Assembly: GCF_900109615.1 (NCBI RefSeq)
Contig: NZ_FOIX01000001.1
Location: forward strand, 558,001-622,000
Length of the DNA: 64,000 nucleotides
Direction of reading: 5' to 3'
From: Kaistella antarctica
GTDB taxonomy: Bacteria; Bacteroidota; Bacteroidia; Flavobacteriales; Weeksellaceae
Shown here one piece after another: positions 1 through 64,000 of this stretch. The position numbers and the translations under genes were made by a program. Below the pieces are notes generated by a model, which saw nothing but the letters and a program-made list of their open reading frames with translations, was not told where the DNA came from and made no database searches. Within the stretch, counting starts at the first letter, position 1, and each line of letters begins with the position of its first letter.

Positions 1-423
1 AACATTTTGCAAAGGGAGGTTTTTCAATTGCTTACTTTGTGAAAGAAGAGAAGTGATTTCATTGGGTAGAAGTTTATCGTATTTCAAAGAAAGACCGTAA
101 ATCTCCCCTTTATCTTTGTTTACTTTCATAAACATCTTTTGTAAAACTTTCGTAGAATCTTTGTTAAGGGTAATTAAGCCATCTTTTTGAATATCGTATA
201 AACTTTTCCATTCGGTGGTAAGTTTCGACAGATCTTGCACGGGTAGTTTGCTGCTTCCGTTGTTCATCATACTGATCATCGATAGCATTCCTTTATCGAT
301 CAAAATGTTTGATTCCATACTGGTTGCTGAATCTTTATAGTAGGTTGTTTCCGTATTGACAGAACAGGATTGTAAGGCTATGAGTGCAAGTCCTGAAACC
401 CAAAGTCCAATTTTTTTAATCAT
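1..423 (-). CDS. Lipoprotein of unknown function, 5' part only (runs off left edge)
   Basis: An open frame reads leftwards from ATG at 423 without a stop to base 1, giving 141 codons of an incomplete protein. The N-terminus is a lipoprotein signal: MIKK, a hydrophobic stretch, then a lipobox LQSC with Cys at residue 20. The rest is hydrophilic and rich in Lys, Ser, Met and Leu, with no enzyme motif I recognise. It is probably an envelope-anchored lipoprotein. Its C-terminus lies outside the window. It is separated from the cbb3 cluster by about 80 bases and need not be functionally linked to it. That it is a gene is well supported by the lipobox; its function is unknown. Confidence 0.8.
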   Translation of the reverse strand, partial: MIKKIGLWVSGLALIALQSCSVNTETTYYKDSATSMESNILIDKGMLSMISMMNNGSSKLPVQDLSKLTTEWKSLYDIQKDGLITLNKDSTKVLQKMFMKVNKDKGEIYGLSLKYDKLLPNEITSLLSQSKQLKNLPLQNV

Positions 424-501
424 TTTTAAATTTTAGTGGTGGAAGTCGTTGATATTCAAAATAGATACCAAAGAATTGAGCCTAAAATTTAGAAAAATAA
501 T

Positions 502-1245
502 TTAATGACAACTTTCGTGATTGCCTTCTTGATGATCGGTAGAATTATTATGAATAACTTTCATGGCTTCACTTTTAGGAGAAACGTAAGGAATTCCTAA
601 TTCCATGCCACGAAGAATAAAAAGAGAACCGAGAATGATCATCATTATGGGAATGAATTTTAAAATCTTAATCCGAAATGCGGTCGTCATTAAATTTCCT
701 AACAAAACAACAGCAAACATAAAAGGTAAAGTTCCTAAGCCGAAAATTGCCATAAACAGAGAACTTTGCCAAATCCCGCTTGCAGCTAAGCTTGCAGTTA
801 AGGCCATATAAACCATTCCGCAGGGAAGAAGTCCGTTGAGAAGCCCCGTGGCAAATCTGGACCGGTAATCGGCTTTCTGAAGAAGCTTTGATAAGTTTAA
901 CTTCACCTTTAATAACGATGAAGTTAAAAATGGAATTTTAGAAGCGAAATCTTTTCCACCAAAAGAAAAAACGGCCATTACGATTAAGAGAATTCCAACA
1001 CCAATCGTTAAGTATTGCTGAAATCCAGCCATTTCAAATCCCTGACCGATAATTCCCAAAAGGCCGCCTAAAATAGAGTAGGTTACAATTCTTCCAAATT
1101 GGTAGGTTAGGTTTTGGAGATAGAAATTAGTCGCTTGCTTTTTTGTAAGTCCCAGTGATAAAGCAATAGGTCCGCACATTCCGATGCAATGAAACCCAGA
1201 AGCGAAACCTAATCCTAGCGCAGAAATAATGAGGGCTATTTCCAT
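502..1245 (-). CDS. TauE/SafE-like (DsbD_2-type) membrane protein of the cbb3 cluster
   Basis: 247-residue polytopic membrane protein, roughly six membrane segments in two halves. The first half carries FHCIGMCGP (Cys20, Cys24) and the second LLPCGMVY (Cys142). This paired Cys signature is typical of the 'sulfite exporter TauE/SafE' / cytochrome-c-biogenesis transmembrane family that commonly sits at the end of cco operons in Bacteroidota. The C-terminal tail is His-rich (HNN...DHQEGNHESCH), which suggests metal handling; copper supply to the oxidase is an inference. It is the last gene of the leftward cco run and overlaps ccoH by 10 bases, so it is probably co-translated with it. The annotation 'sulfite exporter' should not be taken literally. 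Confidence 0.8.
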   Translation of the reverse strand: MEIALIISALGLGFASGFHCIGMCGPIALSLGLTKKQATNFYLQNLTYQFGRIVTYSILGGLLGIIGQGFEMAGFQQYLTIGVGILLIVMAVFSFGGKDFASKIPFLTSSLLKVKLNLSKLLQKADYRSRFATGLLNGLLPCGMVYMALTASLAASGIWQSSLFMAIFGLGTLPFMFAVVLLGNLMTTAFRIKILKFIPIMMIILGSLFILRGMELGIPYVSPKSEAMKVIHNNSTDHQEGNHESCH

Positions 1246-1691
1246 AAAACGTCGTAATCAACTTGATACGGTTTTTTATTTTGGGACCATTTAATTTTAA
1301 GCGTGTACGAACCTTTGGAGATTACTTGTTTTGGAATCAGAATCTCATTATTAGCATCTACGTCAACCTCTTTTTTTACATCGAGATTGGCATCATCGGT
1401 TCTGAAAAGTTCGAATTTTACATGTTTGTCTTCAGGAATAATGGTGCCTGGAAAGGTGATTTTCATTCCTTCCTTCAGTTCCTGATATTTTGGGATAGCA
1501 GCAAGCGCGTCGGCATTATTTTTAGCATCGATCACCTCTTGATAAACTAATTCATCGCCATAATAATCATCAGATACCAATTCGGAATTTTGTTGGCCGT
1601 AGGTAAACCCAAAAACCATAAACAGAATAAATGCGATAAATAATCCTAAGGCTAGTGCAACGCCGTGACCCCAGTTGAATTTTTTGAACAT
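1236..1691 (-). CDS. ccoH: FixH/CcoH family cbb3 oxidase assembly protein
   Basis: 151-residue protein with a single N-terminal membrane segment (about residues 11-32, after FNWGHGVALAL) and a periplasmic beta-rich domain, the shape of the FixH/CcoH family. FixH proteins are needed for assembly or stability of cbb3-type cytochrome c oxidase. The WGHG before the membrane helix and the YYGDELVYQ stretch just after it are typical of Bacteroidota FixH. It lies 8 bases after ccoG and overlaps the next gene, consistent with one transcript. Function is assigned by family and context; no catalytic residues are known for it. Confidence 0.88.
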   Translation of the reverse strand: MFKKFNWGHGVALALGLFIAFILFMVFGFTYGQQNSELVSDDYYGDELVYQEVIDAKNNADALAAIPKYQELKEGMKITFPGTIIPEDKHVKFELFRTDDANLDVKKEVDVDANNEILIPKQVISKGSYTLKIKWSQNKKPYQVDYDVLWK

Positions 1692-1699
1692 AATATTAA

Positions 1700-3148
1700 T
1701 TAAAATTGAATTTTAAATGGTCCTTCAAAACTTGTGTCGAAAGAATCCAGTAATTTTCCTGAGGGATCGTAAACCCCGATTTTGACCTTCTGCTTAGAAC
1801 TTTTTATTTGTTCTTCAGGGAAACTTAAATTTACGGTTCCTTTTGTCATTTGATCTTTTTTCAGAACGATCTTTTCTTCACCACTTAACGTGATTTTTCC
1901 TTTTTCCGGCTCGATTACTTTGATGGTTACTAATTGATCTTTCGTCGATTTGTTAAGGAAAGTGTAATTATAAATGTTGGTAATATTACCATCTCTCACA
2001 AAGTATGTTGAACCTGCAGGCTTGATAAATTTAGCTTCCATTTCACCTCGGTTGCTTAGCAAGAATCCTAGGAATCCGATCATTAGAATTAAAACAGCGC
2101 TGTACGCTTTCATTCTGTTGGTGAATTTGAAAGGTATTTCTTTCTCAATTTCATCTTCCGTTGCATATCGAATAAGACCTTTCGGTAGACCAACTTTTAC
2201 CATCACTTCGTCACAAGCATCGATACAAGCAGTACAGTTAACACATTCTAACTGTTGACCATCTCTAATGTCAATCCCGGTTGGACAAACAACTACGCAT
2301 TGGTTACAATCAATACAATCTCCTTTTTGTTCAGCGGCTCGGTCTTCTCCTTTTCTCCATTTGGAGCGATTTTCGCCTCTTTTGTAATCGTAATAAACAT
2401 TGATGGTTTGTTTATCGATCAAGACTCCTTGTAGTCTTCCATAAGGACAAACCAAGGTACAAACCTGTTCTCTGAACCAGGCAAAAGTAAAATAAAAGGC
2501 TGCGGTAAAAATAATCATCACCATGAAACTTGAGAAATTCTCAAATGGTCCTTGCTGCATGATGTTAAAGACTTCTTGATAACCCACGATGTACATATAC
2601 ATCCAATGCGTAATGACTAAAGAAATAATGAGAAACAGAAAATATTTGACGGAACGTTTCCAGATTTTTTCGGCGTTCCATTCCTGTCGGTCCAGTTTCA
2701 TTTGTTTGTTACGGTCTCCTTCAATCAGGTAATCTACTTTTCTGAAAATCATTTCGAGAAAGATGGTTTGCGGACAAATCCAGCCACAAAATATCCGCCC
2801 GAAAACGACCGTAAAAAGAATAATAAATACGATGGAAGTTATCGCTCCTAAAGCTAAAATGAAAAAGTCTTGAGGAAAAAATGGTCGGCCAAGAATAAAA
2901 AATTGGCGGTCCACAATATTGATTAATAAAAAGGGATTACCATTAATTTTAATGAAAGGTATGGCGAAGAATAAAGCAAGCAAAATGATGCTTACTAAAA
3001 CACGATAGTTGGTAAATTTGCCAGATGGTTTCTTTGGGAATATCCATCTTCTTTTGCCGGACTGTTCCATGGTTCCTACGGAATCCCGGAAAGTCTCCGC
3101 TTCGATTACCTGTCCTTGCCCTCCTTTGAATATTTTATCTTCTGACAT
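1700..3148 (-). CDS. ccoG: CcoG (FixG/RdxA) cbb3 oxidase accessory iron-sulfur protein
   Basis: 482 residues, about the usual length. N-terminal membrane segments (around 50-66, 96-116, 168-188 and 206-224) are followed by two [4Fe-4S] ferredoxin motifs: Cys278, 281, 284, 288 and Cys302, 305, 308, 312. Extra conserved pairs FCGWICPQ (121-127) and CTLVCPYG (230-237) are also present. The C-terminus beyond a last membrane helix is the Ig-like FixG_C domain. CcoG proteins are membrane Fe-S proteins required for cbb3 maturation, with a proposed copper-reduction role. It is separated from ccoP by a strong hairpin at 3166-3214, which may lower its expression relative to the structural genes. Confidence 0.95.
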   Translation of the reverse strand: MSEDKIFKGGQGQVIEAETFRDSVGTMEQSGKRRWIFPKKPSGKFTNYRVLVSIILLALFFAIPFIKINGNPFLLINIVDRQFFILGRPFFPQDFFILALGAITSIVFIILFTVVFGRIFCGWICPQTIFLEMIFRKVDYLIEGDRNKQMKLDRQEWNAEKIWKRSVKYFLFLIISLVITHWMYMYIVGYQEVFNIMQQGPFENFSSFMVMIIFTAAFYFTFAWFREQVCTLVCPYGRLQGVLIDKQTINVYYDYKRGENRSKWRKGEDRAAEQKGDCIDCNQCVVVCPTGIDIRDGQQLECVNCTACIDACDEVMVKVGLPKGLIRYATEDEIEKEIPFKFTNRMKAYSAVLILMIGFLGFLLSNRGEMEAKFIKPAGSTYFVRDGNITNIYNYTFLNKSTKDQLVTIKVIEPEKGKITLSGEEKIVLKKDQMTKGTVNLSFPEEQIKSSKQKVKIGVYDPSGKLLDSFDTSFEGPFKIQF

Positions 3149-3165
3149 GTATGATCAAATTAAAA

Positions 3166-3214
3166 AAAACACAATTCGTTATCTTCTTGGTATAAAGATA
3201 ACGAATTGTGTTTT
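3166..3214 (-). terminator. 20-bp hairpin between ccoP and ccoG (terminator-like)
   Basis: A perfect 20-bp inverted repeat (3166-3185 with 3195-3214) with a 9-base loop. Read in the direction of the cco genes, its 3' arm ends in a run of eight T (opposite 3162-3169), the form of an intrinsic terminator. It lies inside the operon, after the ccoP stop and 18 bases before the ccoG start, so it probably acts as an attenuator or as a 3' mRNA stabiliser of ccoNOQP. The structure is seen directly; the role is inferred. Confidence 0.75.
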
Positions 3215-3237
3215 CATAGTAGATTGTTTTTTAGTTC

Positions 3238-4113
3238 TTATTTTTCCCAGGTTGCAGGCGTTCCTTGCGGATCTGCACCACCTTGGTCTTTCGTAATCGG
3301 AGGCTGTTCTTGGTTGATATGGTAAACATAAGCCGCTACCTGCTGAATATCAAATCCTGTTAAAACTCCATTTTTACCGAAGGCTTGCATTGCACTTCCT
3401 TCAACTCCATTTTCTACGATATGGAAAACATTTTTGAATAGTGTTTTTTCAGTTTGGTTAATCCAAGTGTTATCGGTTAAGTTTGGACCAATTCCACCAG
3501 CACCGCCAGCATTGTGACAAGATACACAGTTGGTTTTGAATACTTCTTCACCAGCTGCAATATTATCTGAAGAATATTCTGCATCTTCAATAGTTGGAGG
3601 AGGCGTATTCTTTACGTATTCTGCAATACTCGCTGTTTGCGCTTTATATTCCTCATCATATTCAATATATTGATGGGCAAAATCAGTTGTAAAGTAAGAA
3701 ACCATATAGACTACACAATAGGCAATCCCGAACCAGAAGAGTCCCAACCACCATTTTGGCAACTGATTATCTAGCTCCATAATTCCGTCGAAACCATGAT
3801 CGATAAGAATATCTTTTTCTTCGGTCGCAGTTTGCTTTTTAAAAGCACTTTCGTAAAGTCCTTTTAAATACGGAGTTTTTTTACCTTCTAAATATACATT
3901 CTTCTCAGCATCAGTCAATTTTTTGAACTGGTCGTTTTCGATTAAATCACCAATCGCGTGATGAATCATCGCAAGAACAACACTGATTACTACAGTCCCC
4001 CAAAAGTAGGGCGAAGATAGGAATGTTGCTTCTTGTACAAACATGTAATACACAACCAACAAAATCGTAAGGATGGAAGCAATGCTAACATATACGGGAC
4101 TTCTTTGTTTCAT
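3238..4113 (-). CDS. ccoP: cbb3-type cytochrome c oxidase subunit III, CcoP (single haem c)
   Basis: 291 residues. Two membrane helices (about 10-28 and 121-142) surround the CcoP N-terminal domain, and a periplasmic cytochrome c domain follows with one CVSCH haem-binding motif (Cys196, Cys199, His200) and a likely Met ligand in the EGSAMQAFG segment. Proteobacterial CcoP usually has two c-type haems; a single-haem form is common in Bacteroidota. It passes electrons from soluble or bc1/Act-complex donors to CcoO. The gene directly follows ccoQ and ccoNO. The C-terminus is a short, polar, Pro- and Gly-rich tail. Confidence 0.95.
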   Translation of the reverse strand: MKQRSPVYVSIASILTILLVVYYMFVQEATFLSSPYFWGTVVISVVLAMIHHAIGDLIENDQFKKLTDAEKNVYLEGKKTPYLKGLYESAFKKQTATEEKDILIDHGFDGIMELDNQLPKWWLGLFWFGIAYCVVYMVSYFTTDFAHQYIEYDEEYKAQTASIAEYVKNTPPPTIEDAEYSSDNIAAGEEVFKTNCVSCHNAGGAGGIGPNLTDNTWINQTEKTLFKNVFHIVENGVEGSAMQAFGKNGVLTGFDIQQVAAYVYHINQEQPPITKDQGGADPQGTPATWEK

Positions 4114-4133
4114 AATAGTTTAATTTTTTAAAA

Positions 4134-4325
4134 TTAAAGATTTTGATCTTCAATATCATCATCTAAAGGTGCATTGGCTGCTTCGTCGTAATGCTTTTTC
4201 GGTCTAGAGAAAACATAAAACACAATCCCCAAAAAGAAAATTAAAAATAAGATCATGGATAGTGTTGAATAAAAACCAACATTTTCACCATTTGCTAAAA
4301 TATCTTTTACACTTTGAGGTATCAT
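4134..4325 (-). CDS. ccoQ: CcoQ-like small cbb3 oxidase subunit
   Basis: 63-residue protein with one membrane helix (about 20-40) followed by FSRPKKHYDEAANAPLDDD, the basic-then-acidic tail typical of CcoQ/FixQ subunits. CcoQ stabilises the interaction of CcoP with the CcoNO core. It sits between ccoNO and ccoP, spaced 15 bases from the former and 20 from the latter. The call rests on size, topology and position because the family has little sequence conservation. Confidence 0.85.
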   Translation of the reverse strand: MIPQSVKDILANGENVGFYSTLSMILFLIFFLGIVFYVFSRPKKHYDEAANAPLDDDIEDQNL

Positions 4326-4340
4326 CTTTTTTTAAATGAA

Positions 4341-6620
4341 TTATTTAGTACTAGCAGTTTGAATTTCAGTTGTTTTGATATCGGTTCCAAGTCGTTGCAA
4401 ATAAGCAATCAAAGCGATAATCTCTTTTTTCTCAAGTGGAACGAAGTTGGCACCGTCAGCTATTTTCTTGTCTTCATAAGCTTTCTTAACGTCAGCTGCT
4501 TCTGCAAAAATATCTTTCACAATTCCTGCTGCTTGATTATCTGCCCAAGCATCAACTGAATCCACTTGTGCTTTGGTATAAGGCACATCGAAAACGTTTT
4601 TCATCAGCTTGATTTTATCAACCGTTTGGCTTCTATCTAAATCTCTTGCAATCAACCAAGGATAACGAGGCATGATTGATCCGGCAGAAGTTACTCTTGG
4701 GTTCAACATGTGTTTGTAATGCCAAGAACTTGGGTTTTTACCACCTTGTCTGTGTAAATCTGGTCCTGTTCTTTTCGATCCCCAAAGGAAAGGTCTGTCA
4801 TAAATAAACTCACCTGCCTTAGAATATTGTCCGTTTTTACCGTTGAATCGTACTACTTCATCACGGAAAGGTCGAATCATCTGAGAGTGACAAGAGTTAC
4901 ACGCTTCTCTGATATATAAATCTCTACCTTCTAATTCCAAAGGTGAATATGGTTTTACCGCCGCAATCGTGGGTACATTTTCCTTAATCATTAAGGTCGG
5001 TACAATTTCGACAAAACCTCCAATAGCTACTGCTACAAAAGATAAGACAGTAAGTATGGTCGGCATACGCTCGATCCAAAGGTGAAGTCCTTCTCCTTCT
5101 TTTCTTTGGTTTGAAATTTTCGCTAAAGCTGGAGCTTCTGCAGGTACATTCTTTTGGAATGATCCGCTTCTAACCGTTGCAATAACGTTAATACACATTA
5201 ATGTGGCTCCGGCAATATAAAGCAATCCACCCACGAATCTCATTTCGTAATAAGGAATAATTGCAGTTACCGTATCTAACCAGTTTTTGTATAATAATGT
5301 TCCGTCTGGATTAAATTGTTTCCACATTAAACCTTGGGTAAATCCAGCGATGTATAAAGGAACAGCGTAGAAAATAATTCCTAAAGTTCCTAACCAGAAA
5401 TGCCAATTGGCTAATTTTACAGACCATAATTTGGTTCTCCACATAATTGGAAGTAAGTAATAGATCATCCCAAAAGTGATGAAACCATTCCAACCTAATG
5501 CTCCAATGTGAACGTGACCAATTACCCAGTCAGTGTAGTGACCAATTTTATTTAAAGTTTTTGTTGCTAAGATTGGACCTTCGAAAGTGGCCATACCATA
5601 ACACGTAATCGCTACTACGAAGAATTTAAGAACCGGGTTTTCCCGAACTTTATCCCATGCTCCACGAAGTGTTAGCAATCCATTCAACATTCCACCCCAA
5701 GAAGGTGCAATCAACATAATCGAGAATCCTGTTGCTAAAGCTTGAGCCCAACCTGGAATTGCAGTGTATTGCAAGTGGTGAGGTCCCGCCCAGATATAAA
5801 CGAAGATCAATGACCAGAAGTGAATAATAGATAATTTATAAGAAAAGACTGGTCTTTCTGCCGCTTTTGGCAAGAAGTAATACATCAATCCAAGAACTGG
5901 TGTCGTCAATACAAATGCTACCGCATTGTGACCATACCACCATTGAACTAAAGCATCTTTAACTCCGGCATAAGCTGAGTAAGATTTCCATCCAGTGAAT
6001 GATAAAGGAACTTCTAAGTTATTGAAAATATGAAGCATTGCAATTGCAACCCATGTGCCCAGGTAGAACCAAATTGCCACGTAAAGGTGACGAACTCTTC
6101 TTTTCAGAATCGTTACAAACATATTGATTCCGAAAATAACCCAGATTACAGTGATCAAAATATCAATCGGCCATTCGTGTTCTGCGTATTCTTTTGAAGT
6201 GTTGATACCCATTAAGAACGTGATAACAACAGATACGATCATTAACTGCCATCCCCAGAAGTGAATCCAAGAAAGCGTGTCGCTGTACATTCTGGTTTTT
6301 AATAGTCGCTGCAACGAGTAATAAGCTCCCGCAAAGAAACCATTACATACGAACGCGAAAATTACTGCACTGGTATGCAACATTCTAATACGACCAAAAC
6401 CAAGCGCACCGTGACTATTGATCAGGCCTTGAAGGTTTCCACTTTGCAAACTTTTAATTGTTTCATCATCTGTCCCGAAAAAGAATTCCGGAAGTTCTGG
6501 GTAGAAAAGCATTAATGCAGCAGTAAGTCCTACTAAAAATCCAACCATCCCGAAGACGATGGTTGCATAAAGGAATGCCCGCACAATGTTATTATCATAA
6601 CTAAACTTTTGTGTTTCCAT
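4341..6620 (-). CDS. ccoNO: Fused cbb3-type cytochrome c oxidase subunits I and II (CcoN-CcoO)
   Basis: 759-residue fusion. The CcoN part (about 1-480) is a 12-helix haem-copper oxidase core: an N-terminal low-spin haem His (His82 in RMLHTSAV), the WWYGHNAVAF and AGPHHLQY copper-B histidines, and HVHIGALGWNG with the haem ligands. A further membrane anchor begins CcoO (about 500-759), which carries a single haem c motif CNSCH (Cys574, Cys577, His578) followed by SQMIRPF. The fusion is normal for Bacteroidota. The complex reduces O2 to water with high affinity and pumps protons, so it suits microaerobic respiration. It is followed immediately by ccoQ and ccoP. Confidence 0.97.
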   Translation of the reverse strand: METQKFSYDNNIVRAFLYATIVFGMVGFLVGLTAALMLFYPELPEFFFGTDDETIKSLQSGNLQGLINSHGALGFGRIRMLHTSAVIFAFVCNGFFAGAYYSLQRLLKTRMYSDTLSWIHFWGWQLMIVSVVITFLMGINTSKEYAEHEWPIDILITVIWVIFGINMFVTILKRRVRHLYVAIWFYLGTWVAIAMLHIFNNLEVPLSFTGWKSYSAYAGVKDALVQWWYGHNAVAFVLTTPVLGLMYYFLPKAAERPVFSYKLSIIHFWSLIFVYIWAGPHHLQYTAIPGWAQALATGFSIMLIAPSWGGMLNGLLTLRGAWDKVRENPVLKFFVVAITCYGMATFEGPILATKTLNKIGHYTDWVIGHVHIGALGWNGFITFGMIYYLLPIMWRTKLWSVKLANWHFWLGTLGIIFYAVPLYIAGFTQGLMWKQFNPDGTLLYKNWLDTVTAIIPYYEMRFVGGLLYIAGATLMCINVIATVRSGSFQKNVPAEAPALAKISNQRKEGEGLHLWIERMPTILTVLSFVAVAIGGFVEIVPTLMIKENVPTIAAVKPYSPLELEGRDLYIREACNSCHSQMIRPFRDEVVRFNGKNGQYSKAGEFIYDRPFLWGSKRTGPDLHRQGGKNPSSWHYKHMLNPRVTSAGSIMPRYPWLIARDLDRSQTVDKIKLMKNVFDVPYTKAQVDSVDAWADNQAAGIVKDIFAEAADVKKAYEDKKIADGANFVPLEKKEIIALIAYLQRLGTDIKTTEIQTASTK

Positions 6621-6625
6621 ATTTA

Positions 6626-6847
6626 CTAATCGCTTTTTTCTTCTGTTCTTTTATTTAATTTCTCTGCTGATTCTGCTTCTTTGGGAAGCGGTGAATCTTC
6701 TTTTATAATTTCTGAATCCAACAATATTCTTACGGCTGGCGACTCATCATCTTCAAACTGCCCATTTCTTGCACTTATTATAAAAATGACCAAAAAAATT
6801 ACAGCTAATGAAACGCTGCAAATAATCATTAAATATAAAATATCCAT
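6626..6847 (-). CDS. ccoS: CcoS, cbb3-type oxidase assembly protein
   Basis: 73 residues from the ATG at 6847, which gives the family-typical start MDILYLMI; an upstream in-frame TTG at 6880 would add 11 poorly conserved residues and is less likely. One N-terminal membrane helix is followed by the cytosolic motif GQFEDDESPAVRIL, the hallmark of CcoS/FixS. CcoS is required to insert haem b and copper into the CcoN core. It ends 5 bases before ccoNO, so the two are co-transcribed. A TAAATTTG -7 element lies 9 bases upstream of the ATG. Confidence 0.93.
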   Translation of the reverse strand: MDILYLMIICSVSLAVIFLVIFIISARNGQFEDDESPAVRILLDSEIIKEDSPLPKEAESAEKLNKRTEEKSD

Positions 6848-6855
6848 CCCGTTTG

Positions 6856-6863
6856 CAAATTTA
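6856..6863 (-). promoter_or_regulatory. Putative -7 element before ccoS-ccoNOQP
   Basis: TAAATTTG on the minus strand fits the Bacteroidota TAnnTTTG -7 consensus and lies 9 bases before the ccoS ATG. No well-spaced -33 TTTG is seen; a second TATTTTTG match is at 6878-6885. If used, the oxidase genes would have their own promoter downstream of ccoI with a very short leader. Confidence 0.5.
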
Positions 6864-6964
6864 GTTTTTAACCGCTTCAAAAATACTCAAAAATTATGAT
6901 ATTCGTCAGGAATCGTTAAATATCGTTAATTTAAAATATTTCTAAATAAGTGTTAGCAGTCACT

Positions 6965-9355
6965 TTACTGATTGATCTTAAAATATTTAGCCGATCGAAC
7001 CCACGTCGCAATCGACGTAAAAATGACTACACTTATCGAGCTTATCGGCATTAAAATAGCCGCAACTAAGGGCGATAAGTGCCCTGTAACTGCGAACGAA
7101 AGTCCGATTATGTTGTAAAAGAAACTAATAGCGAAGGTGAACTTCACAATTTTAATAGCATCTTTTGACAGATCAAAATATTTTTTCAGTTCATTCATTC
7201 GGTCTCCCGCCATGATTACATCAGAGGAAGGAGTGAAGGAATGGGTGTCATCTGCCACCGCAATTCCGACATTACTTTGTTTCAAAGCGCCCGCGTCATT
7301 TAATCCATCACCAAGCATGGCTACTTTTTTCTGGGTATCTTGAAGTTCTTTGATGAAATTCAGTTTGTCTTCAGGACTTTGATTGAATTTCATTTTCTCC
7401 ACATTAGGCACCAACGCTTTCAATGAAACTTCCTCCGAAGAGTTGTCACCACTTAAGATGTTGAGCTGATAATCACGTAGCTCTGAAAACATTTCCGACA
7501 TATTTTCCCGATACTCATTAGTGAAAATAAACTTTCCTAAGAAAATATCGTCTCTAGAAATATAAACCGCAGTTTCTAAATTTTTGGAAGACTGACCAAT
7601 AAACGTAGCCGAACCAATCTTGTAATTTTTTCCTCTTACATTGCCGATATATCCTTTTCCGGGCGTTTCTACAAATTTTTCAATAGGGAAATATTCTTCT
7701 TTAACTTCTAAAAAGTGATACAGGCTTTTTGATAAAGGATGGTTGGAGTTCTTCAGTAAACTCTTCAAATTCTTTAAGTCAAATTCTGAAATTTCTTCGC
7801 CGTCAAAAATCACATTTGCTTTTTTATTGTGGGTAATTGTTCCAGTCTTATCGAAAACAAGCGTGTCAATTTTCGCTAATTTTTCTATGGTCAAAGTATC
7901 TTTTACATAGAATTTATTTCGACCCAAAATGCGCATAATGTGTCCCAAAGTAAAGGGTGCAGAAAGCGCCAACGCACATGGACAGGCGACAATCAAGATC
8001 GCTGCAACCACTTGGAACATTTTTTCAAAATCATGTTGACCCCAATAAATCCCGGAGATCAGTGTAATGCCTAGAATGATAAAAGTAAAGTATTTACTGA
8101 TATCATTCGTCATCGTATCTAAACCAGTTTCGAATTTTTTAAAGGCTTCTTTATTCCAAAGTTGTGTCAGATAACTTTGATTTACATTTTTAATGACTTC
8201 TAGTTCCAGCACGGAACCTACTTGTTTTCCGCCAGCAAAGATTTTATCGCCAGGCTTTTTAGGAATAGAAGCACTTTCACCAGTGATGAAACTGTTATCA
8301 ATATTTCCTTCACCTTGAATTAAAATCGCATCAACCGGAATAATTTCCTGATTACGAACCATAATTCGGTCACCAATATTCAGTTCATTCAGTAATATAT
8401 TTTGTTGCTTTCCTTCGAAATCAACTTTCGTAACCGCAATCGGATAGAAAGATTTGTAATCGCGATCGTAAGATAAAGCACTATAAGTTCGTTTTTGGAA
8501 AAGCTTTCCTAAAAGCATGAAGAATAAAAGTCCACATAAAGTATCGAAATATCCTGGGCCGTAATCGGTTAGCACTTCATAGATACTGCGGCCGTAAAGC
8601 ATGATTACTCCCAAAACAATCGGAACATCAATGTTCACAATTTTATTTTTTAAACCAAACCAAGCTGATTTAAAATAGTCGGAAGCCGAATAAAAAACAA
8701 CAGGTGTCGCGAGCAGAAACATCATAAATCGGAACAAGTTTTTGTAAGTGTCCATCCAATAATCGGTCGTGCCCATAACCTGTTCGGCATATTCTGGATA
8801 AGATAAAAACATTCCATTACCAAACGCAAATCCGGCAATCGCTAGTTTTACAATTAACGTTTTATCATATTTTTCTTCTTTTTTATCAGCGGTTTCAAGA
8901 TTAATAACCGGTTTGTAACCTAGATTCGTCAAGAACTTAGCGAGCTCGCTTAACTTTAATTCGTGATGATTAAAAGAAATCTGAACATTTTTTCTGGTGA
9001 AGTTGACCTGAGAATAATTAATATTTTTATTTAAAGTCTGCAGGCTTTCTAGTAACCAAATACACGATGAACAGTGGATTACAGGAATTTTAAAAGTAAC
9101 CAAAGTCGTATTCGCTTCTGAAAAGTCGGTCACTTTGGTGAAAACTTCGGGAGTGTCTAAATAATCAAACTGAGAAGTGTTGTCATCATTGGGTCTTATA
9201 CCCGAACTCTTGTTCATTTCATAGAAATTCCCCAAATCGTTCATGTTTAGAATTTCATACACCGATTTGCATCCGTTGCAGCAAAAGGATTTTTCATCGA
9301 AGTTAACGCGCTCTTTATCTATGGTTTGCCCACAGTGAAAACAGTTTTCTGACAA
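6965..9355 (-). CDS. ccoI: CcoI-like copper-translocating P1B-type ATPase
   Basis: About 796 residues from a TTG start at 9355 (N-terminus MSENCFHCG). The frame stays open to a GTG at 9376, but that start overlaps a TAATTTTG promoter-like -7 element and adds seven residues not expected before the first CxxC. Domains: N-terminal Cys-rich metal-binding region (CFHCG, FCCNGCKSVYE), an HMA-like IHCSSC, eight membrane helices, the TGES actuator loop (about 355), the intramembrane copper motif CPC (about 456), DKTGT phosphorylation site (about 500) and GDGLND (about 678). CcoI exports copper to the periplasm for cbb3 copper-B insertion. It is the first gene of the leftward cco island and divergent from a Crp-like regulator. 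Confidence 0.9.
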   Translation of the reverse strand: MSENCFHCGQTIDKERVNFDEKSFCCNGCKSVYEILNMNDLGNFYEMNKSSGIRPNDDNTSQFDYLDTPEVFTKVTDFSEANTTLVTFKIPVIHCSSCIWLLESLQTLNKNINYSQVNFTRKNVQISFNHHELKLSELAKFLTNLGYKPVINLETADKKEEKYDKTLIVKLAIAGFAFGNGMFLSYPEYAEQVMGTTDYWMDTYKNLFRFMMFLLATPVVFYSASDYFKSAWFGLKNKIVNIDVPIVLGVIMLYGRSIYEVLTDYGPGYFDTLCGLLFFMLLGKLFQKRTYSALSYDRDYKSFYPIAVTKVDFEGKQQNILLNELNIGDRIMVRNQEIIPVDAILIQGEGNIDNSFITGESASIPKKPGDKIFAGGKQVGSVLELEVIKNVNQSYLTQLWNKEAFKKFETGLDTMTNDISKYFTFIILGITLISGIYWGQHDFEKMFQVVAAILIVACPCALALSAPFTLGHIMRILGRNKFYVKDTLTIEKLAKIDTLVFDKTGTITHNKKANVIFDGEEISEFDLKNLKSLLKNSNHPLSKSLYHFLEVKEEYFPIEKFVETPGKGYIGNVRGKNYKIGSATFIGQSSKNLETAVYISRDDIFLGKFIFTNEYRENMSEMFSELRDYQLNILSGDNSSEEVSLKALVPNVEKMKFNQSPEDKLNFIKELQDTQKKVAMLGDGLNDAGALKQSNVGIAVADDTHSFTPSSDVIMAGDRMNELKKYFDLSKDAIKIVKFTFAISFFYNIIGLSFAVTGHLSPLVAAILMPISSISVVIFTSIATWVRSAKYFKINQ

Positions 9356-9375
9356 TCTATATAAAATTAAACGCA

Positions 9376-9383
9376 CAAAATTA
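9376..9383 (-). promoter_or_regulatory. Putative -7 element for ccoI
   Basis: TAATTTTG (minus strand) matches TAnnTTTG. It lies about 20 bases upstream of the proposed ccoI TTG start and overlaps the alternative GTG codon. No clear -33 partner is visible. Confidence 0.4.
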
Positions 9384-9394
9384 TGATAAATATA

Positions 9395-9426
9395 TTTGTG
9401 TTAGGGTTTTAAATATCCTATTTTTG
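9395..9426 (+). promoter_or_regulatory. Promoter of the Crp/Fnr-type regulator gene
   Basis: TTTG (9395-9398), a 20-base spacer, then TATTTTTG (9419-9426), a full match to the Bacteroidota -33/-7 promoter. The ATG is at 9447, about 20 bases downstream. An imperfect inverted repeat TTGC-TGA...TCA-TGCAA (9424-9445) covers the transcription start region and could be an autoregulatory site; that part is speculative. Confidence 0.65.
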
Positions 9427-9446
9427 CTGATAAATGTCATGCAATT

Positions 9447-10160
9447 ATGTCCTTAGAAAAACAAAGCTTAATCGAAGAAAATTTACAGAAACTATTTAAT
9501 GATGAGTCATTTAAAGAAATGCTTTCTCCTGAAGATTATGAAAAATATATTTCAGCAAAACAAATATTAAAATTTAATAAAGGCGGAATTATTTTCGAAG
9601 ATGGAGAAGTGCCAAATGGCGTTTATTTTTTGAATAGAGGAACTGCAAAATTATCGAAACAAGGAGTCTATGGTAAAGACCAAATTCTTCGTTTCATTAA
9701 AGAAGGAGATTTAATTGGTTACCGATCTATATTGTGTGGTGAGGACTTTCAGGCAGAAGCTGAGGCAATGACCGAGGTTGAGGCCACCTTTCTACCAGCA
9801 GACCTTTTTCTGCAACTTTTAGAAGTAGCCCCGAAATTTTCTTTCGTAATGTTACAAAAAATCGCTTTTGAATTAGGCGAATCTTCGAATACCGTAACCT
9901 TCTTAGCCCAAAAGACCGTTCGCGAAAGACTGGCAGAAATTCTGCTTTTATTAGAACAGAAATTAGGGACAGATCCTGAAGGTTTTATTAAAATCTCATT
10001 AACCCGTGAAGAAATTGCCAACATCATCGGAACCGCAACGGAGAGTGCGATTCGACTGATTTCTGAATTTAAACAAGATAAACTTATCGAAGTAGAAGGG
10101 CGAAATATCAAAATTCTTAATCACGAAAAATTGATTAGATTAGGTCATGTAATCATCTAA
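9447..10160 (+). CDS. Crp/Fnr family transcriptional regulator
   Basis: 237 residues: cyclic-nucleotide-binding-like beta-roll (about 30-150), dimerisation helix, and a winged HTH (about 175-225) with LTREEIANIIGTATESAIRLI, where the helix-turn-helix aligns with Crp/Fnr. The N-terminus lacks the Cys cluster of a [4Fe-4S] FNR; the protein has a single Cys (in SILCGED). It is therefore not a direct FNR-type oxygen sensor by sequence. Its position, divergent from ccoI, suggests it controls the cbb3 genes. The ligand is unknown; the usual cAMP-binding signature is not obvious. It has its own well-formed promoter. Confidence 0.88.
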   Translation: MSLEKQSLIEENLQKLFNDESFKEMLSPEDYEKYISAKQILKFNKGGIIFEDGEVPNGVYFLNRGTAKLSKQGVYGKDQILRFIKEGDLIGYRSILCGEDFQAEAEAMTEVEATFLPADLFLQLLEVAPKFSFVMLQKIAFELGESSNTVTFLAQKTVRERLAEILLLLEQKLGTDPEGFIKISLTREEIANIIGTATESAIRLISEFKQDKLIEVEGRNIKILNHEKLIRLGHVII

Positions 10161-10171
10161 ATGATTAATAA

Positions 10172-10222
10172 TTGATAAACGATGATTTATCAAAGATCAT
10201 CCATCAACCATCAACCATCAAC
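10172..10222. repeat. Short hairpin plus CATCAAC triplet repeat upstream of panB
   Basis: An inverted repeat TTGATAAA / TTTATCAA (10172-10179 and 10186-10193) is followed by three exact tandem copies of CATCAAC (10202-10222), ending 14 bases before the panB ATG. Tandem simple patterns of this kind between genes are frequent in Flavobacteriia and have no established function. The spacing is too long for an FNR box. Confidence 0.6.
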
Positions 10223-10235
10223 AATATTTAAAATC

Positions 10236-11051
10236 ATGTCTGTACATTCAGAAATAAAAAAAATTACTACCGAAACTTTGCGAAAAATGAAATTCGACAA
10301 AGAGAAAATAACGATGCTTACTGCATATGATTTCACCACCGCGAAAATGGTAGATGCTGGTGGAATTGATGCAATTCTTATTGGTGATTCTGCTGCCAAC
10401 GTAATGGCAGGACATGAAACCACACTTCCTATTACTTTGGATCAAATGATTTATCACACTCAGTGTGTGGTTCGCGGTGTAGATCGGGCGCTTATTGTGG
10501 CTGATCTTCCGTTCGGTTCTTACCAGAGTAACTCTGATAAGGCCCTTGAGTCGGCAGTGAGAATGATGAAAGAAGGTGGTGCGCACGCCATTAAAGTGGA
10601 AGGCGGAAAAGAAATTGAAAAATCACTGATCAAAATTATCAATGCCGGAATTCCGGTGATGGGACATTTAGGTTTAACGCCACAATCGATTTACCAGTTT
10701 GGAACTTATAAAGTGAGAGCCAAAGATGACGAGGAAGCTGAGAAACTGATGAGTGACGCCAAGTTGCTGGAGAAGTTAGGTTGCTTTGCTTTGGTTTTAG
10801 AAAAGATTCCAGCTGATTTGGCAAAAAGAGTTTCTGAAAGTATTTCTATTCCAACAATCGGAATCGGTGCAGGTGCCGGTTGCGACGGACAAGTGCTTGT
10901 TTACCACGATATGGTTGGGATGAACAAAGACTTCTCGCCAAAATTTTTAAGAAGATATCTTGATTTATATACCGAAATTACTGGAGCAGTTTCCAGTTTT
11001 GTAAAAGATGTAAAAACGGGGGAATTCCCCAACGAAAACGAAAGTTATTAA
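10236..11051 (+). CDS. panB: 3-methyl-2-oxobutanoate hydroxymethyltransferase
   Basis: 271 residues from ATG 10236 (MSVHSEIKK), the usual PanB length; an upstream in-frame ATG at 10182 would translate the CATCAAC repeat and is rejected. PanB transfers a hydroxymethyl group from 5,10-methylene-tetrahydrofolate to 2-oxoisovalerate, giving ketopantoate, the first committed step to pantothenate and CoA in the cytosol. Visible family motifs are [36 protein letters not shown] with a metal/substrate region, [11 protein letters not shown] and [15 protein letters not shown]. The stop overlaps the ATG of the next gene by one base, suggesting translational coupling. Confidence 0.97.
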
Positions 11052-11383
11052 TGAAAACAAATACCACAACTATTCAGGGGATTTTATCGATCGGCGCGCT
11101 ACTGTGCATCTTGGTCGGTTTTTTCAATCTCCTTTCACCAGAAATTAATGAATTTCTTTATCAGAAATTATTTTACTTTTTAATTGGCGCGAGTTTCCTA
11201 GTTCAAGCCCCAACCTTGAGTAACAAAAATTTTATTTATCCCATGTATGCTGCGGCGGCACTTTGCATCATCGGTGCATTTATGCGACCAGATTCTCAGT
11301 TGGTGATGATTAAAACAATCGGCCTTTTTGCTGGAGTTTTAATTTCAATTTTCAGCAGACCCAGAGCTCCAAGAGCAGAGTAG
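11051..11383 (+). CDS. Small polytopic membrane protein, unknown function
   Basis: 110 residues with about three to four hydrophobic segments (around 11-30, 38-55, 59-78 and 86-102) and a basic C-terminus SRPRAPRAE. No motif is recognised. The ATG overlaps the panB stop (TAATG), so it is very likely in the panB transcript and translationally coupled, but a role in pantothenate metabolism is not shown by the sequence. A bidirectional terminator follows at 11417-11442. Confidence 0.8.
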   Translation: MKTNTTTIQGILSIGALLCILVGFFNLLSPEINEFLYQKLFYFLIGASFLVQAPTLSNKNFIYPMYAAAALCIIGAFMRPDSQLVMIKTIGLFAGVLISIFSRPRAPRAE

Positions 11384-11416
11384 GCTTCAAATTATTGATA
11401 CATTTACAAAGATAAA

Positions 11417-11442
11417 AGGACTAATGCGTTTGCGTTAGTCCT
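11417..11442. terminator. Bidirectional terminator between convergent genes
   Basis: Inverted repeat AGGACTAATGC / GCGTTAGTCCT (11417-11427 and 11432-11442) with a GTTT loop, flanked by an A-run on the left and TTTTTT on the right. It lies between the rightward panB operon and the leftward haem-binding gene. Confidence 0.85.
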
Positions 11443-11474
11443 ATTTTTTATGATATCATTTCGGTTGAGCGTTT

Positions 11475-11933
11475 TTAGTAATTCTCCGTTTTCAAAATAT
11501 CTTCAAAATAATTTTCGAGCAATATTCTTTCTGCTTTGCTGAGATTTGCTTCTGGATGTTGGGCGATGTAACCTGGCATCGGCATCGAATAAACCTTCAA
11601 AGAATTTACAGTCATGTCGAGCATATTCTTTTTTAAATCTCGGTTATAATTTCCCCAGACAGAAAAATTAAGGTAGTTTTTCCCTTTATTAACATGATGT
11701 TTGATCGACCAAGAAATCGGCGCAACGTAAGCGTATTTCGGATAAATAGTCTCATTGGCGTGACAATCATAACAGGCGGTTCGTAACAGTTGTTCTACAT
11801 TTTTTGGGGTATTGTACACCTTTACAAAATCAACTTTTGGGTCGACTGGTTTGTTGGTTCGGTCGATCGGAATAAACTGAATCACCGCAAATACAATTAG
11901 AAACCAATAAATAATATTTAGAAAAGTTTTCAT
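11475..11933 (-). CDS. Haem-binding domain-containing protein (single CxxCH)
   Basis: 152 residues: one N-terminal membrane segment or signal (about 4-20), then CYDCHANET, a c-type haem motif, followed by YPKYAYVAPISW, the pattern of the small Bacteroidota 'haem-binding domain' family (Haem_bd). These are periplasmic mono-haem proteins of unclear electron-transfer role. The start codon overlaps the stop of the upstream Ig-like lipoprotein gene in an ATGA, so the two are coupled. It could interact with the cbb3 chain, but nothing in the sequence proves that. Confidence 0.88.
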   Translation of the reverse strand: MKTFLNIIYWFLIVFAVIQFIPIDRTNKPVDPKVDFVKVYNTPKNVEQLLRTACYDCHANETIYPKYAYVAPISWSIKHHVNKGKNYLNFSVWGNYNRDLKKNMLDMTVNSLKVYSMPMPGYIAQHPEANLSKAERILLENYFEDILKTENY

Positions 11934-13612
11934 TGAGGAGTGGCGATATTTAAAGGAGTTTGGTTCGCATCAATTTTTGGATCTTCAATAATTTCTGAGG
12001 TTTCGCTCGGAATTCTCCAAGTTTCTCGAATTTCCCAAAGTGGTCTTACTTCTATTTTTTTATCAAAGATATAAACAGGTTCGGCAAAAATATTGTCGGC
12101 GAAGTTGGCAGAATCCCAAATGCCATTTTCATTTTCATCGACCAAAATACGCAAATCATATTTTCCTGGTTTCAAAGAATTGAAGTTGATCAGGGTTTCT
12201 TTACCGTATTTTGAATAAGCAATGACACCACTTTCGGTAATCAACTGAATCCAGAATTTTTGTTCCGGAGCATTTTCTAATGTTACTGTTAGCTCACCGT
12301 AGTTTTCAGTTTTATCCGCTTCGAAATCGAAACGATAAGATTTTTTAATGGTTTCGTAAAAAGAGTAGACCGTTTCTTTTGGAATCGTCAAAGCATATTT
12401 TTTACCTTCTTTAAAATCTGATTTAATTTGAATCTCAAAAGGATTCTTTTCAGAAATTTCAGCGGTAAATTCCTGTTTGATACTATCTGAAACCAACGAC
12501 CATTTCTCAGGCTGGATCTTATCCAAATAATAATTAGAAGTCACCACAAAATCTTTCTTCGGGACCAATGAGTTTCCGCGAGCGTTAGAAATCGACATTT
12601 CATTCTTTACATTGTACCGATAAAAAAGAGAAACACTGTCTTGTTTTACGCCGTTGTCATAGCTGAATTTTAGATTCTCATTAGAGGAAATTCCGATGTC
12701 TTGCTTGGTTGCGTCAAACCAAATGGTAGCTGAATCTGATTTTGGTGAGTGCGTCACTTTATAATCCTTCAGTTTTGCGTTGAGTGGTACTATTTTCACC
12801 TCAGCGGGATTTCCTTCAAAAGTCATCAAAACTCCACCAGGAATTTCTTTCATTTCCAAATATTTCAATGTTTTTTTTGATGGATAGAGATTGATATTTA
12901 AGCCTGAAATGCTTTTATCTACAATAATTTTATCTTTTAAGAATCCTACTTTTTCTTTTCCAATATCATAGACTGAATTGGAATTACTGTCTTCAAAAGC
13001 CAAAACACGGTAATTTCCTGCCGATAAATAATTCAGTTCATAGTAGCCATCGGGATCAGCTTTAGCAATATAATAAGGCTTCTGGCGATAATCCATGGAG
13101 TCTTTGTCTTGATATAAGCCGACCACTAAACTTCCTTCCTCTGCCTTTTTATCTTTGTCATTAAAAAGACTTTTCAATTCTCCACTGATATAAAGGCTAT
13201 CGATTTTTTCTCCTGTAGAAAAAGCGAAATTGTAATAGCCGAGGGCGTTTCCTTCGTTGTTATCAACAATCGCATTTCCGAAATTGAAATTATAAGTAGT
13301 GTTTGCTTCCAAAGTATCTGCCCATTTAATCAACAAATATTTATTGCCCATACCTGAGGGTAGAATTTTGGAAATTTGTTTTAAAGGCGGCGAAATAATC
13401 AAATTTTTGTTGATGTCTTTCAACGTGATGTATTCATCAAAATCAATTCGAAGTTCTCGGATGTTGCGCGGAACATTAATTCTTGGACTGTCGATATTGC
13501 TGCCAGTTACCTGTGGCGGAATGCTATCTTTCGCGCCTCCAACTGGTGAGCCAACTCTCGCACAGGAAGCCAATAGCAAAGTAATGAAAACCAAAAAGAA
13601 GAATCTTTTCAT
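11930..13612 (-). CDS. Ig-like domain-containing lipoprotein
   Basis: About 560 residues from ATG 13612. The start is chosen because it gives a clean lipoprotein signal MKRFFFLVFITLLLASC (Cys17); an upstream in-frame ATG at 13660 adds 16 unlikely residues. An N-terminal SbsA-type Ig-like domain follows (DSIPPQVTGS ... IDFDEYITLKDINKNLIISPP ... YNFNFGNAIVD), then a carboxypeptidase-regulatory-like repeat (YYELNYLSAGNYRVLAFEDSN) and a C-terminal similar segment (KPGKYDLRILVDENENGIWD). Such lipoproteins are common in Bacteroidota; the molecular role is unknown. Translationally coupled to the haem-binding gene and 28 bases after the serine hydrolase gene. Confidence 0.88.
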   Translation of the reverse strand: MKRFFFLVFITLLLASCARVGSPVGGAKDSIPPQVTGSNIDSPRINVPRNIRELRIDFDEYITLKDINKNLIISPPLKQISKILPSGMGNKYLLIKWADTLEANTTYNFNFGNAIVDNNEGNALGYYNFAFSTGEKIDSLYISGELKSLFNDKDKKAEEGSLVVGLYQDKDSMDYRQKPYYIAKADPDGYYELNYLSAGNYRVLAFEDSNSNSVYDIGKEKVGFLKDKIIVDKSISGLNINLYPSKKTLKYLEMKEIPGGVLMTFEGNPAEVKIVPLNAKLKDYKVTHSPKSDSATIWFDATKQDIGISSNENLKFSYDNGVKQDSVSLFYRYNVKNEMSISNARGNSLVPKKDFVVTSNYYLDKIQPEKWSLVSDSIKQEFTAEISEKNPFEIQIKSDFKEGKKYALTIPKETVYSFYETIKKSYRFDFEADKTENYGELTVTLENAPEQKFWIQLITESGVIAYSKYGKETLINFNSLKPGKYDLRILVDENENGIWDSANFADNIFAEPVYIFDKKIEVRPLWEIRETWRIPSETSEIIEDPKIDANQTPLNIATPQ

Positions 13613-13640
13613 GAAAAGGATTTGTGCAAAATTAAGGAAT

Positions 13641-14900
13641 TTATTCACTGTAACTGTCATTCGTCTGATTCTGTTTCAGCGTATCGTTTTCATTCATAAC
13701 CTTCTGAAATTTCTCTAATTCATAAGGGAAATTTTCAAACAATCCCGAAAGTGCCAAAGCGGAATAGATTCTTTTAGAATATTTATTTCCCACAGCGATA
13801 ATCGTTACTTGGGAATTGAGTAAATGCGCGAATACGGAGTTTGTGCCGTGCCACCAACCGTTGTGATAGGTCAATTTCTCTCCATCAGTAAAAATTTTCA
13901 TCCGGAAACCTAAACCGTAATTATTAACTCCTGGGCGCTCGTTACTGTAAGGTTCGAAAATCATATCCTTCAAATTTGGCGGTAAAAAATCTTTGGAATA
14001 CAGCGCTTTCGAAAAGTTAAGTAAATCTCTCGGCGTTGTGTACACGTTTTTGTCGCCGTAAATAACATCCAGTCGGTCATAAGGATAAACCCTGGGACCT
14101 TTTTGGTAGAAGGATTTAGCCGCTGTTAAAGTATCTTTTTCTTGAAAGATATAAGAATGCCTCATTTTCAAAGGGCGGAAGACCATCTGTTGCATGGCTT
14201 CTGGAAAGGATTTTCCCGTTGCCTTTTCAATGACCAAAGCCAATAGCGCGTAATTGGTGTTGCAATACATAAAACCCGTATCCGTCGCACGAGCAAGTTC
14301 CGGTTGATATTGAATCAGTAAATTTAAGATATCTTGATTGGTCAAAAATTTCTTGGAGAGTTCTGGCGGTGCTGGTTTTATTTTTTCTATAACGTATTCG
14401 TATTTCGGCAAGCCGCTCCGTTGACTCAATAACGTGAATACGGTTACTTTCGGATAAGGAAATTTAGGAAAATATTTCGTCAGTGGATCTTCTAATTTGA
14501 TCTTTCCCGCATCAACCAGTTTAAGCGTTGCCATTGCTGTTAATGATTTCGAAATCGAGGCAACATGTAAAGCAACGGTATCATTAATGGGTTGTTGATT
14601 GTCGCCCTGAGCAAAACCGCGATAGCCTTCATAAAGAATTTCGTCACCTTTAGCAACGATAAATCCGCCCCACAAATCTCCTTTTTCCCATACATTTTTA
14701 TAATAACGATCGAGCACAGAAATAATGGAATCTTTGTTTTCTAGCTTTCGGTCTTTGCGCTTGAAAACATCATCTAAATCAACGTTTCCGAAATTGGGTA
14801 AAGTAGTTTTGCTATTTTCTTCTTCTGAATTTTCTTTCTTACAAGAAAATAAAACAAATGAAAATAAAATGAGAAAAAAAAGGGCTTTGAGGAATTTCAT
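13641..14900 (-). CDS. Serine hydrolase of the beta-lactamase / PBP4-like class C family (lipoprotein)
   Basis: 419 residues from ATG 14900, which yields a lipobox LFSC with Cys20; the ATG at 14930 adds ten residues before it. Class C beta-lactamase-like fold motifs: Ser115-x-x-Lys118 (SISK), a Tyr-x-Asn (YCN in FMYCNTNYALL) and HNGWWHG near residue 348 in the KTG-box position. These proteins are usually D-alanyl peptidases or esterases rather than true beta-lactamases. It is likely anchored in the envelope. It forms a leftward run with the Ig-like lipoprotein and the haem-binding protein. The substrate cannot be told from sequence. Confidence 0.9.
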   Translation of the reverse strand: MKFLKALFFLILFSFVLFSCKKENSEEENSKTTLPNFGNVDLDDVFKRKDRKLENKDSIISVLDRYYKNVWEKGDLWGGFIVAKGDEILYEGYRGFAQGDNQQPINDTVALHVASISKSLTAMATLKLVDAGKIKLEDPLTKYFPKFPYPKVTVFTLLSQRSGLPKYEYVIEKIKPAPPELSKKFLTNQDILNLLIQYQPELARATDTGFMYCNTNYALLALVIEKATGKSFPEAMQQMVFRPLKMRHSYIFQEKDTLTAAKSFYQKGPRVYPYDRLDVIYGDKNVYTTPRDLLNFSKALYSKDFLPPNLKDMIFEPYSNERPGVNNYGLGFRMKIFTDGEKLTYHNGWWHGTNSVFAHLLNSQVTIIAVGNKYSKRIYSALALSGLFENFPYELEKFQKVMNENDTLKQNQTNDSYSE

Positions 14901-14979
14901 TAAAAAGGTTTGTCTTAAAAATCTCTGCAATATAGGGGATTTTCACTACAAGAAATAAGACCTTAGTCATAAAGAAATG

Positions 14980-15915
14980 TTAAGGTTGCGGAAACTGAGC
15001 TGAGATTTTATCAACGATTACTTGGGCTAATTTTTCTTTACTTTGAATGGTCCAACCTGCAATATGTGGCGTTACGATTACTTTTTCGGAATCTAAGAGA
15101 AACTGCAAATCTTCATTTTCAGAATCAAGTTTTTCAAAGGAAGCTTTTTCGAATTCTAAAACATCGAGGGCGGCGCCTTTTACTTTTCCAGCTTTTATGG
15201 CCGTTACCAAATCTTTGGTGTTGACGTTTTTTCCTCTCGCTGTATTGACGAAGTAAAACTCTTTGTTCATTTCTGAAATGAACTTTTCATCAATTAAATA
15301 ATGGGTCTCTTTTGTAATTGGAAGGTGAAGACTTAGAATGTCGGCTTCTATTTTTAAAGTTTCTAAGGAAACCTGCGAGGCAAATTCATCACCAAGATCA
15401 GCTAAAATATCATGGAAAATTACTTTGCAACCAAATCCTGAAAATCTCCTGGCTACGGCTTTCCCCATGTTTCCATAACCGATGAGTCCGACTGTTTTCC
15501 CTAGAATTTCATCGCCACGGTTTTCTTCTCTTTTCCAGATTCCGTTTTTTACTTCTTGGGAGGAAATGAATAATCGGTTCATCAAAATTAAAAGTGTTCC
15601 TAGTACCTGTTCTGCGACAGCATCGCGGTTTCCTTCCGGCGAACTGATCAAGGTGATTCCAGATTTTTTTGCAAACTCAACATCGATGTTTTCCATGCCG
15701 GCACCGACTCTGGCAATGAATTTTAAATTTGCCGCGTGTTCCAAAAAGTTTTGATCCAGAGGAATTCTACTGCGAATAATGATTCCGTCGTATTCACCAA
15801 CTTTATTTAAAACTTCTTCATACGAAGAACTGAAATCCTCAACAAAGGAGAAGCCTTTGGCCGTAAGTTGTTCAGTGATTAGGGGATGATTTTTATCGAG
15901 CAGTAGGATTTTCAT
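14980..15915 (-). CDS. D-2-hydroxyacid dehydrogenase (phosphoglycerate dehydrogenase-like)
   Basis: 311 residues. The NAD-binding Rossmann domain carries VGLIGYGNMGKAVARR (GxGxxG, about 144-160), and the catalytic set is visible: Arg in NTARGKNVN, the Glu in ALDVLEFE and the His in VTPHIAGWT. This is the D-isomer-specific 2-hydroxyacid dehydrogenase family, which includes SerA, glyoxylate reductases and others. It lacks the C-terminal ACT domain of long SerA forms. It could be the serine-pathway 3-phosphoglycerate dehydrogenase, but no serC or serB neighbour is present, so the substrate is left open. Confidence 0.9.
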   Translation of the reverse strand: MKILLLDKNHPLITEQLTAKGFSFVEDFSSSYEEVLNKVGEYDGIIIRSRIPLDQNFLEHAANLKFIARVGAGMENIDVEFAKKSGITLISSPEGNRDAVAEQVLGTLLILMNRLFISSQEVKNGIWKREENRGDEILGKTVGLIGYGNMGKAVARRFSGFGCKVIFHDILADLGDEFASQVSLETLKIEADILSLHLPITKETHYLIDEKFISEMNKEFYFVNTARGKNVNTKDLVTAIKAGKVKGAALDVLEFEKASFEKLDSENEDLQFLLDSEKVIVTPHIAGWTIQSKEKLAQVIVDKISAQFPQP

Positions 15916-15964
15916 AATTTTATTTTTGAAACACTAAAGTCATTTGTGAAATTTGTGTTTAAAA

Positions 15965-16480
15965 CTAACTTCCAAATAATTTTTTCAATTCCACCGAATC
16001 TGCAGCTTTCATTCTGCCAGAAAGAATTAAGGATAGTTCTTTTCTGCGTAAAGCCGCTTCAAATCTAATTTTTTCTTCTTCAGTTTCCGGCTCCATTTTC
16101 GGAATTGGGATTGGTCGGTTGAATTCATCTACCGCCACGAAAGTGTAAATTCCAGAATTGGTATGAATCTTTTTCTGATTGATAGGATCATCTAACCAAA
16201 CATCCACATAAATTTCCATTGAAGTTGAAAAGGCTCGAGAAACTTTAGATTCCAAAACCACAATTCCACCCTCTGGAATTGGATGATCAAATGAAACATG
16301 ATTGACAGAGGCGGTTACAACGCGTCTTTCGCAATGTCTTGCCGCTGAAATCGAGGCACATCGATCCATTTTTGCTAAAAGTTCACCACCGAAAAGATTT
16401 CTTAACGAGTTCGTTTCGTTTGGCAAAACGATATTAGTCATTATGGTTAGCGAGGCTGCCGCTTTTTTGCTTTTTTCCAT
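15965..16480 (-). CDS. Acyl-CoA thioesterase, hotdog fold (YciA/BACH-like)
   Basis: 171 residues. The motif MTNIVLPNETNSLRNLFGG followed by ELLAKMDRCASISAARHC is the signature of the YciA / cytosolic acyl-CoA hydrolase hotdog family, with the catalytic Asp/Asn region at LPNETN. It hydrolyses acyl-CoA to free acid and CoA. The start at 16480 overlaps the upstream gene by 34 bases; a second ATG at 16441 would avoid this, but relatives carry about a dozen residues before the MT(N/E) motif, so the longer form is preferred. Translational coupling with the HU-like gene is likely. Confidence 0.92.
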   Translation of the reverse strand: MEKSKKAAASLTIMTNIVLPNETNSLRNLFGGELLAKMDRCASISAARHCERRVVTASVNHVSFDHPIPEGGIVVLESKVSRAFSTSMEIYVDVWLDDPINQKKIHTNSGIYTFVAVDEFNRPIPIPKMEPETEEEKIRFEAALRRKELSLILSGRMKAADSVELKKLFGS

Positions 16481-17211
16481 TTAGATTTTGAATAGTTTTT
16501 TGAACTCCATTTTTTAACTGGAGCTTTTATAGGTGCAATCGCTTTTTGTAAAGAATCGTTTTTAAGAGAGTCTAAAACAAGCTTAGCCGCATTTATAGAA
16601 TCTGTTTTCACCGCATCTATTTTAACGGGAATAATTTCTTTTTTCGGTGTTTCTGTTGTGAAAGATTTTTTACCAAAAATCATTTCCGGTTGCGTAATTC
16701 CCAGATAGGTAAGCGCTAAAATACCGATGAGTATTGGAGATATCCAGTAAAAGGATTTGCTTAATCGATAGGACGTCCCACTTTTACGCGGGCTATTTTT
16801 TATTTCGGAAAGATTTATTTCTTCTAAACCATAAAAATCCTGTGAGAGGTTTTCGGCCCTATTTCCAGAGAAAACCATGTGGCTATCTTCCAAGAAAAAT
16901 GTTCCTAAATTCTCAACCTGTACTTTTTTATCTTTTAGAAGTGTTGCGTTCCAGTAATTAACTTGTTTTTTAATTTCGAGTTCTGCCTCGATCAGCGGAA
17001 TGTTTTTTAGTGTGGCTAAAAAACTGCTAAAATCATTTCCGTTTCCAGATACATCAGTTTTAAAGGCCACTTCTGCGCCTGGTGGCAAAATGGTTTTACC
17101 CTCTTTATCGAGTTCAGCGGTAATCGTGTGCAGATAAAAAGTTCCGAAATTCGGGATGGTAACGCTGCCTTGTTTTTTTAAATAATCGAGAAGAGATAAG
17201 GAAAAATTCAT
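16447..17211 (-). CDS. HU-like (CCDC81-type) domain membrane protein
   Basis: 254 residues. Two short N-terminal repeats resemble the paired prokaryotic HU domains of the CCDC81 type: LLDYLKKQGSVTIPNFGTFYL (about 7-27) and VNYWNATLLKDKKVQVENLGTFFL (about 83-106), each with an (I/V)xN(F/L)GTF core. A single membrane helix follows (about 151-170), then a C-terminal segment rich in Lys and ending KSKWKKAKKRQPR. In Bacteroidota such proteins often carry a SPOR domain at the C-terminus; here none is apparent, so this version is shorter. Role unknown, possibly envelope or cell-division related. Preceded by a good promoter at 17219-17250. Confidence 0.75.
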   Translation of the reverse strand: MNFSLSLLDYLKKQGSVTIPNFGTFYLHTITAELDKEGKTILPPGAEVAFKTDVSGNGNDFSSFLATLKNIPLIEAELEIKKQVNYWNATLLKDKKVQVENLGTFFLEDSHMVFSGNRAENLSQDFYGLEEINLSEIKNSPRKSGTSYRLSKSFYWISPILIGILALTYLGITQPEMIFGKKSFTTETPKKEIIPVKIDAVKTDSINAAKLVLDSLKNDSLQKAIAPIKAPVKKWSSKNYSKSKWKKAKKRQPR

Positions 17212-17218
17212 ACTGGGG

Positions 17219-17250
17219 CAAATTTATGATTTTTGATTGAGTTAATCAAA
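17219..17250 (-). promoter_or_regulatory. Promoter of the HU-like gene / thioesterase operon
   Basis: On the minus strand: TTTG (17250-17247), a 20-base spacer, TAAATTTG (17226-17219), then the ATG eight bases on at 17211. This is a full -33/-7 match with an extremely short leader. Confidence 0.65.
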
Positions 17251-17256
17251 ATAAAA

Positions 17257-17279
17257 GAGACTGCTCAAAAAGCAGTCTC
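17257..17279 (-). terminator. Terminator after the T9SS cargo gene
   Basis: Inverted repeat GAGACTGCT / AGCAGTCTC (17257-17265 and 17271-17279) with a 5-base loop. On the minus strand it is followed by TTTTATTTTG, suiting termination of the leftward gene that stops at 17301. Confidence 0.8.
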
Positions 17280-17300
17280 AGATAGCAATGTTTGTTGAAA

Positions 17301-17975
17301 TTATTTTACAAATTTCACTACTTCGCTGTGGGCTCCGTTAGTGATTTTCACCAAATAGATTCCGTTTTTATTAAGATTTAAATCAATCGCACTTCCAGTT
17401 GAAGTTGCTTTGAAAGATCTTACCAATTTACCGCCCATTTCAAAGACTTGTAAATCTAAAGATCCCTTTTGTGAAGTGATTAATTTTCCACTAACAACAG
17501 AAGATTTATTTAATAATACGTTATTGCTAACTGCCAAATTGCCAACTGTAACCGTTGGGCCATTTGCAAAAACATCCGCAGATTGAAAATCAGCACCATT
17601 TTGCAAATTCTTGAAAACCATACCCAGTTTAGCAACTGTAGTTCCAGTTGGAATTACATTATTGGTGTTCGTAAAAGTTTTGGTATTCAAGTTAATTGTA
17701 CCAACATAAGCCATTGCAGCTTCGTTCCAATTCATTGTTACGTTAGAATTTCCCCAAGAATCATTATATGCTGCTCCTGTCGAATTATCTACTGTATTTA
17801 CGAAGCAATGGATATAAAATGTTTCAGTTCCTACTCCAGGAGAGTAAAAAGAATAGTCGTTAGCTGCGCCATAAGTGATTTTGAAAACACCTGGACTTGT
17901 AACTTCTGTTTGTACTTGTGCAGTTGCAGTGGTAGCTATAAATAGAGCTACGAATAAAGAATAGAATTTTTTCAT
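17301..17975 (-). CDS. Secreted protein with type IX secretion (T9SS type A) sorting domain
   Basis: About 224 residues from ATG 17975 (MKKFYSLFVALFIATTATAQ, a signal peptide cleaved after TAQ); the track-level upstream ATG at 18020 lies before a -7 element and is rejected. The middle is a beta-sandwich-like region without recognised motif. The last 70 residues form a T9SS C-terminal sorting domain: LQVFEMGGKLVRSFKATSTG ... LNKNGIYLVKITNGAHSEVVKFVK. The mature protein should be exported through the outer membrane by the PorSS and attached or released. A CAAAAATA (reverse TATTTTTG) -7 match lies at 17999-18006. Confidence 0.88.
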   Translation of the reverse strand: MKKFYSLFVALFIATTATAQVQTEVTSPGVFKITYGAANDYSFYSPGVGTETFYIHCFVNTVDNSTGAAYNDSWGNSNVTMNWNEAAMAYVGTINLNTKTFTNTNNVIPTGTTVAKLGMVFKNLQNGADFQSADVFANGPTVTVGNLAVSNNVLLNKSSVVSGKLITSQKGSLDLQVFEMGGKLVRSFKATSTGSAIDLNLNKNGIYLVKITNGAHSEVVKFVK

Positions 17976-18075
17976 AATTTTTAAAATTTTAATTGACGCA
18001 AAAATACTCCAAAAAATCATATCCGTGATGTTTTCTTTTAAAGAATAGAAATTATCTAAACAAAGTACTTTTCAC

Positions 18076-20193
18076 TTACTTAAATTTCAAACTTAGACCG
18101 AACATGAAGTTAGTCCCAGCCTGTGCAAAATAGAAAGGGTTCTGATCGTAAACAAAGCCATTATTCACATATTTTTTATTTAAAATATTGTTAACCAATA
18201 ATTTCAAATTAATTTCAGTTCTTTTTAAATTTAAAGTATATTTTACATTAAAATCAGTTAAGAAATAATCGTTCAACTTTAAATTACCATTATTGCTGTT
18301 GTCTAAATATTGGCTTCCAACGTATTGGTTCTGAATTCCTAAAGTAAAATTGGTGGTCGGCGCATAACTAAGTAAAACATTGCTAATAACATTGGGTGAA
18401 AATGAAATCGGAGTATTTCCTAAACTTTCAAAACCTTTTTCAGTTTCAGTTTTAAAGTCTTTGTTTTCATTTTTACTTAAGGTGAAGTTTGCTGAAATGT
18501 TCCATTGATCAGAGATTTTTGCCAGCGCTCCAACTTCAACTCCCATTCGATAACTTTTTCCTGAATTAACTCTGATGAATTCTCCAATGTCATTAATCTG
18601 TCCATTCAAAACCAATTGATTTTCGTAATTCATGTAGTATAAATTGGTGGTGAGGGAAATAGGGCCGAAAGACTTTTCTAAACCTGCTTCAAAATCGTGT
18701 AATTTTTCAGGTTGAATTTCGGGATTCGCGAAAATGTCATCTCGGTTAGGTTCACGGTGTGCATGCGCATACGAAAAGAAAACTTTACCTGAATTAATTC
18801 TATAATTTACACCCGCTTTCGGGTTAAAAAACAACCAGCTTTTATTGAGTTCCACGCCTTCATCATCGCCTTGTTGAATGATTTCTGTATCATAATTGAT
18901 ATTTCTTAATTGTAAATCTCCATAAAATTCAAAGCGATTTACTTTAATGATGGCTTTTGCAAAACCCGCTAATTCTGTTTTCGTGCCATTGTTTCTGTAA
19001 TATTCATGTTCGAAAATTTCTGGGAAGTAAACGCCCGAAACATTTCCGAAATGCTTTCCAAAATAATCGTTAGCAACAACTCCAAAATTTAAATCCAGAT
19101 TTTCAAACTTTCCGTAAAGCGTAGAAACTCCACCAAGAAAATCATTGTCCAACCATTTCTTTCGGATAAAATCGGTTCGCTTGATGGACTGATTTTCGAC
19201 TATTAAATTGTGCAGATTGTATTTTGAAAACTTCGCGTCTTGCTTATAATTTTCGTAATATCCTTTTCCTTTGGTATAATGAAAAGTCGTTTCTAAATTC
19301 CAATGATTATTGAGGTTTTGTTCCCAAAGTAATTGATAATGATTTTGTCCGTAATTATCGGTCTCATTGTCATAAAAGTTAACGATTTTCTCCCAATTCG
19401 CATCGTAGATTGCTCCCGAATTATTAAACTTTGGATTCTCCTCCCAAGTCTTTCGGTCAATGGCATTCCAAGCTTGATAGGTTTTTTCCTTACCACCAAA
19501 AGCCATCAAACGAATTTTGGTCTTATTTTCCTCAAACAAAGCTGAAAAGCTGTAGGATTTTAAATCAGAAAAAGCACGGTCAATATAGCCATTAGAGTGA
19601 ATTTGAGTAAATCTTCCCATTAAAGACAATCGATCTTTCCAGAATTTTCCACTACCAATTTCGGCAGCATATTTATAAGTGTTGAACGATCCATACGCAT
19701 TATCGGATTTTACGTGGAATTTTTCTTCAGGATCTTTAGAAATCACATTAACACTTGCTCCAAAAGCCGAAACTCCATTAGAGGAGGTGCCGACGCCACG
19801 TTGAATTACAATCTGTGAGGCCGAACTTGTGAGATCTGGAACATTCACGAAAAATGTTCCCTGAGATTCTGAATCATTATACGGAACGCCATTTAACATC
19901 ACATTAATTGCAGTTCCACCAACGCCACGAATTCGAAATCCCGTATAACCAACGCCATTTCCAGCATCAGAAGTTGAAATTACCGACATTTGATTTTTCA
20001 GCAAAATCGGCAAATCCTGACCCAGGTTTTTATAACCTAAATCTTTTTCAACGTTGATGATTTCTTTGGTGACGGGAAGTCGTTTTAGAAAGTTGACGCT
20101 TTCAATATCCTTCGTTTTGAGGGAATCCTGCGCGGTGTTTTGTGCATAGTAGAACGGACTTGCGATAAGTCCTAAAAAAATAAATCCTTTCAT
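18076..20193 (-). CDS. TonB-dependent outer-membrane receptor under TPP riboswitch control (putative thiamine-related transporter)
   Basis: About 705 residues from ATG 20193 (MKGFIFLGLIASPFYYAQ signal peptide); the frame runs up to 20271 only because the intergenic repeat is open. Plug domain: NQMSVISTSDAGNGVGYTGFRIRGVGGTAINVMLNGVPYNDSE, RGVGTSSNGVSAFGASVNV. The C-terminal 22-strand barrel ends in an aromatic residue region (FGLSLKFK). Its leader contains a full TPP riboswitch at 20305-20370. Bacteroidota genomes are known to carry TPP-regulated TonB receptors proposed to import thiamine or its precursors, so that is the best substrate guess. No thiamine biosynthesis gene is adjacent. Single-gene transcription unit. 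Confidence 0.9.
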   Translation of the reverse strand: MKGFIFLGLIASPFYYAQNTAQDSLKTKDIESVNFLKRLPVTKEIINVEKDLGYKNLGQDLPILLKNQMSVISTSDAGNGVGYTGFRIRGVGGTAINVMLNGVPYNDSESQGTFFVNVPDLTSSASQIVIQRGVGTSSNGVSAFGASVNVISKDPEEKFHVKSDNAYGSFNTYKYAAEIGSGKFWKDRLSLMGRFTQIHSNGYIDRAFSDLKSYSFSALFEENKTKIRLMAFGGKEKTYQAWNAIDRKTWEENPKFNNSGAIYDANWEKIVNFYDNETDNYGQNHYQLLWEQNLNNHWNLETTFHYTKGKGYYENYKQDAKFSKYNLHNLIVENQSIKRTDFIRKKWLDNDFLGGVSTLYGKFENLDLNFGVVANDYFGKHFGNVSGVYFPEIFEHEYYRNNGTKTELAGFAKAIIKVNRFEFYGDLQLRNINYDTEIIQQGDDEGVELNKSWLFFNPKAGVNYRINSGKVFFSYAHAHREPNRDDIFANPEIQPEKLHDFEAGLEKSFGPISLTTNLYYMNYENQLVLNGQINDIGEFIRVNSGKSYRMGVEVGALAKISDQWNISANFTLSKNENKDFKTETEKGFESLGNTPISFSPNVISNVLLSYAPTTNFTLGIQNQYVGSQYLDNSNNGNLKLNDYFLTDFNVKYTLNLKRTEINLKLLVNNILNKKYVNNGFVYDQNPFYFAQAGTNFMFGLSLKFK

Positions 20194-20239
20194 TCTTTTA
20201 ATTTTAAGATTAATTGAATAAAAGGGGTGAATTTGATTA

Positions 20240-20288
20240 GTAATAAGTAATTGGTAATAAGTAACAATCATTGCTAATTACTCATTAT
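20240..20288. repeat. Tandem and inverted GTAATAAGTAA repeats between riboswitch and start codon
   Basis: GTAATAAGTAA occurs twice in direct orientation (20240-20250 and 20254-20264), and an imperfect inverse copy is at 20278-20288. In the transcribed (minus) RNA the inverse copy can pair over 10 bp, one of them G-U, with either direct copy, so two alternative hairpins are possible between the TPP aptamer and the receptor ATG. Confidence 0.6.
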
Positions 20289-20304
20289 TTATTGCTTATT
20301 TTAA

Positions 20305-20370
20305 TTTCCCTAAACAGCATTATCTGTTCTAGGTTCATTGGGTATAATCTCAGCTTTTCACAGCACCCCT
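20305..20370 (-). ncRNA. TPP (thiamine pyrophosphate) riboswitch
   Basis: On the minus strand the conserved THI-box segments occur in order: GGGGTGC (20369-20363), GCTGAGA with TTATACCC (CTGAGATTATACCC at 20353-20340), GAACCT (20336-20331), GATAATGC (20325-20318) and GGGAA (20310-20306). This is essentially the complete TPP aptamer. It lies about 112 bases before the TonB receptor ATG, with a TAGGTTTG -7 element at 20392-20385 immediately upstream, so transcription starts just before the aptamer. When bound to TPP it should reduce receptor expression; the expression platform is not a standard terminator. Confidence 0.95.
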
Positions 20371-20384
20371 TTAATTTCTAGACG

Positions 20385-20392
20385 CAAACCTA
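20385..20392 (-). promoter_or_regulatory. -7 element of the riboswitch / TonB receptor transcript
   Basis: TAGGTTTG on the minus strand fits TAnnTTTG and lies 15 bases before the TPP aptamer. No well-spaced -33 TTTG is visible. Confidence 0.5.
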
Positions 20393-20404
20393 CGACATAT
20401 TTTT

Positions 20405-21166
20405 TCAATACGCCTTGTTATCGACGTCGACATAAAAATAGTTATCACCATCGGTAGTTACTTCGAACAAACGACCCAGTTTCCAGCTGTAGTTTCTCTT
20501 AATATCTTCATATATAAAGGGGATAATGACTTTGTTATTGACATCGATGATGCCGAATTTGTCATTTTTTACCGCAATTATCATTGGGTTTTTCAAATCG
20601 TCGCCTTCTAAAATGTGAAGATATTCAAATTGTGGATAAATGGTGAATTGCCGGTAATCAGAAGCGTCGCGGAATTTTGAATCTTCAATGATCCCGTAAT
20701 ATTTATTCATAATGTAAGCGTGAAACAATTGTGATTTAAACTCTAAAGGACATTTTCCTAAGTCGGCATCTTTAAATTGATAAACTCGTTTTCCTGCCAT
20801 GTCGATTCGGTAATCTTCCTCATTCAGCCGAACCGAGGCATACTTCTTTGACCCAAATTTTTTGACTTTAATATTAGAGGAATTTAAAAGATTACAATCT
20901 TCAGTGAAAAAGCCGACGTTGCTGTAAACGGGCGGAATAATCACCTTCCCTTTTTGATTAATGAAGCCAGATTTTCCGTCTTTTTTATAAGGAATAAGGG
21001 CCGGAATTGAATCGTTGATTTTAATTAAATCTAAATTAACTTTAGGAATAGTTGGTTTTTTAGTGAGGCTTTTTTTAACGACAACTTTTTTAGTGATGGT
21101 CTTTTTCTGTGCAAACACACTTACTGAGAAAATTAAAACAAGGAAAGTCAAAATATTTTTAGTCAT
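20405..21166 (-). CDS. WG-repeat-containing secreted protein
   Basis: 253 residues with an N-terminal signal peptide (LTFLVLIFSVSVFAQ) and a Lys-rich linker (KKTITKKVVVKKSLTKKP). Two clear WG-type repeats are seen: GKSGFINQKGKVIIPPVYSNV and DKFGIIDVNNKVIIPFIYEDI, with a degenerate one between. WG repeats occur in many secreted and cytosolic Bacteroidota proteins with unknown binding function. A TATTTTTG -7 match sits at 21183-21190, shortly before the start. No operon partner is evident: the next gene downstream has its own promoter and riboswitch. Confidence 0.85.
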   Translation of the reverse strand: MTKNILTFLVLIFSVSVFAQKKTITKKVVVKKSLTKKPTIPKVNLDLIKINDSIPALIPYKKDGKSGFINQKGKVIIPPVYSNVGFFTEDCNLLNSSNIKVKKFGSKKYASVRLNEEDYRIDMAGKRVYQFKDADLGKCPLEFKSQLFHAYIMNKYYGIIEDSKFRDASDYRQFTIYPQFEYLHILEGDDLKNPMIIAVKNDKFGIIDVNNKVIIPFIYEDIKRNYSWKLGRLFEVTTDGDNYFYVDVDNKAY

Positions 21167-21194
21167 ATCTATAAATAGGTTGCAAAAATAAGAT

Positions 21195-21530
21195 TTATAA
21201 ATTTCGGAGAATAAAGAATGCGATTACAACTATCAGTCCAACAACTAAGGCTTTTGTTCCGAACATAGATTTTGAAATCTTAGGAAATTCTTCTTTTAAT
21301 TTGGTTTGATGAAACAATAATCCGACCATTAGATATGGTATTGAAACAACCCATAATGCATTGTAGGCTAAAGCACTTTTAAAATTTAAATGAAGTAATT
21401 CGTGCGTGGCCCTTTGCGCGCCACAACCGGGACAACTTAATCCCGTAATGTTTTTAAAGAGACATTTTGGAAATAATTGATAATGTTCGGGATGGTAGAA
21501 ATAATAGATCAGTCCTGCCAAAAGTAACAA
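21195..21530 (-). CDS. DUF2752 domain-containing membrane protein
   Basis: About 111 residues. The hallmark CLFKNITGLSCPGCGAQRA followed by HELLHLNFKSALAYNALW identifies DUF2752; two to three membrane helices follow or precede it. No ATG exists in this frame between the preceding stop (21576-21578) and the DUF2752 motif; the codon at 21530 is TTG, and the hydrophobic stretch continues upstream as NFHYGIYFTLL, so the true start could be this TTG or a rarer codon further up near 21570. Function unknown. Confidence 0.8.
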   Translation of the reverse strand: MLLLAGLIYYFYHPEHYQLFPKCLFKNITGLSCPGCGAQRATHELLHLNFKSALAYNALWVVSIPYLMVGLLFHQTKLKEEFPKISKSMFGTKALVVGLIVVIAFFILRNL

Positions 21531-21716
21531 GGTAAAGTAGATGCCGTAATGAAAGTTCTTTTTGATTACTAAAGTTTATTTGCGATTAGAAACGAGATTG
21601 TTAACCCGCGTTTTGGTGGTGCTTTTTAATTTTTTAAAAGTAAGCAAATAGAAATAAAGCATCTCATTTATATTTATTCTAAATGACAATAGGCGACTCA
21701 AACTTAAAAAAAATCG

Positions 21717-21724
21717 TATTTTTG
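21717..21724 (+). promoter_or_regulatory. -7 element of the aconitase gene
   Basis: TATTTTTG matches TAnnTTTG, 36 bases before the ATG at 21760. The -33 region has no clear TTG. Confidence 0.45.
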
Positions 21725-21759
21725 AATTTCAAATACAATTTAATAAAAAACCTATCAAT

Positions 21760-24036
21760 ATGACTTTTGACATTGACATGATTAAGAAGGTGTATGCTCG
21801 GTATCCAGAACGGATCGAAGCGGCTCGTAAGGTCGTGGGCAAGCCACTTACCCTTGCAGAAAAAATTCTTTATTCTCACCTTTGGGAAGGCAATGCAACT
21901 CAGGCGCACGAAAGAGGAAATTCTTACGTCGACTTCGCTCCAGATAGAGTAGCAATGCAAGATGCAACGGCACAGATGGCTTTATTGCAGTTCATGCAGG
22001 CTGGAAAATCAAAAGTTGCTGTTCCATCTACGGCGCACGCAGATCACTTAATTCAAGCGAGAGTTGGTGCCGCTTCAGATTTACAGGAAGGTATCAATAA
22101 AAACTCAGAAGTTTTTAACTTTTTAAGTTCTGTGTGTGATAAATATGGCATTGGTTTCTGGAAACCAGGCGCCGGAATTATTCACCAAGTTGTTTTAGAA
22201 AACTATGCATTCCCAGGTGGAATGATGATTGGAACCGACTCTCACACTGTAAATGCAGGTGGATTAGGAATGGTTGCTATTGGTGTTGGTGGCGCAGATG
22301 CAGTTGACGTAATGGCTGGAATGGCTTGGGAATTAAAAATGCCGAAGCTAATCGGTATTAAACTAACAGGTCGTTTGAGCGGTTGGACTGCAGCAAAAGA
22401 TATTATTCTAAAAGTTGCCGGAATTCTTACCGTAAAAGGAGGAACTGGTTGTATCGTAGAATATTTTGGTGAAGGTGCAAATTCACTTTCTGCAACTGGA
22501 AAAGGAACGATTTGTAACATGGGTGCTGAAATTGGCGCCACAACTTCTACATTCGGATATGATGATTCGATGAGAAGATATTTATCTGCAACTGGAAGAC
22601 AAGACGTGGTAGATGCTGCTGATCAAATCGCGGATCACTTAACAGGTGATGCAGAGGTGTATGCAAATCCAGAATTGTATTTCGATCAGGTTATTGAAAT
22701 TGACTTAAATACTTTAACACCACATTTAAACGGACCGTTTACGCCAGATTTGGCAACTCCTGTGGCTGAGTTTCATGAGAAAGCCGTGGCAAACGGTTGG
22801 CCAATTGAAGTAGAATGGGCATTAATCGGTTCTTGTACAAACTCATCTTACGAAGATTTATCAAGAGCAGCTTCTATTGTTGAAGATGCTTTTGCAAAAG
22901 GCGTAAAACCGAAAGCGATATTAGGAATTAATCCAGGTTCTGAGCAAGTGAAATTCACGGCTGAGCGAGATGGTTTCCTAGATTCATTCAGAAAATTTGA
23001 GAACGCTAGAATCTTCACCAACGCTTGTGGACCTTGTATCGGTCAGTGGGATAGAGAAGGTTCTGACAAAGGAGAGAAAAACTCAATCATCCATTCATTC
23101 AACAGAAACTTTGCAAAAAGAGCTGATGGAAATCCAAATACACACGCTTTCGTAGCTTCACCAGAAATGGTTGCAGCCGTTGCAATTGCCGGTAGATTAG
23201 ATTTTAATCCAATTACAGATACTTTGACCAACGAAGCTGGAGAGCAAATTAAATTAGACGAGCCAAAAGGTTTTGAGCTTCCAGAAAAAGGGTTCGCTGT
23301 AGATGACAATGGTTATCAAGCGCCTTCTCATGATGGATCAACGGTTCAGATTGCGGTAAGTCCAACTTCTGACAGACTTCAATTGTTAACTCCTTTCCAA
23401 CCTTGGGATGGACAAAACATTAGCGGTGCGAAAGTTTTAATTAAAGCCTTCGGAAAATGTACCACCGACCATATTTCTATGGCTGGACCATGGTTAAAAT
23501 ACCGTGGACATTTAGATAATATTTCTAACAATATGTTGATCGGTGCGATCAACGCGTACAATATGGAAACCAACACCGTGAAAAATATTCTTACAGGAGA
23601 ATACGGTGAAGTTCCTGCGGTAGCGAGAGCTTATAAAGCAGCTGGCGTTCCAACGATTGTAGTTGGTGACGAAAACTATGGTGAAGGTTCTTCTAGAGAG
23701 CACGCAGCCATGGAACCTAGACATCTTGGTGTGTACGCAGTTTTGGTAAAATCATTCGCTCGTATCCACGAAACGAATTTGAAAAAACAAGGAATGCTAG
23801 GTTTAACATTTGCTGATAAAGCAGATTATGATAAATTCCAGGAAGATGATGTAGTTAACTTCTTAGATTTAAATCAGTTTGCTCCAGGGAAATCACTGAC
23901 TATCGAGTTGGTTCATGCTGATGGTTCTAAAGATATTGTGGTAACAAATCACACCTACAATACGCAACAAATTGAATGGTACAAAGCAGGTTCAGCCTTG
24001 AACTTAATTGCCGCCGAAGCAGCAAGAAATGCTTAA
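21760..24036 (+). CDS. acn: Aconitate hydratase (mitochondrial-type)
   Basis: 758 residues, the size of the mitochondrial-type aconitases typical of Bacteroidota (shorter than AcnA or AcnB of enterobacteria). It interconverts citrate and isocitrate in the TCA cycle. The three [4Fe-4S] Cys ligands are visible in [10 protein letters not shown] and [11 protein letters not shown]; the swivel domain has [22 protein letters not shown] and an Arg/Ser active-site set. An early [11 protein letters not shown] motif is also present. Single gene with its own promoter and a strong terminator at 24060-24083. Which of the acnA/acnB/acnM labels applies is a matter of nomenclature. Confidence 0.96.
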
Positions 24037-24059
24037 TCAGGTCAGCTAATTATAATACA

Positions 24060-24083
24060 AACCGCTCAAGCAATTGGGCGGTT
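24060..24083 (+). terminator. Terminator of the aconitase gene
   Basis: Stem AACCGCTC / GGGCGGTT (24060-24067 and 24076-24083, one G-U pair) with an 8-base loop and a T-run at 24082-24087. Classical intrinsic terminator 23 bases after the stop. Confidence 0.9.
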
Positions 24084-24207
24084 TTTTATTTTCTTAATTA
24101 AAGGAAATATTCATTCATGATTTAGGAAAAATTCGGTTGCAAAGTTAAATACAAACTCTTTGTAACAATTCCCTCTTTCCGTTGTCTTATTGTAAAGTAA
24201 ATAAGAT

Positions 24208-26397
24208 ATGAACAGAAAAATTACCGTCGCAGTTATTGCCTTATTATTTTCGCAATGCTACTTTTCCCAGGAAAAAACCAATTCCGAACCCAAAGAAAAA
24301 GATATTGAAGGGGTTGTTATTACCAAAACTAAAAAGGCCATCGAACAAAAGGCCGATCGAACCATATTTGATTTTTCGGAGCAAGAATATCTGAACACGG
24401 GCTCTGCGCTGGAAGGAATTAAAAAACTTCCTGGTTTAATCTCAACCGACGTGGCGGGAATGATGTATCAAGGTAAAATGCTTGATGTTTATTTGAACGG
24501 CCGACCTCTCAATATTTCTACCAATGATTTAACTTCTTTTTTGGATGGAATGCCCGCAAACTCTATCGAGAAAATTGAAGTCATTACGCAACCTGGCGCA
24601 GAATTCCCAGCATCTTCTGGTGGTGCAATTATGAATATCATCACTAACAAAAATGCGAATAAATATTTGACAGCAACATATTCAGGCAATTATGCTTTTA
24701 CGAATTACGATAAATTCCGAAGTAGAACCAATAATTCCTTAAGCTTAAATGCCAGAAATAAATATTTTGGCTGGCAATTGAGAGTGGGACAAAGCTATCG
24801 CGAAAGTGAAATGAACAGCAATCAGGATAATTTGGTTTTATCAAATACGGATCGAATTGCTCGTGGCGCGTTTGCAAAAGCTGGCGTTACGGTTGATTTA
24901 GGCAATGATAAATTATTATTCAACTACGATGTTTATAACAACGACAACGATAATGTTACGTTGAGCAATGGCGCTACAAGTGGTATCATCTTAAATGAAT
25001 TTACCGCACTGGACGCTGCAAAAACAAATTCACTTCGTCAAGAGGCGGTCGTAACTTATCAAAAGAGATTTGAAGATAAGTTGAAAAAATTAGATTTCCA
25101 GGCTGGTTATACCCGTTCTGATAATGAATTTTATCAAGACAATATCTACAATATTTCTACCCTAAATGGGTCGCAAAGTCTAGGAAGATTATTGGACAAC
25201 AATTCAACGATGCAAGTTTCCAATTTCAAAGTAGATTTTTCCCAACCGGTTAAAATTTTAGATGAAGGAAAAGTAAGTTTCGGAGGTTTATATGAAAATC
25301 AGATTTTCGATACCGAAAGTAAAGGATTGACCAATCTTGATTATCAACGAAATACGGCTTCCACCTATTTGGAGTTTCAAGCTAAACTGAAAAAATTCGA
25401 TTTTACTTTAGGAACAAGAGCGGAGAATTATGACATTTCGGGCACGACAAGATTGCAGGATAAAAATGGAATTTTACAGGAACAGGAATTGCTTCCCTTC
25501 AATAAATTTAAATTATTTCCGAATGCCAGTATACAATATAATCTGATGAATCAGGTTTACCTGGCTTTAAATTACAATAAGAAAATTACGTTGCCGAGTA
25601 TTTCTGCTTTAAATCCGAACAACAATACATTTGAAGGACCCAACTCCACAAACATCGGAAATCCTTATTTGCAGCCAACGATTTACGATAATTTCGAAAT
25701 TAAACTTTCGGCGTTTGATTATGCTTTTATCGGCTATAATGTTTCGTCCATTGACAACCAAGTTGCACAGCTGCTTTCGAGAGATGGTGATGTCATTAAA
25801 AATGAGCAGGTGAACATTCCCAATATGAGAATTCACAATTTTAATGTGGGCTTGCCGATTCCGTTTATGATTTTAAATACGCCTTTGAGTGAAATTATGA
25901 AAGTGAACTTTAATCCAGATAAGATTAATTTTCTCTATGTTTATGCTGGTTATGTAAAGCATGAAATCAAAGAAATCGATCCGAAAGGAATGTTTATCTT
26001 AAATTTGATGGCGCAGGTAATGTTGCCGTCTCAAATCAAAATGACCGCTAATTACAACGTTCTTTCCAAAAGAGCTGGGTTTTATTACTTCGAATCGGAG
26101 AAGCCTTTCAATGAAAGATTTGATCTTACTTTTACCAAGAAATTCTTAAATGAAAAATTAACGGTTTCAGTCTATGGAAATGACTTATTAAATACGCAAG
26201 TTACCCAACTTCGTTCCAGACCAGTTACAGAAAACAGTGTTTTCCTTTACAACAAAACAGATACCCGAAACTTTGGTTTTTCAGTCAATTATAAAATTCC
26301 GACCAAGAATAAATTAGCCAAAGAAGATGCTAATATTTTGAAGCAAACCAATCAGAATGACAATAATGGTGGCGTTGTACCGCCAACTCAACCATAA
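24208..26397 (+). CDS. Outer-membrane beta-barrel receptor (TonB-dependent receptor-like)
   Basis: 729 residues: signal peptide (MNRKITVAVIALLFSQCYFSQ), a plug domain (VVITKTKKAIEQKADRTIFDFSEQ ... GKMLDVYLNGRPLNI ... SIEKIEVITQPGAEFPASSGGAIMNIIT) and a large barrel of the 'outer membrane beta-barrel family' (OMP_b-brl_3). It lacks the N-terminal carboxypeptidase-like repeat often found in SusC-type receptors, and no SusD-like gene is adjacent, so it is not a typical glycan-uptake pair. The very C-terminus is polar and Asn/Pro-rich (QNDNNGGVVPPTQP), unlike a canonical barrel end. Substrate unknown; metal or siderophore uptake would be a guess. Confidence 0.85.
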   Translation: MNRKITVAVIALLFSQCYFSQEKTNSEPKEKDIEGVVITKTKKAIEQKADRTIFDFSEQEYLNTGSALEGIKKLPGLISTDVAGMMYQGKMLDVYLNGRPLNISTNDLTSFLDGMPANSIEKIEVITQPGAEFPASSGGAIMNIITNKNANKYLTATYSGNYAFTNYDKFRSRTNNSLSLNARNKYFGWQLRVGQSYRESEMNSNQDNLVLSNTDRIARGAFAKAGVTVDLGNDKLLFNYDVYNNDNDNVTLSNGATSGIILNEFTALDAAKTNSLRQEAVVTYQKRFEDKLKKLDFQAGYTRSDNEFYQDNIYNISTLNGSQSLGRLLDNNSTMQVSNFKVDFSQPVKILDEGKVSFGGLYENQIFDTESKGLTNLDYQRNTASTYLEFQAKLKKFDFTLGTRAENYDISGTTRLQDKNGILQEQELLPFNKFKLFPNASIQYNLMNQVYLALNYNKKITLPSISALNPNNNTFEGPNSTNIGNPYLQPTIYDNFEIKLSAFDYAFIGYNVSSIDNQVAQLLSRDGDVIKNEQVNIPNMRIHNFNVGLPIPFMILNTPLSEIMKVNFNPDKINFLYVYAGYVKHEIKEIDPKGMFILNLMAQVMLPSQIKMTANYNVLSKRAGFYYFESEKPFNERFDLTFTKKFLNEKLTVSVYGNDLLNTQVTQLRSRPVTENSVFLYNKTDTRNFGFSVNYKIPTKNKLAKEDANILKQTNQNDNNGGVVPPTQP

Positions 26398-26403
26398 GTC
26401 GAG

Positions 26404-27081
26404 CTAGTCTTCACAAGCTTTCCAAACCGCATCATTCTGAGGAACTGGTGCGGTTATTTTTATATTTTCATTAGACACGGGATGAATAAATTCTAGCTGT
26501 CTCGCATGAAGATGAATTCCACCATCAGGATTTGAGCGTGCTGACCCGTATTTTAAATCACCTTTAATCGGAACTCCAATTTTCGACAATTGTGCCCGAA
26601 TCTGATGATGACGACCCGTTTCTAAGTCAACTTCCAATAACTGAAAATTATCTAAAGCTTTAATGATTTCGTAATTAAGAATCGCTTCCTTGGCGCCTTC
26701 TGTAGCTTTCGGGAAAACGGTAGATTTATTATTCTTTTCGTTTTTCTGAAGGTAATGAGTAAGTCGCTGAGTCTTTGGGATTTCAGTTTTAGGAACAACC
26801 GCCCAATAGGTTTTTTTGATTTCCCGATTTTTAACCATTTGTGTTAAACGAGTAAGTCCCTTCGAAGTTTTTGCATAAATAACCAAACCAGAAGTCGGTC
26901 GGTCAATGCGATGAACCAAACCTAAGAACACATTTCCAGGTTTGTTATCTCTTACTTTAATGAAATTTTTAATTAAGTCCAGCAAAGATAAATCACCAGT
27001 TTTATCGCCTTGAACAAGTTGTCCTGCTTTTTTATTGATGATTAAAAGATGATTATCTTCGAAAACGATTTGGTCTTGCAT
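26404..27081 (-). CDS. RluA-family pseudouridine synthase (S4-less)
   Basis: 225 residues. The catalytic motif HRIDRPTSG contains the nucleophilic Asp60, followed by LVIYAKTSKGLTRL and the later VDLETGRHHQIRAQL, all RluA hallmarks. The length and absence of an N-terminal S4 domain match the short RluA/TruC-like group. It converts uridine to pseudouridine in an rRNA or tRNA; the target site cannot be assigned. A TAAATTTG -7 match is at 27101-27108 (minus strand). It converges with the outer-membrane receptor gene with only six bases between stops. Confidence 0.92.
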   Translation of the reverse strand: MQDQIVFEDNHLLIINKKAGQLVQGDKTGDLSLLDLIKNFIKVRDNKPGNVFLGLVHRIDRPTSGLVIYAKTSKGLTRLTQMVKNREIKKTYWAVVPKTEIPKTQRLTHYLQKNEKNNKSTVFPKATEGAKEAILNYEIIKALDNFQLLEVDLETGRHHQIRAQLSKIGVPIKGDLKYGSARSNPDGGIHLHARQLEFIHPVSNENIKITAPVPQNDAVWKACED

Positions 27082-27149
27082 GATTGAAATTTACGAATTG
27101 CAAATTTAAGCTAAAAACATCGAAACCGCGAAGATGCGCGAGTGATTAC

Positions 27150-27662
27150 TTAAGAGTTGATATAATTCTTAAAAAATATTTTTTGTGAGTCGAAAGCAAT
27201 GTCTTCAATATTCACCTCATTTTTTTTAAGCCAAATGGTTTCTGAAATTTCAGACAACTCTAACTGCAGTTCCAGCTTTTCCGCTACTTCATATTCAAAA
27301 AACAAATCAATAGTGTTGTAAAGAATGTTTTTATATTCGTACGTATTGGGTAAACTTGCCAGGTACTTTAATTGAGAAAGATCCACTTTAATTTGCAGCT
27401 CTTCGAAAAGTTCGCGAACACATGTTTCTTCAGCTGATTCTTTTGGATCTACAAATCCACCTGCCAAATCTAGTTTTCCTTTTTTAGGTTCTTGATTTCT
27501 TCGGGTAAAAAGAATTTCATCTTCATGTTTAATGACAACTGCAACCGCTCCGGCAACATTATGGTACAAAACATAATCGCAGTTGGAGCAACTCCATTTC
27601 TTTTCACCGTCCCATTGCAAAGATGGTTTTCCACATTTGGGACAAAATTTTAAATCACTCAT
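27150..27662 (-). CDS. NUDIX hydrolase with N-terminal zinc ribbon
   Basis: 170 residues. The N-terminal zinc ribbon uses Cys7, Cys10, Cys25 and Cys28 (FCPKCG...WSCSNC). The Nudix box spans about 69-91: GFVDPKE, then RELFEEL (Gly69, Glu75, Arg83-Glu84, Glu87-Glu88), with Gln at the usual Gly position. The layout resembles NADH pyrophosphatase-like or ADP-ribose-type Nudix enzymes, but lacks the SQPWPFPxS NudC motif, so the substrate is left open. The start codon overlaps the xerD stop by four bases, so it is co-translated with xerD. Confidence 0.9.
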   Translation of the reverse strand: MSDLKFCPKCGKPSLQWDGEKKWSCSNCDYVLYHNVAGAVAVVIKHEDEILFTRRNQEPKKGKLDLAGGFVDPKESAEETCVRELFEELQIKVDLSQLKYLASLPNTYEYKNILYNTIDLFFEYEVAEKLELQLELSEISETIWLKKNEVNIEDIAFDSQKIFFKNYINS

Positions 27663-28570
27663 TCTGATTTATTTCTCGGATGATAATTAAGGATTACATC
27701 TCGTAATTCCTCATTTTTTAAATGCGTATAAATTTCGGTCGTCGTAATGCTGGAATGTCCCAACATTTCCTGAATGTACCGTAAATCTGCTCCATTCTGT
27801 AACAGATGGGTTGCAAATGAATGTCGAAAAGTGTGCGGCGAAATCCGCTTGCTGATACCAGCTTTTTGAGTTAATTCTTTAATGATGATAAAAACAATGA
27901 CGCGCGACATCGCCGTGCCACGGCTATTCAAGAACACAATATCTTCATGTCTCTTGTTGATTTTGTTTTTTGACCGAACGTTCTGGATATATTCTTTAAC
28001 GAGATCTGACGTAAATTTAGCTAAAGGAACAAAGCGGGATTTATCGCCCTTGCCCTCTACTTTTAAATAAGATTCTTTAAAATTAATATTAGAAATTTTT
28101 AAATCAATAAGTTCCGAAACCCGTAATCCACAGCCGTAGAGAACTTCGATCATGCATTCATTTCGTTTGCCTAAATCGGTGGAGGTATTAATCACGTTAA
28201 TAATTCTCACCACATCTTCAAAACTTAAAGTATCAGGAAGGTAAAGTCCCAGTTTTGGACCTTCGAGTAAAGTAGCGGGATTGTCTTCCCGAGCTTCATC
28301 TTCCACCAAATATTTAAAGAAAGATTTGATGGAAGAAACCCATCTAGCCTGCGTTCTTTCACTAAATTTTTTCTTAGAAAGTTGAAAAAGATATTCCTGA
28401 ATGTGTTCGTAAGTAATAATTAAAGGACCGGTTTTTTCGAGATCGAGCTCCGCATAGTCCTTGAGTTTCTTGATGTCTCGCAAGTAAGCATCTACTGTAT
28501 TTTCTGAAAAATTTCGTTCAAATTTTAAGAACTGCTCAAAATCTTTAATTTTTTCATCCCAAGTTGCCAT
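27659..28570 (-). CDS. xerD: Site-specific tyrosine recombinase XerD
   Basis: 303 residues, with the N-terminal SAM-like core-binding domain and the C-terminal catalytic domain. The full catalytic set is visible: Arg150 (GCGLRVSEL), Lys174, His246-x-x-Arg249 (HTFRHSF), His272 (GHSS) and Tyr281 (TEIYTH). With XerC it resolves chromosome dimers at dif during division. Length, motif spacing and housekeeping neighbours argue against a phage integrase. Overlaps the Nudix gene and follows the dCMP deaminase gene by 15 bases. Confidence 0.93.
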   Translation of the reverse strand: MATWDEKIKDFEQFLKFERNFSENTVDAYLRDIKKLKDYAELDLEKTGPLIITYEHIQEYLFQLSKKKFSERTQARWVSSIKSFFKYLVEDEAREDNPATLLEGPKLGLYLPDTLSFEDVVRIINVINTSTDLGKRNECMIEVLYGCGLRVSELIDLKISNINFKESYLKVEGKGDKSRFVPLAKFTSDLVKEYIQNVRSKNKINKRHEDIVFLNSRGTAMSRVIVFIIIKELTQKAGISKRISPHTFRHSFATHLLQNGADLRYIQEMLGHSSITTTEIYTHLKNEELRDVILNYHPRNKSE

Positions 28571-28585
28571 TATCGATATATATTT

Positions 28586-29011
28586 TCATCTAAGGTCGTC
28601 ATTTATAACTTGTAAAATCTCAATTCCATGATTTTTTAGAAATTCTATTCCATCATTGTCCTTATAATCGTCTACATAGACCAGTTTTTTTATTCCGGCC
28701 TGCAAAATAAGTTTGCTGCATTCTTTGCAAGGAGATAAAGTGAGATAAAGAGTAGCGTCTTTTGCCGACTGAGTGGAAGTCGCCAATTTCAAAATAGCAT
28801 TTGCCTCTGCATGCAAAACATACCAGTGAGTGTCACCAGCTTCATTCTCGCAGGAATTTTCAAAACCAGACGGAGTTCCGTTATAACCATCTGAAATAAT
28901 CATCCGGTCTTTCACAATGAGGGCTCCGACTTGTTTGCGTTTGCAATAAGAGAGTTGGGCCCAAACATTTGCCATTTTTAGGTAGGCAATATCAAATTTA
29001 GTTACTTTCAA
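28586..29011 (-). CDS. dCMP deaminase family protein
   Basis: 141 residues. The zinc/catalytic motif is HAEANAIL (His67, Glu69) with PCKECSK (Cys95, Cys98). SYCKRKQVGALIVKD and SDGYNGTPSGF are typical of bacterial deoxycytidylate deaminases (ComEB-like), which supply dUMP for dTMP synthesis. The start codon is TTG at 29011; the first internal ATG (28975) would remove conserved residues before ANVWAQLSYC, so the TTG is favoured. Sits just upstream of xerD in the same direction. Confidence 0.92.
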   Translation of the reverse strand: MKVTKFDIAYLKMANVWAQLSYCKRKQVGALIVKDRMIISDGYNGTPSGFENSCENEAGDTHWYVLHAEANAILKLATSTQSAKDATLYLTLSPCKECSKLILQAGIKKLVYVDDYKDNDGIEFLKNHGIEILQVINDDLR

Positions 29012-29041
29012 AAGAATTTTGTTTTTTTTGGAATTGGTCTT

Positions 29042-29809
29042 TTAAAAGGAAGGTTTCCTTTTTTCTAAAAAAGCGGCGACCCCTTCTTTTTTATCCTCCA
29101 TTTCAAAAAGTTCGCCGAATGCTTTTATTTCTGTTTCAAAACCTTGATCGGTCTCAGATTGATTCACCGCTGTAATCGCTTTTGAAATTCCCATGGGTGA
29201 GTTTTGAGCAATCGTATTGGCCAGTTCCTTTGTTTTCGGTAGAAGGTCTTCTAAACTGAAAACATCATTCACCAATCCAATTTCTTTAGCGCGTTGGGCA
29301 GGAATCATCTTTGCGGAAAAAATCATTTCGTTCGCTAATCCTTTCCCTACCAATTTTGGTAATCTTTGCGTGCCGCCGTAACCTGGGATTAAACCTAAAG
29401 TTACTTCGGGTAAGCCTAATCTTGCGTTTTCTGAAGCGTATCTAATGTGGCATGCCATGGCTAATTCTAAACCGCCACCCAACGCAAATCCGTTTACTGC
29501 AGCAATGACAGGTTTATTCAGATTTTCAATTTTATTAAATAGAATGTTTTGTCCGTTTCTGGCCAAATCTTCCGCTGCCGTAGTTCCGAAATCAGAAAAT
29601 TCTTTGATGTCGGCGCCAGCAACAAATGATTTTTCACCGCTGCCGGTAATAATAACGACTCTGTATTTTAAATCAGCTGAGATTTCATCTAAAACGTGAC
29701 TCAATTCCAAAATAGTTTTCGCATTAAGCGCATTCAAGCTTTGAGGCCGATTGATGGTTACCACAGCCGTCTTTTGATCTGTTTCTAAAATTATATTTTC
29801 GTAAGTCAT
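29042..29809 (-). CDS. Enoyl-CoA hydratase/isomerase family protein
   Basis: 255 residues, crotonase fold. Oxyanion-hole segments FVAGADIKEF and ALGGGLELAMACHIRYA are present, with the catalytic Glu pair in GGGLELA and GLPEVTLGLIPGYGGTQRL. This matches short-chain enoyl-CoA hydratases (ECH1/PaaF-like), which hydrate 2-trans-enoyl-CoA in beta-oxidation or related routes. There is no beta-oxidation partner in this window, so the pathway assignment is only by family. It is followed by the dCMP deaminase gene after 30 bases. Confidence 0.92.
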   Translation of the reverse strand: MTYENIILETDQKTAVVTINRPQSLNALNAKTILELSHVLDEISADLKYRVVIITGSGEKSFVAGADIKEFSDFGTTAAEDLARNGQNILFNKIENLNKPVIAAVNGFALGGGLELAMACHIRYASENARLGLPEVTLGLIPGYGGTQRLPKLVGKGLANEMIFSAKMIPAQRAKEIGLVNDVFSLEDLLPKTKELANTIAQNSPMGISKAITAVNQSETDQGFETEIKAFGELFEMEDKKEGVAAFLEKRKPSF

Positions 29810-29924
29810 TTTCAGGATGTATTTAATTTTTAGATGACATGCAAATTAATCATTTTTTTTGCAGGATTGGCGTTGGATTTTAAAATCCTATACGAAATAG
29901 ATAGTATTTAATTAATTTTTTTCA

Positions 29925-31415
29925 TTAAGAAGTAGAGTGGCTCATCATATTGCCATCAATATTAACTTGAAGTCCCATAGCAATTTTCATCCCTAAATTA
30001 ATATTGGCCCGGAAGAAATGACACAACTGTCGATTGATGATTTCGTCTTTTTTTGGACCAGCAATTCCTTTCATCGAATTTACAATGTTATCGACTAAAT
30101 TTTGTCTTGCTTCATCGTTCATCGCATTGGTGTAAAGCAGTCCAGGTTGTGTGTAGTGATCATCGTCATTTTCATTTCGATTAAAATTCGCAACGTGATT
30201 ACTATCTAAAGTTTCTTCAAAATTTTTGTATTCCGCCAAAGGTGAAATCTGGTCAAAACTATTGGGGTAATAATTCGGAGCGTCTTTATACTGGCTTGAA
30301 TCTGCCATTGCACCGTCCCTTTGGTAATTGTTTACATTATACAAACATCGGTTCACTTCCAACAAATGTGCGTTGGCACCGACTCTGTAGCGGTGGGCAT
30401 CTGAATAAGAAAACAGTCTGCCTTGCAACATTTTATCTGGTGAAAAACTAATTCCATTGATTAAATTGCTGGGTGAAAAAGTAGCTTGTTCCACGTGCGC
30501 GAAATAATTGACAGGAATTTCATTCAGTTCCATTTGGCCAACTTCAATTAAAGGAAACTCGTCGTGAAGCCAAACTTTAGTAACATCAAACGGGTTCCAC
30601 CGAAATTCTTTTGCTTGCTCTTCAGTCATCATCTGAATGTAGAGCGTCCATTTCGGAAATTCGCCTGCTTCAATCGCGTTAATTAAATCTTCTTGCGCAA
30701 AATCAGGATTTTCTCCTTTCATTTTCACAGCTTCATTTTCGTTGAAGTTTTCAATTCCTTGGTTGGTTTTAAAATGAAACTTTACCCAAACTCTTTCATT
30801 AGTACTATTGATCATTGAAAAAGTATGTGATCCAAACCCATGCATGTGTCTGTAACCATGAGGCGTTCCACGATCAGACATCAATATTAAAACTTGATGC
30901 AGCGATTCAGGATTAAAACTCCAGAAATCCCACATCATTGTAGAACTTTTTAAATTGGTTTTTGGTAATCTTTTTTGGGTATGAATAAAATCGGGAAACT
31001 TTTTAGCGTCTTTAATAAAAAAGACCGGAGTATTATTCCCAACTAAATCCCAGTTTCCATCTTCAGTATAAAACTTCACGGCAAAACCGCGAGGATCTCG
31101 TTCGGTATCTGCACTTCCTTTCTCACCACCAACGGTCGAGAATCTTGTAAATATTTTGCAGGTGTTTCCTACATTTGAAAACAATTTGGCTTTCGTATAT
31201 TTTGAAATATCATGGGTTACGGTAAAGGTTCCGTAAGCGCCAGTTCCTTTTGCATGAACCACTCTTTCGGGAATTCTTTCACGGACGAAATGAGCTAAGT
31301 TTTCCTGTAAGATGAAATCCTGTACTAAAACGGGTCCTCGTGATCCTGCGGTTTGAGAATCTTCGTGCTCGTAATAAGGGTTTCCGGCAGCATTGGTTAG
31401 TTTGTGATCGCTCAT
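29925..31415 (-). CDS. katA: Catalase (monofunctional haem, clade 3)
   Basis: 496 residues from ATG 31415 (MSDHKLTNAAGNPYYEHEDSQ); an in-frame ATG at 31439 adds eight residues. Active-site His54 (RVVHAKGTGAYG), Asn128 (GNNTPVFF) and proximal haem ligand Tyr337 (RLFSYSDAHRYRVG) are all in place. The length and lack of a C-terminal flavodoxin-like domain put it with the small-subunit catalases. It detoxifies H2O2. It is divergent from oxyR, 90 bases apart start to start, which strongly suggests OxyR control. Confidence 0.96.
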   Translation of the reverse strand: MSDHKLTNAAGNPYYEHEDSQTAGSRGPVLVQDFILQENLAHFVRERIPERVVHAKGTGAYGTFTVTHDISKYTKAKLFSNVGNTCKIFTRFSTVGGEKGSADTERDPRGFAVKFYTEDGNWDLVGNNTPVFFIKDAKKFPDFIHTQKRLPKTNLKSSTMMWDFWSFNPESLHQVLILMSDRGTPHGYRHMHGFGSHTFSMINSTNERVWVKFHFKTNQGIENFNENEAVKMKGENPDFAQEDLINAIEAGEFPKWTLYIQMMTEEQAKEFRWNPFDVTKVWLHDEFPLIEVGQMELNEIPVNYFAHVEQATFSPSNLINGISFSPDKMLQGRLFSYSDAHRYRVGANAHLLEVNRCLYNVNNYQRDGAMADSSQYKDAPNYYPNSFDQISPLAEYKNFEETLDSNHVANFNRNENDDDHYTQPGLLYTNAMNDEARQNLVDNIVNSMKGIAGPKKDEIINRQLCHFFRANINLGMKIAMGLQVNIDGNMMSHSTS

Positions 31416-31477
31416 ATTGATGATTTTAATAAACCTCAAATTTATTTAAAAATAATCACAATATGGCAAAATCTAAG

Positions 31478-31485
31478 TATATTTG
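31478..31485 (+). promoter_or_regulatory. -7 element of oxyR in the katA-oxyR intergenic region
   Basis: TATATTTG fits TAnnTTTG and lies 20 bases before the oxyR ATG. The 90-base divergent region must also hold the katA promoter, for which I found no exact match, as might be expected of an activator-dependent promoter. Confidence 0.5.
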
Positions 31486-31505
31486 ACCTAGACTAAATTA
31501 ATCAA

Positions 31506-32459
31506 ATGAATATTCAGCAACTAGAATATCTTATCGCCGTAGATAAATATAAACACTTTGGTAATGCGGCTCAGGCTTGTTTTATTACGCAGCCAACCCT
31601 AAGCGCCATGATTCAAAAATTTGAAGACGAAATGGACGTGAAGATTTTTGACCGAACCACGCATCCAATCCGTACGACTGATGTCGGAATTCAATTAATC
31701 GTTGAGGCAAAAAAAGTCATGGATGCGATTAATGAGTTAAAGGGCAAAGCGAACTCACTTAATAATGTGCTGGCAGGAAAACTTAATTTAGGAATACTGC
31801 CGACGATTTCTGGGTTCATTCTCCCCACCGAGATTTTTGATTTTCTTAAAAATCATCCTAAGATAGAACTCAACGTAAAAGAAATGACGACCGACAGTAT
31901 CATCAAAAGTTTAAAGACTGGTGAGCTGGATGCCGGAATAATTTCGACACCTTACACCGCCGCGAATGAATTTTATCATGACTTTCTGTTTAACGAAGAA
32001 TTGATGCTTTATGCAGCAGACGACAGTGACGGTGGAAAAAAAGACAGTTTCGTAGTTCCCGAAGATATCGATGTACAGAAAGTGTGGCTCCTTGAGGAAG
32101 GCAACTGCTTAAGAACTCAATTTGAGAATATCTGCGAACTCAAAGAAAATTCGGTCAAACCTAAAAATTTGGAGTTTGTCGGGTCAAGTATTCACACCTT
32201 AATACAACTTGTAGATAAACTCGGTGGAATTAGTATTCTACCAGAACTTGCCGTAGAACAATTGTCTGACAAACAGAAAGAAAAAGTGAAGAGATTCCGA
32301 AAACCATTTCCGTATCGGGAGATTTCAGTGATCTACTACAAACCTACTTACAAGCAGAAAATCTTAGATGAATTAATTAAATTTATTTATGATTCTTTGA
32401 AAACGAATCTAAATTTCAATAAAAATCCGGAAGATTATATCGGCGTAAAACCGCAATAA
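31506..32459 (+). CDS. oxyR: OxyR, LysR-type peroxide-sensing regulator
   Basis: 317 residues. N-terminal LysR winged HTH (MNIQQLEYLIAVDKYKHFGNA, about 1-60) and a LysR substrate domain. It carries the redox pair Cys201 and Cys210 in EGNCLRTQFENIC, matching the E. coli OxyR Cys199-x8-Cys208 spacing. Oxidation of this pair to a disulfide activates peroxide-defence genes. Divergence from katA confirms the assignment. It is followed by the metK leader. Confidence 0.95.
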   Translation: MNIQQLEYLIAVDKYKHFGNAAQACFITQPTLSAMIQKFEDEMDVKIFDRTTHPIRTTDVGIQLIVEAKKVMDAINELKGKANSLNNVLAGKLNLGILPTISGFILPTEIFDFLKNHPKIELNVKEMTTDSIIKSLKTGELDAGIISTPYTAANEFYHDFLFNEELMLYAADDSDGGKKDSFVVPEDIDVQKVWLLEEGNCLRTQFENICELKENSVKPKNLEFVGSSIHTLIQLVDKLGGISILPELAVEQLSDKQKEKVKRFRKPFPYREISVIYYKPTYKQKILDELIKFIYDSLKTNLNFNKNPEDYIGVKPQ

Positions 32460-32480
32460 TTTTTAACATCGAAAAAAAAT

Positions 32481-32510
32481 TTTGCACTTTGATAAATAGT
32501 GCTAAATTTG
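32481..32510 (+). promoter_or_regulatory. metK promoter with internal palindrome
   Basis: TTTG (32481-32484), 18-base spacer, TAAATTTG (32503-32510). The spacer holds an inverted repeat GCACT...AGTGC (32484-32488 and 32498-32502), extended to TTTTGCACT / AGTGCTAAA with one mismatch, a possible operator overlapping both promoter boxes. Transcription would start just before the SAM-II-like element. Confidence 0.6.
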
Positions 32511-32525
32511 CACTACTAATTTACG

Positions 32526-32576
32526 GGAGGAAAAATTTGAACTGATTGCAACCTCAATAAAAAATGCTAAAACCGA
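32526..32576 (+). ncRNA. SAM-II-like riboswitch candidate upstream of metK
   Basis: The leader holds the SAM-II signature elements in order: P1 arm GAGG (32527-32530), ATTTGAAC, TTGCAA (32546-32551), the P1 partner CCTC (32552-32555), ATAAA, and GCTAAAAC (32566-32573). Spacings match SAM-II examples I remember. The P2 pseudoknot pairing is not convincing by eye, so it may be the Bacteroidota 'long loop' variant or a relative. Position before metK, whose product makes SAM, gives an obvious feedback role. An Rfam search with the SAM-II models would decide. Confidence 0.65.
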
Positions 32577-32646
32577 TTTTTCTCTTTTAGTTTCTTTTGC
32601 AATCACCAATTTTACTTCTATTTTTTAATTAAAAAACAATAGAAAT

Positions 32647-33927
32647 ATGTCTTATTTATTTACCTCTGAGTCGGTTTCCGAAGGGCACCCAGATAAAGTG
32701 GCTGATCAAATATCTGATGCTTTAATCGATAATTTCCTGGCGCATGACCCGACTTCAAAGGTGGCTTGTGAAACATTGGTGACAACAGGTCAAGTGGTTT
32801 TGGCCGGAGAAGTGAAATCTAAAGCTTACCTCGATGTACAGGATATTGCCCGACGTGTGATTAATAAAATTGGTTATACCAAAGGAGAATATATGTTCGC
32901 AGGTGATTCGTGTGGCGTTATTTCGGCAATTCACGAACAGTCTCCCGATATTAATCAAGGAGTAGATCGCGCTCATGAAGATGATGATTTCGAAACCAAA
33001 GCCAATAAGCAAGGTGCCGGAGATCAAGGAATGATGTTTGGATATGCAACCAACGAAACCGAAAACTATATGCCGCTGGCACTGGATTTAGCGCACACAA
33101 TTCTTAAAGAACTAGCAATTTTAAGAAGAGAAAACGACGCCATTAAATATCTTCGTCCAGATGCAAAATCGCAAGTGACTATTGAATATTCTGATGATCA
33201 TAAACCCGTAAGAATTGACTCGATTGTAGTTTCTACCCAACATGACGATTTCGGTAGCGAAGAAGCAATGTTGGCGAAGATCAGAAAAGACATGATTGAG
33301 ATTCTTGTTCCAAAAGTAAAAGCAAAACAGAAAAAAGAGATTCAAGATCTTTTCAACAATCAGATTAAATTCCATATTAACCCAACTGGTAAATTTGTAA
33401 TCGGTGGTCCACACGGAGACACAGGTTTGACAGGAAGAAAAATCATCGTCGATACCTACGGTGGAAAAGGCGGTCACGGTGGTGGCGCCTTCTCTGGAAA
33501 AGACCCTTCAAAAGTAGATAGAAGTGCTGCTTATGCCGTTCGTCATATGGCGAAAAACTTAGTTGCAGCAGGAGTTGCAGATGAAATTTTGGTTCAGGTG
33601 TCTTACGCGATTGGCGTTGCCGAACCTTGCGGTTTGTATATTAATACGTACGGAACTTCAAAATTAGATTTACCAGACGGAGAAGTTGCAGAACGAATCC
33701 AGAAGATTTTTGATTTAAGACCTTACGCCATTGAGCAAAACTTGAAATTAAGAAATCCTATTTATCAGGAAACTGCTTCTTACGGCCACATGGGCAGAGA
33801 AAATTACGTTGCTGATAAAACCTTTCGAGGCGCGAATGGAGTAGAGTTCACCATTAAAGATTTAGAATTCTTTACTTGGGAGAAACTCGACAAAGTAGAG
33901 GAGATTAAGAAAGAATTTAATTTGTAA
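32647..33927 (+). CDS. metK: S-adenosylmethionine synthetase (methionine adenosyltransferase)
   Basis: 426 residues. Three-domain MetK with [19 protein letters not shown] at the N-terminus (ATP/metal His and Asp), [16 protein letters not shown], and the phosphate-binding [25 protein letters not shown] loop region (read as motifs [15 protein letters not shown] then SKVDRSAAY). It makes SAM from ATP and methionine, with K+ and Mg2+. Residues 255-300 also contain [20 protein letters not shown]. Preceded by a 137-base leader with a SAM-II-like element and followed by an intrinsic terminator. Single-gene unit. Confidence 0.97.
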
Positions 33928-33935
33928 GAAATAAT

Positions 33936-33971
33936 AAAAGCTGCTTTTTCAGAAATGTTAAAGCAGTTTTT
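33936..33971 (+). terminator. Terminator of metK
   Basis: Stem AAAAGCTGCTTT / AAAGCAGTTTTT (33936-33947 and 33960-33971, one G-U pair), 12-base loop and a seven-T run on the 3' side, nine bases after the stop. Confidence 0.85.
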
Positions 33972-34001
33972 TTATCTTTAACCCCATATAAATTCATATT
34001 A

Positions 34002-34490
34002 ATGAAGAAGAAGTTTGTTTTTTCAGCGTTGTTACTTTTAATATTTTTCGGAGTATCAAAAGCACAGTTAACCGTGCATAAATTAGTTCATGTTGGGTAC
34101 GTGTACCAAAAACAAAGTTTCGCTGAGGTTGGCGGAAGATTGCTTTTTTTACAAAATGATGATGTCATTTATCGATTAGACGTCGCTGGATTAATGGGAA
34201 GTGCTAATGGGAAATTCGCTATCATGCCGAAAGTTCAGGGAGATATTTTATTTAATTTTGAAAGAAATGTAGATTTATATCACTCCATCTATTTTTTAGC
34301 GGGTGCAGAAGCAACCACTAAATATATTGCGCCCAAAGCCGGAGTTACTTTATTTGGTCTCATCGATCTAACTGGAGGTTATGCCTTCTCAATTGATAAG
34401 GAGGGAATTAATGGTAAAGAATTAAAAGGCGTTAATTTTAATTTTACCATAAACCTACCATTAGTCATGCTTCACGACTTATTAAAATGA
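34002..34490 (+). CDS. Secreted protein, probable small outer-membrane beta-barrel, unknown function
   Basis: 162 residues with a signal peptide (MKKKFVFSALLLLIFFGVSKAQ). The mature part alternates hydrophobic and polar residues with Gly/aromatic turns (LVHVGYVYQKQSFAEVGGRLLF, YHSIYFLAGAEATTKYIAPKAGVTLFGLIDLTGGYAFSI split here for length), consistent with an 8- to 10-strand barrel. I do not recognise the family. It starts 30 bases after the metK terminator and has no operon partner. Confidence 0.7.
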   Translation: MKKKFVFSALLLLIFFGVSKAQLTVHKLVHVGYVYQKQSFAEVGGRLLFLQNDDVIYRLDVAGLMGSANGKFAIMPKVQGDILFNFERNVDLYHSIYFLAGAEATTKYIAPKAGVTLFGLIDLTGGYAFSIDKEGINGKELKGVNFNFTINLPLVMLHDLLK

Positions 34491-34669
34491 TTAATTTACA
34501 TTTTTTTTGTTAAATAGTTAACAGAGTATTAACTTTTTGACTACTTTAGCCCAATCATAATAAAGCCAATTTTATAGATTATATAATTCTACTTTTTTTA
34601 ATATTTTGAAATTTACGTGTCCTAATTGAGTGAAGGCGTAAGTTCTTGAATTAATCATAGAATAGAGTT

Positions 34670-35260
34670 ATGCATACAAACACAGATAGTTGGCTGATTT
34701 CTAATTTCAAAAATGGCAACGAAAAAGCGCTCGCCATTCTGATTGAAAGACACCAGAAAGAAATTTTTACTTTTATTTTTTATAAATTAATGGACGAAAC
34801 CTTGGCAAATGATATTTTCCAGGATACGTTCATGAAAATAATTATTACGCTGAAAGAAGGGCGGTATAAAGAAGAAGGCAAATTTGTTTTGTGGGCAAAA
34901 AGAATCGCACATAACTTAGTCATTGATCATTTCCGTCTGAAGGCAAAACATAATAAAGTCTCAGAAACTTCTTATGATAACGAAGAGTTTTCCATCTTTG
35001 ATCTCATCGCCGTGCAAGAAGAAAACATTGAGGAGCAATTAGTCAGCAGACAAATCAAGGAAGATTTGATGAAGATGCTGGAGTATTTGCCAGAAAATCA
35101 ACAGGAGGTCATCAAACTTCGCTTTTTTGATGGGTTATCTTTCAAAGAAATTGCAGAACAAACCGATTCTAGCATCAACACAACCTTAGGCCGCGTGCGG
35201 TATGCGCTCATTAATTTAAGAAAAATTATGGGCGAACATCAAATTGTTTTAACGAGATAA
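34670..35260 (+). CDS. ECF-type RNA polymerase sigma factor
   Basis: 196 residues. Sigma-2 region: KALAILIERHQKEIFTFIFYKL ... DIFQDTFMKIIITL (read as two motifs), about 14-85; sigma-4 region with LPENQQEVIKLRFFDGLSFKEIAEQ and a helix-turn-helix (SINTTLGRVRYALINLRK), about 130-190. Group IV (ECF) sigma factor of the sigma-70 family. No anti-sigma gene with a FecR- or zinc-anti-sigma look is adjacent; instead a 44-residue ORF follows 41 bases on. In related genomes this family is often constitutively present, so it may be a housekeeping ECF factor. The regulon is unknown. Confidence 0.92.
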   Translation: MHTNTDSWLISNFKNGNEKALAILIERHQKEIFTFIFYKLMDETLANDIFQDTFMKIIITLKEGRYKEEGKFVLWAKRIAHNLVIDHFRLKAKHNKVSETSYDNEEFSIFDLIAVQEENIEEQLVSRQIKEDLMKMLEYLPENQQEVIKLRFFDGLSFKEIAEQTDSSINTTLGRVRYALINLRKIMGEHQIVLTR

Positions 35261-35301
35261 TAATTTGTGCAATCTTGCGTTTTTAGTAAAACTTTTCGCG
35301 T

Positions 35302-35436
35302 ATGAAAAATAATTACACTTTAAACGAAAGAGTATTGAAACCAAAGAAACAAACCATCGATTTTCTGCTCAGCTATTCTCAGAGCATTCAACTCCTAAAA
35401 TTGAATTCAAAAATCCACATTGTTTCGAAGAACTAA
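35302..35436 (+). CDS. 44-residue protein downstream of the ECF sigma factor
   Basis: ATG AAA AAT... encodes 44 residues starting MKNNYTLNERVLKPKKQ and ending IHIVSKN, strongly basic with an amphipathic middle (TIDFLLSYSQSIQLLKLNSK). It begins 41 bases after the sigma factor stop and ends 26 bases before the HAD gene, all in the same direction. Codon use resembles the neighbours, and the region is unusually ORF-like for an intergenic space. It has no family I can name; it could modulate the sigma factor, but that is only positional inference. Confidence 0.6.
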   Translation: MKNNYTLNERVLKPKKQTIDFLLSYSQSIQLLKLNSKIHIVSKN

Positions 35437-35462
35437 TCTTTATTTACTTAAATTTGTGCTGT

Positions 35463-36158
35463 ATGAAAATTCAGCACATTTTTTTTGACCTCGACAATAC
35501 GCTCTGGGATCACCGTGGCAACGCCTTCTTAACTTTAAAGGAGATTTTTAAAAGACAGGAAGTTCGCGACAAATACAATATCGACTTTGACGATTTTCAC
35601 CGGGAATATTTTACCATAAATGAAAGATTATGGGAACAAATCCGTGATGGCGAAATCGATAAAGAATACTTAAGAAAACACCGTTTTTATGATTCTTTCC
35701 TCTTTTTTGGAATTGATGATTTCGATTTGGCTCAAGCTTTTGAAAGCAATTTTCTTGATGAAATCCTTAACTACAATGATTTGGTTGAAGGCGCCTTTGA
35801 AGTCTTAGAATATCTGCATGATAAAGGCTATACGCTTCACATTCTTTCTAATGGTTTCGAAGAAGTCACCCACAAAAAATGTGAATTGTCTGGAATTAAA
35901 AATTATTTTCAAACCATTACCAGCGCTGATGAAATTAATGTTCGAAAACCAAAACCAGAGATTTACGACTACGCCTTAAAAAAAGCCAACGCTTTACCCG
36001 AAGAATCGATCATGATTGGTGACGATTGGATTGCCGATGTAGAAGGCGGGAAATCTTTTGGCTTAAAGGTTATTTACTTTGATGTCTTTGACGATAAGTT
36101 CGAAGCAGAAGACGTACAGGTGATCAAAAAACTGGCTGAACTAAAAGAGCTTTTATAA
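35463..36158 (+). CDS. YjjG-family HAD nucleotidase
   Basis: 231 residues from ATG 35463 (MKIQHIFFDLDNTLWDH); the frame opens at a TTG nine bases earlier that overlaps little of use. HAD motifs: DLDNT (motif I, Asp9 and Asp11), ILSNGFEE (motif II), a Lys in NVRKPKPEIY (motif III) and IGDDWIADVEGG (motif IV). The cap and length match YjjG, a 5'-nucleotidase that removes non-canonical pyrimidine nucleotides. A TAAATTTG -7 match lies at 35449-35456. Converges with trpS over a bidirectional terminator. Confidence 0.92.
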   Translation: MKIQHIFFDLDNTLWDHRGNAFLTLKEIFKRQEVRDKYNIDFDDFHREYFTINERLWEQIRDGEIDKEYLRKHRFYDSFLFFGIDDFDLAQAFESNFLDEILNYNDLVEGAFEVLEYLHDKGYTLHILSNGFEEVTHKKCELSGIKNYFQTITSADEINVRKPKPEIYDYALKKANALPEESIMIGDDWIADVEGGKSFGLKVIYFDVFDDKFEAEDVQVIKKLAELKELL

Positions 36159-36194
36159 AACAAAACCCTTCTCATTATGAAAAGGGTTTTGTTT
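36158..36194. terminator. Bidirectional terminator between yjjG-like gene and trpS
   Basis: Perfect 13-bp stem AAACAAAACCCTT / AAGGGTTTTGTTT (36158-36170 and 36182-36194) with an 11-base loop. The A-run and T-run make it usable in both directions. It begins inside the last codon of the HAD gene. Confidence 0.9.
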
Positions 36195-36207
36195 ATTTTA
36201 AAGGTTT

Positions 36208-37176
36208 TTAAACTCCCAAACTTGCTCTTACACGTGCTAAAGTTTCCAGGGCAATGACTTTGGTTTTTGCCGCGCCAGCCTGTAATTTTTCTTCCAATTC
36301 CGGTAAGTTGTTCATATAATAATTATAGAGTTCTCTTTCTTTTTCAAATCTCGTTAGAATTAAATTCAGCAATTCGGTTTTTGCATGACCATATCCAAAA
36401 TTTCCAGCCAGATATTTTTGTCTTAGAGTTTCTGTTTGTTCTGGTGTTGCGATCAACTCGTACAAGCCAAAGATTTTGTCAGTTGCAGGATCTTTCGGCT
36501 CTTCCAGCGATTTAGAATCCGTTTCAATGCCCATTACTTGTTTTTTCAATTCTTTTTCAGGCAAGAAAATATTGATAATGTTTCCTCTTGATTTCGACAT
36601 TTTATGGCCGTCCGTGCCCGGAACATATTTAGTATCTTCCTGTAATTCTGCTTGTGGCAAAACGAAAACTTCGCCCATTTGATGATTGAATCTCGCACCC
36701 ATGTCGCGCGCCATCTCTAAATGTTGCAACTGATCTTTTCCGACTGGAACAACTTCCGCATCGTATAATAAAATATCAGCAGCCATCAAAACCGGATACG
36801 TAAATAACCCAGCATTAACATCGTCTAAACGATCGGCTTTATCTTTAAAGGAATGCGCCAAAGTTAACCTTTGATATGGAAAAAAGCAGGACAGATACCA
36901 TGACAGTTCACACACTTCGGGAATATCACTTTGCCTGTAAAAAAAAGTTTTGTCGGTGTCTAAACCACAAGCTAGCCAGGCCGCGGCGATTTCATAGGAG
37001 TTTTGTTTAAATTCTGCGGCATCTTTAATTTGTGTTAAAGCATGTAAATTTGCAATAAACAAAAAAGATTCGTTTTCGGGTTTTTTAGATAATTCGATGG
37101 CGGGAATAATCGCTCCGAGCAAATTTCCGAGATGAGGTGTTCCCGTGGCTTGTATTCCTGTAAGTATTCTAGACAT
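36208..37176 (-). CDS. trpS: Tryptophan--tRNA ligase
   Basis: 322 residues, standard bacterial length. Class I signature TGTPHLGNLLGA (HIGH-equivalent, residues 11-22), the GIETDSKS region, and HKMSKSRGN (KMSKS loop, about 192-200). It charges tRNA-Trp. Acceptor and dimerisation features such as the AMARDMGARFNHQMGEVF stretch are as expected. It has its own full promoter (37200-37231) and ends at a bidirectional terminator. Confidence 0.97.
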   Translation of the reverse strand: MSRILTGIQATGTPHLGNLLGAIIPAIELSKKPENESFLFIANLHALTQIKDAAEFKQNSYEIAAAWLACGLDTDKTFFYRQSDIPEVCELSWYLSCFFPYQRLTLAHSFKDKADRLDDVNAGLFTYPVLMAADILLYDAEVVPVGKDQLQHLEMARDMGARFNHQMGEVFVLPQAELQEDTKYVPGTDGHKMSKSRGNIINIFLPEKELKKQVMGIETDSKSLEEPKDPATDKIFGLYELIATPEQTETLRQKYLAGNFGYGHAKTELLNLILTRFEKERELYNYYMNNLPELEEKLQAGAAKTKVIALETLARVRASLGV

Positions 37177-37199
37177 GCGTTTTGTAGTAATTTTAAGAG

Positions 37200-37231
37200 C
37201 AAAAATACGAAACTAAAATGCTTTTAACAAA
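37200..37231 (-). promoter_or_regulatory. trpS promoter
   Basis: On the minus strand: TTTG (37231-37228), 20-base spacer, TATTTTTG (37207-37200), ATG 24 bases downstream at 37176. A full -33/-7 match. Confidence 0.65.
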
Positions 37232-37240
37232 CCAATTCTT

Positions 37241-38386
37241 TTAGCTGGAAGGCAGCTCTTTTGATTTCGTGAGCGTTTCGATTAAATTCCTTTGGCGCCG
37301 GTTCTTTTTTATTTGTTTAATGACGTGTATCATTAAAAATACTATTAAACCTAAAGCGCAAACAACCGCGATTACATTGTAGATTCTAAACCTTTTCGCC
37401 ACTTCAACATTAATTTTTTGTTGCTCTACATTCTGTGTATTCAAGTATCTGTTCAAGGATTTTAATTCATTTTGTTCTAAAGTTTTCTGAACTTCTAAAT
37501 ACTTGGTGTTGTAATTTTGAAATTTCTGAAAATCATTAATCGCTAAATTATTATTGGCCAGAAGCTTGTAAATTCCTTCATTTAAAACCAAATCGCCACT
37601 CGGTTCGGCCAGCACTTCCGCCTGGTAAAGAACTTTCAGCGACTGATCGTACTGATGCGTTAGAAAAAAACTTTCACCCAAACCTTTCAAAGCGTAGGCT
37701 TCTAAACTACTAGCTCTGTAAATTTTAGCATATTTTTCAGCTTCTTTAAAATAAAAAGTCGCTTGTCGATATTGCGACAAGTCAATAAAACAATTTCCGA
37801 TATTATAATGAATGATACTTAAATTGGCAGAAGTCTTTTTATCTAAAGGAAGTTCATGGAAGTTTTTTGCCGCTAGTTTAAATTTTTCCAGCGCCAAATC
37901 TGGATTCGATTGATTTCGATAAATCATGCCGCGAACGGCATTGATAAAGCCACTATTGAAAAGCCGGTCTTTGTCATTCGCAGGTAATTTTTCGGTCATC
38001 TCTTGCGACTGATCTAAACTAGCGAGCGCTTTGTCGTACAATTCCATTTGCTGATATTGTACGGCCACGGAAAATAAAATTTTGATCTTTGTTGTGGGCA
38101 AGGCATCCGTATTGATGATGTCGGTCGCCTTCAAAATATAAAAAAGAGAGCTGTCAGTATTTCTTTTTACAATGTAAGCGTTGGAAATTAACATGTATAG
38201 ATGAGCGACTTCGTCCACTTTTTTTTCTTGCGTAAGAAGTTTCAGCGCGATTTTTATGGTTTCATCTGGCTGGTCGTAGATGATTGATTTTGCCCTACTT
38301 TTACTAGAATCGGTGGAAGTTTGCCCATTCAAGCTGAGGGTTAGGAGCAAAAAAAGCAGGTGGTAAAATTTAAATCGAAACATCAT
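37241..38386 (-). CDS. TPR-repeat membrane protein without output domain
   Basis: 381 residues: signal peptide (MMFRFKFYHLLFLLLTLSLNGQ), about six TPR-like helical repeats in the periplasmic part (for example YNIGNCFIDLSQYRQATFYFKEAEKYA and LKGLGESFFLTHQYDQSLKVLYQAE), a single membrane helix (about 335-356) and a short basic cytosolic tail (KQIKKNRRQRNLIETLTKSKELPSS). The ATG overlaps the stop of the neighbouring AraC-type gene (ATGA, 4 bases), so both are made together. Its layout equals the N-terminal two-thirds of that neighbour without the HTH, suggesting a paralogous sensory partner. Function not known. Confidence 0.82.
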   Translation of the reverse strand: MMFRFKFYHLLFLLLTLSLNGQTSTDSSKSRAKSIIYDQPDETIKIALKLLTQEKKVDEVAHLYMLISNAYIVKRNTDSSLFYILKATDIINTDALPTTKIKILFSVAVQYQQMELYDKALASLDQSQEMTEKLPANDKDRLFNSGFINAVRGMIYRNQSNPDLALEKFKLAAKNFHELPLDKKTSANLSIIHYNIGNCFIDLSQYRQATFYFKEAEKYAKIYRASSLEAYALKGLGESFFLTHQYDQSLKVLYQAEVLAEPSGDLVLNEGIYKLLANNNLAINDFQKFQNYNTKYLEVQKTLEQNELKSLNRYLNTQNVEQQKINVEVAKRFRIYNVIAVVCALGLIVFLMIHVIKQIKKNRRQRNLIETLTKSKELPSS

Positions 38387-39903
38387 GTTTGTTGTCTTAA
38401 AGTCTGCATATACTCATTCGGAGACATGCCAGTGACGGATTTAAAAATATTGGTGAACGCGCTATGAGAAGTAAAACCACCGATTTCTGCGATGTAACTG
38501 ATCTTGTATTGCAAATAGCTTCGATCTGTTAATAATAAGTGAATCACGTATTTGATTCGCAATTCGTTGATGTAGGTGCTAAAGTTTTTGTGTTTGTACT
38601 TATTAATAATCTCCGACAGATATTTTGTATTCGTGTCCAGTGTCACAGCTAAGGTTGCCAGGGACATATTATTGTCGAGATATTTTTTCGATTCCTCAAA
38701 TTCTTCTAAACCTTTCAAAATTTCCTCTTCCGTTTCTTTCGGAATAAAAAGTGGCTTTTTAAATATTTCTTTTGTCTTTACTTCTTCTATTTGCAGTTGG
38801 TTTTGTTTAAAATTAAGGGTTCTGAACAATCGAATTCGCTTTAGCAAAGATTTACTCTTATGAACTTCACGACTCAAAATGTAGAAGAGTACTGACACAA
38901 CCAAAAGCGAAATGCCCAGAATATAAAATAGCTGCTCTTGCTTTTTCTGCAGAATTAATTTATTATTTTCCTCACTTAAATCGGTGCTTAGTTGAATAAG
39001 TTCGCGTCGTGCTGTCTTTTTATTTTCTTCTAATAACTTGGCGGTTTCGGTAAACTTGCCTTTGTATAATTCAAACTCCTCATTTTTATTGATGACCAAA
39101 TAGTTCTTGGCTAAATCCTCGTAGATCTGTCCTTTCAAAGGAATGTAGGTGGTTTTTTCAATCGCTTGAAGGGAGTTTTGTAAACACTCAATCGCCTGAT
39201 CATATTTTTGTTCTTCAAAAAATATTTGTCCGCGAAACTGCTGTGTCAATGCTAATAAATATTTAGCTCGCGGAATTGATTGTAAATCTTGCAGGAGCTG
39301 GTCAGCAATCTTTCGGGCTTCCGCTAGATTTCCTTTTTCTAAGGAAATGCGTGCCCTGATAAATTCATTTTCCTTAGAAATAATGATTAAAGAATTTTGA
39401 TTTTGAGCTGCCAATTTTGAGCTTCTCGACAGGCTCTTTTTTGCGCCATCCAAGTTTTTAAGCGCCACCTGATTTTGGCTTTCCAGTTGAAAAAACTGAG
39501 CCGCTATCTTGTTAGGCTTAAAGTTGTTTTTTTCTAATGACAAAAAGGGTTCTGTTATTTGTGCGGTTTGCTCGTAAAGATTTAAGTAGTAGAATTCTCG
39601 CGCAATAATCAAGCGAACCAATAATTCTGAATTGGTGCTTTTTATACTGGATTTTTCAAAACCGATTCGTACCGACTCCAAATAATCGCCTTTTAGTAGA
39701 AAAGCCTGCGATAAAATATCTTTAATGACCAAATCATTTCGATCATTCCTGATTTCCTTGGCGGCGTGAATGGCGACTTCCGGATTTTCATACAGTTTAA
39801 GAAAACTATTTTCAATACGCATCTCGAAATCCGAGCGACTTTGAGCTGAAAGATAACTCAAGCCCAAAAAAATCATTACAACTGTTTGTATGAAATTACG
39901 CAT
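38383..39903 (-). CDS. TPR-membrane-AraC HTH transcription regulator
   Basis: 506 residues: signal-like N-terminus, periplasmic TPR repeats (about 30-310, for example ARKIADQLLQDLQSIPRAKYLLAL), one membrane helix (about 323-341), a basic linker and a C-terminal AraC-type double HTH (about 405-505) with NTKYLSEIINKYKHKNFSTYI and KISYIAEIGGFTSHSAFTNIFKSVTGMSPNEY. The design is a membrane-bound one-component regulator: periplasmic sensing and cytosolic DNA binding, common in Chryseobacterium and relatives. A TATTTTTG -7 match at 39908-39915 lies only five bases before the ATG, so the transcript may be leaderless. Confidence 0.88.
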   Translation of the reverse strand: MRNFIQTVVMIFLGLSYLSAQSRSDFEMRIENSFLKLYENPEVAIHAAKEIRNDRNDLVIKDILSQAFLLKGDYLESVRIGFEKSSIKSTNSELLVRLIIAREFYYLNLYEQTAQITEPFLSLEKNNFKPNKIAAQFFQLESQNQVALKNLDGAKKSLSRSSKLAAQNQNSLIIISKENEFIRARISLEKGNLAEARKIADQLLQDLQSIPRAKYLLALTQQFRGQIFFEEQKYDQAIECLQNSLQAIEKTTYIPLKGQIYEDLAKNYLVINKNEEFELYKGKFTETAKLLEENKKTARRELIQLSTDLSEENNKLILQKKQEQLFYILGISLLVVSVLFYILSREVHKSKSLLKRIRLFRTLNFKQNQLQIEEVKTKEIFKKPLFIPKETEEEILKGLEEFEESKKYLDNNMSLATLAVTLDTNTKYLSEIINKYKHKNFSTYINELRIKYVIHLLLTDRSYLQYKISYIAEIGGFTSHSAFTNIFKSVTGMSPNEYMQTLRQQT

Positions 39904-39907
39904 GCCA

Positions 39908-39915
39908 CAAAAATA
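39908..39915 (-). promoter_or_regulatory. -7 element of the TPR/AraC gene pair
   Basis: TATTTTTG on the minus strand, five bases upstream of the ATG at 39903; implies an almost leaderless mRNA. The rest of the 275-base gap up to 40178 shows only a TAGATTTG match (40145-40152) for the rightward gene. Confidence 0.45.
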
Positions 39916-40144
39916 CTCAATTTGTAGTTTTAAATCTAAGATTAATTAGGGTTAATTGTATCAATTTCGGAGAAGATTCTTTTATTTGTTTTTAATATTC
40001 TATTTGAAAAAAGCTTCCTTTAATTAAAATTTAAGCCAAGTACGGAAATTTTAGAGCGCTGATTTTAAGTTGCTTATGTTTTAAATATTTTCGAATTTCG
40101 TGAAATCTGCAAGACAAATGAACGAAGTAAGTCTCTTTTTAATT

Positions 40145-40152
40145 TAGATTTG
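40145..40152 (+). promoter_or_regulatory. -7 element of the HAF-repeat T9SS gene
   Basis: TAGATTTG fits TAnnTTTG, 26 bases before the ATG at 40179. No -33 TTG at the right distance. Confidence 0.4.
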
Positions 40153-40178
40153 ATTGAATTTAAAAATATAAAGTTATT

Positions 40179-41456
40179 ATGAAAATTTTTTACTCAGCAG
40201 CACTCTTTTTTGTAGGGCTGAACCTTTCTCAAGCGCAAGTTTTCGATTCCGGCAGTTTCGCCCAAATGACAGATGTTTCTAATAACGGCGTGGCCGTAGG
40301 AAACGTAATGAATGCGTACCATGTGAAATGGACGGAAGCTGGCGGTGATGTCAATATTGGTGAATTAACCAGTGGCGATTTTATTTCTGGTTTTACCAAT
40401 GTCTCTACAGATGGCAGATATATTTCTGGAACCATGACCAATCCGGATACCAATTTTGATGAAATGGCAAGATTCGATACCGAAACAGGCGTCTGGACTT
40501 TCCTGGGTGGACTTGGGGCAATATCAGAATTAACCTTGAGTTCTTCTTGGGGAATGTCGAGTGACGGAACTGCTATAGTAGGTTTAGGATTTATTAATGC
40601 AGCTGAAGGTCACGGTATTAAATGGACGCAAGATACAGGCTTGGTCGATTTAGGAAGTACTGTACCAGAAAGAAGTTCTCGTGCAAACTCCATTAATGAC
40701 GATGGAACAATCGTCGTTGGTTGGCAAGATACTGACTATGGAGACCGCGAAGGAATTTATTGGAAAAACGGAGAACAGTTTGCTTTAAAAGATGGCGATG
40801 GAAATCCGACAGGCGAAGCCATTGGTGTAACCGGAGATGGCAAAACAATCATTGGCTTTACCCTTGATAATCCTTTTATCTGGAATGAAGTGGAGGGCTA
40901 TACGGAAATTACCCATCCAGATCCTAATTTCAGTGGAGGCGCAGCTTCAATTACTGACGATGGGAAAACCGTGGTTGGTTATTTTAGACCTTGGAACGGA
41001 CAAGCTGTAATGGGTGAAGGTTTCATCTACACCAAAGAGACAGGCAGAGTAAATCTTAACGATTACGTTGCCAGTTTAGGTTACGATAATTTAGGAATTA
41101 CGTTCGCTTTGCCATTGGGTATTTCTCCGAACGGAAAGTATATCACAGGAATCGGCAGAACAGATGATGATTTGAGAGGTTTTGTAATTAAACTTCCAGC
41201 TGGTCTTGCGACAGACAATGTGCAGAATGCCAATAAAATAAGTGTTTATCCAAATCCAGTTCTGGATATCTTATATTTCAAAAATGCTGATAAAGTTAGC
41301 AGTGTTGAAGTTTACAATATGGTTGGACAAAAAGTCCTGGCTACCACTGCAGTCTCGAAAGACGGTTTGAATGTTTCTAAATTAGCAAAAGGTGCTTATG
41401 TCATTAAAGTGAAAGCTGGCGACAAAACCGAAAGTTTAAAATTGATCAAGAAATAA
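40179..41456 (+). CDS. T9SS-exported beta-propeller-like protein with HAF repeats
   Basis: 425 residues: signal peptide (MKIFYSAALFFVGLNLSQAQ), then five to six repeats of about 45-50 residues of the 'extracellular repeat, HAF family' type, each with a Dxx(G)xxxVG(Y/W/F) turn, for example DVSNNGVAVGN, VSTDGRYISG, MSSDGTAIVG, INDDGTIVVG, VTGDGKTIIG and ITDDGKTVVG. The C-terminus is a T9SS type A sorting domain (KISVYPNPVLDILYF ... VEVYNMVGQKVL ... LAKGAYVIKVKAGDKTESLKLIKK). A secreted or surface protein whose ligand is unknown. Ends at a strong bidirectional terminator. Confidence 0.88.
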   Translation: MKIFYSAALFFVGLNLSQAQVFDSGSFAQMTDVSNNGVAVGNVMNAYHVKWTEAGGDVNIGELTSGDFISGFTNVSTDGRYISGTMTNPDTNFDEMARFDTETGVWTFLGGLGAISELTLSSSWGMSSDGTAIVGLGFINAAEGHGIKWTQDTGLVDLGSTVPERSSRANSINDDGTIVVGWQDTDYGDREGIYWKNGEQFALKDGDGNPTGEAIGVTGDGKTIIGFTLDNPFIWNEVEGYTEITHPDPNFSGGAASITDDGKTVVGYFRPWNGQAVMGEGFIYTKETGRVNLNDYVASLGYDNLGITFALPLGISPNGKYITGIGRTDDDLRGFVIKLPAGLATDNVQNANKISVYPNPVLDILYFKNADKVSSVEVYNMVGQKVLATTAVSKDGLNVSKLAKGAYVIKVKAGDKTESLKLIKK

Positions 41457-41485
41457 AATTAATTTCATTCTTAACTTATTTAAGC

Positions 41486-41511
41486 GAACCGTCACCTCAA
41501 AGTGACGGTTC
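41486..41511. terminator. Bidirectional terminator
   Basis: Perfect 10-bp stem GAACCGTCAC / GTGACGGTTC (41486-41495 and 41502-41511), six-base loop, TTTT on the right. It separates the rightward T9SS gene from the leftward sanA-like gene. Confidence 0.88.
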
Positions 41512-41528
41512 TTTTCATTTTAAATCAG

Positions 41529-42170
41529 TTATGGAATGACCACTTTAGAACCTCCGAATTTTGGATCAACGCCAAATAGCAAATCATAGAAAACTTTTAC
41601 GCGCGCGAAATACTCGCGTAAATTTGTTTTGAAGCCAGCTGCTTTATTTACGTCTTCTGCATTAAACCCATACGCTTCGATTCCTTTTTTCTGAGCGAGA
41701 TAAACCGCTCTTTCATTGTGAAATCGCTGAGAGATAATGATAAATGATTGTTGTCCGAAAATTTCTTTTGCCCGCACCACTGAATCCAAAGTTCTAAGGC
41801 CCGCGAAGTCTAAAAATATTTTGGTCTTCGGAATTCCTCGTGCAATTAATTCGTTTTGCATGTCTTCTGGCTCGTTGTAATACTTGTTTGAATTATCGCC
41901 ACTTACAATGATATACTCTATTTTTCGTGCTTTGAACAGTTCTTCCGCAGCATCAATTCGATAGAAAAAATACGGATTTTCATTTCCGTTTTTTAAAGTT
42001 TTGGAAGTCCCTAAAACCAAACCAACTTTTTCACTTGGAAGTTTTTCAGGATTTGACGTCACATAATCATCGGTTGCATATTCAATGGTTCGATTTGCCC
42101 AGAAAGTAAAGAAAATTCCCAATACTGCAAGCATCAGGAATAATAGAATTATATTTCTTAAAAATTTCAT
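41529..42170 (-). CDS. SanA/YdcF-family (DUF218) membrane-anchored protein
   Basis: 213 residues: N-terminal membrane anchor (about 5-24) then a DUF218 domain with VGLVLGTSKTL, NPYFFYRIDAAEELF, YIIVSGDNSNKYYNEPEDM and RFHNERAVYLAQKKGIEAYGF. Length and motif order fit SanA ('vancomycin high temperature exclusion protein') more than cytosolic YdcF. Related proteins affect envelope permeability in E. coli; the reaction is unknown. It is the last gene of a tight leftward run behind lspA, 9 bases apart. Confidence 0.88.
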   Translation of the reverse strand: MKFLRNIILLFLMLAVLGIFFTFWANRTIEYATDDYVTSNPEKLPSEKVGLVLGTSKTLKNGNENPYFFYRIDAAEELFKARKIEYIIVSGDNSNKYYNEPEDMQNELIARGIPKTKIFLDFAGLRTLDSVVRAKEIFGQQSFIIISQRFHNERAVYLAQKKGIEAYGFNAEDVNKAAGFKTNLREYFARVKVFYDLLFGVDPKFGGSKVVIP

Positions 42171-42179
42171 TTTGTCATT

Positions 42180-42818
42180 TTAAAAATCCAAGCCATTTGG
42201 TAAAGCTTTTTTTCTAAAGATCAATAATAACGCTGCACCAACAGTAATCGCCGAATCAGCAACATTAAAAATATATTTAAAGAATTCGATATGTTTTCCA
42301 CCAATCAAAGGAATCGTCGGCGGAACATGCCAATCTACTAAAGGAAAATGAAGCATATCAACGACGCAACCTTTCATGAAAGAAGAATAGCCTTCACCAA
42401 AAGGAACGGTTTTAGAAATTCCGCCGTATTCAATCCAGCGGCCGATACTTTCTTCGTAAACGGTTCCGCTATCGAACAGCATTCCGTAAAACATACCATC
42501 GATCAAATTACCAATCGCGCCGGCGAAGATCATAGACATTGGAATGAGCAAATAATTGCTGGCTCCTTCTTTTAGCCATTTGCTGAATAGATAAACCATT
42601 CCGCCAATTAGAAATACGCGAACAATCACCAGGAAATATTTACCGAGCAATCCACCAAAATGAAATCCATAAGCCATACCCGGATTTTCAACGAAAGTCA
42701 ATTTAAATCCAGGAAAAACGGGAATGCTTTCGCCTAAATTAAAGTTTGTTTTAATATAAAATTTAGAAATCTGATCGATGAACAGAATGGCAAAAGTTAT
42801 TAATACTATTTTCTTCAT
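42180..42818 (-). CDS. lspA: Lipoprotein signal peptidase
   Basis: 212 residues, an aspartic membrane peptidase that removes signal peptides from diacylated prolipoproteins. Catalytic Asp154 (CVVDMLHFP) and Asp188 (FNVADSAITVG) and the conserved GNLIDG (Asp107) are visible. It is longer than the usual 160-170 residues because of an insert of about 35 residues (around 113-148) between GNLIDG and CVVDM, a feature of Bacteroidota LspA. The other lipoproteins of this window are among its likely substrates. Two bases separate it from the DUF2683 gene. Confidence 0.96.
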   Translation of the reverse strand: MKKIVLITFAILFIDQISKFYIKTNFNLGESIPVFPGFKLTFVENPGMAYGFHFGGLLGKYFLVIVRVFLIGGMVYLFSKWLKEGASNYLLIPMSMIFAGAIGNLIDGMFYGMLFDSGTVYEESIGRWIEYGGISKTVPFGEGYSSFMKGCVVDMLHFPLVDWHVPPTIPLIGGKHIEFFKYIFNVADSAITVGAALLLIFRKKALPNGLDF

Positions 42819-42820
42819 TA

Positions 42821-43018
42821 TTAATCGTTCTTCGGCTTATCTCTAAAGTTACGCGCAGGTTTCACAGTTTTATTTGCTGGAGTTTTTGGTTCAAATTTTT
42901 CCGATGCATTGTGATTTCGGGTGTGAAATTTTTCAAATTTAATGCCCATGTCTTTCATCACGCTTTTTAGGGCGTTAAGTTCCATTTGGTTTTTCGGATG
43001 TACGATAAGAGATTCCAT
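42821..43018 (-). CDS. DUF2683 family small protein
   Basis: 65 residues. The N-terminus MESLIVHPKNQMELNALKSVM is the DUF2683 signature, a predicted antitoxin-like small domain often found alone in Flavobacteriia; the C-terminal half is basic and low in complexity. It is 2 bases from lspA and 5 from the DUF6576 gene, in one transcript. No toxin partner is apparent here. Confidence 0.8.
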   Translation of the reverse strand: MESLIVHPKNQMELNALKSVMKDMGIKFEKFHTRNHNASEKFEPKTPANKTVKPARNFRDKPKND

Positions 43019-43023
43019 TGTAA

Positions 43024-43266
43024 TTATTTTTTTGAGAGTTCGTCGAGCCGTTTTCGGTCTTCTTTAGAGAGATCATTTAAGCCGTTTTTCCCTATTTTAC
43101 TTAGGATTTTATCAACCTCATTTTCGCGATCTTTCTTGTCCGAGTTAAACTGATCATCGATGGTGTAATATTTTTCCTTGTTCGGAATAAATTTTTCTTT
43201 CAGGTTTTTGCGAAAAAAAAAGATCAGGATAACAGCGACTGCACTGATGATGAGAATAGTATTCAT
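43024..43266 (-). CDS. DUF6576-type small membrane protein
   Basis: 80 residues from ATG 43266. One N-terminal membrane helix (MNTILIISAVAVILIFFF) is followed by a charged tail with YYTIDDQFNSDKKDRENEVDKILSKIGKNGLNDLSKEDRKRLDELSKK (given here as the end motif IDKILSKIG-x-GLNDLS), which resembles the C-terminal tail domain of Bacteroidota rhomboid proteases. Function unknown. It lies in the ileS-dksA-lspA neighbourhood and is co-transcribed with DUF2683 and lspA. Confidence 0.75.
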   Translation of the reverse strand: MNTILIISAVAVILIFFFRKNLKEKFIPNKEKYYTIDDQFNSDKKDRENEVDKILSKIGKNGLNDLSKEDRKRLDELSKK

Positions 43267-43348
43267 GAATTTAAAATTTAAAAGCACAAAGCATGCTGCA
43301 TATAAATATACAGGTTACTTTGTGCAGTATTCATGGGGCGAGCTGAAT

Positions 43349-43729
43349 TTATCGCTGCATATTTTTCGCTTCGATACTCAAAGTTGCGTGTGGAACTGCC
43401 ATGAGTCTGTCCTTAGGAATTAATTTCCCGGTAACTCGGCAAATGCCATACGTTTTGTTTTGAATACGGATTAAAGCGTTTTTCAAATCACGTACAAATT
43501 TCTCTTGTCTACCAGCCAAAATTGCGTTTTGTTCTTTGCTCAATGTTTCCGCACCTTCTTCAAATGCCTTGAAAGTTGGCGAAGTATCATCAGTCCCATT
43601 ATTTTGGTTGTTGATGAAGCTTTCGCGGATCAGCATTAAGTCTCTTTCTGCTTTATCTATTTTTGTTTGAATAAGCACCTTAAATTCTTGTAAGTCGGTA
43701 TCACCGTACTTTTGTCTATCTTCTGCCAT
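43349..43729 (-). CDS. TraR/DksA-like protein
   Basis: 126 residues. N-terminal coiled-coil helices (about 1-80) and a short C-terminal segment YGICRVTGKLIPKDRLMAVPHATLSIEAK matching the TraR/DksA family in Bacteroidota. Only one Cys (in GICRVTG) is left, so the classical four-Cys zinc finger is absent; the form resembles the degenerate DksA-like proteins of this phylum. Members bind the RNA polymerase secondary channel in proteobacteria; a similar role is inferred. Lies between ileS and the lspA operon, all leftward. Confidence 0.85.
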   Translation of the reverse strand: MAEDRQKYGDTDLQEFKVLIQTKIDKAERDLMLIRESFINNQNNGTDDTSPTFKAFEEGAETLSKEQNAILAGRQEKFVRDLKNALIRIQNKTYGICRVTGKLIPKDRLMAVPHATLSIEAKNMQR

Positions 43730-43792
43730 AGTTTCTGTGTTTTATTTAATGGAGTAAAACGATCTTGTTTCAGACATCGCTTTACCAATTTA

Positions 43793-46700
43793 TTATAATT
43801 TTTGAACGTTTACTTTAAATTTGAGTTCATCGATTTCGATTTCGTCAAAATTTGAGAGTGAATTTACAATTTCTATTCTATCTGACAACACTTCTGCAGA
43901 AATATATGCATTATTGTTCATAATTTCGTTTTCAAAAGGATTATTTTCTTCCAATCGTATTGAAATTCTGTCAGTTAAGTCGAACTCCTTTTCCTTTCTT
44001 AAATTTTGAACGCGGTTAATGAATTCTCGTGCAACTCCTTCTGCTTTTAGTTCGTCGGTGAGTGTCAAATCTAATGCTACCGTTAATTTCCCTTCACTTG
44101 TCACCGTCCAACCTGGGATATCTTTCGTGAAAATTTCTACATCATCTAATGAAATTTCATGACCTTGAATTTCCATTTTCCCTTCTTTTTCTAAAGTAGA
44201 AATTTGGTCCGCTGTGAAATTGGTGATTTCACCAGCCACCGATTTCATGTCTTTTCCAAGTCTAGCACCCAGTGTCTTAAAGTTAGGCTTAATTTGTTTG
44301 ATAATTAAATCTGCCGCTTCATCTGCATTAATGAGTTGCAATTCTTTAACATTTACCTCCTGTTTTACCAAGTCGGCAACTGCTAAAATCTGCGCTTCTG
44401 TCTTTTTATCCAAAACTGGAATCATTACTTTCTGAAGTGGCTGTCTTACTTTGATGTTTTCTTTCTTTCTTAATGAAAATACCATCGACGTAATTTGTTG
44501 TGCTAAATGCGTTTTCTCGACCAATTCCTGATCAATCAAATTTTCCTGAGCTTTCGGGAAATCGGTTAGATGAATAGATTCTGCCGCATTCTTTTCAGTG
44601 ATTTTATTCAAATCCTGGTACAATTGGTCCATGAAAAATGGCGCAATTGGTGCTGCAATTTTCGCTACCGTTTCCAAACACGTATGTAAAGTTTGGTAGG
44701 CCGAAATCTTATCTTCAGAATAATCGCCTTTCCAAAATCTTCTGCGACAAAGTCTTACATACCAGTTGCTTAAGTTATCATTAACGAAATTATTAATGGC
44801 TCTGGCAACTTTCGTTGGTTCGTAATCTTCATAGAAAGAGGTAACTTCTTTTACCAATAAATTCAGTTCAGATAAAATCCAACGATCAATTTCCGGACGA
44901 TTTTCTACGTCTTCCTCAGCGTAAGTAAATCGATCAACATTCGCATATAAAGCAAAGAATGAATACGTGTTGTAAAGCGTTCCGAAGAACTTACGACGAA
45001 CCTCATCAATTCCTTCTAAATCGAATTTTAAATTTTCCCACGGATTGGCGTTTGCAATCATGTACCAACGTGTTGCATCCGGACCGTATTTTTCTAAAGT
45101 CGTAAATGGATCAACCGCATTTCCTAAGCGCTTCGACATTTTCTGTCCGTTTTTGTCTAAAACCAATCCGTTCGACATTACATTTTTGTACGCTACAGAA
45201 TCGAAAACTGCGGTGGAAATAGCGTGCAAAGTATAAAACCAACCTCTCGTCTGATCAACTCCTTCTGCGATAAAATCAGCTGGGAAGGCTTTATTTGAAT
45301 CAATCATTTCCTTGTTTTCAAAAGGATAATGCAATTGCGCATAAGGCATAGAACCTGAATCAAACCAAACATCGATCAAATCAGATTCGCGATTCATTGG
45401 TTTTCCGGAAGCTGAAACCAAGATGATATCATCCACTATATTTTTATGCAGATCAATATTTGCGTAATTTTTTTTCGACATATTTCCAACCTCGAACTTA
45501 GCGAAAGGATTTTCAGTCATGAATCCAGCATCCATTGATTTTTGGATTTCAGTCATTAATTCTTCTACCGATCCGATGATAATTTCTTCTTGTGGTCCTG
45601 TCGAAGGATCGGTTCTCCAAATCGGCAACGGAATTCCCCAATATCTTGAACGGGAAAGATTCCAGTCATTGACGTTAACGAGCCAGTTTGCAAACCTACC
45701 TTCACCTGTAGATTTTGGTTTCCAGTTGATGGTTTCATTCAAGGCAACCAAACGATCTTTTACCGCCGTAATTTTCACAAACCAAGAATCCAATGGATAA
45801 TATAAAACAGGCTTATCAGTTCTCCAGCAATGTGGATAACTGTGAACGTATTTTTCTACTTTAAAGGCTTTATTCTCAGTCTTTAAAAGAATTGCCAGTT
45901 CTACATCCCAAGATTTCTCAGGTGCAGTTCCGTTATCATAATATTCATTTTTAATGAATTTCTCAGCGAATAATTCTGGAGTATTTCCACCTTTTAGGAA
46001 ACGTCCCTGCAAATCAACCAAAGGAACGAGATTGTCGTTGTCATCTTTGATCAACAGTGGTGGAATTCCGTTTTCTTTTCCAACACGTGCATCATCAGCC
46101 CCAAAAGTTGGCGCGATATGTACGATTCCTGTTCCGTCTTCCGTAGTTACAAAATCTCCGATAATCACACGGAATGCTTTGTCTGCATTTTCAGCAGGTA
46201 AAAACCACGGAATCAATTGTTCATATTCGGTTCCAGCTAAATCAGCCCCGGTAAATTCCTCTACAATTTGATAAGGAATCGTTTTATTTTCTGAAGTATA
46301 ATTTTTAAAATCTTCGTCTGTTCCTACAAAATATTTTTTACCGAAATTCTTTTGTAAAAGAACATTTGCTAAGATAATATGAATTGGTTCGAAAGTATAT
46401 TGATTAAAGGTTTTCACCAAAACATATTCGATATCACGTCCAACTGCTAAAGCAGTATTGGATGGTAAAGTCCATGGCGTTGTCGTCCAGGCAAGAAAAT
46501 AAACATTTGCTTTGGGTTTAGCTTCATCAAATTCTTCCCAATGCAAGGCGCCTCCGCAAGATGCTCCAGCTATTTCGGAAGTATCTATGTTTGATTCTGG
46601 ATAAGAGATCGCAGATAACTTTTTCCAGGTTTCACTTTCATTCTCTGTCGCTTTTTTCAATTTAAATTGAGCAACAACCGTCGTGTCCGAAACATCGCGA

Positions 46701-47302
46701 TAGGTTCCGGGTTGATTCAATTCGTGAGAAGATAAACCAGTTCCAGCCGCAGGAGAATAAGGCTGAATCGTATATCCTTTATACATTAAATCTTTGTCGT
46801 AAAGTTGCTTCAAAAGCCACCAAACGGTTTCCATGTATTTCGGTTCGTACGTGATATATGGATCTTCTAAATCTACCCAATAGCCAATTTTCTCCGTTAG
46901 ATCATTCCAAACATCGGTATAGCGCATCACTGCATCTCGACAAGCTTGGTTGTAGTCTTCAACAGAAATCGTTTTTCCGATATCTTCTTTGGTAATTCCC
47001 AATTCTTTCTCAACGCCCAGTTCAATTGGTAAACCATGAGTATCCCAACCTGCTTTCCGAAAAACCTGTTTTCCATTTTGAGTTTGGTAGCGACAGAAAA
47101 TATCTTTCAAGGCTCGCGCCATAACATGGTGAATTCCCGGCATTCCGTTGGCAGATGGCGGACCTTCATAAAACACAAATTCCGGCTGGCCTTCACGAAT
47201 TTCGACAGATTTTTTAAAAGTCTGATTCTTTTCCCAAAACTGGGTAATATTCTCGGCTATCGTTGTTAAGTCAAGATTTTTATATTCGGTAAACTTCTTC
47301 AT
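43793..47302 (-). CDS. ileS: Isoleucine--tRNA ligase, type 2 with altered GXHH signature
   Basis: 1169 residues from ATG 47302; the frame opens 15 bases earlier at a TTG. Its size and motifs (RKAGWDTHGLPIELGVEKELG at the CP1 entry, KMSKRLGNAVDP) place it with the eukaryote-like IleRS2 group. The class I HIGH signature, expected as HXGH, reads GIHH at residues 56-59 (GMPGIHHVMARALKD; bases 47137-47126). A GXHH rearrangement of the catalytic motif is described for mupirocin hyper-resistant IleRS2 enzymes. It charges tRNA-Ile and edits Val-tRNA via CP1. A TATATTTG -7 match is at 47346-47353 (minus strand). Confidence 0.97.
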   Translation of the reverse strand: MKKFTEYKNLDLTTIAENITQFWEKNQTFKKSVEIREGQPEFVFYEGPPSANGMPGIHHVMARALKDIFCRYQTQNGKQVFRKAGWDTHGLPIELGVEKELGITKEDIGKTISVEDYNQACRDAVMRYTDVWNDLTEKIGYWVDLEDPYITYEPKYMETVWWLLKQLYDKDLMYKGYTIQPYSPAAGTGLSSHELNQPGTYRDVSDTTVVAQFKLKKATENESETWKKLSAISYPESNIDTSEIAGASCGGALHWEEFDEAKPKANVYFLAWTTTPWTLPSNTALAVGRDIEYVLVKTFNQYTFEPIHIILANVLLQKNFGKKYFVGTDEDFKNYTSENKTIPYQIVEEFTGADLAGTEYEQLIPWFLPAENADKAFRVIIGDFVTTEDGTGIVHIAPTFGADDARVGKENGIPPLLIKDDNDNLVPLVDLQGRFLKGGNTPELFAEKFIKNEYYDNGTAPEKSWDVELAILLKTENKAFKVEKYVHSYPHCWRTDKPVLYYPLDSWFVKITAVKDRLVALNETINWKPKSTGEGRFANWLVNVNDWNLSRSRYWGIPLPIWRTDPSTGPQEEIIIGSVEELMTEIQKSMDAGFMTENPFAKFEVGNMSKKNYANIDLHKNIVDDIILVSASGKPMNRESDLIDVWFDSGSMPYAQLHYPFENKEMIDSNKAFPADFIAEGVDQTRGWFYTLHAISTAVFDSVAYKNVMSNGLVLDKNGQKMSKRLGNAVDPFTTLEKYGPDATRWYMIANANPWENLKFDLEGIDEVRRKFFGTLYNTYSFFALYANVDRFTYAEEDVENRPEIDRWILSELNLLVKEVTSFYEDYEPTKVARAINNFVNDNLSNWYVRLCRRRFWKGDYSEDKISAYQTLHTCLETVAKIAAPIAPFFMDQLYQDLNKITEKNAAESIHLTDFPKAQENLIDQELVEKTHLAQQITSMVFSLRKKENIKVRQPLQKVMIPVLDKKTEAQILAVADLVKQEVNVKELQLINADEAADLIIKQIKPNFKTLGARLGKDMKSVAGEITNFTADQISTLEKEGKMEIQGHEISLDDVEIFTKDIPGWTVTSEGKLTVALDLTLTDELKAEGVAREFINRVQNLRKEKEFDLTDRISIRLEENNPFENEIMNNNAYISAEVLSDRIEIVNSLSNFDEIEIDELKFKVNVQKL

Positions 47303-47345
47303 TTTCAAACAGTTCAATAAGAATTATCCTAATTAATTAAGTTTG

Positions 47346-47353
47346 CAAATATA
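47346..47353 (-). promoter_or_regulatory. -7 element of ileS
   Basis: TATATTTG on the minus strand fits TAnnTTTG and lies 44 bases before the ileS ATG. No clear -33 partner. The short leader has no T-box-like feature. Confidence 0.4.
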
Positions 47354-47394
47354 AGAATTTTCGTGGAATTATGCGGTACAGAATGGCGTAAAAA

Positions 47395-48846
47395 TTAAGC
47401 CGAAGGGATTTGCAGAACCACTATTGTTCCCATTGCCATTTCATTTTCGTACAAATCATGGTATTCGATTTTGCAGGATTGGGGACCGAAATAGTTTTTC
47501 AACATTCCATCAGCGATCTTCGTTCCGAGCGATTTGGTCGAACTTTGATATCGAGTTCTGTTTTTTTGCGCTTCTTTTCTACCAATTCCATTGTCGGTGA
47601 TATGAATTTCGATATAAGGAGGTTTGTCTACAACCTTCAAATCTATTTTCTTACGATCAACCAACGCGATCCCGTGCACAATGGCGTTCTCTATAAATGG
47701 CTGCAGAATCATCGGTGGGATTTTAATCTCCGCAGGTTTAAGTTTTGGATCAATTGATATCGTGAATTCGATTTCCTTATTAAACCTTAGATTTTCGATC
47801 TCAACATACACTTTCAATGTTTGTAATTCTTCTTCTAAGGTAAATTCCTTCACCGTTGAAGAAATGAGAATTGTTCGAATAATCTTGGAGAATTTAGTGA
47901 GATAATTGACGGCATTTTCGCTGTCGTTTTCTAGAATATAGTATTTAATCGAATTCAGCGCATTAAAAATAAAGTGAGGATTCATCTGCGTTTGCAGGAT
48001 AGAAAGTTTTAAATCTGAAATTTCCTGCAGATACTTAATTTGTTTGTTTTCAACCGAAAGTCTTTTTTCATTTTCGCGATTTATTTTATGACTTAGCTCT
48101 GCATTTTTCTGCATTTCAGCAATAAGGTTTTTGTTAAAGTCTACTTTGTCGCGATAGTTAAGTCTTTGCCGATGTCCTAAAGCAAATGAAAAAGCAATGT
48201 TTTCCAGGAGTAATCCGACGAAATAAATAAAATCGCCCATCTTTTTTGTCAAGTTCAAAAAAGGCAAATCTCGAACGGCATGCTGGCCAATCACAGAGCA
48301 GAGATATAAAATAACTCCACCAACAATGATATAGTATTTAAAATTATTTTTTATTTTAGAAAGAATATAAAAGGAAACAATGGTCTGAGCGGTAATAAGA
48401 TAGATGAAAGCGTTTCTGAACCTGGAAAAAACATATTCGCTGATTCCCAATTTTAATAGTAAATACCCAAGTGTCGAAATCCCAATAAATAAGTAAATTG
48501 GAATAACGATTATTTGATACCACCTTTTGCTCGTCTTTTTTATTTCTAAAAACTGGGCAAAAAACAAAAAGTAGATGCAGTTGAAAATAATGGTGAAATA
48601 ATGTTTGGAGTAATCACCAAAGTGTAAAAGGCGCGAAAGATCAAAGAGAAAACCACTTTCGGTAACGGGCACATAGGCTAAAAAAGAGAAGAAAGTGTAG
48701 GAACTGTAAAGTAAATAGGACTGATCTCGATTTTGGAAAAAAAGAGCCAAATGGTAAGTTGATAGTATTAGTAAACCACCAAGAACAGCATATAAAATAC
48801 TCTCGTAAGTATCCCGCTCAACGATGAAATTTAATACTTCGGACAT
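47395..48846 (-). CDS. LytS-type sensor histidine kinase (7TM sensor)
   Basis: 483 residues. Seven hydrophobic helices (about 15-235) of the 7TMR-DISM type, a coiled-coil linker, then a His_kinase domain with the phospho-acceptor motif LQTQMNPHFIFNALNSIKYYI (about 280-300) and a HATPase_c domain with PPMILQPFIENAIVHGI and ITDNGIGRKEA. Such kinases normally pair with a LytTR response regulator, but none is next to it, so it is an orphan here. A TATTTTTG match at 48867-48874 is a likely -7. Signal unknown. Confidence 0.9.
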   Translation of the reverse strand: MSEVLNFIVERDTYESILYAVLGGLLILSTYHLALFFQNRDQSYLLYSSYTFFSFLAYVPVTESGFLFDLSRLLHFGDYSKHYFTIIFNCIYFLFFAQFLEIKKTSKRWYQIIVIPIYLFIGISTLGYLLLKLGISEYVFSRFRNAFIYLITAQTIVSFYILSKIKNNFKYYIIVGGVILYLCSVIGQHAVRDLPFLNLTKKMGDFIYFVGLLLENIAFSFALGHRQRLNYRDKVDFNKNLIAEMQKNAELSHKINRENEKRLSVENKQIKYLQEISDLKLSILQTQMNPHFIFNALNSIKYYILENDSENAVNYLTKFSKIIRTILISSTVKEFTLEEELQTLKVYVEIENLRFNKEIEFTISIDPKLKPAEIKIPPMILQPFIENAIVHGIALVDRKKIDLKVVDKPPYIEIHITDNGIGRKEAQKNRTRYQSSTKSLGTKIADGMLKNYFGPQSCKIEYHDLYENEMAMGTIVVLQIPSA

Positions 48847-48905
48847 ATCATACTATTTGTGTATTACAAAAATATGTAATTTCAAATTGCTGATTATTAA
48901 TTGTA

Positions 48906-49406
48906 TTAAGTTTTTTTATGCTTTTTTTTGGACCGTGAACTTAATTTTTCAAGAATTACATAAGAAACAAGACCAAATACTACCGAACAGCTTATTGATA
49001 AAATTAAACTTCCTATAATGTATTGCGTCAAATTATCTTTAATAAATTCCAGATCGAAACTTTGGTTTTCCAGACTCGTTGTGTTGCTTACGAACGGCGC
49101 ACCCACAATCATCGAGATAAATATAATGACTGGAATTAAAGGTGGAAAAGTAACCTGAGAAGAAATAAACGTCAACAACTTATTCAGTTTGAAATAAACA
49201 GAAAGCGAAATTGCGAGAAAGGAATGAAAACCCCAAAAAGGAGAAAGACCAATGAAAATGCCCAAGGCAATCGATTTTGCTTTGGTTTCATTGCTGCCTT
49301 CACTTTCTAAAACATTTTCTTTAAAGAATCTTTTCAGACCTTTTCGGCGAAAATAGCGGTAGAAAACTTTTTGACTCTGGATTGTATTTTGAATAAATTT
49401 TTTCAA
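48906..49406 (-). CDS. DUF2062 domain-containing membrane protein
   Basis: 166 residues. The motif ALGIFIGLSPFWGFHSFLAISLSVYFKLNK, here given by its core GLSPFWGFHS, plus QVTFPPLIPVIIF defines DUF2062, with about three membrane helices. The reading frame has no ATG before the conserved part; TTG at 49406 (giving (M)KKFIQNTIQSQ) is the probable start, since the upstream stop lies only nine bases earlier. A TACATTTG -7 match occurs at 49426-49433. Function unknown; some members are fused to glycosyltransferases. Confidence 0.85.
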   Translation of the reverse strand: MKKFIQNTIQSQKVFYRYFRRKGLKRFFKENVLESEGSNETKAKSIALGIFIGLSPFWGFHSFLAISLSVYFKLNKLLTFISSQVTFPPLIPVIIFISMIVGAPFVSNTTSLENQSFDLEFIKDNLTQYIIGSLILSISCSVVFGLVSYVILEKLSSRSKKKHKKT

Positions 49407-49510
49407 AAACAGTTAGTATTTGTCGCAAATGTAAGGGTTTTGTTTCTTTTAAAAATGCCATCAGAAGCACTGAAATAAAAGAGCAACACGTCATATTCAA
49501 AAAAAACTTC

Positions 49511-49518
49511 TACTTTTG
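49511..49518 (+). promoter_or_regulatory. -7 element of topA
   Basis: TACTTTTG fits TAnnTTTG and lies 14 bases before the topA ATG. The -33 region has no clear TTG. Confidence 0.45.
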
Positions 49519-49532
49519 CACAAAATTCGAGG

Positions 49533-52103
49533 ATGTCAAAAAACTTAGTGATTGTAGAATCACCAGCGAAAGCCAAAACGATTCAAAAATATTTAGGGAA
49601 AGATTTCGATGTGAAATCGAGTTTCGGCCATATCCGGGATTTACCTAAAAAAGGAATGGGAATCGATTTGGAAACTTTCACACCGGATTACGAAGTTTCT
49701 GCCGATAAAAAGAAACTGGTAGCCGAGTTGAAAGCCGCCGTGAAGAAGGCAGACATCGTTTGGCTGGCTTCGGATGAGGATCGCGAAGGAGAAGCTATTG
49801 CTTGGCATTTGGCTCAGGAATTAAAACTAAAAGAAGAAAATACCAGACGTATTGTTTTTCATGAGATTACCAAAAATGCCATTTTAAAAGCGATTGAAAA
49901 CCCAAGATCAATCAACCAAAATTTAGTAAATGCTCAGCAAGCCCGAAGAATTCTAGATAGGATTGTTGGTTTTGAAATGTCACCCGTTCTTTGGAAAAAA
50001 GTAAAAACTGGCCTTTCAGCCGGACGAGTTCAGTCGGTTGCGGTTCGTTTGGTTGTAGAACGTGAATTGGAAATTAGAGGTTTTACCCCAAAATCTACAT
50101 TCAAACTAGAGGGAGTTTTTCTTAATAAAGCCAAGCAAGACATCACCGCGAAACTGAAGAAAGATTTTGTAAAAGAAGAAGAAGCTGAAGCGTTTTTAAA
50201 AAAATGTCAGGCAACTGATTTTAAAGTTTTAAATGTTGAAACAAAACCAGGAACTCGCACGGCTTCAGCTCCATTTACGACTTCGACCTTACAACAGGAA
50301 GCAAGTAACAGATTGGGATACGGCGTAACGGCAACCATGAGAGTTGCGCAGCGATTGTACGAAGAGGGTTTTATTACTTATATGAGAACCGACTCTGTGA
50401 ATCTTTCTCAAGAAGCCATCAACGGTGCAAAAGCTCAGATTCTTTCTGAATACGGCGAAGAATATTCTAACCCAAGAAACTATACTACCAAATCGGCGAC
50501 AGCGCAGGAAGCTCACGAGGCGATTCGTCCGACTGATTTCTCCATGAAATCGATTGGTGATGTACAGCTGAATAAATTATATCAATTAATTTATAAAAGA
50601 ACATTGGCCTCTCAAATGGCGAATGCTAAGATAGAAAAAACCGTTATCGAAATCGGAGACGCAAAACTTACTCCTCATTTTGAAACACAAGGTGAAGTGA
50701 TTATTTTCGATGGTTTCTTAAAAGCCTACGGAATTTTAAAAGCGGAAGATGATGACGAAGATAACAACGAAAAATTATTGCCGAAGGTTTCAATTGGTGA
50801 AAACTTAGATTATAAAAAAATAGAAGCGACTGAGAAATTCTCTCGACCTTCTGCAAGATATACTGAAGCTGGTTTGGTGAAGAAACTTGAAGAACTTGGC
50901 ATCGGAAGACCTTCTACTTACGCACCAACGATTCAAACCATTCAGAATCGCGAGTATGTTGATAAAAGAGAAATCGCCCCGCAAGAAAGGGAGATTATGA
51001 AAATGACTTTAGGAAAAACCGAACTTCAAAAAGAAGTTTTGACTGAAAAATTTGGTGGCGATAAAAATAAATTTGTCCCAACCGATATTGGTGAAGTGGT
51101 GAATGAATTCTTAACTCAAAATTTTGCTGAGGTGCTCGACTACGGATTTACCGCAAAAGTAGAGCAGGACTTTGATCATATTGCCAACGGAGACGAACAA
51201 TGGAAAGATGTTCTGCAAGGTTTTTATAAAGACTTTCACCCGAGAATTGCAGATGTAGAAGAAAACGCAGATCGCGCAAATGGGGAAAGAATTTTAGGTG
51301 TAGATCCCAAATCTGGCAAAAATGTCTTAACCCGAATTGGAAGATTCGGACCGATGGTTCAGATCGGTGAGCAGGATGACGAGGAAAAACCAATTTTCGC
51401 AAGTCTAATGCCGACGCAAAATATCGCTACTATCACTTTGGAAGAAGCGATGGAACTATTCAAAATTCCTTTTGATTTAAATAATTTCGAAGACCAAACC
51501 GTAACGATCGGTGTGGGTAGATTCGGACCTTATGTGAAATGGGGTGAAGCATTCATCAGTATTCCGAAAGGCGAAGATGCGCTTTCGGTAACGCAGGAAA
51601 GAGCTGAAGAGATTATCAATGAAAAGAAAATTGCTGATGCGCCGATTGCATCTTATAAAGGAGAGCCAGTGACGAAAGGAACGGGTAGATTCGGTCCTTT
51701 TATTAAATTCCAATCAATGTTCATCAATGTTCCGAAACGATATGATTTTGATAACCTTTCACAGAGTGATATCGATGAGTTGATTGAAGCGAAGCTAGAA
51801 AAAGAAGCCAATCGGTATATTCAACAGTGGGACGAAGAAAAAATCTCTATCGAAAACGCGAGATGGGGACCGATTGTAAAATTTGGAAAAAATATTTTTA
51901 AAATTCCGAAAAATAAGAAAGACGAAAAATACACGGCCGAAGAATTGGCAGATGTTTCTTTGGACGAAGTGAAAAAATGGATCACCGCGCAGGATAAAAA
52001 CGCCTTTAAAGTAAAAGCAAAAAAGACAGCTGTTAAGAAACCCGCTGCCAAAAAGGTGGTTGCTAAAAAATCTGCAGCCAAAAAAGTAGCTCCAAAGAAA
52101 TAG
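49533..52103 (+). CDS. topA: DNA topoisomerase I
   Basis: 856 residues. Toprim domain (MSKNLVIVESPAKAKTIQKYLG, then ASDEDREGEAIAWHLA), catalytic Tyr283 in FITYMRTDSVNLS, and EAHEAIRPTD. The C-terminus has no zinc fingers; instead there are four topoisomerase-I C-terminal repeats (for example GRFGPMVQIGEQ, GVGRFGPYVKWGE, GRFGPFIKFQS, ARWGPIVKFGK) followed by a Lys/Ala tail rich in KKPAAKK and KKSAAKK. It relaxes negative supercoils. Followed by an intrinsic terminator at 52128-52152. Confidence 0.97.
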   Translation: MSKNLVIVESPAKAKTIQKYLGKDFDVKSSFGHIRDLPKKGMGIDLETFTPDYEVSADKKKLVAELKAAVKKADIVWLASDEDREGEAIAWHLAQELKLKEENTRRIVFHEITKNAILKAIENPRSINQNLVNAQQARRILDRIVGFEMSPVLWKKVKTGLSAGRVQSVAVRLVVERELEIRGFTPKSTFKLEGVFLNKAKQDITAKLKKDFVKEEEAEAFLKKCQATDFKVLNVETKPGTRTASAPFTTSTLQQEASNRLGYGVTATMRVAQRLYEEGFITYMRTDSVNLSQEAINGAKAQILSEYGEEYSNPRNYTTKSATAQEAHEAIRPTDFSMKSIGDVQLNKLYQLIYKRTLASQMANAKIEKTVIEIGDAKLTPHFETQGEVIIFDGFLKAYGILKAEDDDEDNNEKLLPKVSIGENLDYKKIEATEKFSRPSARYTEAGLVKKLEELGIGRPSTYAPTIQTIQNREYVDKREIAPQEREIMKMTLGKTELQKEVLTEKFGGDKNKFVPTDIGEVVNEFLTQNFAEVLDYGFTAKVEQDFDHIANGDEQWKDVLQGFYKDFHPRIADVEENADRANGERILGVDPKSGKNVLTRIGRFGPMVQIGEQDDEEKPIFASLMPTQNIATITLEEAMELFKIPFDLNNFEDQTVTIGVGRFGPYVKWGEAFISIPKGEDALSVTQERAEEIINEKKIADAPIASYKGEPVTKGTGRFGPFIKFQSMFINVPKRYDFDNLSQSDIDELIEAKLEKEANRYIQQWDEEKISIENARWGPIVKFGKNIFKIPKNKKDEKYTAEELADVSLDEVKKWITAQDKNAFKVKAKKTAVKKPAAKKVVAKKSAAKKVAPKK

Positions 52104-52127
52104 ACTTTAACTTCTAATTAAATCTTT

Positions 52128-52152
52128 AATCCCCTGAGTATTCAGTGGGATT
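52128..52152 (+). terminator. Terminator of topA
   Basis: Stem AATCCCCTGA / TCAGTGGGATT (52128-52137 and 52142-52152, one bulged base), four-base loop, then seven T. Lies 24 bases after the stop. Confidence 0.8.
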
Positions 52153-52547
52153 TTTTTGTTTTTAAGGCATTTTCCATCCTTACTAATTCTTTCCGTGAAT
52201 TATACGAGGTTATTTTAGTGCTGTAAATGAGTATATTAACTAAAAAACCAATATATTATGTTAAACACGTCTTTAGTTCTTTAAAATATTGAGGATCATT
52301 TTGAAGAGCTGTTAAGATGTTTTTGCTTTACTAGTGGACAGTTGAAAGGTATTCAATGCATAGTGATAAATATCACTTTTGTTAAACAATATGATTTTGA
52401 GTAACAATCTCATCAGATGCGATTTATATTTCTATATTTGGCATCACACAAATAAGAAAAAAAACAAACACACACATTTGATCTAAAAGAAAACCAACAC
52501 ACAAAGGATGTTAAAAAAATATAATAATTAATTATAATTTTTTAATA
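52153..52547 (+). promoter_or_regulatory. 395-base regulatory region upstream of the large T9SS gene
   Basis: No gene is seen. It holds a perfect palindrome AGTGATAAATATCACT (52362-52377), whose core GTGA-N6-TCAC has the Crp-family half-site layout, and a TATATTTG -7 element (52433-52440). The palindrome centre is about 77 bases upstream of the expected start of transcription. The leader after it (52442-52547) is A- and CA-rich and looks unstructured, ending in an AT-rich palindrome before the ATG. Confidence 0.6.
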
Positions 52548-55500
52548 ATGATAAAAAGTCAACTGTTCGTTTTTTGTTTTTTTGCTAATCTTCTCTACGC
52601 TCAAACTTCGAATGAAGCCAAAGCTCCCAACAGTTATATTTACGACATTGGGCTTGCAGAATCCAACAATTACGGTGGGATAGAAATCCCAGTTTTAAAA
52701 GCCTACAAAATGTGGGCGAGTTATGAGTATTTACAAACCAATGGTTTACCAACTCCGATTCCCACGGGTACCCAGAGTGGTTCGCTGTATTGGGAAGATG
52801 TTCCCGGACTTATTCAAAACGTGACAATCGTTCCCGGAGCAGATCCTTCCAATGCTAAACTTAAGGTAGAAATTAATAAAGGGAAAGGCAAAGGAAATGC
52901 CGTGGTCGCTTTTAAAGTTAATGGAACAATTTATTGGAGCTGGCATATCTGGGTAACTGACAACCCTGAAAATGGCGTATTTTACCAGCAAGCAACAGAA
53001 ACTGATGTTGATGGAAACTTGATCAATATTCAATATATGGATAGAAATCTAGGCGCAACCAGCAACGGGTTTTTAGACAATCAATGGCAAAAATCTGGCG
53101 GGTTAATGTATGAGTGGGGACGAAAAGATCCCTTCCCACCTTTGGTTTATAAAGATGCTTATTTCTATGAAATTTCTGGAGAAGTTGGAGTCTTAAAGCA
53201 CCGAGAGGTTGACGCCGTGAATACTATTCCGGTTCTAGTTAGACCCTTTAATGAAATTGAAAAAAATATTCAATATTCGGTTAATAACCCGATTACTTAC
53301 ATTGTAAATACAGAGGCTACGGGCAACTGGTTTTCTAGCAGCAGATACAAAGTTGCCGCTGCCAGTCCCAACTATGTCAACTGGGATTTGTGGTCAGATA
53401 ACGCTAAAGGTCTTAACAGCAATGGAAACAGTTCTAACGCCGCGCTTAAAAAAGAAAGCCGCTCTTACGAATTGAAATCAGAGCTTGATCCGTGCCCGAG
53501 CGGCTGGAGAATCCCTTCTTATTATGGTAGAGAAACCATGAACAATAACTTAGCCTTTTTCGGCAAGAAAGATTGGAATAACGATGATGGAAACATCAAT
53601 CTTAGACAAATTTTCCCCAACGCAATCAATGTTAATCTAGACGGAATTAAAGTTTACCCTGGTTTAGGAATGGACTTTACCAATGCTCAAGGCGGTGCTA
53701 GGAATCTAGGAATGTTACCAGTCTCGGGCGGTTATGTTTATTATCCAAACTCGGCGGCTCCCAATGCGCCTGTTGGCGTAATCTTTCAAGACAACAATGC
53801 GAATGGTGGTTTGTGGAGTTCAACTTTTTCGTATGATGGCGCGCGTATTTTTTCAATGATTTCTGATCCGTTCAGAACAAATACCAATGTAGGATTACAT
53901 GCTATTTATAACAATCAGACGAATCCTACCAAAGCTGGGAACGCCGTAAAATGTATGAGAGACCCAAATCTACTGAAGATTGGAGATTTTGCCACACAAT
54001 ATTTTACTTCTGAAAAAGAGGACTTCGTTGAGGGACTCGATAATCCGAATTCTTATGTCATGTTTAATAATGAAACTTCGGTCAGAATTCCAGTGAATAA
54101 GGCATTTTCGGTTTATAACCAATTGCTTTCTGACCAAGAAATGCTTCCTTATGAAAATTTAGTCGTGAAAGTTTTATGGACCAGCGATACTAAATTAGTG
54201 ACTTCGTTATATCTTGATGAACATCCAAAAGATGGAAGACTTTCTTTTATTGATGTTGGTGTAAATCCTACTATAAAAGGGAATGCTGTTATTTCTCTTC
54301 ATCACGAAAATCCTAACACTCCAGCTCTTTGGAGTTGGCATATTTGGGCTACAGATGGTGATCCTACTGAAAATGCTGTAACCTATGTTACCGAAAACCC
54401 GATACCTGTTTCTTACAATTTTGTTAATGCTACAGCGAGTAAAATTCCGCCAATGAAAACGGTGTTTATGGATAGGAATCTAGGCGCAGAAAGCAGTTCT
54501 TTGGAATCTGGAAAAGCAAATGGTCTTCATTACCAATGGGGAAGAAAAGATCCGATGCCAATATTTAAAGATGCCTACTTGGATTTAGTTTATGTCTTTA
54601 CAGATGATATACCAGATTTTACACCACCGTTTCTTTCAAGAGGTAGAAATTTTAATTATAATTCACTCAGCGCGGAGAATTTTTTAAGAAATCACACCGA
54701 ACTTTATCAGAATTATGGATCTCAAAATCCAATTAAACATAAAAAGGAAAGAGAAAACATCATTTACTCAATTAAAAATCCACTCATGTTTATGTACCAA
54801 ACAGGCTTTGGAAATATATATGATGGTGGCAATCATTACGGAAACGACCTCACAAAAGTAAGAGATTGGATTTCTAATGACAGGTCGAGTGCAGACAACC
54901 GATGGGGACACGCCGATAAAAAATCACCTTTCGATCCTTGTCCAGAAGGTTGGCGAGTACCTGATGTAACTTTAACTAATCTTTACAGTGGATCAAAAGG
55001 AAATTCTCCATGGTATAATGGATATCAAAATGATGCCTACGGAAAATCAGGAGTTATTCAAGATCAGTGGCATGATATCTCAAATTTCTACTCGGGATCA
55101 ATTGCTGGAACTGAAGGCTGGAAATTCGAAAACTCACTTTTCCCACTCGGTAAATATCCTAAGGATGGAATTCGCGGTGAAGTAGGAGAAAATGAAGTCT
55201 TCTTTGACAGATCAGGCGTGTGGACAGCATCCATGGCAGATTACAATACAGGTTATGCCCTTGCAATGCAGTTTCAAGGAAATAAAATGCAAACCGGAAC
55301 AGGTGTTTATCCCCAAGCTGGTATGTCGGTGAGATGTGCAAAAGATGAAAAGCGATTATTAGGTGCGCCCGCAGGTAAAAATGTTCCTTATGTTGGAAAA
55401 GATTCAAAACAAACAGAACCTTCCCTGACAATTGTTAATAATGAAATTAATCTTTATCCTAATCCTTTTAAGGACCAATTTAATATTCAAAATAAAAATG

Positions 55501-55661
55501 CTGAAAGCGTGCAGTTATATGATTTAAGCGGGAAATTAGTTTTGACTTCTAAAATTATAGATGGTTCGGTGACTGCTGCAAATTTGCCTAATGGATTATA
55601 TATTATTAAAATTTCAATGAAAGATCAATCATTCGTCACCAAAAAATTAATCAAACAATAA
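52548..55661 (+). CDS. Large T9SS-exported protein with a duplicated domain
   Basis: 1037 residues: signal peptide (MIKSQLFVFCFFANLLYAQ), two homologous blocks of roughly 440 residues (about 25-465 and 495-935), and a T9SS type A sorting domain (ILNLYPNPFKDQFN-like INLYPNPFKDQFNIQ, VQLYDLSGKLVLTS, LPNGLYIIKISMKDQ). Each block has a Trp-rich strand (SWHIW), then MDRNLGA (residues 164 and 641), WGRKDP, and DPCP(S/E)GWR(I/V)P, the last two similar to FISUMP/fimbrillin-associated paralogous domains. Such proteins are secreted or surface-attached. Ligand unknown. Ends at a terminator at 55681-55708. Confidence 0.88.
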   Translation: MIKSQLFVFCFFANLLYAQTSNEAKAPNSYIYDIGLAESNNYGGIEIPVLKAYKMWASYEYLQTNGLPTPIPTGTQSGSLYWEDVPGLIQNVTIVPGADPSNAKLKVEINKGKGKGNAVVAFKVNGTIYWSWHIWVTDNPENGVFYQQATETDVDGNLINIQYMDRNLGATSNGFLDNQWQKSGGLMYEWGRKDPFPPLVYKDAYFYEISGEVGVLKHREVDAVNTIPVLVRPFNEIEKNIQYSVNNPITYIVNTEATGNWFSSSRYKVAAASPNYVNWDLWSDNAKGLNSNGNSSNAALKKESRSYELKSELDPCPSGWRIPSYYGRETMNNNLAFFGKKDWNNDDGNINLRQIFPNAINVNLDGIKVYPGLGMDFTNAQGGARNLGMLPVSGGYVYYPNSAAPNAPVGVIFQDNNANGGLWSSTFSYDGARIFSMISDPFRTNTNVGLHAIYNNQTNPTKAGNAVKCMRDPNLLKIGDFATQYFTSEKEDFVEGLDNPNSYVMFNNETSVRIPVNKAFSVYNQLLSDQEMLPYENLVVKVLWTSDTKLVTSLYLDEHPKDGRLSFIDVGVNPTIKGNAVISLHHENPNTPALWSWHIWATDGDPTENAVTYVTENPIPVSYNFVNATASKIPPMKTVFMDRNLGAESSSLESGKANGLHYQWGRKDPMPIFKDAYLDLVYVFTDDIPDFTPPFLSRGRNFNYNSLSAENFLRNHTELYQNYGSQNPIKHKKERENIIYSIKNPLMFMYQTGFGNIYDGGNHYGNDLTKVRDWISNDRSSADNRWGHADKKSPFDPCPEGWRVPDVTLTNLYSGSKGNSPWYNGYQNDAYGKSGVIQDQWHDISNFYSGSIAGTEGWKFENSLFPLGKYPKDGIRGEVGENEVFFDRSGVWTASMADYNTGYALAMQFQGNKMQTGTGVYPQAGMSVRCAKDEKRLLGAPAGKNVPYVGKDSKQTEPSLTIVNNEINLYPNPFKDQFNIQNKNAESVQLYDLSGKLVLTSKIIDGSVTAANLPNGLYIIKISMKDQSFVTKKLIKQ

Positions 55662-55680
55662 TCTTATTTAACTTTAAAGT

Positions 55681-55708
55681 AAAAGCATCGCCGTTTGGTG
55701 ATGCTTTT
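55681..55708 (+). terminator. Terminator of the large T9SS gene
   Basis: Stem AAAAGCATCGCC / GGTGATGCTTTT (55681-55692 and 55697-55708, one G-U pair), four-base loop, nine T in total. A TACTTTTG -7 match for the next gene follows at 55713-55720. Confidence 0.88.
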
Positions 55709-55742
55709 TTTTTACTTTTGTTCGAAATCAATAATCCCTACT

Positions 55743-56819
55743 ATGAACCTTGAAGACATCCTGATTCCTGCAAGAGCTATAAAATCCGAAAAATGGCAAC
55801 TCGGAAACATTATTTCTACTGAAATACAAGAAAATGGAATTGTCCTTGTTTTTTGCTCAGATTATCGCGGGATAGAAAATGGTCAGGCAGAGATTCTGGA
55901 TTTTAAACAAGTTAGAAAAGAACTTTATCGTTTATCAAAACTCGATTTTAATATTCCCGTCTGCGATTTGGGCGATTTGATTTCAGGAAAAAATCACGGT
56001 GATACGCATTATATCCTGCAGGAAATTTTATCGATGTGCCATTATAAAAATGCGATTCCGGTGGTGATTGGTGGCAGTAATGATTTGGCGTTTTCCCTTT
56101 TCTCAGCTTTAAATTTTCATCAAAAGAATACTAATTACACGCAGATTTCAAATCTCATCACGCTTTCTAATGAAGGTGAAGAGCTTACCGAAAAGAATTT
56201 TCTTTCTAAAATTTTAGGTTCCAAATCCTTTAGCATCAAGAATTACCATCATCTCGGTTATCAAAAACATTTAAACGAAATGGATTCGGTTAAGTTGATG
56301 AAAGAAGTAGAATTCGATGTGATTCGTTTGGCAGAATTAATGAACAGTACCGAGAAGACAGAGCCGTTTTTTAGGCAGGCAGATTTGGTGACTTTAAATT
56401 GTGATTCTGTGGAAAGTATGGGCGATGGGTTTTCTGTAAATCCGCAAGTGAATGGCTTGAACAAAAGGGAAATTTGTGCCTACATGAAAGAAATCGGTTT
56501 GAGTCAGAAATTGAAATCTGTTGGTCTATTTAATTATAATGCTGGATCCGAATACTTTCTTAATCACCAACTTTTAGCCCAAATGATTTGGCATTTGATT
56601 GAAGGAATTAATATTCAGAAATCGCATCCCACTGAAAAATCGTTTGAAACGTATTGGTTGATGATTGACGAAAATAAATATGCCTTTCAACGGGAGACCT
56701 TTAGTGACCTGTGGTATTTTGGCGCTGATGAACAAGAGGAGCACCTAATTCCATGTTCACTTTCAGATTATGAGTCGGCGAAAAAAGGTTTTATAAATCC
56801 TCGATTGCTGAAAATCTAA
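55743..56819 (+). CDS. Arginase/formimidoylglutamase-fold protein with degenerate metal site
   Basis: 358 residues from ATG 55743 (MNLEDILIPARAIKS); the frame opens upstream inside the previous terminator. Overall pattern follows the ureohydrolase fold: VCDLGDLISGK, VVIGGSND, LVTLNCDSVES, NPQVNGLNKREICAYMKEIGL, LIEGIN. The canonical Mn ligands (GGDH, DAHxD, DxDxxDP) are replaced here: GGSND at 110-114, no DAHxD, and NCDSVE at 219-224. Relatives in Flavobacteriia are annotated formimidoylglutamase, but loss of the His and Asp ligands makes a non-catalytic role plausible. No histidine-degradation gene is nearby. Confidence 0.8.
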   Translation: MNLEDILIPARAIKSEKWQLGNIISTEIQENGIVLVFCSDYRGIENGQAEILDFKQVRKELYRLSKLDFNIPVCDLGDLISGKNHGDTHYILQEILSMCHYKNAIPVVIGGSNDLAFSLFSALNFHQKNTNYTQISNLITLSNEGEELTEKNFLSKILGSKSFSIKNYHHLGYQKHLNEMDSVKLMKEVEFDVIRLAELMNSTEKTEPFFRQADLVTLNCDSVESMGDGFSVNPQVNGLNKREICAYMKEIGLSQKLKSVGLFNYNAGSEYFLNHQLLAQMIWHLIEGINIQKSHPTEKSFETYWLMIDENKYAFQRETFSDLWYFGADEQEEHLIPCSLSDYESAKKGFINPRLLKI

Positions 56820-56837
56820 ACCGTTTTTTAAGAAAAT

Positions 56838-56867
56838 TTTGGGACAAGATTAAAATACTTATTTTTG
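56838..56867 (+). promoter_or_regulatory. Promoter of the surface-polysaccharide gene run
   Basis: TTTG (56838-56841), 18-base spacer, TATTTTTG (56860-56867), ATG at 56885. A full -33/-7 match heading the run of closely packed genes from 56885 onward. Confidence 0.6.
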
Positions 56868-56884
56868 AGGCCTTAAACACAAAA

Positions 56885-58432
56885 ATGAAAACCGCTCTTT
56901 CAAAGATTTTTAATAATTCTTTCTTGCTCATAGTATTGGCCGTTCTGGTGAAAATCCCCTTGTTATTTACCAAAAACATTCAAGAAGATTCTTTCATTAC
57001 TTGGCGCGTTGCCAGAAATTTTTTAAATTACGGCGTTATTGGTTTTAATGGAGATGAAAGAATATCTGCTTCTACCACACATTTATATGTTTTCATCACT
57101 GCGTTTTTTCAATTAATTTTTGGTGAAGGCTTCATTTATCCACTTCTCATTTTTTCGGGGATTTTTTTTGCAATTGGATCTTGGTGGTTAGCGAAAATTC
57201 TTTTCCCAACCGATGTTGCAAACCGTGGGATTTTTGTACTGCTACTTAATATTACACCGCCGGCTTTAACCGCTTCCTTTTTGGGAATGGAATATGGGAT
57301 TTTGTTTTTTCTTTATACTGGTTTAATTTATTTCGGACTGTTTAAAAATAAAAAATGGGCCTATTTTATCTTTCCAATTCTCCTACTTTGGACAAGAGTT
57401 GATACCGTTATTTTCCTGGGGATTTTCTTCTTAGGAGATTTGTATTTAAGGCGGAAAATCAATCTTATTTACATCTATGGTGGAATCATCGGAGTTGTAA
57501 CGGTGGTTGGTTTTAATTACGTGTATTTTGGCGAAATTGTAAACCATACTATCACCGCAAAAAAAATTGCCTATAAAAATCTAATTCAAAATAACAGCAT
57601 CGAGAATTTGCTTTATCAATGGGCATATTACGGTGGATTGATTAAGTATTATGGAATTTTCACCTTCTTAATTTTCATTGTATTTCTGGGGTTTTTAGGT
57701 TATGCAGCTTTTAGAATTATTAAAAATACTAAAGTGGGAACGCTGACAATTAAAGTTGTTTTGATTTTAATTCTCGTTTTCGCCTTGGCGAAAATTACTA
57801 TTTTCTCTTTTTTCAGAGCATACTTCGATTGGTACTATTGGCTTCCACGAGCTTTCCTTTTCGTGGTGATTATATACTTCTTTTTAAATATCAATACCTG
57901 GAAAAAGAAAAGTGTTTTAGCAGTACTCAGTTTTTTATTAATAGGTTCCTACTTTTTTCAAATGATTCAATCTTACACGATTGGCTATATGGAAGAACGG
58001 CAACGAATGACGATCGCCGCCGATATTAATAAAGATGAGGTCGGGTTAAAACAGTCAATTTTATTAGAGCCAGCTGGAATTATTCCTTTTTATACAAAGC
58101 TTTACACCTACGATGAGGTGGGCTTAGTCAACGAAAGGATTAATGATGAAATGCTAAAGGATGAACAATATTGGTGGAGTAATTCGGTGCAGAAATTTAA
58201 GCCAAATTACATGTTAACCATCGCAAAAAAGCCGGGAGATTCAAATAGCTTATATCAAATAAAGTCAGAAAACTTGGCGCGATTCGATTCTGATTATCAA
58301 TTGGTAAAAACATATCCGATCGCTAAGATTCATGATAATGCGCCGCAACTTTTAAAGTGGATTTACCAATTGAGACCCATTGGCAAGGACTATTTCCTTT
58401 ATAAAAAACGCACTGTAAATTCTCAGAACTGA
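56885..58432 (+). CDS. Multi-helix membrane protein, GT-C glycosyltransferase-like
   Basis: 515 residues with about ten to eleven hydrophobic helices and a polar C-terminal third. Early EDSFITWRVARNFLNYGVIGFNGDERISASTTHLYVF has the shape of the first periplasmic loop of GT-C enzymes (acidic residue, then a conserved Arg and a GxxxN-type stretch). No catalytic motif proves activity. It starts a run with a GT2, EpsG and WecA-like gene, so a role in lipid-linked sugar transfer is likely. The stop overlaps the next ATG (TGATG). Confidence 0.7.
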   Translation: MKTALSKIFNNSFLLIVLAVLVKIPLLFTKNIQEDSFITWRVARNFLNYGVIGFNGDERISASTTHLYVFITAFFQLIFGEGFIYPLLIFSGIFFAIGSWWLAKILFPTDVANRGIFVLLLNITPPALTASFLGMEYGILFFLYTGLIYFGLFKNKKWAYFIFPILLLWTRVDTVIFLGIFFLGDLYLRRKINLIYIYGGIIGVVTVVGFNYVYFGEIVNHTITAKKIAYKNLIQNNSIENLLYQWAYYGGLIKYYGIFTFLIFIVFLGFLGYAAFRIIKNTKVGTLTIKVVLILILVFALAKITIFSFFRAYFDWYYWLPRAFLFVVIIYFFLNINTWKKKSVLAVLSFLLIGSYFFQMIQSYTIGYMEERQRMTIAADINKDEVGLKQSILLEPAGIIPFYTKLYTYDEVGLVNERINDEMLKDEQYWWSNSVQKFKPNYMLTIAKKPGDSNSLYQIKSENLARFDSDYQLVKTYPIAKIHDNAPQLLKWIYQLRPIGKDYFLYKKRTVNSQN

Positions 58433-59421
58433 TGGTTAAAGTTTCCATAATCGTTCCCGTTTATCAGGTGGAAAAATACCTTAGAAAATGTTTAGATTCT
58501 TTGGTTAATCAATCTTTGCAGGAAATTGAAATCCTGGTCATTAATGATGGAAGTCCGGATCAGTCTCAGATTATCATTGATGAATTTCAAAAAAAACACC
58601 CTTTAAAAATAAAATCATTCACTAAAGAAAATGGAGGTTTAAGCGATGCCCGCAATTTCGGTCTCGATAGAGCTACGGGAGAATTTATCGGTTTTGTAGA
58701 TAGTGATGATGAGGTTTCAGAAAATATGTTCGAAGAAATGTATTTTTTGGCAAAAAAACATGCTGCCGACATGGTCATCTGTAATCTGCAGAAGGTCGAT
58801 CAGTTCGGAAACGTTACGCAAAAACTGACGCAAATCCCGAATATGCCAGAGAAAATAATTTTACGAAAAAACCTTTCGGTGTTTTCAGATCTTTCGTATT
58901 TCGCTTGTAATAAAATTTTCAAGCGCGAACTTTTTAAAAATAAAAGATTTAAAAAAGGAGTTCATTTTGAGGATATTCAACTAATTCCACAATTATTATT
59001 GGACTGTAAAACAATTGCCCAAACGCAAAATTATCATTATCACTATTTGGAGCGAACCGATTCCATTTCAAAAACTCATACCAGAAAAGGTCTGGATATT
59101 TTGGAAGCGGTAGAAGAAGTGAATTTTTATTTTAAGGATTCGCAATATTCAGACAAAAAGGAAGCCCTGCAGAATTTCAATATTTTAGAGGGAGTTTATA
59201 CTTTTTTGGCCTACTTGGCTTTCGTAAAGGAAGATGAAGTTTATCGAGAAATGGATGAGGCATTGAAGAGTTTTATTAAAAAACATCAGATTTTAAGACG
59301 AGAAATATTTAGCTACAAACGCTTCGAAAAGAATTATCTCTTATCTTTGCCTCTGAAGAAAAAAATTTATTATTTAGCATATTTCACGGGATTCAATCAA
59401 TTAGTAAGGAAATTTATCTAA
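58432..59421 (+). CDS. Glycosyltransferase family 2 (EpsJ-like)
   Basis: 329 residues. GT-A fold N-terminus: VSIIVPVYQVEKYLRKCLDSLVNQ, VINDGSPDQS (nucleotide-binding Asp), NGGLSDARNFGLDRATGEFIGFVDSDDEV (DxD-type metal motif SDD around 88-90). It adds a sugar from a nucleotide donor in polysaccharide assembly; the sugar cannot be predicted. One base overlap with the preceding gene and 16 bases before epsG-like gene indicate an operon. Confidence 0.93.
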   Translation: MVKVSIIVPVYQVEKYLRKCLDSLVNQSLQEIEILVINDGSPDQSQIIIDEFQKKHPLKIKSFTKENGGLSDARNFGLDRATGEFIGFVDSDDEVSENMFEEMYFLAKKHAADMVICNLQKVDQFGNVTQKLTQIPNMPEKIILRKNLSVFSDLSYFACNKIFKRELFKNKRFKKGVHFEDIQLIPQLLLDCKTIAQTQNYHYHYLERTDSISKTHTRKGLDILEAVEEVNFYFKDSQYSDKKEALQNFNILEGVYTFLAYLAFVKEDEVYREMDEALKSFIKKHQILRREIFSYKRFEKNYLLSLPLKKKIYYLAYFTGFNQLVRKFI

Positions 59422-59437
59422 AAACACAACTTTATTA

Positions 59438-60568
59438 ATGCCAATTCTCCATCCTATTTTTATTACGATTTTTCTTTTTCTTGCTTTTGCAAGTTATTGG
59501 GAAATTTTTCGGTTAGAGAAAAAGCAAAGTGTTTTTGTGTGGATCGCGGGAATTCTAATTGTCGCTTCGGTAGGTTTTAGAATCAATGCGGGTGCCGATT
59601 ATCCTATTTATAAAATGCTTTTTTCTGGCTTCGCAATTTATACCACTTACGGTGATGTTTTAGACAAAGCGCTTTTCCGACCAAACACTGAAGAAATTGA
59701 GTGGATTTTCGTCCTCATCAATAAGATAGTATTCGATTTCGGAATGCCTTTTTACATTGTCACCTTTATAATGGCACTCATTGCGGTGAGTTTGAAATTT
59801 ACGGCCATTTATAAAAACGTGGCTTTCCCGACCTTGGCTTTAATGTTTTACTTTATGCCAATCATGTTTTTTGAAGATTCGGGGCAGATGCGGCAGGGCT
59901 TGGGAATTGCGGTTTGTGTAGCTTCCTTTAAATTCATCAAAGACCGAAATCTCTTCATGTTTCTTTTGTGCATGTATATCGCTTTAGGATTTCATAAAAC
60001 GTCGATTGTTTTTTTACCAGCATATTGGATTGTGAAAATCCCGATGAATAGCAAACGAATTTTTTGGGTCTTGGTCATAGCGCTTTTGACGTCTCCTTTT
60101 GAGTTATATCGATTAGGCGGTGGGATCTTTGGATCCATCGCGCCAGATGATCTCTCCGGCGCTTATACCGGTTATTTAGATGATAAATATTATGGTACTG
60201 AAGTAGAAACTGGTTTGAATGACATTGTTAAATTGTTTTTTATTGGGATTTTAATTAAATATGATAAGCAAGGTTGTGACGAAGTTTGGTGGTATGAATA
60301 CATGCGGAATTTAGCCGTTTTTGGGATTGCGTTGTTTTATTTCTTTAGATCCAATGAGATTTTTGCCGTGCGACTTCCCGGCGCCTACATGTTTTTTGTA
60401 ACGATGTTCTGTATGACAAGCCTCGTTTATGCCGTGAAAGGAAGAGGTCGGCAAATACTTTATCTAGGATTTATGACTTATTTTGTAGCCATGTTTTTCT
60501 ACTTTGGGAAAGGAAATGGAGATCGAGGCGGTTTCTCGATCGATAAATATACAAACGCACTTTGGTAA
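59438..60568 (+). CDS. EpsG-family polysaccharide polymerase-like membrane protein
   Basis: 376 residues, about ten helices. The EpsG/O-antigen-polymerase-like motifs GFRINAGADYPIYKMLFSG, SGQMRQGLGIAVCVASF and ALGFHKTSIVFLPAYWI are visible. Members are thought to polymerise repeat units of capsule or exopolysaccharide. The gene overlaps the frame of the WecA-like gene (stop at 60566-60568, next ATG at 60574), with no space for a separate promoter. Confidence 0.88.
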   Translation: MPILHPIFITIFLFLAFASYWEIFRLEKKQSVFVWIAGILIVASVGFRINAGADYPIYKMLFSGFAIYTTYGDVLDKALFRPNTEEIEWIFVLINKIVFDFGMPFYIVTFIMALIAVSLKFTAIYKNVAFPTLALMFYFMPIMFFEDSGQMRQGLGIAVCVASFKFIKDRNLFMFLLCMYIALGFHKTSIVFLPAYWIVKIPMNSKRIFWVLVIALLTSPFELYRLGGGIFGSIAPDDLSGAYTGYLDDKYYGTEVETGLNDIVKLFFIGILIKYDKQGCDEVWWYEYMRNLAVFGIALFYFFRSNEIFAVRLPGAYMFFVTMFCMTSLVYAVKGRGRQILYLGFMTYFVAMFFYFGKGNGDRGGFSIDKYTNALW

Positions 60569-60573
60569 TCACG

Positions 60574-61695
60574 ATGAATGAAATAGTAAAAGGCGGTTTA
60601 GAAAGTTTGGGAATTTCCCTCTTTTATGCAAAGTTAGTTCTGGGCATGGTATTCTCCTTTGCCTTAACTTTTTTCTCTATCCCCACCATCGTGAAGATTT
60701 CGAGACGAAAAAACTTGATGGACGAACCAGGAATTAGAAGTTCTCATCTAAGAAAAATACCAAACCTCGGCGGGATTGCAATTTTTTATTCTTTGGCGGT
60801 TTGTGCCTCTATTTTTGCGTTTGAACTTTTTGAACTGTATAAATTCTTATTCGCGTCTTTAGTAATCCTACTTTATATTGGAGTGATGGATGATATAGTG
60901 GTAATGCGCGCCTACAAGAAACTTTTAGTCCAGATCATCGTAACTGCCTTAATGGTTTTGGGTTCTGATGTTAGGATCAGAAGTTTTTTCGGCGTGCTGG
61001 GAATTTATGAATTGAGTTATACGGTCAGTGTTATTTTCAGCATGTTCACCTTTATTGTCTTAATAAATTCCTTTAATTTAATAGATGGCATTGACGGTTT
61101 GTCTGGCGGGTATTCCATTATTTGCAGCGCTTTATTTGGTATCAGTTATTTTCGCCTAGGCGAATTCAACTATCCTTTGGTGGTATTATCTGCCGTAATT
61201 ATTGGTTCAGTAATTGGCTTTTTATATTATAATCTTTCGCCCTACCGAACTAATAAAGTTTTTATGGGCGATACTGGTTCTATGATATTAGGGTTTTTGC
61301 TGGCCTTCACAGCGATTTGTTTTATAGATATATTCATCGATAAACAATTACCAGACGTCCCGAGATATTTCCTACAAACGGCACCAGCAGTTACGGTGGC
61401 GATCTTAATTTTACCCATCGTAGATACTTTAAATGTGGTAATTATTCGGCTTCTCAACAGGCAATCTATATTTGCGGCAGATAAAAACCACATTCACCAC
61501 TCACTTTTGGAGTTGGGATTAACCCACCGCCGGTCGTCGGCCTACATTATGGTTTATTATTTATTCGTGGTGATGGTTGCTTATTTTTACCGACATATCA
61601 ACGTAAACTATTTACTTGTTTTAGTTTTAACCTTAGGGTTTATAGGTGCTTATATTCCACGCCTCATTTTATATTTAAGAAAAGAAACTAATTAA
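60574..61695 (+). CDS. Undecaprenyl-phosphate glycosyl-1-phosphate transferase (WecA/MraY family, GT4)
   Basis: 373 residues from ATG 60574; the frame opens at TTG 60562 inside the previous gene. Eleven helices with the conserved cytosolic motifs: VMDDIVVMR (Asp-Asp), NSFNLIDGIDGLSGGYSI, FMGDTGSMILGF and a terminal HIHHSLLELGLTHR histidine motif. It transfers a sugar-1-phosphate (often GlcNAc-1-P) to undecaprenyl phosphate and so begins repeat-unit synthesis. In the operon between epsG-like and wza-like genes. Confidence 0.93.
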   Translation: MNEIVKGGLESLGISLFYAKLVLGMVFSFALTFFSIPTIVKISRRKNLMDEPGIRSSHLRKIPNLGGIAIFYSLAVCASIFAFELFELYKFLFASLVILLYIGVMDDIVVMRAYKKLLVQIIVTALMVLGSDVRIRSFFGVLGIYELSYTVSVIFSMFTFIVLINSFNLIDGIDGLSGGYSIICSALFGISYFRLGEFNYPLVVLSAVIIGSVIGFLYYNLSPYRTNKVFMGDTGSMILGFLLAFTAICFIDIFIDKQLPDVPRYFLQTAPAVTVAILILPIVDTLNVVIIRLLNRQSIFAADKNHIHHSLLELGLTHRRSSAYIMVYYLFVVMVAYFYRHINVNYLLVLVLTLGFIGAYIPRLILYLRKETN

Positions 61696-61729
61696 TTATT
61701 TGTTATTTTTGCAAAACTACATACAACTG

Positions 61730-62590
61730 ATGAAACTATTTACAACGGCTTTATTGCTAATTCTGTCCTTTTTCCTTTTTTCGTGTATTTCAACCAAAGA
61801 CGTACGCTACATGCAGCCTAACGAAAGTTTGGTGATTAACGAAGAAGGCTTAGTTCCTTACAATATTCCTATTTACAGGATTACCAAGAATGATATTTTA
61901 ACTTTAAATATTGTCACCACGCCGCAAGGTGATGCTGCCCAATTTTACTCTGCGCTTAATACTTCTTCTACGGGTGCTGGCTCAGCGGGTGCCGGAAATG
62001 TTTCTATCTCTAATCAAGGTGGAGGGCAAGGGCAAGGTGGCAACACTACCATTTATTTTAATGGATTAAAAGTCGATTCAAAAGGAGATGTTAATATTTT
62101 TGGAATTGGCTATATCAAAGCGGAAGGCAAAACAATTGAAGAATTAACGATAGAAATTCAAAATAAAGTAAACGAAAATTTTGTTGATGGTAAATCTGAA
62201 GTTCGTCTCAATACCGATGGAATTACCTATTATATTTTAGGAGATGTTGAAACGGTAGAAATCGGCGGCGAGAAAAAGGCCCATAAAAACACCCTTACCA
62301 TCACCGAGGCTTTGGCAATTAATGGCGGTTTAAACAGGACGATTGATAGAACCAATGTCGTAATCCATAGAAAATTACCAGAAGGAATAAAAATCGCCAA
62401 AATAGATTTAACCCGCGAAGATGTCATGAATTCGCCCTATTACTGGGTCCAAAATGGTGACGAAATTTTTCTCAACACCCGATCAAAGAACTTGAATGGT
62501 TTTGGAAAGGATCCCATTCAAACATTAACTACGGGAGTCTCTTTGATCACGACCGCAATCACGATTTACTTAATCTTTACAAAACTTTAA
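61730..62590 (+). CDS. Polysaccharide export lipoprotein (Wza-like)
   Basis: 286 residues from ATG 61730, which gives a lipobox LFSC; the frame opens at TTG 61700. Poly_export domain (VPYNIPIYRITKNDILTLNIVTTPQ) with a Gly/Gln-rich insertion (GGGQGQGG, about 102-109), then a SLBB domain (YYILGDVETVEIGG, TITEALAINGGLNRTIDRTN), and a C-terminal membrane helix (TGVSLITTAITIYLIF). The outer-membrane channel component for capsule or exopolysaccharide. A TATTTTTG -7 match is at 61704-61711. Ends one base before the next ATG. Confidence 0.92.
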   Translation: MKLFTTALLLILSFFLFSCISTKDVRYMQPNESLVINEEGLVPYNIPIYRITKNDILTLNIVTTPQGDAAQFYSALNTSSTGAGSAGAGNVSISNQGGGQGQGGNTTIYFNGLKVDSKGDVNIFGIGYIKAEGKTIEELTIEIQNKVNENFVDGKSEVRLNTDGITYYILGDVETVEIGGEKKAHKNTLTITEALAINGGLNRTIDRTNVVIHRKLPEGIKIAKIDLTREDVMNSPYYWVQNGDEIFLNTRSKNLNGFGKDPIQTLTTGVSLITTAITIYLIFTKL

Positions 62591-62591
62591 G

Positions 62592-64000
62592 ATGATTCCG
62601 GGAAAAGAAAACACAAATACACCACCGCTGCAAGATAAAGTAGGATCATTTGCTATTTTTGATGTAGAACATTTTATCAGAAGATTGCTGAAAAACTGGT
62701 ACTGGTTTTTGCTCATGGCGGCTTTGGGATACGGAATTTCCTGGGTTTACAGCAAGTATTATGCGCAGCGCGTTTATGCTTCAAACCTTTCATTGAGTAT
62801 TTCTAATAGCACTGCAAGTTACTTCACGCCAAACCAGTCGATCAATTTCATTTGGGGAAATACTGGGAATCAAGATGGAGTTTATTTAAAGAAGATGTTG
62901 CTATCTCGATCGCACAACGAATATTTAGTAAAGCAACTGGATTTGTATGTTAATTACGCGACAAAAGGTTTGATCAAACAAACCTACCTTGATAAATATG
63001 ATTCGCCCGTTTTCTTTGAAATCGACAAATCTTATTCTCAACAAGTTGATTATGCCATAACGCTTATTCCTAAAAGTGGCAATCGCTTTGAAGTGGTTTT
63101 GCCGCAGGACGGTGAATCAACCTCATTATATTCCTACGAAGCCGAAGGTTTTAAAACAATACAACCTTATAAAAGACCAGCAGATAAAACGATTTCTTTA
63201 AATGAATGGTATACATCACCGAATCTAAAATTTAGATTGGTCAAAAATGCTCGCCCGAGTGAGATTGTTTTTGAAAATATTATCGTCACCTTATCCACCG
63301 TTAACAATACCGTTAATAGTTTGGTAAGCACCATCAGTGTTGATTTTGATAAAGAAATCAGCACCATCATGATCATCGGCAAAAAAGGGTATAACCTGAA
63401 TGGAACTGTTAATTTCCTGAATACCTCGGTGGATGAACTTCAGAAAAAAAGATTAATTGACAGAAACGTTGTTGATAAAAACACTGAAAAATATTTGTTA
63501 GATAATCTAGCCAATATTCGTAAAAAATTAGATTCCAGTGCGTTGGTTTTAAACCACATGAAGGTTTCCGAAGGATTGTATAACATCAAAGATCGCGACG
63601 AGAAATCATTAGATAATATAAAAACGCTGGATGCAAAAAAAGCTGATTTTCTAACCAGAATCAATTCTTTGAACAGTATTAAAAATTCTTTGACCTCCCA
63701 GAATTTGGATCGAATGATCAGCACCAATGCTGCGGGAGTAGAAGATGGAGTGTTCAATGCCACGGTTTCTGAACTTAAAAATTTGTATGCTAAAAGACGA
63801 GAACTTGCTTTAATTTATACCCCAAACTCGGAGCCGATGAGGGAAATTAACAGATTGATTAATGAAGCTCGAACCAATTCCACAGGATCACTTCGAAATT
63901 ACTACAATACTTACGCAAATGAGATTTCGAAAATCGATCGGGAAATTGCACGGGCTAATGTTGATTTGGTGACCTATCCCGAAAAGGAAAGAAAGTACAT
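62592..64000 (+). CDS. Chain-length determinant / tyrosine autokinase (Wzz/Wzc-like), 3' end outside window
   Basis: Starts at ATG 62592, one base after the wza-like stop, and stays open to base 64000 (469 full codons, no stop). It begins MIPGKENTNTPPLQDKVG, then a Wzz-type first membrane helix (WYWFLLMAALGYGISWVYS, about 35-53) and a long periplasmic coiled-coil region (LDSSALVLNHMK, NTVNSLVSTISV). The Wzz/GNVR-type N-terminus after a Wza-like gene suggests a polysaccharide co-polymerase with a C-terminal BY-kinase domain, but that kinase part is not in the window and cannot be confirmed. Confidence 0.88.
   Translation, partial: MIPGKENTNTPPLQDKVGSFAIFDVEHFIRRLLKNWYWFLLMAALGYGISWVYSKYYAQRVYASNLSLSISNSTASYFTPNQSINFIWGNTGNQDGVYLKKMLLSRSHNEYLVKQLDLYVNYATKGLIKQTYLDKYDSPVFFEIDKSYSQQVDYAITLIPKSGNRFEVVLPQDGESTSLYSYEAEGFKTIQPYKRPADKTISLNEWYTSPNLKFRLVKNARPSEIVFENIIVTLSTVNNTVNSLVSTISVDFDKEISTIMIIGKKGYNLNGTVNFLNTSVDELQKKRLIDRNVVDKNTEKYLLDNLANIRKKLDSSALVLNHMKVSEGLYNIKDRDEKSLDNIKTLDAKKADFLTRINSLNSIKNSLTSQNLDRMISTNAAGVEDGVFNATVSELKNLYAKRRELALIYTPNSEPMREINRLINEARTNSTGSLRNYYNTYANEISKIDREIARANVDLVTYPEKERKY

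Follow-up and report, generated by a model that had tools for sequence, protein, structure and literature searches.

A SAM-II long-loop riboswitch in the metK leader of Kaistella antarctica, with a putative expression platform shared among Bacteroidota

Background

The product of the metK gene makes S-adenosylmethionine (SAM), and the metK leader of Kaistella antarctica found in the window (i.e., the whole 64-kb stretch of DNA that was analysed) raises two questions: does it carry a SAM riboswitch of a known class, as an initial annotation of the sequence had proposed, and through which downstream strands could such a riboswitch act on the gene?

SAM-II was already noted in the Bacteroides group (PMC1273637), and SAM-II long loops were listed for Bacteroidetes and marine samples, with details placed in an additional file (PMC2864571). 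Alpha-proteobacterial SAM-II platforms are described as terminators or as a Shine-Dalgarno sequence held in the pseudoknot (PMC9373788), and PMC2258182, in which SAM-II mechanisms were at that time experimentally unestablished, describes the general sequestor/antisequestor logic. Bacteroidota ribosomes are reported to fail at Shine-Dalgarno recognition (PMC9976891), so the usual riboswitch block of translation should not apply to them, and adenines at -3, -6, -12 and -13 together with low structure are reported to favour initiation in F. johnsoniae (PMC6847099). The reference list of PMC7366714 includes a preprint on Bacteroides TPP riboswitches regulating transcription or translation; thus, translational riboswitch control has been proposed in this phylum before. 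Within open-licence PMC papers, taken without their supplements, no description of a long-loop expression platform was found.

Methods

Leaders were located with a custom pattern in 183 of 228 loci, i.e., 126 of 131 family loci (themselves 131 of the 138 Weeksellaceae matches; the pattern missed L105, L106, L118, L119 and L120), 44 of 80 loci found by MetK and 13 of 17 new loci from the order search. These 183 leaders were collapsed by shared 6-mers into 103 clusters (55 from the family and 48 others), and the per-genus test used N-free leaders only, with one leader for each of 29 genera in ten draws. The alignment A1 comprises 46 leaders out of 68 distinct ones, which had themselves been preselected for TTTAG shortly downstream of the aptamer. 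In the swap test, the pairing of each leader with itself was compared with that of swapped leaders after removal of row and column means, using 5000 permutations and the metK coding sequence as control. For folding (37 C, no pseudoknots), the bound state was represented by the leader downstream of the aptamer folded alone and the free state by the whole leader.

Results

The metK leader carries a SAM-II long-loop aptamer

The Rfam covariance search aligned positions 1-60 of the 60 positions of RF01726, that is, the full length of the model, which Rfam describes as a SAM-II riboswitch aptamer (SAM-II long loop), to the metK leader (Table 1). The match is far beyond chance, since its E-value reached the tabulated level for both strands of the 64-kb window and 3.6e-11 in a 501-base search; no other Rfam match within the window reaches gathering level, and the 3.13 Mb genome contains no second match to RF01726. 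The initial annotation had read a SAM-II-like riboswitch from the P1 arms, TTGCAA (32546-32551), ATAAA (32557-32561) and GCTAAAAC (32566-32573), all of which lie where it had placed them, and its guess of a Bacteroidota long-loop variant agrees with the family now identified. Among the SAM-II, SAM-V and long-loop models that it had named for a covariance search, RF01726 alone gave a significant match: SAM-V (RF01826) stayed below threshold (17.5 bits against a cut-off of 41), and at E up to 10 the 501-base search listed 8 matches, which included neither the alpha-proteobacterial SAM-II (RF00521) nor any further SAM riboswitch family. The aptamer belongs, as an ordinary member, to a known family and represents no new aptamer class.

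Table 1. Coordinates within the window of the features of the metK locus, including the proposed pairings
Feature	Position	Strand	Description
Bacteroidota-type promoter	32482..32510	+	TTG 32482-32484, 18 nt, TAAATTTG 32503-32510
SAM-II long-loop aptamer (RF01726)	32521..32580	+	60.2 bits, cut-off 44, E 4.6e-9
P1 helix GAGG/CCTC	32527-32530 with 32552-32555	+	encloses the long loop L1
P2 pseudoknot	32542..32575	+	P2a 32548-32550 with 32565-32567; P2b 32542-32544 with 32573-32575
Inner hairpin of the proposed SAM-free fold	32566..32591	+	GCUAAAA 32566-32572 with UUUUAGU 32585-32591
Putative sequestor strand	32590..32599	+	would pair with 32637-32646 before the start codon
Putative anti-aptamer strand	32597..32619	+	32597-32605 exact complement of L1 32543-32551; remainder in interrupted pairing with 32526-32539
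Local hairpin before the start codon	32616..32644	+	32616-32626 with 32633-32644; -4.1 kcal/mol
A-rich translation initiation region and start codon	32633..32649	+	A at -3, -6, -12, -13
metK, read as SAM synthetase, 426 aa	32647..33927	+	ORF; ATG at 32647

The position of the aptamer between a full promoter and the SAM synthetase gene, as initially described, also holds, with a Bacteroidota-type promoter upstream and metK downstream. The P1 arm is preceded, at a distance of no more than 45 nt, by the motif TAnnTTTG in 179 of 183 leaders (99 of 103 clusters; 4.5% in shuffles), and a sigma-70 consensus scan of the leader region gave no promoter, as expected for Bacteroidota. In F. psychrophilum this motif is located at -12 to -5 (PMC9723704), and the same placement here would put the transcription start near A32515. 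The open reading frame downstream, whose start codon lies 67 nt beyond the RF01726 match, reads as SAM synthetase, with a MetK identity of 71-82% to related genomes (594 relatives among the candidate stretches). Directly upstream of the leader, two genes stand back to back at 29925-32459, one on each strand, which we take from their translations to be catalase-like (-) and an OxyR-like LysR regulator (+).

On A1, 90.8% of the cells of the P1 helix are paired; one column is unpaired in 16 of the 46 rows because the alignment places the rows of genus g9 one base out of register. With the placement of P2a and P2b that we assume to follow the three-dimensional SAM-II fold, P2a (GCA with UGC) is paired throughout the 46 aligned leaders, and P2b retains C32542-G32575 and G32544-C32573 around a mismatched U32543.C32574. 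The doubt first raised about P2 pairing was thus accurate and comes down to this single U.C mismatch in the middle pair of P2b. This helix is CUG/CAG in most aligned leaders, its middle pair is broken (U.C) in 6 of 46, all from the host genus, and its outer pair is preserved in one relative through a double change from CG to AU. The mismatch is a real but minor trait of one species group.

The aptamer is widespread in the host family. RF01726 scored above its cut-off in 136 of 148 sampled Weeksellaceae genomes and in 29 of 33 genera, and of 296 genomes sampled from the order, 202 gave a match at E <= 0.001, which in 199 exceeded the cut-off. The K. antarctica copy has the features of this family, i.e., the RF01726 match, P1 and P2, the metK gene and a Bacteroidota host. 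Within the Weeksellaceae, genus g17 has lost the metK riboswitch: RF01726 occurred in 0 of its 9 genomes, and in the five genomes inspected for their metK leaders (L230-L234) these are short, with TAAATTTG (TAAATTTA in one) roughly 30-40 nt before the start codon. A search at E up to 1 gave no SAM-riboswitch match in four of these five genomes or in two aptamer-less genomes of other genera.

A downstream strand complementary to the aptamer covaries between species

The long loop contains UGAUUGCAA (32543-32551), to which UUGCAAUCA (32597-32605), located downstream of the aptamer, is fully complementary. With L1 alone as the target of this putative anti-aptamer strand, 40 of 103 clusters reached p < 0.05, and the swap gave a mean z of -0.59 with 15 of 103 at p < 0.05, and this narrow target was rejected. 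In short-leader clades the strand pairs with P1 and the beginning of L1, so the target was widened from L1 to the whole 5' half of the aptamer (plus the 8 nt before it), a choice made after the sequences were seen. With this wider target, the mean energy of pairing between the 5' half and the leader it belongs to was -17.7 kcal/mol over the 103 clusters, and 52 of the 103 reached p < 0.05 against dinucleotide shuffles. Own pairs were 2.83 kcal/mol better than swapped pairs (z -11.2 and -11.0 in two runs), and a signal as strong occurred in 0 of 5000 permutations, a number that overstates independence since clusters and genera are related; the metK coding control gave z 0.1. The signal was found both within the family (z -7.5, n = 55; control -0.9) and outside it (z -6.8, n = 48; control 0.7), and ten draws of a single leader from each of 29 genera gave a mean z of -5.9. 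Both the shuffles and the coding controls speak against composition alone as the cause of the anti-aptamer complementarity. The copy in the window (L001) reached -17.2 kcal/mol with a shuffle p of 0.040, and its swap residual of +0.2 means that it contributes no covariation signal of its own.

Lineages differ in which part of the 5' half is matched: it is GAUUGCAA in the relatives of the window and AUUUGAC in several others (L150, L164 and L165). In our reading, these shifts point to a conserved function with a moving target for the anti-aptamer strand. In four leaders from the MetK search (L144, L150, L162 and L164), the anti-aptamer strand opens with a putative small hairpin (GACG-N4-CGUC) followed by AAAUC; this hairpin would compete with the anti-aptamer strand, and the output may be unlike that of the host family.

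The host genus offers a further observation linking the two strands. Among its 21 rows in A1, 7 leaders have an altered P2b strand (CCG, ACG or CAA instead of CAG), and all 7 (the window, at 32574 and 32600, and the relatives L036 and L040-L044) carry a C opposite G32548, giving a G-C pair, whereas the 14 leaders with CAG all carry a U at this anti-aptamer position, giving G.U. A weaker aptamer here accompanies a stronger anti-aptamer strand, which would perhaps tune the threshold of the switch; the pattern could also reflect a single clade.

The minimum-energy fold of the leader contains the inner hairpin, which is also the only helix that RNAalifold finds on A1, where its presence in 46 of 46 rows is a biased count because these rows were preselected for TTTAG. 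As a phylum-wide trait the inner hairpin found no support, with 10 of 103 clusters at p < 0.05 and a mean z of -0.46; TTTAG occurs in 34 of the 103 clusters, where 17.3 would be expected. Neither this hairpin nor the anti-L1 helix displayed double changes on A1.

In the host family, a second strand matches the bases before the start codon

In the family, a strand that follows the aptamer and precedes the anti-aptamer strand is complementary to the bases just 5' of the AUG, as in UUUCUUUUGU/ACAAAAGAAA (genus of the window), UUCCUUUU/AAAAGGAA (g9 and g32), UGUGUGUUUU/AAAACACACA (g5, L004) and UUAUUCUU/AAGAAUAA (g21, L021). The swap test over the 55 family clusters gave z -5.2, with 0 of 5000 permutations as strong and z 0.5 for the control (codons 4-10); one leader per genus gave a mean z of -5.1 (control -0.06), and outside the family the signal was weaker (z -2.8, 16 of 5000; control -0.7). 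Against shuffles, 8 of 55 clusters reached p < 0.05 compared with 6 of 55 for the control. Since shuffles fail to separate the helix from its control, the evidence consists of matching between species and not of the strength of any single helix. For this strand it is the swap tests that speak against composition alone, the shuffles (8 versus 6 of 55) leaving helix and control unseparated.

On A1, the start-site helix is paired in 92.5% of cells, and double-sided changes affect 4 pairs and 19 cells, compared with shuffled means of 2.2 pairs and 7.7 cells (as high in 38 and 0 of 500, respectively); these counts favour clades that align, a selection from which the family swap and per-genus tests are free. 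Slid registers reached at most 66.8% paired and 5 doubly changed cells. Further pair types numbered 11 against 10.4 in shuffles (210 of 500), i.e., not above shuffles, and the 15 rows that carry the main double change, UA to CG, belong to g9 (13) and g32 (2) only. Comparison across species shows an aptamer accompanied by putative downstream pairings that covary.

The putative sequestor of the window shares 32590-32591 with the inner hairpin and 32597-32599 with the anti-aptamer strand. Its start-site helix has 9 pairs and one U.U mismatch (-6.7 kcal/mol, p 0.19), nonsignificant alone. The local hairpin before the start codon is the best fold of the aptamer-less leader and is predicted to be a stronger cover than the 32590-32599 helix; its 5' arm shares 32616-32619 with the anti-aptamer strand, and it is also present in the whole-leader minimum-energy fold.

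Folding predicts a start region that opens in the free state in the host family

Over the 55 family clusters, the predicted unpaired probability from -12 to +3 was 0.44 in the bound state, 0.59 in the free state and 0.47 with a shuffled aptamer. The free state exceeded the bound state in 43 of 55 clusters (Wilcoxon p 6e-7 versus bound and 5e-8 versus shuffled), and in the other 12 folding predicted no opening of the start without SAM. The difference was larger in the 23 leaders of the clusters nearest to the window (bound 0.28, free 0.62, shuffled 0.36; free above bound in 22 of 23), and the start of the window itself gave 0.39, 0.61 and 0.37-0.38, respectively. Outside the family, folding displayed no difference between bound and free (0.50 and 0.53; 26 of 48; p 0.24), and the free state exceeded the shuffled aptamer in 31 of 48 clusters (p 0.008). 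A start-site helix of -6 kcal/mol or lower occurred in 24 family clusters; in 17 of these, at least 3 nt of its upstream arm were shared with the SAM-free fold, and in 7 the overlap was 0-2 nt. Whole-leader folding of the window gave z -1.38, with 19 of 200 shuffles equally stable. The copy in the window is a modest example of the platform. Covariation and folding together suggest that the anti-aptamer strand is general, and they support the hiding of the start site in the host family only.

Discussion

Our results suggest that the SAM-II long-loop riboswitch probably reduces metK translation at high SAM. We infer that this copy binds SAM, that control runs in this direction and that the controlled step is translation and not transcription. 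In the proposed mechanism, the 5' half of the aptamer would pair, without SAM, with 32597-32619 and the GCUAAAA strand with 32585-32591, and these helices would occupy the strands that could cover the start, leaving the A-rich region before the AUG open and metK being made. With SAM, the P1/P2 pseudoknot would form and the downstream strands would be released to cover the bases before the AUG, either as 32590-32599 with 32637-32646 or as the hairpin 32616-32644, and translation would drop. Under this model, L1, the GCUAAAAC strand and 32637-32645 are expected to be protected in the presence of SAM, with 32597-32605 becoming exposed. At the level of the group, we lean towards the view that Bacteroidota long-loop SAM-II riboswitches share the anti-aptamer platform, to which the Weeksellaceae would couple a sequestor hiding an A-rich start that lacks a Shine-Dalgarno sequence.

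The aptamer could instead control transcription, with SAM favouring a terminator and the anti-aptamer helix serving as the antiterminator, as proposed for many alpha-proteobacterial SAM-II. Putative terminators are reported in most SAM-II leaders (PMC1273637, PMC2258182, PMC6061858), and here a U-rich stretch and an A-U hairpin do follow the aptamer. However, the hairpin before the U-runs is built from the GCUAAAA strand of the aptamer itself, so that it would form without SAM, which is the wrong way for feedback, and covariation links the downstream strand to the bases that precede the AUG. In addition, the scan of 32400-32700 found 0 terminator-like sites (0.1 expected by shuffles), and as it demands GC pairs it could miss an A-U rich terminator. 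Taken together, we regard transcriptional control as unlikely.

A slightly less probable reading accepts that the aptamer acts and takes the downstream complementarities as functionless products of AU-rich composition and shared descent, control being exerted, e.g., through RNA stability or by the aptamer alone. The leaders are indeed AU-rich, the window copy is weak alone, start-site pairing is no better than its control by shuffles, and the opening of the start is unpredicted outside the family. Composition and descent are at odds, however, with swap tests whose controls are near zero, with the anti-aptamer shuffles (52 of 103) and with the 0.47 obtained with shuffled aptamers compared with 0.59. 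It is also conceivable, at a far lower probability, that the weakened P2b leaves this copy and five others of its group with poor or altered ligand binding: U32543.C32574 occurs in the window and five congeners, and disruption of P2 in A. tumefaciens metA is reported to have abolished the SAM response (PMC1273637), but the remaining core is intact, the Rfam score is well above the cut-off and the downstream gene is still metK. Translational control by SAM remains the reading that we prefer.

Compared with the SAM-II long loops of RF01726 (PMC2864571), the K. antarctica copy is alike in its full-length match, the order of its elements, the metK gene and the host phylum, and differs by one P2b mismatch. 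The 60 positions of the Rfam model are limited to the aptamer, and no description of the downstream platform was found in this model or in the main text of PMC2864571. The alpha-proteobacterial SAM-II (RF00521), as described in PMC1273637 and PMC9373788, shares a SAM-binding P1 with a P2 pseudoknot and feedback on methionine/SAM genes; its model has no match here, and its terminator or Shine-Dalgarno sequence contrasts with the separate strand opposite an A-rich start that is proposed here. SAM-V (PMC6061858) is similarly described as a translational SAM switch with a similar pseudoknot core, but it covers a Shine-Dalgarno sequence adjoining the aptamer, whereas the start codon here is well separated from the match. 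The sequestor/antisequestor riboswitches described in PMC2258182 follow the same logic, in which the ligand breaks the antisequestor and the sequestor covers the start. Here, in contrast, an A-rich region without Shine-Dalgarno sequence would be covered, and the antisequestor would pair with most of the 5' half of the aptamer, beyond P1.

Within the literature searched, the expression platform appears undescribed, and the comparison between leaders supports it well. The finding joins a known aptamer to a new base-by-base model of its output, in which two competing sets of putative helices covary over 29 genera and one set would cover the adenines reported to promote initiation in F. johnsoniae (PMC6847099). 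This output model for metK could be tested by a few compensatory mutations in Flavobacterium. If true, the metK leader would represent a translational riboswitch suited to ribosomes without Shine-Dalgarno recognition.
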